From Bugula neritina (Eukaryota; Bryozoa; Gymnolaemata; Cheilostomatida; Bugulidae), in NCBI GenBank assembly GCA_964035545.1, contig OZ037765.1, positions 2,693,501 through 2,757,500 of the forward strand: DNA of 64,000 nucleotides. Reading direction: 5' to 3'. Positions 1 through 64,000 of this stretch are shown piece by piece. Position 1 is the stretch's first letter. The number at the start of each line of letters is the position of its first letter. Below the pieces are notes generated by a model. That model was not told the DNA's origin, did no database searches, and saw only the letters and a list, made by a program, of their open reading frames with translations. The position numbers and the translations under genes are program-made.

Positions 1-1003
1 TGACACGTTTAATCACTAACTGGGTTAGCTGACCAACTCCATATACTGTATTCTGTAACTCACAAGTGCATGCTGAGCTTTTAGGAGTTGTCTACCTGAA
101 CATAAGCAATAGAAGCCTGGCCTCACTGTATTGTAGTTAAACTGATAGCATGAAGTTGCCCCCCCCCCAACTATGTATGCGGCTCATGTGGCCAAGGTAG
201 GGTCCTAGGCACAAGATAGTATGGTTGGATATGTAATCAATCATCCTCTTTCTTGCAACATTTGCTTGAATCAGTTTAGCTCGTGTTCCTTGAAATCCAG
301 ATGTAGAATACCAAGTCCTCATATCATGTGATTAGTGATATCACCTGTTCCTTATATTATATATGTACTAGTATATCTACTCAATACTCTAGTCAGCCCT
401 ATGTGCTACTAGTTCAGCTCTATCAGGGGAGATAACAACAGTATTTTGTGTTTATTGGGTTAGTTTTACTCAACCTGTCTTTCATAAAGTTTATTATCAT
501 CATTTGAGATCAGTGTTAGACATATTTATTCAATCCACACAATATAATTTGATTGGTTTTATTTGAATTAAAAGGGAGACAACTCTCATATCTTTCAACA
601 GGAAAATACTTTTAGAAACTTGATACAAATTTCCTCGATTCTCGACAAGTGTTGCTTGCTTGTTATATCAATGTAGCTATTTACTTTGTTCAATCACAAA
701 TTGCAAACAGTCATATAATAATTATTTTAAAAACTTGGAATGGTAAACATCAGTCTGCCTACTTCCACAGAACCAGTTTTAATTTCAGAAAAGAAGTTTT
801 TTTAAGAAATTTTTTTGTGAAAAAGCAAAATTTTCTAGCATTAATTGTATTAGATTTATTTTTTATAGCTCATCTATTAAAGCAAATGTATGCAAGTTTT
901 AGTACATTGAACAGTAGATGGTAATCTTCAACAACAAATAATCAACAGGGAGTTGTTTTCTATTTTGTAAACTGGATAATATTCCATCTTGTTATGTTTG
1001 AAG
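1..1003. other. Left flank, no exon recognised
   Basis: No coding exon with credible splice sites and an RS-rich or Cactin-like translation was found in this stretch. It sits directly upstream of the first recognised Cactin exon, whose acceptor implies an intron here, so it is probably intronic. The Arg/Ser-rich Cactin N-terminus must then lie to the left of the window. A short C run occurs near 159-168. Confidence 0.4.
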
Positions 1004-4000
1004 GAAAGGGAAGAGCAGGAAGAGACAGCGACAGTCACGTTCTCCTTCGGCAGACTACGATGAGAGGCGGACTATGGACGTGGAGATAATGAAGGAAGAG
1101 CACAGGTGTGTGTGTTTACTATACTTACACTTATATACAGGTGTGTGTTTACTATACTTACACTTATATACAGGTGTGTGTTTACTATACTTACACTTAT
1201 ATTATATACAGGTGTGTGTCTAATATACTTACACTTATATTATATACAGGTGTGTGTTTACTATACTTACACTTATATTATATACAGGTGTGTGTTTACT
1301 ATACTTACACTTATATTATATACAGGTGTGTGTTTACTATACTTACACTTATATTATATACAGGTGTGTGTTTACTATACTTACACTTATATACAGGTGT
1401 GTGTCTACTATACTTACACTTATATTATATACAGGTGTGTGTTTACTATACTTACACTTATATTATATACAGGTGTGTGTCTAATATACTTACACTTATA
1501 TTATATACAGGTGTGTGTTTACTATACTTACACTTATATTATATACAGGTGTGTGTTTACTATACTTACACTTATATACAGGTGTGTGTCTACTATACTT
1601 ACACTTATATTATATACAGGTGTGTGTTTACTATACTTACACTTATATTATATACAGGTGTGTGTCTAATATACTTACACCTATACTATACACAGGTGTG
1701 AAGTATGCTCAATAGTATACTGTAGTTCTGTCAACGTTGTAGGAGGCAAAAGGAAATGATGAAAGCATACGAAACTCCTGAGGAGAAACGAGCTCGCCGA
1801 TTGGCCAAAAAGGAGTTGAAAGAACGGAAGCGTAAATCTGAGATGGGTTGGGATAAAGAAACTTTAGTGAGTTTTTTAGTTCAGCGGAATTATAATTATT
1901 GAAACTGAAGCTATCAACATTAAATTGAATTTGTTTTGGAGTATTTGAAGTAGGAATATTTCTACATGAGTTCATTTGTGACAGTGTAGATGGTAAATAT
2001 GGTGTAGGTGTACACACTACACACACTTACAAGGTGCTCTGCCGTGTAATATATTCTATCGAAACAGCATGTTTTATAGTAAAACATATACATATTTCAT
2101 GTACGCTGAGTAAAACATTGCTTTCAGCAATACACCAATGAGGACAACCCGTTTGGAGATCACAACCTTACTGCAACGTTTGTATGGAAAGCTAAACTGA
2201 AGAGAGAGGGTAAATCCTTAGAGGATGCCGAAAAACACAGCAAAGCTACAATGGGGGAAAGCAGGGTGAGTTTTTCCTGGGATATACAGTGTAAAGCAGC
2301 AGAGTTTTAGTCTTTATTTTGATATTCTGACAAAATTTAAAACTTTTTGATGAGTGTTTCAGCATGAAAAGAATTGTTCACTTTTTTTGACATCACCTAA
2401 GAATTTCAACTCGACATGACTTAACTGCTCAATTTGTATTTTAGTTTTATACGTTGAGTTGTAATAAGTATCCACCACTATGCCACCAACCTTTGTTTAT
2501 TGCGTGAGTTAGTGTATCCTTTCTTATATGTCAGAATTAGGTTTTAAATCAGACTCTAGAGGTAAAGTATTGTATAAGTATTTTGTTTTAATTAAGATTG
2601 CCACTCCAATCATTGCCAGTCATATTAATACGCCATAACCACATGGTTGTGGGTTGGTACAGCAGTGTGTGGGGACAACTCCTTATACCCTCAGATCCTC
2701 TGGCTGGTACACCAAAGTCATTTCTCAGACTAGAAAATGTGTTCAAATTTTCTTCTTTATTTTAATTTTATAGAATTTAGGCCATAGTGCCAACATGGTT
2801 TGTGGGAAGTTCGTAGCCCACCTGAGTCTTAAGCATTGGGCTTTTACAGAATTTCCAACTATTAACAAGTTTGAAAGTTGTTTTCTCTAGATATTATTCA
2901 TATAAATATATATTCTAGAGAGAGCTGGAGAAGGTGAAGAGGAGACAGCATGAGCGGGAGATGGAGAGGGAAGCGAGAGAGAAAGAGAGAGAAATGGAAC
3001 AGAGAGAAAAGGAATCTGACTATTATTCTGCTTGGGAAAAACAAGAAGATACGGTGAGATACTTTTTATAGTAAAACTGTACTGTAATGTGTTGACAGGG
3101 AAGGATATAGAGAGGGTGTTTGATAAGGTATATGTGTATATGCTGGTGTCTGCCGAGGGGATACGGCAGGGATATATCAGTGCGTTTGTTAATGTATTAG
3201 AGAGGGTAAAGTATAGGGGTATATGTATATCTGATAGACTATTCTAGGGGTACATAGTGTAGATATATATGTATGTATATTAGTGTAATATAGGAGGGTA
3301 CAGTGAGGGTATATCTGTATATATATGTTAGTGTGTCTTTGTATGTGACTCCTGGTTTAGTTATTCTCTCGTTCTCTCTTGCCAGTTCCATCTGGACCAA
3401 GCAAAGGAGAGATCTCGCATCCGTATTGAGGATGGTAGAGCTAAGCCCATTGATCTCTTAGCCAAGTACATCAATGCAGAGGATGATGACATGTCTGTAG
3501 AAATGCATGAACCCTACACATATCTAGAGGTCAATAAACAACATCCACTCACACTACCGGAATGATAAAATATATATAAATCCATTTGTATAACTATATT
3601 GTTCCAATAGAGTTTCTTCATTGTTGTTTTGTTACAGACGATATTTTTTTAAATATTCAGTAAGCGTGAATAATTGTTTGCATTGTGTTTTATTCTTAAT
3701 ATCAAAACATTTAATGACTTGATAATTATAATTGCCTGTTATTTTTGCTAGTTGCCAGTTAATTAATAGTTCCTTTTGCTTGTTGCATATGTAAAATGAA
3801 AATTATGCTCTACATTTTAAAATTTTTAACCAATTACTTATACATATATAGTTGTTTAGAAAGCAATTAGTGTTTAGAACTCATTTGTAATATCTTTGAT
3901 CTCTTCTTTGCTTCCAGGGTCTCTCTGTGATAGACTTAGAAGATTTGTTAGAAGATATCAAGGTGTACTTAGAACTTGAGAAAGGGAAGAACCAGGACTA

Positions 4001-7000
4001 CTGGAGAGATATCACCACGGTTACGGAAGATCAGTTGTCACAGGCCAGACGTCTGCATCCCGGGTCGTCTGCTTATGGTTCGTATATTCCATAATGTTTT
4101 TATGACTGTGAAAAAATAACTCCTTGAATTTATTTAAATTTATTAAAGAGTTTTCTCCTCATTTGTGATGTATTATAGCCTGGTTTGCCTCCTTTTTACT
4201 TTGGTGTTTGCCTATTGCTGCTCTACAGAAGTGAGAGACAGAAGGGAAGGAATTCACACTGCTGTTAGCTCAGACGTTGAATCCATATTCAAAGGAAAGA
4301 CTCTGAAACAGCTCTCCTTACTGGAGGACCAGGTGAAGAAGAAATTGAAAGGTACAATTCGTTAATCATTACGCATAAGAATATTTTCCAAAACAATAAA
4401 TAAATTCGCAAATAATTTCAATATATCTTATAATATATTACTAGTAACTGTTCTGTGATCTTCTAAAATTGCTTATTTGTTTATTTGATTATGTTATTAG
4501 TTTCGTAATTCATAATGGGATTGCAAATGGTTTGAAAATGTAATTGAAGCTGCATTTTACAAAGATATAATCTTTATTTTTTCTAAACTTTTTTTATATA
4601 TATTGTTTTTAAGTTGTGTATAGCAGTAATTTACTTTGGTTTTTAAAGCTGATCTGCTCTGAATTGGTCAAACTTGTATAGTATGTTGGTATATGTACCA
4701 CCAGGTGGAGAGGGAGATGTTGAGGTTACATTTACCTCTACAGTGTGTTTGTATATCTACTACCAGGTGGAGAAGGAGATGTCGGCTACTGGGAGTCACT
4801 GTTGCAGCAGCTGAAGGCTCACATGGCATTCACCAGACTAAAAGAGCAGCACCAGTTTATTCTGAAGAAACGACTCGCCAAGCTGAGACAGGAGGTACAG
4901 ATCTTCTCTTTATTTCAGTAAATTCATTCTTTGAATGTCTTTCATTGTATAATTTTTGCCTCTTAAATACAGGCATTGAATATTCTTAGCTAAAAGACAT
5001 TTATTTTTTAAATATGAATTCACTTATAATATTTCAGAGCTAAAAGCATTTTTCTTTAATTTCATCTTTTTGAGCTGTTCAAACAACTGTTTCCTCATTA
5101 AAAAATTCTTTACTGATATTAGGCTATTTGTTGTGTCAACCAAAATCTCAGAAAAAGTTTCCTAATATATTCTTAAGTGTAGATCTTATAATTTCTATTG
5201 TGGCTTTTGCTGCATGTATTATGCATATTGGACTATAGTATTGTATAAGGGGTTACATTCACATGCATATCCTCTCCAGCTTGCTCTGGGGAAAGCCCTG
5301 CTCTACACAGGTTTATCTAAACGAGAGTACATTCCACTGTCCTAGTATTAACTACATTGTTTTACTAATTCTCTCAGCAAGCCTTAGAGTCCGTAGACTC
5401 TCCAAAGATTAAGGTTGAGGAGTCTCAGGAATTTAAGGAACCGCCCGCTCCGAGTGGTCCCTCTACTAGTCAACTGGCAGATAGTAAACCCTCAACTTCA
5501 GCAGAGTTGGCCGGGTAAGCGAGTTGTCATACCATCAGGTTTACAGGTTTTCCTAGTGCTTAGGGAAGTTGCCTTCTTTACTAGTAGTCTGTAGTATAGG
5601 TTTTGTTCTTCCCCAATTTGGGTATACAGTATACATAGTGAGTAGTATACAGTATACATAGTGAGTAGTATACAGTATATATAGTGAGTAGTATACAGTA
5701 TACATAGTGAGTAGTATACAGTATATATAGTAAGTAGTATACAGTATACATAGTGAGTAGTATATAGTATACATAGTGAGTAGTATACAGTATACATAGT
5801 GAGTAGTATACAGTATATATAGTAAGTAGTATACAGTATACATAGTGAGTAGTATATAGTATACATAGTGAGTAGTATACAGTATACATAGTGAGTAGAT
5901 ATACAGTATACATAGTGAGTAGTATACAGTATACATAGTGAGTAGTATACAGTATACATAGTGAGTAGTATATAGTATACATAGTAAGTAGTATACAGTA
6001 TACATAGTGAGTAGTATACAGTATACATAGTGAGTATATATACAGTATACATAGTGAATAGTATACAGTATACATAGTAAGTAGTATACAGTATATATAG
6101 TGAGTATATATAGTATACATAGTAAGTATAATATATACTGTATCACATACTCAGTGAGAAGGAAGAACCTTCACCCGAAGAGCCGGAAGATGGAGAAGCT
6201 GAAGACGTGGAAGATGAATATGACGAGGGAAGATGTTCACCTAAGCTCCTCACTCTTTCAGAGGTAGAGGAGGGGCTGTTGATTTATAACCCTGAAGAGG
6301 ACATGAAGCGTCTGGAGATGCAAAGGCTATCTCTACGGAATACAGGGAAGGTTCAGGTAGGCTAGCAACTAGTGACTGTCTAATGCCCTGTTCACGCTAC
6401 AGCTACAAGTGCACTACTGTTACTCCTATTACATTATGGTTATATGATTTTAGGCCTCAGTGTTTGACATGTCTAAATGCTTTAGTTGCTAATTTATTTC
6501 ATTAGCTGTTGCTGAGTGTTGATTGGATGAGTTTTTCCCTCTCGTTTCGCTTGCTACTAGCCATGATTATTTTTAACAGCTAACTTTTCTGTGTAGTGTG
6601 AGCAAGTCTTTACTCTACAATATTTTCCATTTTTCAGCAGAATCACTTTGTTTTCTTTTTTTTATAATTTTGGTATGTTTAATAGATCCATTAATTATAG
6701 TTTGTTGTGCTTTGAAAAGTTTCTACAATATTTCTATGTACCACACTCTACTGTATAGTACAGAACCAGCTCCTAGTACAGCATTGAATAGTTTATCTCA
6801 CTAAATACAGACTAAGAACTGAGACTAACAATACTCTGCTCTTGGGAGCTGTACACTTTCTTCAAGCTTAGCCTGGTTTCTACGTGTTGCAGACTGATGG
6901 GGACGGGGCGCTGGTGCAGAGAGCGAAGGAAGGGATGGCAGGAGACGAAGTTAGGTTCTCCGTCGAGTACAACTTGGAGCAGCAAAGTTTTGTGTGGAGT

Positions 7001-8410
7001 GACAAGTACAGACCGAGGAAGCCTAGGTTCTTCAACAGAGTTCACACTGTGAGTGACATTCTCCCCCGCCTCCTACCTCATCACTATGTGGTCCACAGTT
7101 TTGTGTAACTTTTGTGAAGTTTTCTCACTGAATTTCCCAATTGTTTCAGGGCTTTGAGTGGAATAAATACAACCAGACTCACTACGACATGGATAATCCT
7201 CCTCCGAAAATAGTCCAGGGGTACAAATTCAATGTGAGTGGTTTTCTCCCCTTCATTAATATTTTCATTCATAATATTCTAGCTAAGAATACATTTATAC
7301 TTTTTCTAAAAAATGTTCTATCTGTAGTATTCCTGTAATATAATGTATTGTAGTAACTGCAGATGGTAAAGTTATGAAAATTATATCCCACAGTATAAGT
7401 TGTTTTTATTAAGGCTCTAAAACCTTTCCTTGGTGCTCAACGGAAATTTAAATAGAAGCTTCCAAATTCTATAACATTATTTGTGGTTGAATTCCTGATT
7501 TAGCATAACTTGTAAGTTTTGAAATTTGGCCAATAACTACATGCGTTGAATTCTTGGTGTTTAAATAGTAATAGAGCAACGAAGTTGTTACTGAAACCCC
7601 TTCTAGATTTATTTGAGTTGAATAGATGTGTTTGTTAATTATATAACTGACTTGCAATGTTTTACAGATATTCTATCCGGATCTGATAGATAAAGCCAAC
7701 ACTCCGCAGTATTCAGTCATACCAATAGAAGATGACAAGGATTTCTCTGTCCTCAAGTTTGCAGCTGGTCCCCCCTATGAGGTACTTCTGTTACTCTATA
7801 CCAACTGTTCTGTTTCTCTGTTCTTTTAACATTATATAAGGGTAAAGGGTTGCTATGTGGTGGGTAAGGGGTTCACTATATGGTGGGTAAGGGGTTACTG
7901 TATGGTAGGTAAGGGGTTACTATATGGTAGGTAAGGGGTTACTATATGGTGGGTAAGGGTTACTATATGGTAGGTAAGGGGTTTGCTTCACAAGAGTAGT
8001 GGACTCAACTCCATAAGAGTTTTAATCTGATATATAGCAGAAGTTTTCTCAAGTCCTCATCACCAAGTTTTAAATTCTTCTCTGAATTTATATTTAATTT
8101 TTTTAGTATTGTATTAATACATAATAAAAGGTAAACATAAAATACATTGATGGTGGCTTTAAACTAAATCAAATTGAATATTTCGCATGCCACAGTTATG
8201 AGGCCTCAAGCCTTCTTTTGTAATATCTTACCATCTGTAGACGATGTAAATATATACTGTTTATACATAATCAACTTATTTCAGGACATTGCCTTCAAGA
8301 TAGTGAACAGAGAATGGGAGTACTCCTATAAACATGGCTTCAAATGTCAGTTCCAAAATGATATCTTCCAACTGTGGTTTCACTTTAGGAGATACAGATA
8401 CAGGAGATGA
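1004..8410 (+). CDS. cactin: Cactin, 3' fourteen exons (N-terminus off the window)
   Basis: Cactin is a nuclear spliceosome-associated protein first found as a partner of the IkB protein Cactus. Exons: 1004-1105, 1743-1866, 2128-2265, 2919-3053, 3386-3529, 3918-4077, 4229-4351, 4767-4894, 5378-5514, 6155-6356, 6893-7048, 7150-7233, 7668-7781, 8285-8410. Phases agree throughout and give about 623 aa plus TGA. Visible family blocks are ETPEEKRARRLAKKE, DNPFGDHNLTATFVW, a Glu/Arg-rich helix (exon 4), GRAKPIDLLAKYI, GYWESLLQQLKAHM, the EYDEGRCSPKLL block, and the C-terminal Cactus-binding domain (exons 11-14) with KYRPRKPRFFNRVHTGFEWN, PPPKIVQGYKFN, GPPYEDIAFKIVNREWEYS and the terminal FHFRRYRYRR. 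Human Cactin is near 758 aa, so roughly the first 130 residues are missing. The first exon seen starts in phase 2, so it is not the start exon. Identification is very secure; exact acceptors of exons 1 and 4 are less so. Confidence 0.96.
1106..1697 (+). repeat. Minisatellite filling Cactin intron 1
   Basis: About 16 tandem units of 31 or 37 bp, differing by an inserted TTATA. Each unit runs GGTGTGTGT, TTACTATACTTACACTTATA, then TACAG. The array starts at the donor itself (cacag|gtgtgtg) and occupies nearly the whole intron. Every unit boundary reads as a 3' splice site followed directly by a 5' splice site (TATACAG|GTGTGTG). Long open frames here are a by-product of the repeat. Confidence 0.95.
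4687..4766 (+). repeat. Duplicated 3' splice site before Cactin exon 8
   Basis: The real acceptor (taccag|gtggagaaggagatgt, exon from 4767) is preceded by a diverged copy at 4704/4705 (caccag|gtggagagggagatgt). Using the upstream site would add 62 nt, which shifts the frame. Confidence 0.6.
5622..6128 (+). repeat. Minisatellite in Cactin intron 9
   Basis: Around twenty copies of a roughly 23-bp unit, AGTATACAGTATACATAGTGA plus GT, with substitutions (atatag, gtaagt, gtatata). Units hold TACAG and GTGAGT or GTAAGT strings that mimic splice sites. The array lies between exon 9 (ends 5514) and exon 10 (starts 6155). Confidence 0.93.
7841..7985 (+). repeat. Short minisatellite in Cactin intron 13
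   Basis: About six copies of a 22-24 bp unit, GGTAAGGGGTTACTATATGG plus 2-4 bases, shortly after the exon 13 donor (7782). The units contain G|GTAAGG, a donor-like string. Confidence 0.85.
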
Positions 8411-8914
8411 GCAGTTTCACTTTGCCTTCCTTCATAGTTGTCTTTATGATTCGAAACAGAACACAATTTTTTAATACTGTTTCTTAGTACAGCAATAATA
8501 TGTTTGAACTTTTGTGAGTGTACGGAAAATTATTTTTATAGAATTATTTGTCTGTTTGTCTCACATAATCTAAACAAACATCATTTAAATTTTTTTTTGC
8601 AGACATTTTGGTTTTAATTAGTGACAAGGAAGAATTATTGTTGCACATTATTTTGTCAGTTCACCTTTAAGTCATAACAAACTTGCATTCTTAATATTCT
8701 TAAAGTATTTACCAAGTTTGGATCATCTGCACAAATTGGTATCGTCTTGAGAATATATGAGTTTGTATTTACTTGTACACAATACCTTCTTGTAAATAAT
8801 GCTTGGAATACTGTACTTTATTTCCCTTGTATCATGTTATATTTACTGCTATTACCTTACAATGAGAACATAGGTTAACATAGAGCAGGTCAACTATACT
8901 GTATAAAGTTTATT

Positions 8915-8920
8915 AATAAA
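8915..8920 (+). terminator. Polyadenylation signal of Cactin
   Basis: AATAAA lies about 505 nt after the Cactin stop codon at 8408-8410. A T-rich stretch (actgttttatttgg) follows, as expected downstream of a cleavage site. The UTR between them is AT-rich with no further exon seen. Copies of this UTR occur near 15.5-16.0 kb and 43.0-43.6 kb. Confidence 0.6.
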
Positions 8921-9342
8921 ACTGTTTTATTTGGTCATTTGCAAAGAGATGTTGATTACTTCCCTATTCATTTATTATAAGTGTTTGCTATACAATAAGT
9001 GAAGTCCGTCTAACGTACTGTTCAAAAAGTCATTATCCCTTAGCACTAATAGTTTACTCCAAAAACAAATTTTGTATTTTTTGTCAGAAAATCAAATCTG
9101 TTATGTAATTTGGTTAGTCAAGAAAGTAACCACTGATGGCAATAAGACAGAATATCAGTAACTCATGTAATTATTGCATAATAATTAGATAGTCAATAAA
9201 CTCTTCCACTTATAATGAAGCACTAGTTTATTCATGGTTTAAATGGAGCTGAAAACTGAATTATTTAGGATGCTAGCAACATAATTTGATTCAAAGTATC
9301 ACAGGAGCAATTATATCAGATGTCATTCCATAACATCTCTAA

Positions 9343-9672
9343 AGGCCTGGCCACACGGTCGTGAGAGAAAATTTGAGGGAATTCAAACGAAATCGTCTTC
9401 ATTGGGTGTACACAACGAAGACGATGGACGACAATCACAATCAATAATAAGCACCATTTGATTGGTCAATAGAATTTTAGCAACAGTGATTATTTCATAT
9501 CTATCACGTTTCTCTGTTTGGCAATTTTCTGTTTGCATCTCGTGCAAGACTCATTCACTGACTATTTATTATGTGTTTTGTCCTACGGTGTGTGGCTAGT
9601 CATAACGATAGGATAACTCACGAAAATCGTCACACAATTTTGTGTGATTCTCACGAGGGTAAGGCCAGGCCT
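9343..9672. mobile_element. MITE, PIF/Harbinger-like, copy in unit 1
   Basis: A 330-bp element with terminal inverted repeats: AGGCCTGGCC at the left and GGCCAGGCCT at the right, with further imperfect pairing inward (ccacacggtcgtgag against ctcacgagggtaagg). TAA lies on both sides (9340-9342 and 9673-9675). Unit 4 shows the empty site with a single TAA near 46961, which supports a 3-bp target duplication. No coding frame is present. An internal palindrome CACACAATTTTGTGTG lies at 9631-9646. Tc1/mariner (TA target) is the alternative. Confidence 0.8.
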
Positions 9673-10147
9673 TAACACTGGGTCTAGCAGCGAAGGACCC
9701 AAACCCATGGCTAAATGCACAGTCCAATTCAGTGTTCTTTTCAACATAAGTTGTATTTATTCCGTGTTTATAAATTATTCATTCACTTTTATTTGCCCTG
9801 TAAATCAGCTCTCCAACATAGCACTAAAAGTATAACTTCTCAATATATCAACTCTAACGGAGTTCATTCACGAGACACGGTTTTGTATCCTACAAATATC
9901 AGCACATTCTATATAAACATTTTGTTGAGGCTTATAAGAGAAAAATGGTTTTGCTGTTGGCAGTTATTTTATGTTGCTTTTTATTAGTTTATTTTTATTG
10001 CTACTTGAAACTTAAAAATGTTTCAATAAAATATTTTTGATATAAAAATATATAAACTTGTTATTTACGAGAAAATCAGCAACATAGTTGAAAAGGCTGT
10101 TAGTATTAAGTATTTCAGTATTAAGCATTAGATTAAGAAAACTTCAG

Positions 10148-13486
<3,339 letters not shown>

Positions 13487-13555
13487 TGTTTGGTGTAGAA
13501 AACAGCTTTTTCGTATAATTTTACCAGAATATTTGAGTTTTTGAATTTAGTTTCC

Positions 13556-13640
13556 GTCACGTTCTAGAACCAATGTGCATTCTTTAACTTCTCTAAGCCA
13601 CTGTGATAAAGTGATATATTTCAAGTGATGCTAACAACTA
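13556..13640 (-). promoter_or_regulatory. Conserved proximal region of collagen gene 1
   Basis: The palindrome GTTCTAGAAC, next to an inverted CCAAT-like ATTGG on the - strand, is kept upstream of all four collagen start codons (near 13564, 30121, 41695 and 52208). It resembles a heat-shock-type TTCnnGAA core. An AT-rich string (gaaatatatcac on the - strand, about 13615-13625) could act as a TATA element. It may instead lie in the 5' UTR; the transcription start is unknown. Confidence 0.35.
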
Positions 13641-14215
13641 AGGAAGCTTTTCAAATATCTATAATCATGTTAAGTGATCTTTATTGCTAAATTGTACATT
13701 TATAGCTTGTTTTATTTTTCTCCAACAACAACTGAATCAAGTAGATGGTCAAAATTAGATAATATATTGAACACACCAGCAATACAAACCCTTTATTCAG
13801 CTAATATATTACTGAATGAGTAAGTATAAAAAAGGAAAATGTAACATGATATAGCTAAATTGCTTTCTGAGTGCAATTACACAGAACTAAGACTTGCATG
13901 GTTGAAAAATTACCTCTCAACTTCCTTCTACATTTTAAAAAGTTTTAATATGTATAATTTGTGTACATTTATCAGCTAACCAGAGAAATAAAGTTAATTT
14001 TAAGTAAACTATTTGCTTCCCCACTATTGCTGTTGGCTTCTTTGTGTATTGTGGATGCAAAATAACATTTAAAAAAAGTAGCACATGCAGCCACACCTGT
14101 AATTAACCTCAGATGTATTATATTCTTTATTAAATCACTGCAGTTTACTTGTTATTGCATATCTATAACATGCCTTTAAAAGCTTTTACATCATTGTTCT
14201 GTACCTTGAAAACCT

Positions 14216-14345
14216 TTTTAACATCTTTATATAGAAGCTTTGTTCTCCACTAGGATTTGAATTCAAGACCTCTGGTTTGCAAGCTTGCTAACCGTTACAA
14301 TACAAGAGCTACTGGGTGATCTCAACACTGCACACCACAGGTGCA
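14216..14345 (-). mobile_element. tRNA-derived SINE fragment, unit 1
   Basis: On the - strand this reads as a tRNA-like head: an A-box-like TGTAACGGTTAGCAAGC and a B-box-like GGTCTTGAATTCAAATCC. The head does not fold as a functional tRNA. The same fragment sits at the equivalent place in units 2, 3 and 4, so it was inserted before the array expanded. Confidence 0.55.
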
Positions 14346-15464
14346 ACTTTCCAGTTTCACACTTTCAGAGACGGCTAGACCCTGACCGGTAAAGAAACTG
14401 AAGCTCCACCAATAAGTCTGACCTTGAAAAGAGTCTCAGGGTGACCCATAGGCACTGTTTGTCATTCTCAGAGTTATATAAATGTAGTGTGTTGGCATTT
14501 CTAATAACTACATATTTCTGCATGGTAACCGCTCTGTTACAAGAAACACACTCAGAGGTATGACAACTCCAAAATGTGTTTAGTATTAATGCAAGATATT
14601 GGCATTGTTGACTGCGCTCATACAGGTGACGCTGTCTCAAATCACTTAAAGGTTTAGATAATGCAGCTTTGTTTAGCAATAACTTTAGCTAGTTGGATGA
14701 GGTCAGTTTGGAGCACATATTCAGGACTTGCATGTTCATGAATTTCGTACACAGTACCCCCAACATTCCCCCTTCCACCCCCCTTACTTTGATCACAAGT
14801 AATACATAAGGTCTATACTAAATAGTAATATATTGAATTGGTCTATATACATTAAACATACATCAACAAATTTAAAAGCTGATATAGTACTGTTTGCTCT
14901 ACTCAGAGTAATATTCTTGTGAATTTACGCATTCACAAATTATTGGGTATTTAAAGTTAAAGCAACACTGCCAAGTTAAAGTAGAATACAAAGCGTTCAT
15001 TTAAGTCAAAAGATACACAAGTAAAACTTTACACAAATAATAAAAGCACACTACATAATTGCAGACAGTTTAACACAACCTATCTAAATCAAAGTACATC
15101 GGTAGCGTAGTAATGTACCCACTGTTAGGCCGAGTATATTAGAGACGCTACGCATTAAGATAACAGAATATTAGCAGGAGAGTTGTCCTTTCCATATAAA
15201 ATGGTAACACAATTCCTTACAGTCATATGTATATGGGGACACAATCCTTTACAATATAAAAAATGGAAGCATTAATATTGTAGCAAATTCAAGCGTTGAA
15301 AAATAAGAATACATAACTACTATTCTATTTCTAATTTAGAACACAAGCTTTTCTCAAATTCTCCATTACTGCACCTACCTCATAGATGTTTGTTAAACAC
15401 TCATTTGCTAAATTTAAAACCATCAGTGTCAACCCACACTTTAGACCACATGGCATAAACCCAA

Positions 15465-16045
15465 TTTCACTTTAAGAGATACAGATACAGGAAATGAGCA
15501 GTTTCACTTTGCCTTCCTTCATAGTTATCTTTGTGATTCGAATTGGAACAAAATTTTTTATTACTCTTTCTTACTATACAGCAATTTAATATGTTTGAAC
15601 TTTTGTGATTGTACGCAGAATTATTTTTATAGAGTTATCTGTCTGTCTGTCTGTCTGTCTGTCTCACATAATCTAAACAAACACCATTTAAACTATTTAT
15701 CAAAGACATTTTGGTTTTAATTAGTGACAAGGAAGAATTATTGTTGCACATTGTTATGTCAGTCCACCTTTAAGTCATAACAAACTTGCATTCTTAATAT
15801 TCCTAAAGTATTTGCCATGTTTGGATCATCTGCACAAACTAGTATACCTTCTTGAGAATATATAAGTTTGTGTTTGCCTGTACACAATACCTTCTTGTAA
15901 ATAATCCTTGGAATACTGTACTTTATTTCACTTGTATCATGTTATATTTACTGCTATTACCTTACAATGATAACATAGGTTAACATAGAGCAGACCAACT
16001 GTACTGTATAAAATTTAATAATAAAACTCTTTTATTTGGTCATTT
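15465..16045 (+). pseudogene. Copied fragment of Cactin last exon and 3' UTR (unit 2)
   Basis: Near-identical to 8375-8940: it starts in the last codons of Cactin (reads FHFKRYRYRK-stop) and continues through the 3' UTR to an AATAAA. The left end is abrupt within the coding sequence, so this is a duplication breakpoint and not a processed pseudogene. A CTGT microsatellite (about 15642-15663) has grown inside it. Confidence 0.85.
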
Positions 16046-16489
16046 GCAAAGAGATGTTGATTACTTCCCTATTCATTTATTATAAGTGTTTGCTATACAA
16101 TAAGTGAAGTCCGTCTAACGTACTGTTCAAAAAGTCAATATCCTTTATCACTAATTATCCATTATCCATTATCCATTGTCTTTAGCACTAATAATATTTT
16201 ATTCTATAAAAATAATTTTGCATTTTTGTCAGAAAATCAAATCTGTAATGTAATTTGGCTAGTCAAGAAAGTAACCACTGATGGCAATAAGACAGAATAT
16301 CAGTAACTCATGTAATTATTGCATAATAATTAGATAGTTAATAAACTCTTCCACTTATAATGAAGCACTAGTTTATTCATGGTTTAAATGGAGCTGAAAA
16401 ATGAATTATTTATGATGCTATAGCAACATAATTTGAGTCAAAGTATCACAGGAGCAATTATATCAGATGTCGTTCCATAAAATCTCTAA

Positions 16490-16836
16490 AGGCCTGGCCA
16501 CACACGAAATCGTCTATTTGATATGAAAACTAAATCATACGAGGGAATTCAAACGAAATCGTCTTCGGTGGGTGTACACAAGAAAACGATGGACGAAAAT
16601 CGCAATCAATGATAAGCACCATTTGATTGGTCAATAGAATTTTAGCAACAGTGATTATTTCATTTCTATCACGTTTTCTGTTTGGCGGTTTTCTGTTGTT
16701 TGTATCTCGGGCAAGACTCATTCACTGACTATTATGTGTTTCGTCCGACGAGTGTGTGGCTGGTTATAATGAGAGCATAACTCCCGAAAATCGTCACACA
16801 ATTTTGTGTGATTCTCACGAGAGTAAGGCCAGGCCT
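16490..16836. mobile_element. MITE, copy in unit 2
   Basis: The same element as at 9343-9672, with AGGCCTGGCC and GGCCAGGCCT ends, here 347 bp. Flanks are TAA at 16487-16489 and TAC at 16837-16839 (one change). It is at the same site as in unit 1, so one insertion was duplicated. Confidence 0.8.
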
Positions 16837-17306
16837 TACCACTGGGTCTAGCAGCGAAGGACCCAAACCCATGGCCAAATGCACAGTCCAATTCAGTGTT
16901 CTTTTCAACATAAGTTGTACGTCTTCGGTGTCTATAAATTATTCATTCACTTTTATTTGCCCTGTAAATCAGTTCTCCAACATAGCAAGAGTAAAAAGAT
17001 TGAAAGTATAACTTCTCAATACATCAATTCACACAGAGTGCATTCACGAGACACGGTTTTGTATCCTACGAATATCTGCACATTTTATATAAAATTTTTG
17101 TTGAGGCTTATAAGGGAAAAATGGTTTTGCTGTTGGCTATTATTTTATGTTGTTTTTTACTAGTTTATTTTTATTACTACTTGAAACTTAAAAATGTTTC
17201 AATAAAATATTTTTGTCATAAACTTATTATTTACGAGAAAATCGTCAACATAGTTGAAACGTTTGCTAGTGTTCTAGTATTAAGCATTGGAGTCAAAAAA
17301 CTTCAG

Positions 17307-30048
<12,742 letters not shown>

Positions 30049-30769
30049 TGTTTGGTGTAAAAAACAGCGTTTCTGTATTTTACCAGAATATTCGAATTTT
30101 TGAATTTGGATTTCGTCAGGTTCTAGAACCAATGTGTATTCTTTAGCTTCTCTAAGCCACTGTGATAAAGTGATATACTTCAAGTGATGCTAACAACTAA
30201 GGAATCCTTTCAAATATCCATCATGTTAAGTGATCTTTATTGCTAAATTGTACATTTATAGCTTGTTTTATTTTTCTCCAACAACAACTGACTCAAGTAG
30301 ATGGTCAAAATTAGATAATATATTGAACACACCATGCAGTCATATACAAACCTTTTATTCAGCTAATATATTACTGAATGAATAAGTATAAGAAAGGAAA
30401 ATGTAACATGATATAGCTAAATTCCTTTCTGAGTGCAACTATACAGAATAAATACTTGCATGCTTGAAAAATTACCTCTCATGCAACTTCCTTCTACATT
30501 TTAAAAAGTTTTAATATGTATATTTTTTGCACATTTATCAGCTAACGTGAACAATGGAGTTAATTTTAAGTAAGCAATTTGCCTTCTCACGTTAATGCTT
30601 TTGACTTCGTTGTGTATTGTGAATGCAAAAAACATTTACAAAAAGTAGCACAGCCACACCTATAATTAACCTCAGATACTACATTCCTTATTAAGTCACT
30701 GCAGTTTACTTGTTATTGCATATCTATAACATGTCTGTAAAAGCTTTTACATCATTGTTCTCTACTTTG

Positions 30770-30960
30770 AAAACTTTTACACATCTTTTTATAGAAGCTT
30801 TGTTCTTCACTATAAGGATTTGAATTGGAGACCTCTGGCTTGCAAGCTCGCTAACTGCTACACTACAGGAGCTACTGGGTATTCTCAACACTACACACCA
30901 CAGGTGCAACTTTCCAGTTTCACAGTTCCAGAGACGGCTAGATTCTGGCCGGTAAAAATC
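30770..30960 (-). mobile_element. tRNA-derived SINE fragment, unit 2
   Basis: Copy of the unit 1 fragment: on the - strand TAGTGTAGCAGTTAGCGAGC, then the B-box-like GGTCTCCAATTCAAATCC. Same location relative to collagen gene 2. Confidence 0.55.
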
Positions 30961-31900
30961 CAACTTCTACCAACTCTGAGCTTGAAAAGAATATCAGAAT
31001 GACTCATAAGCACTGTTTGTCAGTCTCAGAGTTGTATGAATATGTAGTGTGTTGGCCTCTCCAATAACAACATATTTCTATATGTGGTGACAGCTCTGTT
31101 GGGTAGTTTGTGGATTGAATTTGACTGAATCAGTAACATTTCTTTTTAGCAGAACTCAATGTATTTTATATTTTCAGGAAGTTCATACGACAAATAGAGT
31201 CACACAAAAACTGCAGTTTTGAATATAAATACAAAAAGTATTATATTGGTTTTACAAGTAACACACTAATAGGTACAACAACTCCAAAATGTGTTAACTA
31301 TTAATGCAAAAGTATTGGCATTGTTGACTGCACAAACACACGTGACGCTGTCTCAAATCACTTAAAAGTTTAAATGGTGCAGCTTTGTTTAGCAATAGCC
31401 TTAGCTGAAATCAGTTTGGAGCACAGATTCATGATTTGCATGTTCATGAATTCTGTACACAGTACCCCTAACATTCCCCCTTCCACCCCTCTTACTTTGA
31501 TCACAAGTAATACAATGAGGTCTATATACTAAATAGTGGTATATTGAATTCATCTATATACATTAAATATATGTCAACAAATTCAAAAGCTGATATAGTA
31601 CTGTTTGCTCTACTCCGAGTAATATAAAAAATGGAAGCATCAATATTGTAGCAAACTCAACCTTTGAAAAATCAGAATATACATAGCTACTACTCTATTT
31701 CTAATCTAGAACACAGGCTTTTCTCAACTTCTTCATTACTGCACCTACCTCAGAAATGTTTGTTAAACACTCAATTGCTAAATTTAAAACCAACATGGTC
31801 AACCCACACTCTAGACCCCATGGCATAAACCCAATACGGAAAAATCAGAATACATAAAATACAGAGCACTGTTAAGGACTCTACAACTATAACTCTAAAG

Positions 31901-32350
31901 CTTTGAGGTAGACCGTTTTATTTAATAGGTGTGCAATGTCAAGCTGGAGTGCTGTGTTCAACTGTAGAATAACTAGCACATGTTCAACTCTGGTCAGAAG
32001 ACAACTTCAAATAACATTAATTATTTTATATTCACAGTTGTCCCACCAATACAAGCTAAAATTCTCAACCTATAAATTTTTCCATGGAAGTAATGTAGTC
32101 AAAAAGAGGAGCTTCATCAATTAAATATAAAAGTGTTGATTACAAAACACCCTTGAAAAGTTATTAAGGCGTTAAACTGCCTTTAAAACGTTTAATTTTA
32201 AGTGAAATGCAAAGAAATTATATTTTATCATTCTAGCTAAAAGGAAGTATAGGATTGCAGAGTTAAAAGTGCAAAAGTTCAAAAAATTATAGAGCTAGGT
32301 TTTTGAATATGGTGTGCTTTCTACCAATAATCAGAAGCTTTCATTGTAAT
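31901..32350. other. Spacer between units 2 and 3
   Basis: AT-rich sequence with no gene, splice-bounded exon or repeat recognised. It is not clearly matched in the other units. Unit-like sequence resumes around 32360. Confidence 0.4.
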
Positions 32351-32926
32351 AGTTTTAGGATAGCTAAAGACTGTACTTTTATGATGCTATAGCAACATAA
32401 TTTGAGAATTTTTAAAGCAGCACAAATAGCAATTATAATCGTATATGTCCTTATTACCAGGTATAACGTCTAGGGACTCGAACCTATGACCAAATGCATA
32501 GTCTGATCCAGATTTTCAACATAAGTTAAATTTATTGTGTGGTTTTAAATTATTCATTCACTTTTTGCACTGAAAATCAGCTCTTCAACAAACAGAGGGA
32601 AAATATCAAACATATAGCCTAAACTCTTATATAACCTCAATTGTCACAGAATGCATTCACAAGACACTGCTTTATACCTTACGAATATCAGCAAATTTCA
32701 AACATTTTACTGTCGATGAAAGGGGCTAAAGGTTCTTGGCATTTAGCAAGCATTTTAGATTGATTTTTACTAGTTCATGTTTATTGCTACATAGTACTCA
32801 TAAGAGTTTACAAATTTTTCAATGTATTAAAAATTTAAAACAAAAATTTTGGAACGAAAATTGTCACTCGTGTAAAAATTTATAAATTAGGCTTTCCAAT
32901 ACTAGCTTAATTCAAAAAACTTTCAG

Positions 32927-35900
32927 CTATTTAGTGCAGACGACACAAGTCAGCTGCTTATCTGCTTCATAAGGTGGACAGTGTACTGTGCTGCCAGTTC
33001 CAGAGCAGTCAGCTTTTACAAAGCAAAGCCGAGATCCTTCAGCATTTCCTTCCGTTACTCTGATGTATTCAGGCTCAGCATCCACACACTCGTAGGTGGT
33101 GGGGTGGGGGTGTTTGTAAAAATTCGCCATCAAATAACCTAAAGAAACAATTGACTACTTTAAACATAAAATGATTCAAAAGAATTAACTAATTAGTCTT
33201 GTAGTACTATACAAAGAAAAGTTTGAAAGTGTGTCAATAACTTATATATATAGTTGTATCATCTCTTTCTCTCTTTCTCTCTTTCTCTCTCTCTCTTGCA
33301 GTCAGTCGATACGACTATGACTGTTTTATGGATTCGGCTTAAATTTGGTTGCAGCTCTCCACGCAGCTCTGTTGTCAGCCGTCTGCTGCCAAGAACCCAA
33401 GTTTATTGCTTTCCATTTCATATTCCTCTTAGCAACATCTTTAAGTCTGAGTCTAGGTCGCCCTGTGTTTTGTTTACCCTCTTTCAGCTGAGAGTAGAGC
33501 AATTGTCTTGGTAGCCGGCTATGTTCTATCCTGTGCACTTGGCCTAGCCATCTCAGGTTCTTTTCTTTAAGGATGTCAGCCATGCTTGGAAAATTGTCAC
33601 GTCTTAATATTTTTTCATTCGCAATTTTATCATACCATTTTACAGCCATTATGTCTCTCAGTTGCCTGATCATGAAAGCGCTTAGCTTCTTCACCTGCGT
33701 CCTGTATATTGTCCATGTTTCTGCTCCATACAGCAGGCTTGAAAGCACCACCGCTCTGTAATTTTTACACTTTACCCTGATGGATACATGTCTGTTGTTC
33801 CAGAGTCTCTGCTGCAGCTTTCCGTAAGCCGCACTTGCTTTGCCTAGTCTGCTCCGTAGCTCTTTATCTATTTTTGCCGTACAGGAAACAGTGCTTCCTA
33901 GATAAGTAAAGTCTGAGGCAAGTACAACTGGTTCTTGATCTATCATGACAACTTCAGGTTCAGGTGGAGGGCGAATGAGTTTGATTGGCTGGTACATGTA
34001 TTATGTATTTTTAATGTTGATTTTTAAGCTAAACTGAGCCGCTGCTTTTGCAAAGTTGTTCACTAGCACTTGCATATCTGCAGCGCAATGTGCCACCAAA
34101 GCACTGTCATCAGCAAACAACATCTTTCTGACTAGGTGTTTGGTAGTACGGGTCTTAGACTTGAACTGAGCCACATCAAAGAGATCAGCCCCATGTCGAG
34201 TTTGAATATAAATTCCTTCATTTGCATTTTTAAATGCCACTTTAAGCATAGCGGTCAAGTATAATGAAAATAGTGTGGGAGCAAGAACACACCCCTGCTT
34301 GACACCATTGGTTACTGCAAACTCATTTGAAGCAACTCTACCTTGCACTACCTTGGCTTGCATGCCTGCATGAAGAGCTTTTATCAGGTTGGTGACTTTC
34401 TCAGTTAAGCCAAACTTCTTCAGTACTCTCCAGTAGAGCTCATTTCTTGATACTGTATCAAAGGCTTTTGTAAAATCTATAAATACAGCATACAGCTCCA
34501 TGTTCTGTTCAGCACATTTTTCTTGAATTTGGCAAAAGCTAAATATCATATCAATGGTGCTCCTGCTGTTTCGAAAGCCACACTGTGTTTCTGAAAATAT
34601 TCCTGGAGTTATATTTACATTGATTCTGTTGAGGATGATACGGGCCATAATCTTTCTAGCTATAGACAAAAGCGAGATTCCTCTATAATTTCTAAAGTCC
34701 TTCCTATTACCCTTTTTAAAAATGGGCGCAATGTTTGCATCTTTCCAGTTTTGTGGCATATTCTCGTTACTCCATATATAAGCAATCGAATCATATAGTT
34801 TGTCTTTAAGCCTGATTCCACTGTACTTCCACACCTCAGCTGGAATGCCACATTCTCCAAGAGCTTTATTCTCCTTGGTTGCATCTATAGCATCCAGAAG
34901 CTTATCAAAACTTGGCATATCATCTAGACTTAAATTGGGTGGCATATTTATGAGAATATTGAGAGCTTCCTGATCCACTTCCCACGGTACATTCAGCAAC
35001 AGGTCAAAATGTTGGGCGAACCTTTTTAAGGTATCATTCTTTGCTGTAAGTACTGTTTCACCACTTTGGTCCAGCAATTGGGCGGTTCCCCTGTTCTGTG
35101 GCCCATAAAATTTTCTAAGGCCATCGTCGAATGCTTTCATGTTGTTTTTATCAGCTGCCTGTTGGAGTGATTCTGCTTTTTCTTCCCACCATTGAGACTT
35201 TTTTCCTCGAGTGTATTTTTGCAACTTGCTGCGTGCTTGCGCTAATCGGTCAGTGCTACTTCTTGTTCTCCTGTGTAGTGCTTTTGAGTTAGCCTTATTT
35301 CGTTCATTTGGTAATGCATTCAGCTTTGCATCATTGTCATCAAACCAACCCTGATGCTTTCTTTCTGCTCTACCTAAGACTTTGGAAGCTGTGTTGAAGG
35401 CTGAGATCTTTAACCTTTCCCATCTCTCTTCTAAGGTTACACCTTCATCATCTCTATAGTCCATTGCCTTATCCATCTGTTTCTGAAACTCCTGTAGCAT
35501 ATCCTCATTTTGTAGTTTCCCCACATTTAGTTTGCATGCTGAATTGCCTCTTGTCTTGTTCTTTGCTTTCCTTAATGCAAAAGCTAGCTTGGACCTGATC
35601 ATGATATGGTCAGTTGAGCAATCAGCACCTCTCATTGCCCTAGTATCTAGCACATTATTCTGGTCTTTCCGTCTTGTAATCACATAATCCAGGAGGTGCC
35701 AATGCTGAGAACATAGGTGCATTCAAGTGACTTTATAATGCTGCCTGTGTGTGCCAGGATAGGCTTATTGAGTTGGCTAGCAACAAGCATCGAGCAATAC
35801 TTTCTTAATCTTTGAATTTTATTTACTCTTTGTCTTGTACAAAAATACATACATAAGTAAACTTCAAATAACATCAACAAAAACATAAAACTTCAAACTT

Positions 35901-37305
35901 ATAATTCTACTTACAAACATCAGCTCTTTATAGCGCCTTCCTGACAAGTGAACTGCTAATACTTCTAATACATTAAAAATAACATAACCAAAAAGCTAAC
36001 AAAATAGCTGAACAAGCTGCAAAAAGCTAACATATATTGTTTATTCAAATTTTGGCAAAGAGCCAGGATTTTCTCCCTGGCACACTGTGCTTGAATACTG
36101 TGTTCGTGATAACAAACTGGTATTCAGAACAGAATGTCAGTAGCAGCTCTCCATTTGTGTTACATTTTCCAACTCCTTGATTACCAATAACGCCTGGCCA
36201 ATTTTTTTGAGCTTCACACTCTACTCTTGCATTACAGTCATTGGCTATAATCAGTTTGTCTGAGATGGATATATTTTTTACTGTTTCTCTCAGTTTATTG
36301 CAAAAATCCTCTTTCTTTTCTTCCGAATTTGTCATTGTTGGAGTGTAAGCACTTACTATTGTCACATAATGATTCTTTTTCAGTGGCAGTCTCATGGTTA
36401 TAATTCTATCACTTATTGCTGTTGGTTCTTGTTCTAGATAAGGCATAATTGTATTCCTAATAGCAAACCCCACCCCTAATTCTCTTCTTTCTTTCTCACC
36501 CTTACCACTCCAAAATAATGTGTACCCATTATCAGCAAGGCTATCATTGAGGGCAATCACACAAAGTTTCACACAAAGCTGCAATATCTATATGTTGTCG
36601 CCCCAGCTCTTTTGCAACCAGTGCTGTCTGCCTCTCTTGTCTTTTTGAATTATTCCGGTCTAGTAATATTCTAACATTCCATTCTGCTAGTCTCAGAACT
36701 TTTCTGAACTTCCCATTTCGTCCTAGCTGACTTTTCACTGGCTGACTGAGCGAGAGCAGACCAGCGTGAACCTTATTAACCCGAGCTAGTATCGAATACT
36801 GTTTCAATTGTCATAATCCATAAAAATGCATGCGAAATGGTCAAGTGAACTTGGCTTTTGTGTTACCATGTTCTCTCTCTCTCGGCAGGGTGTTAATGAG
36901 ATTTAGTGGCAAGAACAGGTCAAGACATGCTAGCATTTACAACCTGCTGCAGTGGCTGGCCGTTATACGTGTTTGTTTGTACACGCCCTTAGAAACTGCC
37001 ACAGATACCCACTGAAATGGTCTTTCAGTAGATGTTATTTTTTAGTTTTACATGGATGTCCAGTACACCCTCCCTAATGTCAAGACATTGGGGGTATCGG
37101 TTTAGTTGCCGACAGCCCGACCCATGAAACAGGTAGTACCGGTTACATGGTTAACGGTAGCAGATTAAACACCTAATCTCAAATACACACACACCACACA
37201 CACACACCACACACACACACACACACCACACACACACACACCACACACACACACACCACACACACACACACACACCACACACACACACACACCACACACA
37301 CACAC

Positions 37306-37341
<36 letters not shown>

Positions 37342-40300
37342 GAGAGATATCTTTCGAGTTCAAAGGCATAGAATTTGAAGCTACAATCGCTACACAATAC
37401 CTTCATACTCCATGGTCCAGCCAGCTGGACAGATCCTTTTAGCTGAATACATCATTACGGCCCCTCTACGTTTGGTATAACACCTGGTACACGGAACATT
37501 TTGATAAAGTGTTCCTTGTGGAAAAATATGTCCGTGACTGTGATCTCGGTATTCTGTGCCAGACAGCCAAGATCCGTACCATGGTGGAGAGGTTCCTGTA
37601 TAATACTTATTGTACTGTGGATTGAGGGGTAGGCACTGAAAGTTTGTTCCGCCACCTGCATGTGTGAAGTGGGCATTGGCAGCAAATCCTAAAAACAAAT
37701 TAAACAATAAAATTTTTGAAGCTATAATAGCTTTGCTTGTTTTTAAAATGTACTGTTTGAACAAAAAACTGTGCAATGGACAAAGGAGTGTGCATGTTGT
37801 GATAGCTAGCCACTGCTATTTCAAACCGGATGTTTCGTATATAGTCGAAGGCTACAAAATAATGGTTTCAAGGTTATCAAGTTACAAAAGCAAAAAAATT
37901 AAACATTAGGATTTTTGTAAACTTGATTTACAACATTCTTTAAAAACACATTTTATCAAACGATAGGCAAATCAAACTTATCATGAGATGTAGGAAACAT
38001 TATATATACTGGGGTTATTAATTTTAAGCTCACTAAACTAAAATTGATTTATAGAATGCAATGCATTGATGTTGAGGGGACATCTTTTATAAAGCTATAT
38101 AATCAATAAAATATTATTTTTTAAGTTGCATGGTGCTCAGCCATGTCAAATTACAGGTCTTAAAAGTAAGCTAGTTTCAAATTTTTGATGGAGAACTGGT
38201 AAAACAATAATCTGCTAAATCAGTTACATGGCTATAGTAATTGGGTACCTTAGCAAAAAAATGCCAGTTTTACTATAAAGTTTTTGTAGTAAGAAAGTCA
38301 ACTAGGGCATAATTATTGAGTGCAAAAAAGTAATAAAAAATATTTTATTTCATCAATAAAAATGTATTATTGTAGTGGCCAGTGAAGCGTAAGGCCACGG
38401 GCTCACGAACCAATCCTCATTAGGCACATGATTCGACCCCCCCCCCCGCAAAGCAGAAAGGCTTCCGGACAGTATTCTCGTAATATAGTTCAGTTAGAGC
38501 GTGATTGTGATAGAATAGGTGTTTTATATATTTGTGTTAATAAACTTATACTACTTTTACTTAGTGTATTAAATAAACCTTCTCTCTTAATTACCCGTCT
38601 GGTGTCTAACAATGCAACGTGGATAATTACAGTGTACACAAATCCCCATACTCAATAAAATTGTGGAAATTATAACATTAATAATTAATAAACCAAATGC
38701 AGAAAAAATTGCACCATTCAGTAAAAATAGGACTCTCGTTGATACTCTCATAAAAACCAGTATTACTTTCTTTTTATTCTTTTACTGAGAAAATAACGCT
38801 TTACTAACTATTAAACATAAATATGAAAAATTAATTATTATCCACTCATAACTAAAATCAGTTTTTCAAAGATGCAGAATTACATCAGATAATCGCACAC
38901 AGATTGCACACCCAAGATTTTTTTCAACTTCGGAAACCTCCTACTGAGCTTAGCAGTTAGGCCAGTGTCATGGACAGCAAACTTGTTTATTGAAATTATC
39001 TAAAGTGGTGGCATATAATGTAGCATTTAAATTGTTCTTCTTTCAAATTCTTTTTGCATGTGCACAAAGACTGAAGATGTTGCTTTCAACACATTTGCTA
39101 ATTTCTTTAGGCTAACAATAGTATCTGAAAAGTTGTAAAGTTTTATATCTACTTTAGACGTCATCTTAAGAGTTGGGACTTTGCTTTACATATTTTTTCC
39201 AATTCAGGTTTCACAGTATTAAAGTCCATCTCAAGTGTCAATTGCTTATTACTCTAGTTGATATACTCAAAGTGTATTCATTGTTTAATGCTCGACAAGC
39301 AAACTTTATTCAAAAATATTTAAACAACTTGTAAAGGCTTTTCCCTATAATAAATTAATTGTGTTTATTTTAGTTGAAGGTATACTTTGTGCTCTATGCA
39401 TAAAAGTATCATAAATTGTATTGCTGCAGGTAACTTGAAAGATCGGAAACTAAGCTGGATTGAGGCAGGCATACAGTATTTGAGTTAGACTCATGAGATC
39501 TAGAGCAATGGTTAAAATAGGTTTACAAAAAGTACAGAGAAATGTGAAAAGAGATAAAATTTCTGAGTGCATTATTTTTATCTTACCAGTATACAGAACC
39601 TCTGAGTCACTTCCACATGATTTTCTCCCCCATCTGGTGTACACGGCACCGCTTTCAACATTGGCAGCACTGCCCTGTTCACCACGAGACCCTTTGTTTC
39701 CTTGTACACCTCTGATTCCAGGAACTCCTGGGTTTCCTTTGTCTCCCTGTTCTCCTTTGACACCTTCAACTCCTGCTTCTCCTTTATCTCCCTTTTGTCC
39801 TGGTAAACCTTGAGGTCCTGCAGCACCGCTTAATCCATCTCTCCCTAGTTAAGTGAAAAATATTATCGTTTGACCAGGCAAACTTTATTATGAGGTCACA
39901 TAAATGTATGCCCAAAATATAACATTATGTGACATGCTGAACATTATTGTATTCTTATACATATTTTATTCTAAAAAGTCATACAGTTATATTTAAATGA
40001 AAACCTAGCCATTGAGTTAAAGTTGTATTGTGAAGTGTGACATTCTATACAAAAAAAATTTGTGATTGATTCTCTACGAATAAACTTTTTAAGATCTATA
40101 AACAACATCGTATTATTCATGAAACTGCAGAGGTATCTCAACACTATACATTCCACCCAGTTCTCCTGCACTCCACTGCAACAATATTTTATAGTAAACA
40201 AACTATTTAAATATGGTTGGACGTTGCATCATTAATTTGATAAAGTTTATTTTTTCTCACCATCTTTGCCATCAACTCCATCTTTGCCATTAACTCCATC

Positions 40301-41617
40301 TTTGCCATCAGCTCCATCTTTGCCATCAGCTCCATTTTGACCATTTAAACCATCTCTTCCATCTCTACCATCTCTTCCATTTTTACCAGAGAGGCCTCTT
40401 ACACCTTTTAAACAATTAAAACATATGTTGGTTTTTTAACTATAACTGTAAGCAATGTTGTTGAATACCTATATTAATTGCTATCTTTCAATTTAAAATT
40501 TACTATTTGAGCTTATACTTCTGTCTGTAAAGCTTAATGTAAGCAATAGCAGCCATGTTTCCAGTATTGAATTACAAGTACCAGTTTCTCGAAAATTATA
40601 ATTTAATCTTTAGCTTTTGTTTTAAAACATATAGATAGTATCATGTGCTGCGTCTTAAGAAAGAAAAACAATGATGTGTCTATACAGCCAGCGAATACTT
40701 GAAAATTGCAATAAGTGAAACCCAAATGCTGAAATCACTTTTTTAAATATAAATGTTTCAAAACAAAAAATAGAGTAATTTTACCAAAGATTCGAATTTG
40801 GTTTATTAGATTGGCCATAAATTCTTCTTCACTTTCTTCTGAACTTATGGTTTGTTGTGCTTGTCCACTGAGCAGCTAAAGTAATAATAATTTGCAACAT
40901 AGCATTTTGTGGGCTAGGAACTTGCAAATTTCATTAGAACAAAAATTTTAATTGATCAAGAATTTTTTGGCAATTATAATTCAACAGCTTTGCAAATTGC
41001 AAACAACATTTTATATTCTTATTAGATAAATAGAGTTTTAACAGTTAATTTTTAGCAGTATTTACCTACACATTTACTAACCATAGTCATGCTTTGTTTT
41101 AACCAAAGATGGTAAACTTTTAGCTTTGTTAAGAGACCAGAAAATCATCCATGAAGCTTTAGTCAAGTTGGGCAAAAATAAAGCTACACTACATTTTCAA
41201 TACGTATTATATAAGCTATAACTGAGAATCATGCATGTAGGTTATCATCAAATAAATAAATAAGGAATATTATATATCATGTCTACCATTTGTAATTAAA
41301 AAAAGTGCTTACTCCATGTTTGCCATTTATAAGTTATAAGTTATTAACCACTGCAAAAAATAATTTAAGATTCCTACCGCCTGAAGTAGAGAGTTGAGAG
41401 TATTCTGTTGAGTAGTGATCATCTCTTTTAAGTCACTGTTTACTTGTTCTTGCTTCTCTAACTTGTCTTTAAGAGCTTTCACCTCAGTGTCCTGTACCTC
41501 CACAAACTCCTTAAGATCTTCACAGTTACAACTCAAAGCTTCAACCAGCATGCCATCAGAGTTATAGCCGAGCATAACATAAAATATCAGCCCTAAACAC
41601 AGTTTAAATCTGTCCAT
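32927..41617 (-). CDS. Short-chain collagen, gene 3 of 4
   Basis: Exons on the - strand: 41617-41378, 40875-40785, 40404-40261, 39844-39587, 37688-37401, 33138-32927, giving 410 aa, the longest copy. The start is MDRFKLCLGL with signal peptide and full coiled coil. It has 35 Gly-X-Y triplets: exon 3 has grown to 16 by repeats of GKDGAD/GVN type. Exon 4 is the long form, as in gene 1. Exon 6 is the most diverged of the four (EYIRVTEGNAEGSRLCF, GTGSTVHC) but keeps all its cysteines. Intron 5 carries a LINE and intron 4 an LTR-like insert, both outside coding sequence. No break is seen. Confidence 0.92.
33326..33997 (-). pseudogene. LINE C-terminal region after RT
   Basis: 223 codons in the same frame as the RT segment, past the stop. 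It shows the family's thumb and tail (FTYLGSTVSCTAKIDKELRS, RAVVLSSLLYGAETWTIY, LRWLGQVHRIEHSRLPRQLL). Confidence 0.8.
34001..35722 (-). pseudogene. LINE reverse transcriptase domain
   Basis: A 573-codon open segment: end of the endonuclease (HWHLLDYVITRRKDQ, GADCSTDHIMIRSKL), then RT blocks ANIAPIFKKGNRKDFRNYRG, SETQCGFRNSRSTIDMIF, VFIDFTKAFDTVSR, NGVKQGCVLAPTLFSLYL and the active-site MLFADDSALV. It closes with TAA at 34003-34001; the same frame then continues. Confidence 0.85.
35723..36062. mobile_element. 340-bp insertion inside the LINE, unclassified
   Basis: It splits the endonuclease between GRKSW and MHLCSQHWHLLDYV, residues adjacent in this family. The inserted sequence is AT-rich, with no coding frame and no clear terminal repeats or target duplication. 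Confidence 0.5.
36045..36807 (-). pseudogene. LINE endonuclease domain, frameshifted
   Basis: Two overlapping frames (36807-36544 and 36584-36045). The first holds LRLAEWNVRILLDR and HIDIAALCET, the second SGKGEKERRELGVGFAIRN, a NDCNARVE variant of the catalytic GDFNA motif (here A-N-D-C-N), and GVGKCNTNGELLL. The frame change near 36560 and loss of the Gly-Asp pair indicate inactivity. Confidence 0.8.
37182..37341. repeat. (CA)n and (TA)n microsatellite
   Basis: CA repeats broken by extra C (ccaca), then TA and GA runs, at the 5' border of the LINE, before exon 5 of collagen gene 3. Confidence 0.9.
38371..38677 (+). mobile_element. Solo-LTR-like insertion in collagen gene 3 intron 4
   Basis: Absent from the matching intron of genes 2 and 4. 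It starts TGTAGTGGCCAG and ends in ..TATAACA, with AATAAA strings near 38538, 38570 and 38654. Target duplication is not clear in this AT-rich site, and the right end could instead be near 38630 (..GGATAATTACA). It includes a run of C near 38440-38448. Confidence 0.55.
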
Positions 41618-42369
41618 TGTTTGGTGTAAAAAACAGCTTTTCTGTATTTTACCAGATTAATATTCTAGTTTTTGAATTTCGTTCCCGTCAGTCACGTTCT
41701 AGAACCAATGTTATTGTTTTCTTTGACTTCTCTAAGCCACTGCGATAAAGTGATATATTTCAAGTGGTGCTAACAACTAAGGAATCCTTTCAAATATCTA
41801 TCATGTTAAGTGATCTTTATTGCTAAATTGTACATTTATAGCTTGTTTTATTTTTCTCCAACAACAAATAAATCAAGTAGATGGTCAAAATTAGATAATA
41901 TAATGAACACACCAGTCATGTACAAACCTTTTATTCAGCTAATATATTACTGAATGAGTAAATATAAAAAAGGAAAATGTAACATGATATAGCTAAATTC
42001 CTTTCTGAGTGCAACTATACAGAACAAATACTTGCATGGTTGAAAAATTACCTCTTAACTTCCTTCTACATTTTAAAAAGTTTCATTATGTATATTATGT
42101 GTTTATTTACCAGCTAACGTGAAAAATGAAGTTAGTTTCAAATAAACTCTTTGCCTTTTCACTATTGCTGTTGACTGCAGTGTGTATTGTGGATGCTAGG
42201 GACATTTAAAAAAAATAGCGCAGCTACATTTACTAATGATACTCAGTCTTAGACACTTATTGCTTTCTTTATCAAGTATAGCTGTTAACTTGTTTTTGCA
42301 TATCTAACATGTCTTTAAAGGCTTTTACATGGTTGGCCTGTAATTTGAAATTGTTTTTAACATGATCTT

Positions 42370-42545
42370 AATATAAAACTTTTGTCCCCTACTGGGATTT
42401 GAACCCGGGTCTCCAGCTTGCAAGCTGGTGCACACTAAGCGTTAAAACAGAGGAGATTACTGCTTAACCTCAACACTACACTTCACAGTTACTACTCATA
42501 GTTCCAGAGACAACTAGATTCTGGCCGATAAAAATCCAACTTCTA
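42370..42545 (-). mobile_element. tRNA-derived SINE fragment, unit 3
   Basis: The copy of the unit 1 fragment with the best-preserved B box: on the - strand GGGTTCAAATCCCAGTAGG. Confidence 0.55.
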
Positions 42546-43020
42546 CCAACGAGTTTGACCTTGAAAAGAATCTCAGAGTGACTCATAAGCACTGTTTGTC
42601 ATTCTCAGAGTTGTATGAATATGTGGTGTGTTGGCCTCCCCAATAACTACATATTTCTGTAGTGACAGCTCTGTTGGGTATGTTTGTGGATTGAATTTGA
42701 CTAAATCATTTCATTTTAGCAGAACTCAATGTATTTTATATTTTTAGGAAGTTGATACAACAAGTAGAGTCACACAAAAACAGCAGTTTTGAATATAAAT
42801 ACTAAAAGTATTGTATTTTCTTTACAAGAAAAACACTCATAGGTATAACAACTCCAAAATATGTTTACTATTAATGCAAAGGTATTGGCATTGTTGACTG
42901 CGCACATACACATGATGCTGTCTCAAATCACTTAAAGGTTCAGATAATGCAGCTTTGTTTAGCAATAACTTTAGCTGAGGGCAGTTCGGAACACAGATTC
43001 ATGACTTGCATGTTCATGAA

Positions 43021-43590
43021 TTCACTTTAGGAGATACAGATACAGGAGATGAGCAGTTTTACTTTGCCTTCCTTCATAGTTATCTTTGTGATTCGAATTG
43101 GAACACAATTTTTTATTACTGTTTCTTACTACAGCAATAAAATGTTTGAACTTTTGTGAAAGTACAGAGAATTTTTTTATAGAATTGTCTGTCTGTCTGT
43201 CTCACACAATCTAAATTCTAAACAAACATCATTTAAACTTGTCATTGCCGACATTTTAGTTTCAATTAGTGACAAGGAAGAATCATTGTTGCACATTATT
43301 TTGTCAGTCCACCTTTAAGTCATAACAAACTTGCATACTTAATATTCCTAAAGTATTTGCCATGTTTGGATCATCTACACAAATTGGTACCTTCTTGAGA
43401 ATATATAAGTTTGTATTTACCTGTACACCATACCTTCTTGTAAATAATGCTTGGAATAAATTGTACTGTATTTCCTTTGTATCATGTTATATTTACTGCT
43501 ATTACCTTACAATGATAACATAGGTTGACATAGAACAGATCAACTGTACTGTATAAAATTTAATAATAAAACTCTTTTATTTGGTCATTT
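43021..43590 (+). pseudogene. Copied fragment of Cactin last exon and 3' UTR (unit 4)
   Basis: It starts at the same Cactin position as the unit 2 copy (ttcactttaggagatacag), holds the terminal RRYRYRR-stop codons, and runs through the UTR to an AATAAA near 43565. Confidence 0.85.
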
Positions 43591-45279
43591 GCAAAGAGAT
43601 GTTGATTACTTTCCTATTCATTTATTATAATTGTTGGCTATGCAATAAGTGAAGTCCATCTAACTGTCAGATCAGAGAATACACAGTACTTTATATTTTG
43701 CAGAGTAGATACTGCACAGCAACTTGATGTATTTACAGAATGATATGCTAATAGTGATTATGATTGGAACTAATGGTTTGAATATATGTGCATAGCTTAA
43801 AAGTTTTAGTAAAGCAGTGGAGAAGAAACTCAAACTTTATCATGGCCTTGTAAAAATAATTTACTAGGGTAGACTCCAGCATGGTTTTGCAAAATAATTT
43901 ACCAGGTATATAGCAATAGTTTTCTACGTAGCAAATGCTTATTTTATTGACGAAAAAGAAAACGATAAAACGGTTGCATCCTCATTAGGAGGGTTGCATC
44001 CTTAATAGGACCGACATCAAGATGGAGAAAAAGCTTATTTTATGAGATCGGAAATGTTAAGGCAGTTGCATCTTCATTAAGACCTACATTATTAAGACTG
44101 AAAATTAGTTGCTAATGTAAATAATAGAAATATCAAATAGCCTCATTGCTATGAAGCTTGCAAGAACTGTGGGAATATTTTCAATGAAGTTAGAAGTAGA
44201 ATTTCTATTAGTTATGTCATAAGTTGTTAAGCTGAAGTGTTAATATTATATGTATCATTATTCTCAGAAAAATTCTTTAACAAAGCTATATCCTTGATGA
44301 AAGGCATGATTATACATATACTGTCCTTTGTGTTTAATTCTTACTTCTGTACTTTACAAGTTATGTCTCTGAAATATTCCGTCAGCTCGCAATAAAAATA
44401 TGGCTTTGGCGATGCTAAGGTTTGTTTGAGATTTCCAGTAAGATGGCTGCTGCAACAGGTTGATGCAATTATAAATTCTTATATCTGCTCCACCACGGTA
44501 TGTAGACTACAGTTTATCTACAACATTCAAGAAAGAATATAAAGTACATTCAAAAGTTATATGATGCATGAGGTTAAATAATTGAGTGAAGTTAAAAGTT
44601 CAAATGTACAAGTTTTGAGTAAGTTAAATATTTTGGTCTTGCATAGAAATTGCTTAACGCATTAATAAATATATATATATGACACATTGTTTATAGCTTC
44701 TTTAGATAATGCAAATAGTATTATTTAGTAGTGTGGCTTTCAGATAAGTAATTGCGTGTTAGGATAGTACCACATGCCATGATCACGTGTTGAAATTTGT
44801 AATATTGACTTAGAGTAAAACACTAATTGATGAACAAATGGGAATGAATAAAAAAATAAAAAACCTGAAACATATAACAGATGCTGTTCATAAATAGAGA
44901 TACACATATGTATATGTGTGAATATTTGTTTACACCAACATATAAATGACATAATGTTTTAAATGCTTAATAAATTATTTGACATTGATCAGCCCGTTAC
45001 AAAGGTCAACACGTGAGCATCGGGTGATACATTTTATCATATTATAGTTTTAAAGTTATTCTTTAGATTAAGGATTGCTGTACAAGTAATGATGATATAG
45101 CCTACAATATACAAAAGATGAGCCAACAATAATAGATCCTTCTTACGTCAATCCCTATCTTGGCTGTAAAGCTGCCAACATACTTAACCGAGTTCTACGT
45201 CAGTCTGCCGCCGGTTTTCATTGGCCATGCAGTTATTGTCGGTTTTCTTAAAATCTGAACCATTGCCAAGAAGATTTAG

Positions 45280-45287
45280 TATAAAAG
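45280..45287 (+). promoter_or_regulatory. TATA box inside the 2.97-kb insertion
   Basis: TATAAAAG, preceded by a GC-richer stretch with TTGGCCATG and CGCCGG (45205-45250) and followed by GAGCCGGGTTTCTGG. It is the only promoter-like site noticed in the insert. Confidence 0.5.
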
Positions 45288-45587
45288 GAGCCGGGTTTCT
45301 GGAAAATAGAAGAAGGATGAAAAATGGAGAAAGGAATGGATGAATGATAAACAACGAATGAAGATATTATAGAAGATAAAAGCAGCTAAAGACAATTGGA
45401 GTATAGAAAACATAGCAGCAGTAGCAATTATATTAAGCATTAGAAGGAACGGCAGGAAAAGCTGACTAATTGATACGAATATCGATAATATAGACTGGTT
45501 ACAGTAAGTAATGTTACAATTTTATGTTTAAAGATATCGTAACCTCTTTTATTATTTGAACTAACAAGTGTATTAGTTTTCTTTTAA

Positions 45588-46045
45588 GAAGCAGCACAAA
45601 TTTGTTTGAGGAAAATTGTTTGAAATTGATCTATTAATTTTTAAGCAGCATAAATTATTTGAAGGAAGAAATTTTGATTTGATTTATTGATTTTGAAACA
45701 GCATAAGTTTATTTGAAGAAAATATTTGAATTAGAAATTTTATTTTAAAGCTGCACAAATCTATATTTGAATTAGAAAAAAATTATTTCTAGGTCTGCAC
45801 AAATTTATATTGGAGAAAATATTTGAATTTTAAAGCTGCATAAACTAATATTTGAATTGAGAAATTTATTTCTAGTCTACACAAATTTACTATTGGAGAA
45901 ATAATTAAATTTTAAAGCTGCACAAATTTATAATTGAGAAATATTTGGATTGAGAAAATATTTGAACTCTAAAGCTGTACAAATTTATACTAGGGAATTT
46001 ATTTCAAGACTGCATAAATTTATGTTGGAAGAAATATTTCAATGT
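45588..46045 (+). repeat. Degenerate tandem repeat in the 2.97-kb insertion
   Basis: Eight to ten diverged copies of a 35-65 bp unit with the core AGCTGCACAAATTTATA followed by TTGGAGAAATATTTGAAT. Spacing varies. Confidence 0.7.
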
Positions 46046-47423
46046 TGATGTTCTAACTGCAATTCTCATTGTGTAAATTTAATTTGTATAACTTTTCTAT
46101 CTCAATTGTCAGACTTATCTATTTATGTTTGCTAGTATAACACAGCAAGATTTCAAAGGGTCGCTAGGATAATCTTTGTTTTGGTTTGGTTCATTCTTGT
46201 AATATTTTTGTTATTGTGATTTTGCTTGCTTTGTTATTATCATCAAACAGATATATACATATTATACAAACATATATATATATATTATAATTTCAATTCT
46301 TCTGGGGGAGCAAATCCCAAATCTGTCTCACAGAATATTAACCTGAGTGCTAACAATTACACAATATACGTAGAACCGCACATACACATTACTACATGAT
46401 TTCCAAACCATAATATTTGTCGAGCAAAGATAACTCTTATCTTTGATTATCAATTGCAAGTTATATAGAAATTTTGAAACTAAAGGCCAATAAATAACTT
46501 CGCTTTATTTTAACTGACCAATCTGACTAAATCAGAAGTTCAATTTAATTGATTCAAAACTAATTTAGTTATTTATTATAAATTACAAATAAATATATAT
46601 TTTTATAATTATTTAAAATTTTTGTTCCACATAAAGTACTGTTCAAAAAGTCATTATCCCTTTGCACTAATAATTTATTTTAAAAAATCTTTTGCATTTT
46701 TGTCAGAAAGTCAATCTGTTATGTAATTTGGCTAGGTAGGAAAGTAACCACTGATGGCAATAAGACAGAATATCAGTAACTCATGTAATTATTGCATAAT
46801 AGTTAGATAGTCAATAAACTCTTCCACTTATAATAGAGCACTAGTTTATTCATGATTTTAACTGAGTTAAAAACTGTACTTTTTATGATGCTATAGCAAC
46901 ATAATTTGAGTCAAAGTGTCACAGGAGCAACTATCACCAGATGTCGTTCCATAACATCTTTAAGACTGGGTCTAACAGCTAGAAATCCGAACCCATGGCC
47001 CATAGTCCAATTCAGTGTTTTTTCAACATAAACTTGTTGTATTTATTCGGTGTCTATAATTTATTCATTCACTTTTATTTGCTCTGCAAATCAGTTCTCC
47101 AACATAGCACGAGTAAAAAGATTGAAAGTATAACTTCTCAATACATCAATTCACACAGAGTGCATTCACGAGACACGGTTTTGTATCCTACAAATATCAG
47201 CACATTCTAAGCATTTTACTGAAGCTAGGAAAGGGCAAAAGTGCTGTTAGTAATTATTTTATGTTGCTTTTTACTATTTTATTTTTGTTGTTACTTGAAA
47301 CTTAAACATTTTTCAATAAAATATTTTTGACATAAAATGCATGAACTATTATTTACGAAAAAATCAGCGACATAGTTGGAAAGTTTGTTAGTATTTATAG
47401 GCATTGCAGTCAGAAAACTTCAG

Positions 47424-52133
<4,710 letters not shown>

Positions 52134-52794
52134 TTTTTGGTGTAAGAAACAGTTTTTCCGTATTTTACCAGAATATTTGAGTTGTTGAATTTGGTTTCTG
52201 TCAGTCACGTTCTAGAACTAATGTTATTGTATTCTTTAACTTCTCTAAGCCACTGCGATAAAGTGATATATTTCAAGTGATGCTAACAACTAAGGAAGCT
52301 TTTCAAATATCTATAATCATGTTGAATGATCTTTATTGCTAAATTGTACATTTATAGCTTGTTTTATTTTTCTCCATTAACAAATAAATCAATTAGATGG
52401 TCAAAATTAGATAATATATTGAACACATCAGTCATATACAAACCTTTTATTTAGCTAATATATTGCTGAATGAGTAAGTATAAAAAAGAGAAATGTAACA
52501 TGATATATCTAAATTCCTTTCTGAGTGCAACTATACAGAACAAATACTTGCATGCTTGAAAAATTACCTCGAAACCTCTTATTGCATTTTAAAAAGTTTT
52601 ACTATGTATATTTTGTGCACATTCATTAGCTAACGTGAACAATGGAGTTAATTTTAAGTAAACTATTTGCCTTCCCACTATTGCTGTTGGCTTCGTTGTG
52701 TATTGTGGATGCAAAAAACATTTACAAAAAAAGCACAGCCACACCTGTAATTCATCTCAGATACTACATTCCTTATTAAGTCACTGCAGTTTAC

Positions 52795-53045
52795 TTGTTT
52801 TTGCATATCTATAACATGTCTGTAAAGGCTTTTACATCATTGTTCTCTACTTTGAAAACTTTTACACATATTTTTATAGAAGCTTTGTTTTCCACTATAA
52901 GGAATTTAATTCCAAACCTCTGGCTTGCAAGCTCGCTAACCATTACCATACAGGAGCTACTGGGTGATTTCAACACTGCACACCACAGGTGCAACTTTCC
53001 AGTTTCACAGTTCCAGAGACAGCTAGATTCTGACTCGTAAAAACC
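52795..53045 (-). mobile_element. tRNA-derived SINE fragment, unit 4
   Basis: Copy of the unit 1 fragment, upstream of collagen gene 4. The B-box region is decayed (gaatttaattccaaacc on the + strand). Confidence 0.5.
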
Positions 53046-53840
53046 CAACTTCTACTAATGAATCTGACCTTGAAAAGAATTTCAGAGTGACTCATAAGCG
53101 CTGTTTGTCATTCTCAGAGTTGTATGAATATGTAGTGTGTTGGTCTCCCCAATAACAACATATTTCTATATGTGGTGACAGCTCTGTTGGGTAGTTTGTG
53201 GATTGAATTTGACTAAATCATTTCATTTTAGCAGAACTCAATGTATTTTATATTTTTAGAAAGTTGATACAACAAGTAGTCACAGAAAAACAGCAGTTTT
53301 GAATATATTTACTAAAAGTATTATATTACTTTTACAAGCAACACACTAATAGGTACAACAACTCCAAAATGTGTTAACTATTAATGCAAAAGTATTGGCA
53401 TTGTTGACTGCGCACATACACGTGACGCTGTCTCAAATCACTCAGAGGTTTAGATAAAGCAGCTTTGTTTAGCAATAACTTTAGCTAGTTGGATGAGGTC
53501 AGTTTGGAGCACAGATTCAGGACTTGCATGTTCATGAATTTCGTACACAGTACCCCCAACATCTCCCCTTCCACCCCCCCCCCTTACTTTGATCACAAGT
53601 AATACAATGAGGTCTATATACTAAATAGTGATATATTGAATTGATCTATATACATTAAATATATGTCAACGAATTTAAAAGCTGATAGCACTGTTTGCTC
53701 TACTCCAAGTAATATAAAAATGGAAGCATCAATATTGTAGCAAGCTCAACCTTTGAAAAACCAGAATACATAACTATTATTCTATTTCTAATTTAGAACA
53801 CAGGCTTTTCCTAAATTCTACTCTATTACTGCACCTATAC

Positions 53841-55017
53841 CTCTACTTTATTTGGTCAGAAATCCTTAATTTCAGGAGAATGCAACTTCTTATTTGCGTT
53901 TCTGATATTGTACTGCAAAGCTGGCAGCTAATATTTCACTTCATCTAGTTTTTTCCCATTTCGTGTTTAAAAAAACTGCATATTCTAGTTCTATTATAGT
54001 AAATACCACCTATATAATAGTATGCTCATAGTAATTTCATTAGTGTATATTGTAAAAAGTTATTAAGTGCAAATAAAATTGCGTGCTACTGTTGATACAT
54101 ATTACTATAATACACCTGCTACTAAAAACTGCACTGTGGGTGCTATATTGTCTAGCTACATTAGCCTAGTCAAACCTTTTGCGGTTAAAAACTATTTACC
54201 TTAACAATACTCAACTATGGCTATTATCAAATCTATTGATAGAGTGAGCAAAGCTGAATAATGATACTGATTTTTGACACCAAGCTGTAGCTTTATTGGC
54301 CTAGGAGCTGGTCACGCTTCAGTGAATGTCAATAGCCAAATTGATTGCACAATACTCACATTTTTGCTAAACTGAGCTACGCTTTAAAGTGCCTAGTAAA
54401 ACTTTACTATACAGTCGCCCCAAGAAAACAAGTAGTTCCTCAAAATGGCGGCTTTCTATTCTGCTGACTAGCTGGTCAGGTAAATCCATTTATTACTTTA
54501 TTTCGGATCTTTAAGGATTCAGTACTAACTAACGTTTTTTTTTCTTTTATGATTAAATGTTATGTGGGCATGTGCTTTACATTTTAGCTTGTTTTAAAAA
54601 TAAAGCTGTCAATGTACAGGTTGAATTTAGAGAGATTTCTGCAAAACTACCTAGCTGAAATCACTACTAACTAAACTCTAAGAGACAGATATAACTATAT
54701 AGTAACTGTATGACAAATATATGTCTGTTAAATGCACATTGTAATACACTGAGGTTAATTGACAACTGTGGGCTATAGCTATAGACTATGAGCTAGGTTA
54801 AAGTGCATAGTTTTTATATAGTCTGTCAGACTATACAAGATGATTGTGTACATGAAAGTTTCAAAATTTCATGTTTCAATGCAATTATATAGCTTTTAGC
54901 ATGACTTTCGATATTTTTGGTTTAGAAGCCGTTACAACTACGATGATAATAATGTATGTGGGCAATTACATTTAAATGGAATATGACTAACAATATTGAG
55001 TGAAATATATATATTAT
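53841..55017. other. Spacer with a candidate promoter
   Basis: AT-rich sequence not matched in the other units, with no coding exon recognised. It holds the YY1-like motif listed separately and may be the 5' region of the LRR-Roc-COR-caspase gene. Confidence 0.35.
54443..54480 (+). promoter_or_regulatory. YY1-type initiator motif, candidate promoter or 5' UTR exon
   Basis: AAAATGGCGGC matches the animal YY1 consensus, which often sits at transcription starts. A donor-like TCAG|GTAAAT follows at 54478-54481, so this could be a non-coding first exon of the downstream + strand gene. The ATG inside it opens only eight codons. Confidence 0.4.
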
Positions 55018-55200
55018 ATAGGTTTGTTAAACACTCTAGGCCACATGGCATGAACCCAATAAGGAAATATCAAAATACATAAATACGTACATAAAGTACC
55101 TAAATATATAGCGCTGTTGAGAATGTAAATTTATTTTAATGGTAGTTTGTCACTAGTTACAAGCTATTATGAATTGAGATGCAAATTGTGACTAATTTCC

Positions 55201-55233
55201 CCCCCTCCCCCCCCCCCCCCCCCCCCCCCCCCC
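55201..55233. repeat. Poly-C tract
   Basis: Thirty-two of 33 bases are C (one T at 55206). The complementary strand is a G run able to form quadruplexes; its length may be unreliable in assembly. Confidence 0.9.
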
Positions 55234-55339
55234 GAGTTAAAAGGTCAACTGCTTTATTTCCCTGAATACAAGTGCTGCCAGTAGCTAATGATATTTAATT
55301 CTATATATGCACTCAATTTCCACTCTGTAGTGTTGTGTT

Positions 55340-55440
55340 ACCCAGTAGTCCTGGTGATGTAATGGTCAGTTCATGATGTAATGGTTAGCAAGTTTGCAAG
55401 CCAGTGGTCTCGAGTTTGAATCCCAGTGAGGGAAAATGTG
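55340..55440 (+). mobile_element. tRNA-derived SINE fragment
   Basis: A-box-like GATGTAATGGTTAGCAAG, present partly twice (also GATGTAATGGTCAGTTCA), and a B-box-like GAGTTTGAATCCCAGTGAGG. Same head family as the SINEs in the collagen units. Confidence 0.6.
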
Positions 55441-55449
55441 TTATACACT

Positions 55450-57340
55450 CATTAAATTCTGCACGGGTTTATTGTTCTGCACTTAATATCTCGAACTAAT
55501 CACTTTGCTCTCGCTTTGAGCATTTTGTATTTGCGGCATTCAAATTTGTATTTGTCTTTAGATTAGAGAATACCTTGATAAACAATCTTGAAAAATAATT
55601 TTATTTACACATTTTCTAGTTTTTAGTTGCCCTAGCAACTGCTTTACTGACTAGGACTGAAATCTTGTCTTGGATCCTTTAACATGGAGAAAATGAAGGC
55701 ACAAGAAACATGGCTGAGTGGTGCAACTTCTCACTTGCAATGTCTGTAAGTTTGTAATGTGCTTTCCTGTAGGTTTCTAAGATGTAATAGAAAGCTAGTA
55801 TTACAAAAAAGTTATTGGTGTGAAAATATTATATTTGGTTTATATTTCATTCACTTATAGTTAGTCTTGCATTAGCCAAATTTACTATATATTGCAGTGA
55901 GTAAACCCAAATAACAGCTGCAGCTGTTTTAGTTAGAGAGTCAAGCACTGAGTTTACAGTTACCAGTCATTTCATTGTCTACTCAGTACAATAATATTCA
56001 GCTCCACACATGTGATGGCAATGACAAAAGTCTCATAAAGCCATCTTTGTTTGCAAATGAGGCTCTTATTTAATAAGTCACTAAAAATAGGCTTGAGTTA
56101 CTGTCAATGAATACAGGTTATTGCATGGTTAGATAATTTCTATATAGGTTAAATTTTGGTCGTCTAAAATTGAAATACACAAGAGTTAGATAACCAAAAT
56201 CATCTTTTTGTTTGACAGTAAAAGAGAACCTTTAAACTAATTGCATAAGTCATAGTCTCATATTGTGATTACTGGCAGGAATTCATATTCCGATCAAATT
56301 AAGAGTGTTTACTGAGTATAAGAACTAAAGATTACAAATAGCTTCAGTGAGATGACACTATAGCCCATAAATTATAAGGAATCTATGTTATCAGTTTTGA
56401 TTTTACAACTCATACATAGACCTGCGTTTACTTCTGCATGCTTAATAAAAGTGATTCCCACTAGTTGTAAAGTGTGCACATCTCACATCTCACATTTACT
56501 TACTCATTGGATTCTACTTCTACATGCTAGCCTTATCCTGGCAGGTTGAATTAAATATACAATATTAGCTTATCAGTAGTACAAGTTCTTTATGATTAGC
56601 CCTAAGATTTCAGGTTGCTACTGTATCCCACCCTTAGCAAACTGTATGGTGCTTAGAATTATAGTCACCCTTATCTCTCTTGCTTAATATCTGTTTAATA
56701 TGATATGAGCCAGAGACCAAAGACCATATTTATATCATGGATACAGCAGCTGCTAGGAAGTAAAATACCTATATGTTTTCCTATACTATATAATATATAG
56801 TTATATGTATGTCCACCGCAGTTCATCTTATACATAAACTCACAGAAGTTTATAGTTGCTATCCCTCTGCGAAACCCTTGATGAAAAGGGTTTATGTTAA
56901 AGCAGGCTAAAGAATTATTTAGATGAGGCACAAGAGCAATTATGACTGGATGCTCTTCCTAACATCACCAATGGCCTTTGTCGGAATGACTTTGTGCTTA
57001 CTAGGCAAACACTCTAACCCCTAGACCACGGCTGCTTCCTCACACCAGTTCATCTTATACCATTTCATCATTAAAGGATGTTGTATATGATTCGAACTAA
57101 TTACCTAATTGTTGGTTTCCCCTCTTTTCTATGGAGGAACACTTTTGAACAAGCTGTAAATAATATTATGTGTAATATATTTTGTTCAAATGGTTATATA
57201 ATGAAGTCTCCTGACTTTTGCATTTAAATTTGAGGGTTAAATAACTAAAGGAAGCTGCCACATGGTAGCATAAAGCTGTATGTTATTTTTTTGTACTTTG
57301 TTTTGGCATTTTATATAAATTTTGAAAATATATATTTTTT
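55450..57340. other. 5' flank or intron of the LRR-Roc-COR-caspase gene
   Basis: No coding exon of this gene was recognised. An ATG with a 62-nt frame and a good donor (55684-55745|gtaagt) is present but reaches stop codons when joined to the 57.35-kb exon, so at most it is untranslated or a short upstream frame. A SINE fragment lies at 56944-57042. Confidence 0.35.
56944..57042 (-). mobile_element. tRNA-derived SINE fragment, - strand
   Basis: The - strand reads GGAAGCAGCCGTGGTCTAGG, then GGTTAGAGTGTTTGCCTAG, a tRNA-like 5' half with an A box. No tRNA-like 3' half is present. Confidence 0.5.
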
Positions 57341-57411
57341 TATTTCAGCAGGAGTTATCCACCTGAACTACTAGCTCTCTACTAAAAGACAACTCCAACA
57401 AAAAATCAAAT

Positions 57412-60400
57412 ATGGCTTGTAAGGATTTATAATACTACTTACTATTACAGCAATTTTAAATCATCAATTGTTGCTGAAATTTTGCACTGTATGCAATTTT
57501 CAAATATTATATATTACCCTAATATGACATAAATAATTTACATGTATACAATATTTGTTGGCAACTTCATATTAGAAATTTATCACTTGCATAGTATAAT
57601 ATTCACCTGCATAGTACAATATCTATTTACTTAGCTTTTAAAAGTAAAACTTAGCTATTATTGAAGAAATATCTAGCTGTTTAAAATAATAATTAGAAAC
57701 CATGTAAAATGGGATGTGTAAGTCCTTCATAAAACCTGGTATACCTAATGTAGTAATGAGTTTACCCAGTGGTCCCTGTGGTGTAATGGTTAGCATACTT
57801 GCTTGCAAGTGTGCTAACCATTGGGTTCAATTCCCAGTGAGGGCAAAATCATTTTTCACTTAACGGTGCATAAAAGATAATCTAACAGTATATCTGTGAT
57901 ATTTTTAAGTCTTAGATATTAAATTTAGCTTACTAACAATTTATTAAGTTTTTAATACTTTAAATAGTACTTGCAAAATGTTGCTTTTCCAAAATAGGCA
58001 GTATAAAGGAAAGCTTATATATGTTTCGCCAAAGTATTGCTATTTTTAGAATAAAAATACTTGGAATATAAAAAGGTATTGTAAAAAGGTTAACGCTACT
58101 TTTCATTATTGTTTTCCTTAATAACATATTTCTTCATAATGAATTTTATTTTTGACAGTTTATAAAGTGTGGTTCAAGCACTCTGGTATGTCAGAAGCTG
58201 ATGTGAGGGAGTCCAATTCTAAGGTGGTAAGACTCACTAAATCAGAGATTAAACAGAAGGTAGGATCAGAGAAGATAATTGAACTTAAGATCCATGGTAA
58301 TCTACCTTCAGACATACAAGAGTGGGCTCTGGATGTGACCCACCTCCAAATCAAACGAGTAGTGACAAAAGCAAGTCTGAAAAAGTTAGTGAATTTTAAA
58401 TTTTAAAATATTTTTTGTAGAAGTGCCATGATTTCAGCAGGTAACCAAAAACTACCAACTGGTTACATTTTGAAGACTCCGATACTTATATTGTGATAGA
58501 TCAATTAGCTATTAGCTAATAATTATGTTGTACCTGTATTGGCTATGTTGCATGGTGGCAGTTTTTTTACCCAGCTTAGGTTCCTAATAATATTTTCTCT
58601 CAAGTTCAGGTTTGATATGTAAACGGACTAATTTCTTGAGTTGAAAATGCCTATTCTACAGTTCAAGCCTTTTTTAGAAACAAGCCTTTTACGTAAGAAA
58701 TTGTTTGATTTCCAGTCTCTCAAAACTGACTAAGGTAACAAAACTGAAAATCTCTGATAACAACTTTGGAACTCTTCCCGATGAAGTATCATCTTTGACC
58801 TCTCTAACAGAACTCACTCTACAGGCAAATGGTATCACAGATCTGCCGAACAGGTTGGTGTTAACTAGTATACACGCTTGCTTGACTTAATCAATTTATG
58901 TAATTTTAAAATATGCAGCTGCTGGACAAAGAAGTAGGTGTATTAAAATTTCTAAAGATATTTAAAAACATGAGATTTCAAATTTTCCCTATTACTGCAC
59001 TTAAATAAAAACGGAGTGCACTTTTGAAAGAATATTCACAATATTAATATTCAGTACATTATGGCAGCAATACAGGATTGAATGAGTATATGAAGCAAGC
59101 AAATTTCATAAATACTTGGGCAAATGAAAGGTTAACTTTCACAGCTCTATATTTTTTAGCTAACTATAATGTTACACGATTTTTCTGCACCTCTTGATAA
59201 TTTATTGTTTACTGCTAACTATTGATGAATCGATTTTCAAGCACACCTTCTTTGTTTTGTTTTATTATTGTATTTTTATAATATTTTATTTTACATGTCT
59301 AAATGCATGCTTTGATTCACTGCATCGATAGTCTAGGGAGGCTAAAAGAGCTTACAAAGTTGGACATTTCACACCAGCAGTTTCCCAAAGTACCTTCTGT
59401 TATTGAAGATCTTACAACGCTCACTGAACTCATAATGATTGATTGTGGGTTGTCTACTCTACCTGAAAAGTAAGCATGATACCAGCAATAGTGCAATCAC
59501 AAATAGCACATCATATAGTAGCCCTGAGGTTAACTGTAAATTTTCTCTTAATTCCTTGAACAATACTAGCTGACCTAGAATTTGTTAGACGCAGCACCCA
59601 GTCTAAGGTCGCTGAGTGCAGTAGTTGAGTGGCTGGGGAGAAGGGGCTGGTGCTTTGATTTTAGACGTATAATATACAAACCCTACACTTGTTGACCCCA
59701 AACTTTAAGCTACTTGTTAAATTACCCATCCTAGTAGTGATTTACTTCCCTATATAATATGTCTATCTGTTTTATTTTCTACTTTAGTCTGATAGGAATT
59801 AAATTTCTCAACATTAAGCTGTTCTAATATTTTTAGTTTGCAGTGTTTTTCAAGACTACAGAAGTTGGATGTATCTGACAATCCTTTGTGTGTTGTACCG
59901 CAAGTTATTCCTTCTCTTCGCAGTGTCACTGCCCTAGACATGAGTGGGTGTCAGATCAAAGTTTTCTCTCCCAGGTAGCCATTTACTCATTATAGTGTCT
60001 TTTTTGTAAATCATTGACATTTTAAAGTAATTTTTGACTTCCTTTTGTAGCTTTTGTTAAACCGGTTTCTTTTTTGTTCTTATGGCAAAAAAACAGATTT
60101 TACTTTTGTGTTGGTGCAAGCATTGTAACTTGATAACATGAAGGAGATTACTTGCAATCAACACGTTGTTTTTTTTAAAAACAGCATATGTGTTTTTAAA
60201 AATTGACTTGAAGAAATGCTTTAGTTTACATTTCATGTGTTGTACTTGCAGCTTGACAACCCTGCCTGAACTGGTGACATTAGATCTTTCAGGCAACTGC
60301 TTTACAGAATTACCTGTCACGTTCAACCGTATGAACAAGTTGGTTTCAATAGATCTGAGAGGAAATCAGAGTCTCACCTCGTTAACTGCCTCAATTAGAT

Positions 60401-63400
60401 CTATGGAAACATTGAATGAAGTCAGGGTGGGTGGCTGTGAGTCCCTAACCTCACCTCCATACCAAGATTGTGAGAAAGGTACTCAAGCTATTAAAAACTA
60501 TTATGAAAGCCTGCGCCAAGGAGAAATTATTGAACTGTCTATGGCTACCATTATCGTAGTTGGAGAAACTCTTGCCGGTAAAACTCGAGTTATAAAATGT
60601 CTGCAAGAACCGGGTACTGCATTTGATTTAGATCAAGCCACGAGAGCCTTCGAAGTTACTGAACTACAGTTTCACAAACCACTGTCCATATTGGAATTTG
60701 GAGGAGGTCAAAAGTATCAATTTACTCACAGACTTATGCAAAAGGAAAATTGTCTGCCGGTTGTAGTTGTCAGCATGAAAGAGTTTGAAGACAGACACAC
60801 AGTTCAAGGTATCTCAGCAAAAAAGGTAGTGCAAGCTCTAATTTTCAACTGGATCAACCAATTCTATTTTTCCTATTCTGGTTTAAATTCTCCCAAACTT
60901 GTCCTGACTAACAAGGATGGATTCTCTGATGATCCTCAGAAATTTACTGAACTAAAACGTATTCTTTTACAAGCCTGCAATTCTGTAATCGCAGACATAA
61001 AAAAAATTGAAGAAGGCAAATATGAGCCAAATGAAATTTCTGAAAAAAGAGATTTGTTTGATTTTTTTGGAGAAAGAGATGTCTTTGAAATCGGTGCACA
61101 TCATACCGATATTGAAATCCTTACTCGTTTGAGAGATGATTTGTACCAAGACAGCAACAGGTACAAGAGGTCAGTAGCAAAGACGTATGACAAAATAAAA
61201 AAAGTACTTTTATCTGCTGATGAAACCGTTGTCGACTTGAATGCAGAATATGGCATTTGGTCTGTAAATTTGCAAGTAAACAGAAGTCTCATTGAAGCTA
61301 CAATGGAGCATATGCATGATTCTAGCCAACTGTTGTTGTTTAAGGACAGTGAAAGGCTAAATCAATTTCTTTTTCCAAACATTGGTAAAATTGCTGAAAT
61401 GATTGGAGTGTTGTTCCCAAAAGACACAGCTGCAAGAGTAGATCATTTCACCAGAATTTTCTCCCTTAATTCGATAGAGAATAAGCAGGTGTATGAAGAT
61501 TGTTATGCTTTTTTTTCTACTTCTGGTCTTATAGAGGAAAAGCTTCTTTTTCTTTTATTGAAATTCGAAACAGCATTTTGCAATGAGCAAAGTATGGATG
61601 TTGCTGTAGCTTTATTGGAATCTTTCCAGTTGCTTTTCAAGCATCGGTGGTCTGAAGAAAAGATTTTTTATGTCTTGCCATTTTCTTCTGAAGACCATTT
61701 CAGCAACCATCTTCATAGTCCAGAAGAAAAACTCAAGTTCCGCACAGAGTTGAGATTCACCAGTTTCCTGGTGGACTTCTCCGTCTACCAGCAGATGGTT
61801 GCCACAATGCTCAACTATTCTCTGGGAGAAACAAGAACTGTAGTTAAACAAAATGGCATTCAAATTACCACCAACTTTTCTACTGTTCAACTTGCATTTG
61901 ATTTTGAAGCTAGAAAAGCTGTGCTACAATTAGCGACTAAACCGAAAGATGTAGGTGTCGGTTGGCAGCAGATTAGAGAATTGACAAACGATCTGATCAC
62001 CCAAGTTGTCAATTGCTTGAGAACTGAAAGCGTCACTTGCAAATCATTCTGTCCACATTGTTTGGCCGAAAAGAGAGTGCCTCCTTTTACCACAACAAAC
62101 CCCGACTGGTGCACTTTGTCCACAGCGCCTCAACAAGAAAGACAACTCTGCAATACTGGAATGAATGTCCCAGGAGCTTTGCTGTCACCCTGTAAGTTGA
62201 TAGTTTAAAGAATGAGAATAATGTTTAAACACACCATTTACGCTTGAGCTGTTATAGTACAACTAGCAGGAGTTCCACAGAAATAGAAACTTTCAACAAG
62301 CATGAGTAAGAGTAAATGATGCAATGGTGTTCACAAAAACCTGGCACTTGAGAGATTGAGTTGATTAATTGCATTAAATGCATTTGCCTAATAAAAATAA
62401 TAATGAATGAACTGTAAAATAAGTTACTATATATGTTATTTATTTAAGCATTCATCGTAATAAAATTTATTATAGAACAAACTGATCACATTTCTACAAA
62501 AATCAGTATATATCAACTGTTTTATTTTATTTCTCAACTTGACTGCACATGCATTAAAATTACCAAATTTCATTTTTTATTGTCATTTTCCAGGTGAGGA
62601 ATTGTCAGATGAGGACGTGAGAATCTTGGAAGAATTTGTTAACAACATTCAGCAACATCAACCGCTTACTGGTATATTTAATAATTTGCCTAATTTAATA
62701 ATGTTTTATACATTTATAACATAACTTTTGGTCGTGTCATAGTTGGTAAATTCAAATCTACAAAATAATGACTCAAATTTATTTACGGAATTTATTCATA
62801 GCATTGTGATTTCAAAGCAAATTTACTTTTGAAGCAAAGTTAATACAAATTTTCTGCTTGTTTATATCTAATAGATGAAGAATATGAACACGCAATCAGC
62901 ACCTTTGATCTTGGTGATGACGAGGAGTTATCTACCGCTGACTCATCAAGTATTGAATCATATTCACTCAGTGAAGCAGATGCAGATGAAAATGAAGATG
63001 ACGGTACCGAAAGTGTGATATCTGCCCCGGAAGAATGGCCTCCTCAAGATGGAATAATTCCATTTGAACTTGTTCCAACCACAAAAAGAAGCATACAAGA
63101 TTGTTTTCACAATGATGATGTAAGTAACGTTATGTGAACAGCAACATTTACATTTACGAGCAGTAGTGGAGAAGTTTGGATAGCCTAAGTTCTTTAATTT
63201 CATTATTAAACTTTAGTTCTGGGGTTTTGGTGGAAATTCTTGCAGGAACATAACTTTTTATGCTACGTTTCTAATTTAGAACACAGGCTTTTCTCAATAT
63301 CTCTATTACTACACCTATAAGCTCAAAATTTAGGCTCTCGATTAAATCCTAAAGCTGTGGTTTAATTTATGAAGTAACTTTGTATTATGGAGAGTGCTGA

Positions 63401-63690
63401 CTAAGATTGTGATCAAGAAATTTAGACCGCTCACCAACCAGTGAAATACAAACAATTTTTTATAAAAATGCTTATAAAAGCCAACTGATGCATACCTTTA
63501 CAGTTCTATGTTTTGTTTTAAGTATTACGGAATGACTACGCCAAGAGGAAGAGCCTTGGTGATTAACAACTACAGATATAGAGATCCTTACGATATCCGG
63601 GAAGGTGCAGAGTACGATGTCAACAACACACGAGCACTGCTAGAAGGACTAGACCTCAATGTTACAGTAGAGCATGATCTCAGAAGAGAC
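57412..63690 (+). CDS. LRR - Roc-COR GTPase - caspase fusion (5' part; continues past 64000)
   Basis: A predicted intracellular signalling protein. Exons: 57412-57418 (ATG GCT T), 58159-58384, 58716-58853, 59332-59469, 59837-59974, 60252-62191, 62594-62671, 62875-63119, 63523-63690, then a donor (gtgagt). Phases agree: 1026 codons. Residues 1-77 have no recognised domain. About 78-285 are leucine-rich repeats, 46 residues per 138-bp exon. The Roc domain starts near 310 with P-loop GETLAGKT (320-327), a switch II-like EFGGG (364-368; Glu replaces the usual Asp) and a TNKD base-recognition motif (435-438). The COR region (about 500-830) has FSTSGLIEEKLLFLLLKFE, KIFYVLPF and a terminal CPHC (816-819). 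An acidic Ser-rich linker (889-970) precedes the caspase p20 start (971-1026: PRGRALVINN, REGAEYDVNNTRALLEGLDL, HDLRRD). Catalytic His and Cys would lie off the window. The start Met has a fair context, but upstream coding exons cannot be excluded. That all exons form one gene is inference from phase and lack of stops. Confidence 0.85.
57770..57850 (+). mobile_element. tRNA-derived SINE head in intron 1 of the fusion gene
   Basis: TCCCTGTGGTGTAATGGTTA resembles the 5' part of tRNA-Glu, and GGGTTCAATTCCCAG is a good B box and T arm. The acceptor stem pairs poorly and the anticodon arm is replaced by TTGCTTGCAAGTGTGC, so it is a retroposed head. Confidence 0.6.
63265..63330 (+). repeat. Dispersed repeat before the caspase exon
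   Basis: TTCTAATTTAGAACACAGGC and the following ttttctcaa..tattact.cacctat recur near 15330-15380, 31697-31750 and 53786-53840. Its presence in an intron of the fusion gene shows that it is mobile or low-copy dispersed. Family unknown. Confidence 0.5.
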
Positions 63691-64000
63691 GTGAGTAATA
63701 GCTGACTATAGCACTTGCTTAGTTAGACTCAGTTTACAAACTGAGAACTTGAATCTCATAAAACTTGTCATCTCAATGAAAAACTGAGTTACTTGAACTG
63801 AGATTAAAAAATTCAATGGCTTTGTACTAATTTCGAAATTAAATCTCATTTCTTCTCGCAGTTTTTGTTTTATTGTCCCGTGCAATGCGGGCATGTAAAT
63901 TTATTTGCTCTATGTTAAACATCCGATCGAAATGAAGATGTATGATTGAAATGTGATTTTTGGTAAAAGCAAACTTAAAAAGATCATTGTCTAATTCTCA
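63691..64000 (+). other. Intron after the first caspase exon, to window edge
   Basis: It begins with a strong donor (gtgagtaat). No further exon was recognised before the window ends. Confidence 0.6.

Follow-up and report, generated by a model that had tools for sequence, protein, structure and literature searches.

A predicted gene family joining leucine-rich repeats, a Roc-COR region and a caspase in the bryozoan Bugula neritina

In well-studied animals, immune proteases are usually recruited via adaptors. A locus in the cheilostome bryozoan Bugula neritina raises the question of whether one animal gene can encode both the sensor and the protease, since its predicted protein looks like an immune receptor with its own weapon, in which a module for recognition, a switch governed by GTP and a protease of the cell-death type are combined. 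The locus lies in a 64,000-nt stretch of DNA (C1:2693501-2757500, C1 being chromosome 1; the whole stretch is called the window here) of the 215.8-Mb B. neritina genome (assembly tzBugNeri2.1; available text of PMC11480708).

Nine exons between positions 57412 and 63690 of the window (+ strand) form a single open frame of 1026 residues, with AG before and GT after every intron border and consistent phases, which bears out the nine-exon gene with matching phases of the preliminary description. The exons are as follows:

57412..57418, + strand, exon 1: ATGGCTT, 7 nt, leaving phase 1; same start (MAFYKVW) in the annotated protein P0005
58159..58384, + strand, exon 2: N-terminal segment ahead of the leucine-rich repeats (LRRs)
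58716..58853, + strand, exon 3: LRR pair, 138 nt, phase 2
59332..59469, + strand, exon 4: LRR pair, 138 nt, phase 2
59837..59974, + strand, exon 5: LRR pair, 138 nt, phase 2
60252..62191, + strand, exon 6: 1,940 nt, last LRRs and whole Roc-COR region, ending in phase 1
62594..62671, + strand, exon 7: short exon of the linker, phase 1 at both ends
62875..63119, + strand, exon 8: acidic linker, whose tail common to the paralogs reads VPTTKRSIQDCFHNDD in the window copy; ending in phase 0
63523..63690, + strand, exon 9: first caspase p20 exon, from RGRALVINN to HDLRRD, ending in phase 0

The 7-nt first exon is supported because P0005, an independently annotated B. neritina protein that is 86-87% identical to the window protein (87% over residues 1-515), begins at the same MAFYKVW. 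The domain order is LRRs, Roc-COR, acidic linker and the start of a caspase p20, with the LRRs scoring far over the Pfam cut-offs. The window ends 310 bases past exon 9, inside the caspase, and the following 5,000 bases read N. The proposed order of LRRs, Roc-COR and caspase was upheld, and many paralogs repeat it, as does another bryozoan, Watersipora; the LRR-Roc-COR-caspase architecture is secure. At L009, exons 7 and 8 each have a downstream duplicate that looks degenerate by eye.

A genome-wide Peptidase_C14 profile search, in which 150 of 295 candidates were scored, gave at least 176 matches, 149 of which define at least 119 caspase loci. The mostly non-random sample taken from these comprised 20 ten-kb regions hand-chosen across contigs, 4 of 16 randomly drawn three-kb regions and 8 short loci. 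With the window protein alone as the tblastn query, the Roc-COR exon (650-690 residues or more) was found in 14 of the 20 ten-kb regions and pieces of it in 3 of the 8 short loci. In profile searches, a Roc-COR exon preceded the caspase exon, both on one strand, in 14/20 ten-kb regions, 3/4 three-kb regions and 3/8 short loci, where the profiles for Roc-COR, the acidic tail and the first caspase exon were partly built from the same loci, which thus match by construction. With L004 and L039, which are one locus, counted once, Roc-COR precedes the caspase in the same orientation at 19 of the 31 distinct loci. The acidic exon also passes in 13 of the 14 ten-kb Roc-COR loci (the exception being L017), and 11 of the 14 Roc-COR matches are free of stops, with one stop each in L017 and L023 and six in L026. 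At the other 12 loci, the Roc-COR exon was absent from the stretch read, which for five short loci (L001, L002, L003, L005 and L006) comprised a 1.5-kb flank; L016 has the acidic and caspase exons, with no Roc-COR found in the stretch read. Among the loci without Roc-COR, inspection by eye revealed ankyrin-repeat-like ORFs before the caspase in L024 and L027, an isocitrate-dehydrogenase-like ORF adjoining L011, and retroelement ORFs inside L012 and L018. The sampled loci confirm, at the level of predicted genes, a dispersed, multicopy family of LRR-Roc-COR-caspase genes in B. neritina, the size of which is perhaps dozens. We consider it moderately probable that the window gene is a member of this family that acts as a ligand-triggered receptor-protease.

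The putative switch of this receptor-protease has the following features, the positions of the three motifs having been counted by hand:

60526..61167, + strand: Roc domain, limits approximate and taken from the parts of the model that align to Ras-like GTPases (model residues 92-305)
60562..60585, + strand: P-loop GETLAGKT (G1)
60694..60711, + strand: G3 region EFGGGQ (D-x-GGQ or D-x-GGN in paralogs)
60907..60918, + strand: G4 TNKD (THKD in P0001 and P0002)
61168..62106, + strand: COR domain, approximate limits by inference (model residues 306-618; alignments to LRRK2 and CtRoco)

The Pfam scan of the window protein named neither Roc nor COR. A phmmer search among solved structures matched its Roc to 4wnr (E 1.2e-5), and in all eight paralog ORFs scanned, of the 11 without stops, Roc exceeded the Pfam cut-off of 27 bits (28.0-34.5 bits). 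COR stayed under the Pfam cut-offs in these eight ORFs, the best COR-A score being 32.1 bits (cut-off, 35.3) and the best COR-B score 21.6. Exon 6 was modelled with AlphaFold on a 14-sequence alignment (pLDDT 73.6, pTM 0.73; a 3-sequence alignment gave pLDDT 30.5). The model aligns across Roc and COR of LRRK2, CtRoco and MbRoco2, and LRRK1 was also matched, with LRRK2 and LRRK1 as the best solved-structure matches; the alignment behind it (A3) contained bacterial Roco homologs, which by itself tilts the model towards a Roco fold. The predicted fold supports a COR domain directly after Roc in the window copy, and GETLAGKT, the 4wnr match, the paralog Pfam scores and the fold together identify a Ras-like Roc domain with a P-loop, as in Roco proteins.

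The GTPase of the window copy may be unusual because its switch I is shortened, with about nine residues missing relative to the paralogs, and its G3 is deviant, with LEFGGG in place of D-x-GGQ or D-x-GGN. Both features, the shortened switch I and EFGGG at G3, are common to the window copy, P0001 and P0002. They favour a reading that we regard as improbable, in which the window copy acts as a pseudo-enzyme or decoy: its GTPase, its protease or both would be inactive, and it would regulate active relatives; the catalytic half of the window caspase lying outside the readable sequence, the duplicated exons 7 and 8 of L009 and the stops in other paralogs are further points on that side. However, the reading frame, the P-loop and all splice sites of the window copy are intact, and the divergent Roc form appears to be kept rather than decaying because the window copy has it in common with two sequences (P0001 and P0002) that are 85-86% identical to it.

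The putative recognition part of the receptor-protease bears on what the family may do. In several paralogs, LRR exons occur in tandem; these are in phase 2, measure 138 or 144 nt and encode two LRRs each. Replacements at the six concave strand positions were compared with those at other positions, using 20,000 random site sets, in the four paralog arrays L022, L017, L014 and L028, the three LRR exons of the window copy being outside this set. Concave pN/pS values were.509/.136 versus.020/.094 elsewhere in L022 (5 exons) and.435/.305 versus.065/.119 in L017 (7 exons), with none of the 20,000 random sets as high in either array, and.286/.138 versus.036/.022 in L014 (3 exons), with 150 of 20,000 as high. 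No significant concave concentration was found in L028 (8 exons;.227/.330 versus.141/.240), where 3,132 of 20,000 random sets did as well. Pooled over the four arrays, the values were.347/.277 at concave positions and.092/.165 elsewhere, so that concave pN/pS is modestly above one. This test leaves aside the three-exon set of L019, in which dissimilar exons are mixed and no concentration occurs, the L017 exons read a second time at 144 nt, and loci without at least three equal exons. The concentration of replacements on the concave face in three of the four arrays fits relaxed or positive selection on a predicted ligand face, and the proposed receptor role gains support from it.

A receptor-protease mechanism is likely, judged from the predicted domains. 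The LRRs would bind a non-self or danger ligand, and binding would shift Roc-COR both in its nucleotide state and between monomer and dimer. Association through COR would then pair two C-terminal caspase domains, leading to activation by proximity, perhaps accompanied by cleavage in the acidic linker. The GTP-driven dimerisation suggested in the preliminary description runs contrary to CtRoco, which is mainly a monomer when GTP is bound and a dimer when nucleotide-free (available part of PMC6337361), so by analogy the sense of the switch may be the opposite. The outcome would be cell death or cleavage of immune substrates, and the whole would be like an inflammasome or a resistosome folded into a single chain.

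The same molecular logic would equally serve a cell-death trigger for development or colony life, such as polypide regression or recognition between colonies, with no pathogen receptor involved. Bryozoans are colonial and their polypides undergo regular breakdown, and variability in the LRRs would also be useful for distinguishing one colony from another. Such a role nevertheless seems unlikely, in that many dispersed copies with variable LRR exons would be more typical of pathogen recognition and the prokaryotic counterparts, AP-GTPase conflict proteins, are interpreted as counter-invader systems in the accessible text of PMC8195603. A bolder extension of the receptor-protease reading, which we hold tentatively and rate somewhat short of even, is that bryozoans have a repertoire of dozens of single-chain receptor-proteases, diversified as phase 2 LRR exons were duplicated in tandem and the ligand face came under selection, and possibly also by alternative splicing, which replaces the combination of NLR, adaptor and caspase. 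If true, this would be an animal immune system with parallels in the Roc-COR-effector systems of prokaryotes and the ROCO genes of brown algae.

In the receptor-protease reading, the caspase belongs to the same chain as the switch. Peptidase_C14 matched residues 978-1025 of the window protein with 18.3 bits, under the cut-off of 21.4, with profile positions 1-48 only being readable, and exon 9 matches the p20 of caspase-4 among solved structures (E 0.0015). The p20 His and Cys motifs and the p10, which the preliminary description proposed to seek further to the right, were found in paralogs, the window copy being readable only through the first p20 exon. Four paralog gene models (L020, L022, L025 and L029) extend through p20 into p10, those of L020 and L025 reaching a stop after p10 and those of L022 and L029 ending within it, and all four caspase parts have Peptidase_C14 scores of 103.6-126 bits. 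The nearest solved structures to the L020 caspase are those of an ancestral caspase-3/6/7, of an entry titled simply Caspase (3sir, 3sip) and of CED-3. HG and the Cys motif are present in 13/13 readable ten-kb Roc-COR loci, with the Cys of L023 being the penultimate residue of its match and L030, whose His/Cys exon is beyond the region read, standing outside the count.

Whether the linker and the caspase belong to one gene was addressed at their junction. The best-scoring phase-consistent junctions in the four paralogs have phase 1 (Roc-COR/short), 1 (short/acidic), 0 (acidic/caspase) and 0 (first/second caspase exon), and the window copy has the same phases, 1, 1 and 0 followed by a phase 0 donor. 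The acidic-caspase junction was tested in 20 rows representing 19 distinct loci, including the window and L016 and excluding L007 and L017 (no acidic match) and L003 and L027 (weak acidic match). Phase 0 is the best solution in 20/20 rows. In 15 of them the donor comes immediately after the shared tail (LFSNTDK-like), and in L014, L016, L019, L025 and L030 it lies a few residues later. The introns include some of 86 nt (L004/L039), 90 nt (L015), 103 nt (L020) and 105 nt (L028), the longest being 1,613 nt (L037); 61-nt introns for L014, L016 and L030, probably reflecting mis-chosen donors, were not used. The NCBI-annotated Watersipora subatra protein P0004 contains LRR, Roc, COR, acidic linker and caspase in one protein, with Pfam scores of 26.2 bits for Roc (cut-off, 27), a weak 14.6 for COR and 18.2 bits over 49 caspase positions.

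These data bear on the alternative of two adjacent genes, one for LRR-Roc-COR and another for the caspase, the latter starting at a conserved Met (MTTPRGRALVINN) within the caspase exon. A Met stands just ahead of the caspase in each of the 20 rows and in P0004, as expected if the caspase had, or has, a start of its own, and it may recall an ancestral free caspase. However, the junction test disfavours a separate caspase gene: the phase 0 junction fits every row, the best donor usually abuts the shared tail, introns of 86-105 nt at several loci leave scant space for a terminator and a promoter, and P0004 is continuous across the junction. Two genes are therefore very improbable, and the single protein joining all parts, as first proposed, looks like the product of one gene. 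Chance juxtaposition is also disfavoured because paralogs repeat the same arrangement, as seen with the window protein alone in tblastn and then with the profiles.

The distribution of the predicted receptor-protease was examined in protein searches that gave at least 2, at least 79 and at least 78 matches, with about 8,000 candidates scored in each, so that relatives outside the length limits or the candidates may be missed. The close relatives among the matches listed come from Bugula, Watersipora and metagenome entries. Among the 78 matches listed, 43 (P0080-P0122; 483-735 residues, 32-88% identity) resemble pieces of the Roc-COR exon, and Pfam detected no caspase in five longer, more distant Roc-COR matches (P0123, P0131, P0137, P0138 and P0150). 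No published animal LRR-Roc-COR-caspase protein was found among the literature matches listed, most subscription journals being outside their scope, or in the available parts of PMC7159879, PMC2575513 and PMC3196919. A sponge study lists CASc and COR among the domain labels of one NLR figure (PMC12909245, available in part), and a sponge protein with both may exist. The suggestion that the order is undescribed in metazoans thus stands as far as the animal reports among the literature matches listed are concerned, and outside animals it has a precedent in prokaryotic proteins with C-terminal caspases (PMC8195603, available text). What appears to be new is the predicted LRR-Roc-COR-caspase order in an animal gene family, the same order in prokaryotes being already known from that source. 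If the receptor-protease reading is true, the effector-on-a-receptor plan proposed for prokaryotes would extend to animals, where Roc-COR instead of NACHT would be the switch. The family would offer a simple system for what Roco switching does mechanically, in which the caspase could be the read-out, and the LRR exon arrays would be testable, putatively variable binding surfaces. It would also bear on non-self recognition in colonial invertebrates, which have no adaptive immunity.

Several known systems share parts of this arrangement. The animal Roco proteins MFHAS1/MASL1, LRRK1/2 and DAPK1 share Roc-COR with the B. neritina family, and all except DAPK1, which lacks LRRs, share the LRRs too; LRRK and DAPK proteins carry kinases, and a caspase is present in none of these proteins as described in the literature examined. 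Bryozoan homologs are labelled MFHAS1 by automatic annotation, a label that is the source of the name and implies no orthology. Prokaryotic AP-GTPase proteins have the same order of LRR, Roc-COR and C-terminal effector, and their C-terminal position holds at least 24 domains, a caspase included (accessible part of PMC8195603); the likeness is one of domain order by description. In contrast to these proteins of prokaryotic hosts, the B. neritina family consists of intron-rich animal genes, the window gene lying on an animal chromosome, and has an animal-type p20/p10 caspase and an acidic linker. Brown algal ROCO genes have shuffled tandem phase 2 LRR exons, positively selected concave sites and several members, and are proposed immune receptors; however, their exons are 72-bp single-LRR units, versus the 138/144-nt two-LRR exons of B. 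neritina, and they encode LRR-ROC-COR only, with a caspase unmentioned in the available text (PMC11378527). Roc-COR is also joined to an immune-type domain in other animals, in Porites P0138, where a Pfam scan found GT4-conflict after LRR-Roc-COR, and in Aplysia TLR-like proteins with Roc and COR (PMC9334734, available part), but the added domain is a glycosyltransferase in the former and TIR in the latter, whereas it is a caspase in the B. neritina family. With hits up to E 1 reported, the Pfam scan of the window protein's 1026 readable residues gave 12 families, with neither NACHT nor NB-ARC among them. NLR and inflammasome proteins resemble the B. neritina family in combining an LRR sensor, a nucleotide switch and a caspase output. 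In classical NLR systems, however, the switch is NACHT or NB-ARC and the caspase and the adaptor are separate proteins, whereas the predicted B. neritina proteins have Roc-COR as the switch and the caspase fused to it.

The region covering the downstream flank of the LRR-Roc-COR-caspase gene (L009) contains second copies of two exons of that gene, which encode the short linker (exon 7) and the acidic linker (exon 8), and two caspase loci elsewhere in the genome, in stretches without a Roc-COR exon, carry open reading frames (ORFs) upstream of their caspase exons. The following were recognized by eye:

L009 ~7537-7616 and 7791-7940, second copies of exons 7 and 8, degenerate looking
L024 6358-8012, ankyrin-repeat-like ORFs upstream of caspase exons
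L027 5578-8607, ankyrin-repeat-like ORFs upstream of caspase exons

The exon copies lie downstream of an unreadable (N) stretch, and their presence there suggests that the gene has a tandem duplicate. The arrangement read in L024 and L027 may represent a second sensor-caspase fusion type in the B. neritina genome. Among the 119 caspase loci listed, 36 are on contig C6 and 29 are at 32.8-35.5 Mb of chromosome 1, within the last 3 Mb of its 35.64 Mb.

The window itself contains several repeats and probable mobile elements:

21876-29745, minus strand, GC-rich probable retroelement (ORFs by eye, base composition, terminal repeats)
33326-36587, minus strand, LINE-type element ORFs (endonuclease and reverse transcriptase likeness, by eye)
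11621-12246, 20316-20363, 39723-40388, and 50779-50926, 18-bp and 45-bp repeat units whose minus-strand reading gives Gly-X-Y (by eye)
57772-57845, inside intron 1, tRNA-family match (29.8 bits; gathering threshold, 29)
~55345-55430, upstream, stretch similar to that match (by eye)

The GC-rich element (53 to 62% G+C in four 2-kb steps versus ~33% in its surroundings) has minus-strand ORFs resembling gag, protease, reverse transcriptase/RNase H, and integrase by eye, and it is flanked by two 300-nt direct repeats that share 99% identity. It is probably an LTR retrotransposon of the Ty3 type, young and with an unusual base composition. An additional ORF of 544 residues has C2H2-like motifs. ORFs similar to those of this element occur, by eye, at two other caspase loci, L012 and L018. 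The Gly-X-Y stretches probably belong to several copies of collagen-like genes, and the two tRNA-like stretches are probably a tRNA-derived SINE.

In a coral (Porites) protein, P0138, and a metagenome protein, P0150, LRR-Roc-COR is fused to a GT4-conflict glycosyltransferase.
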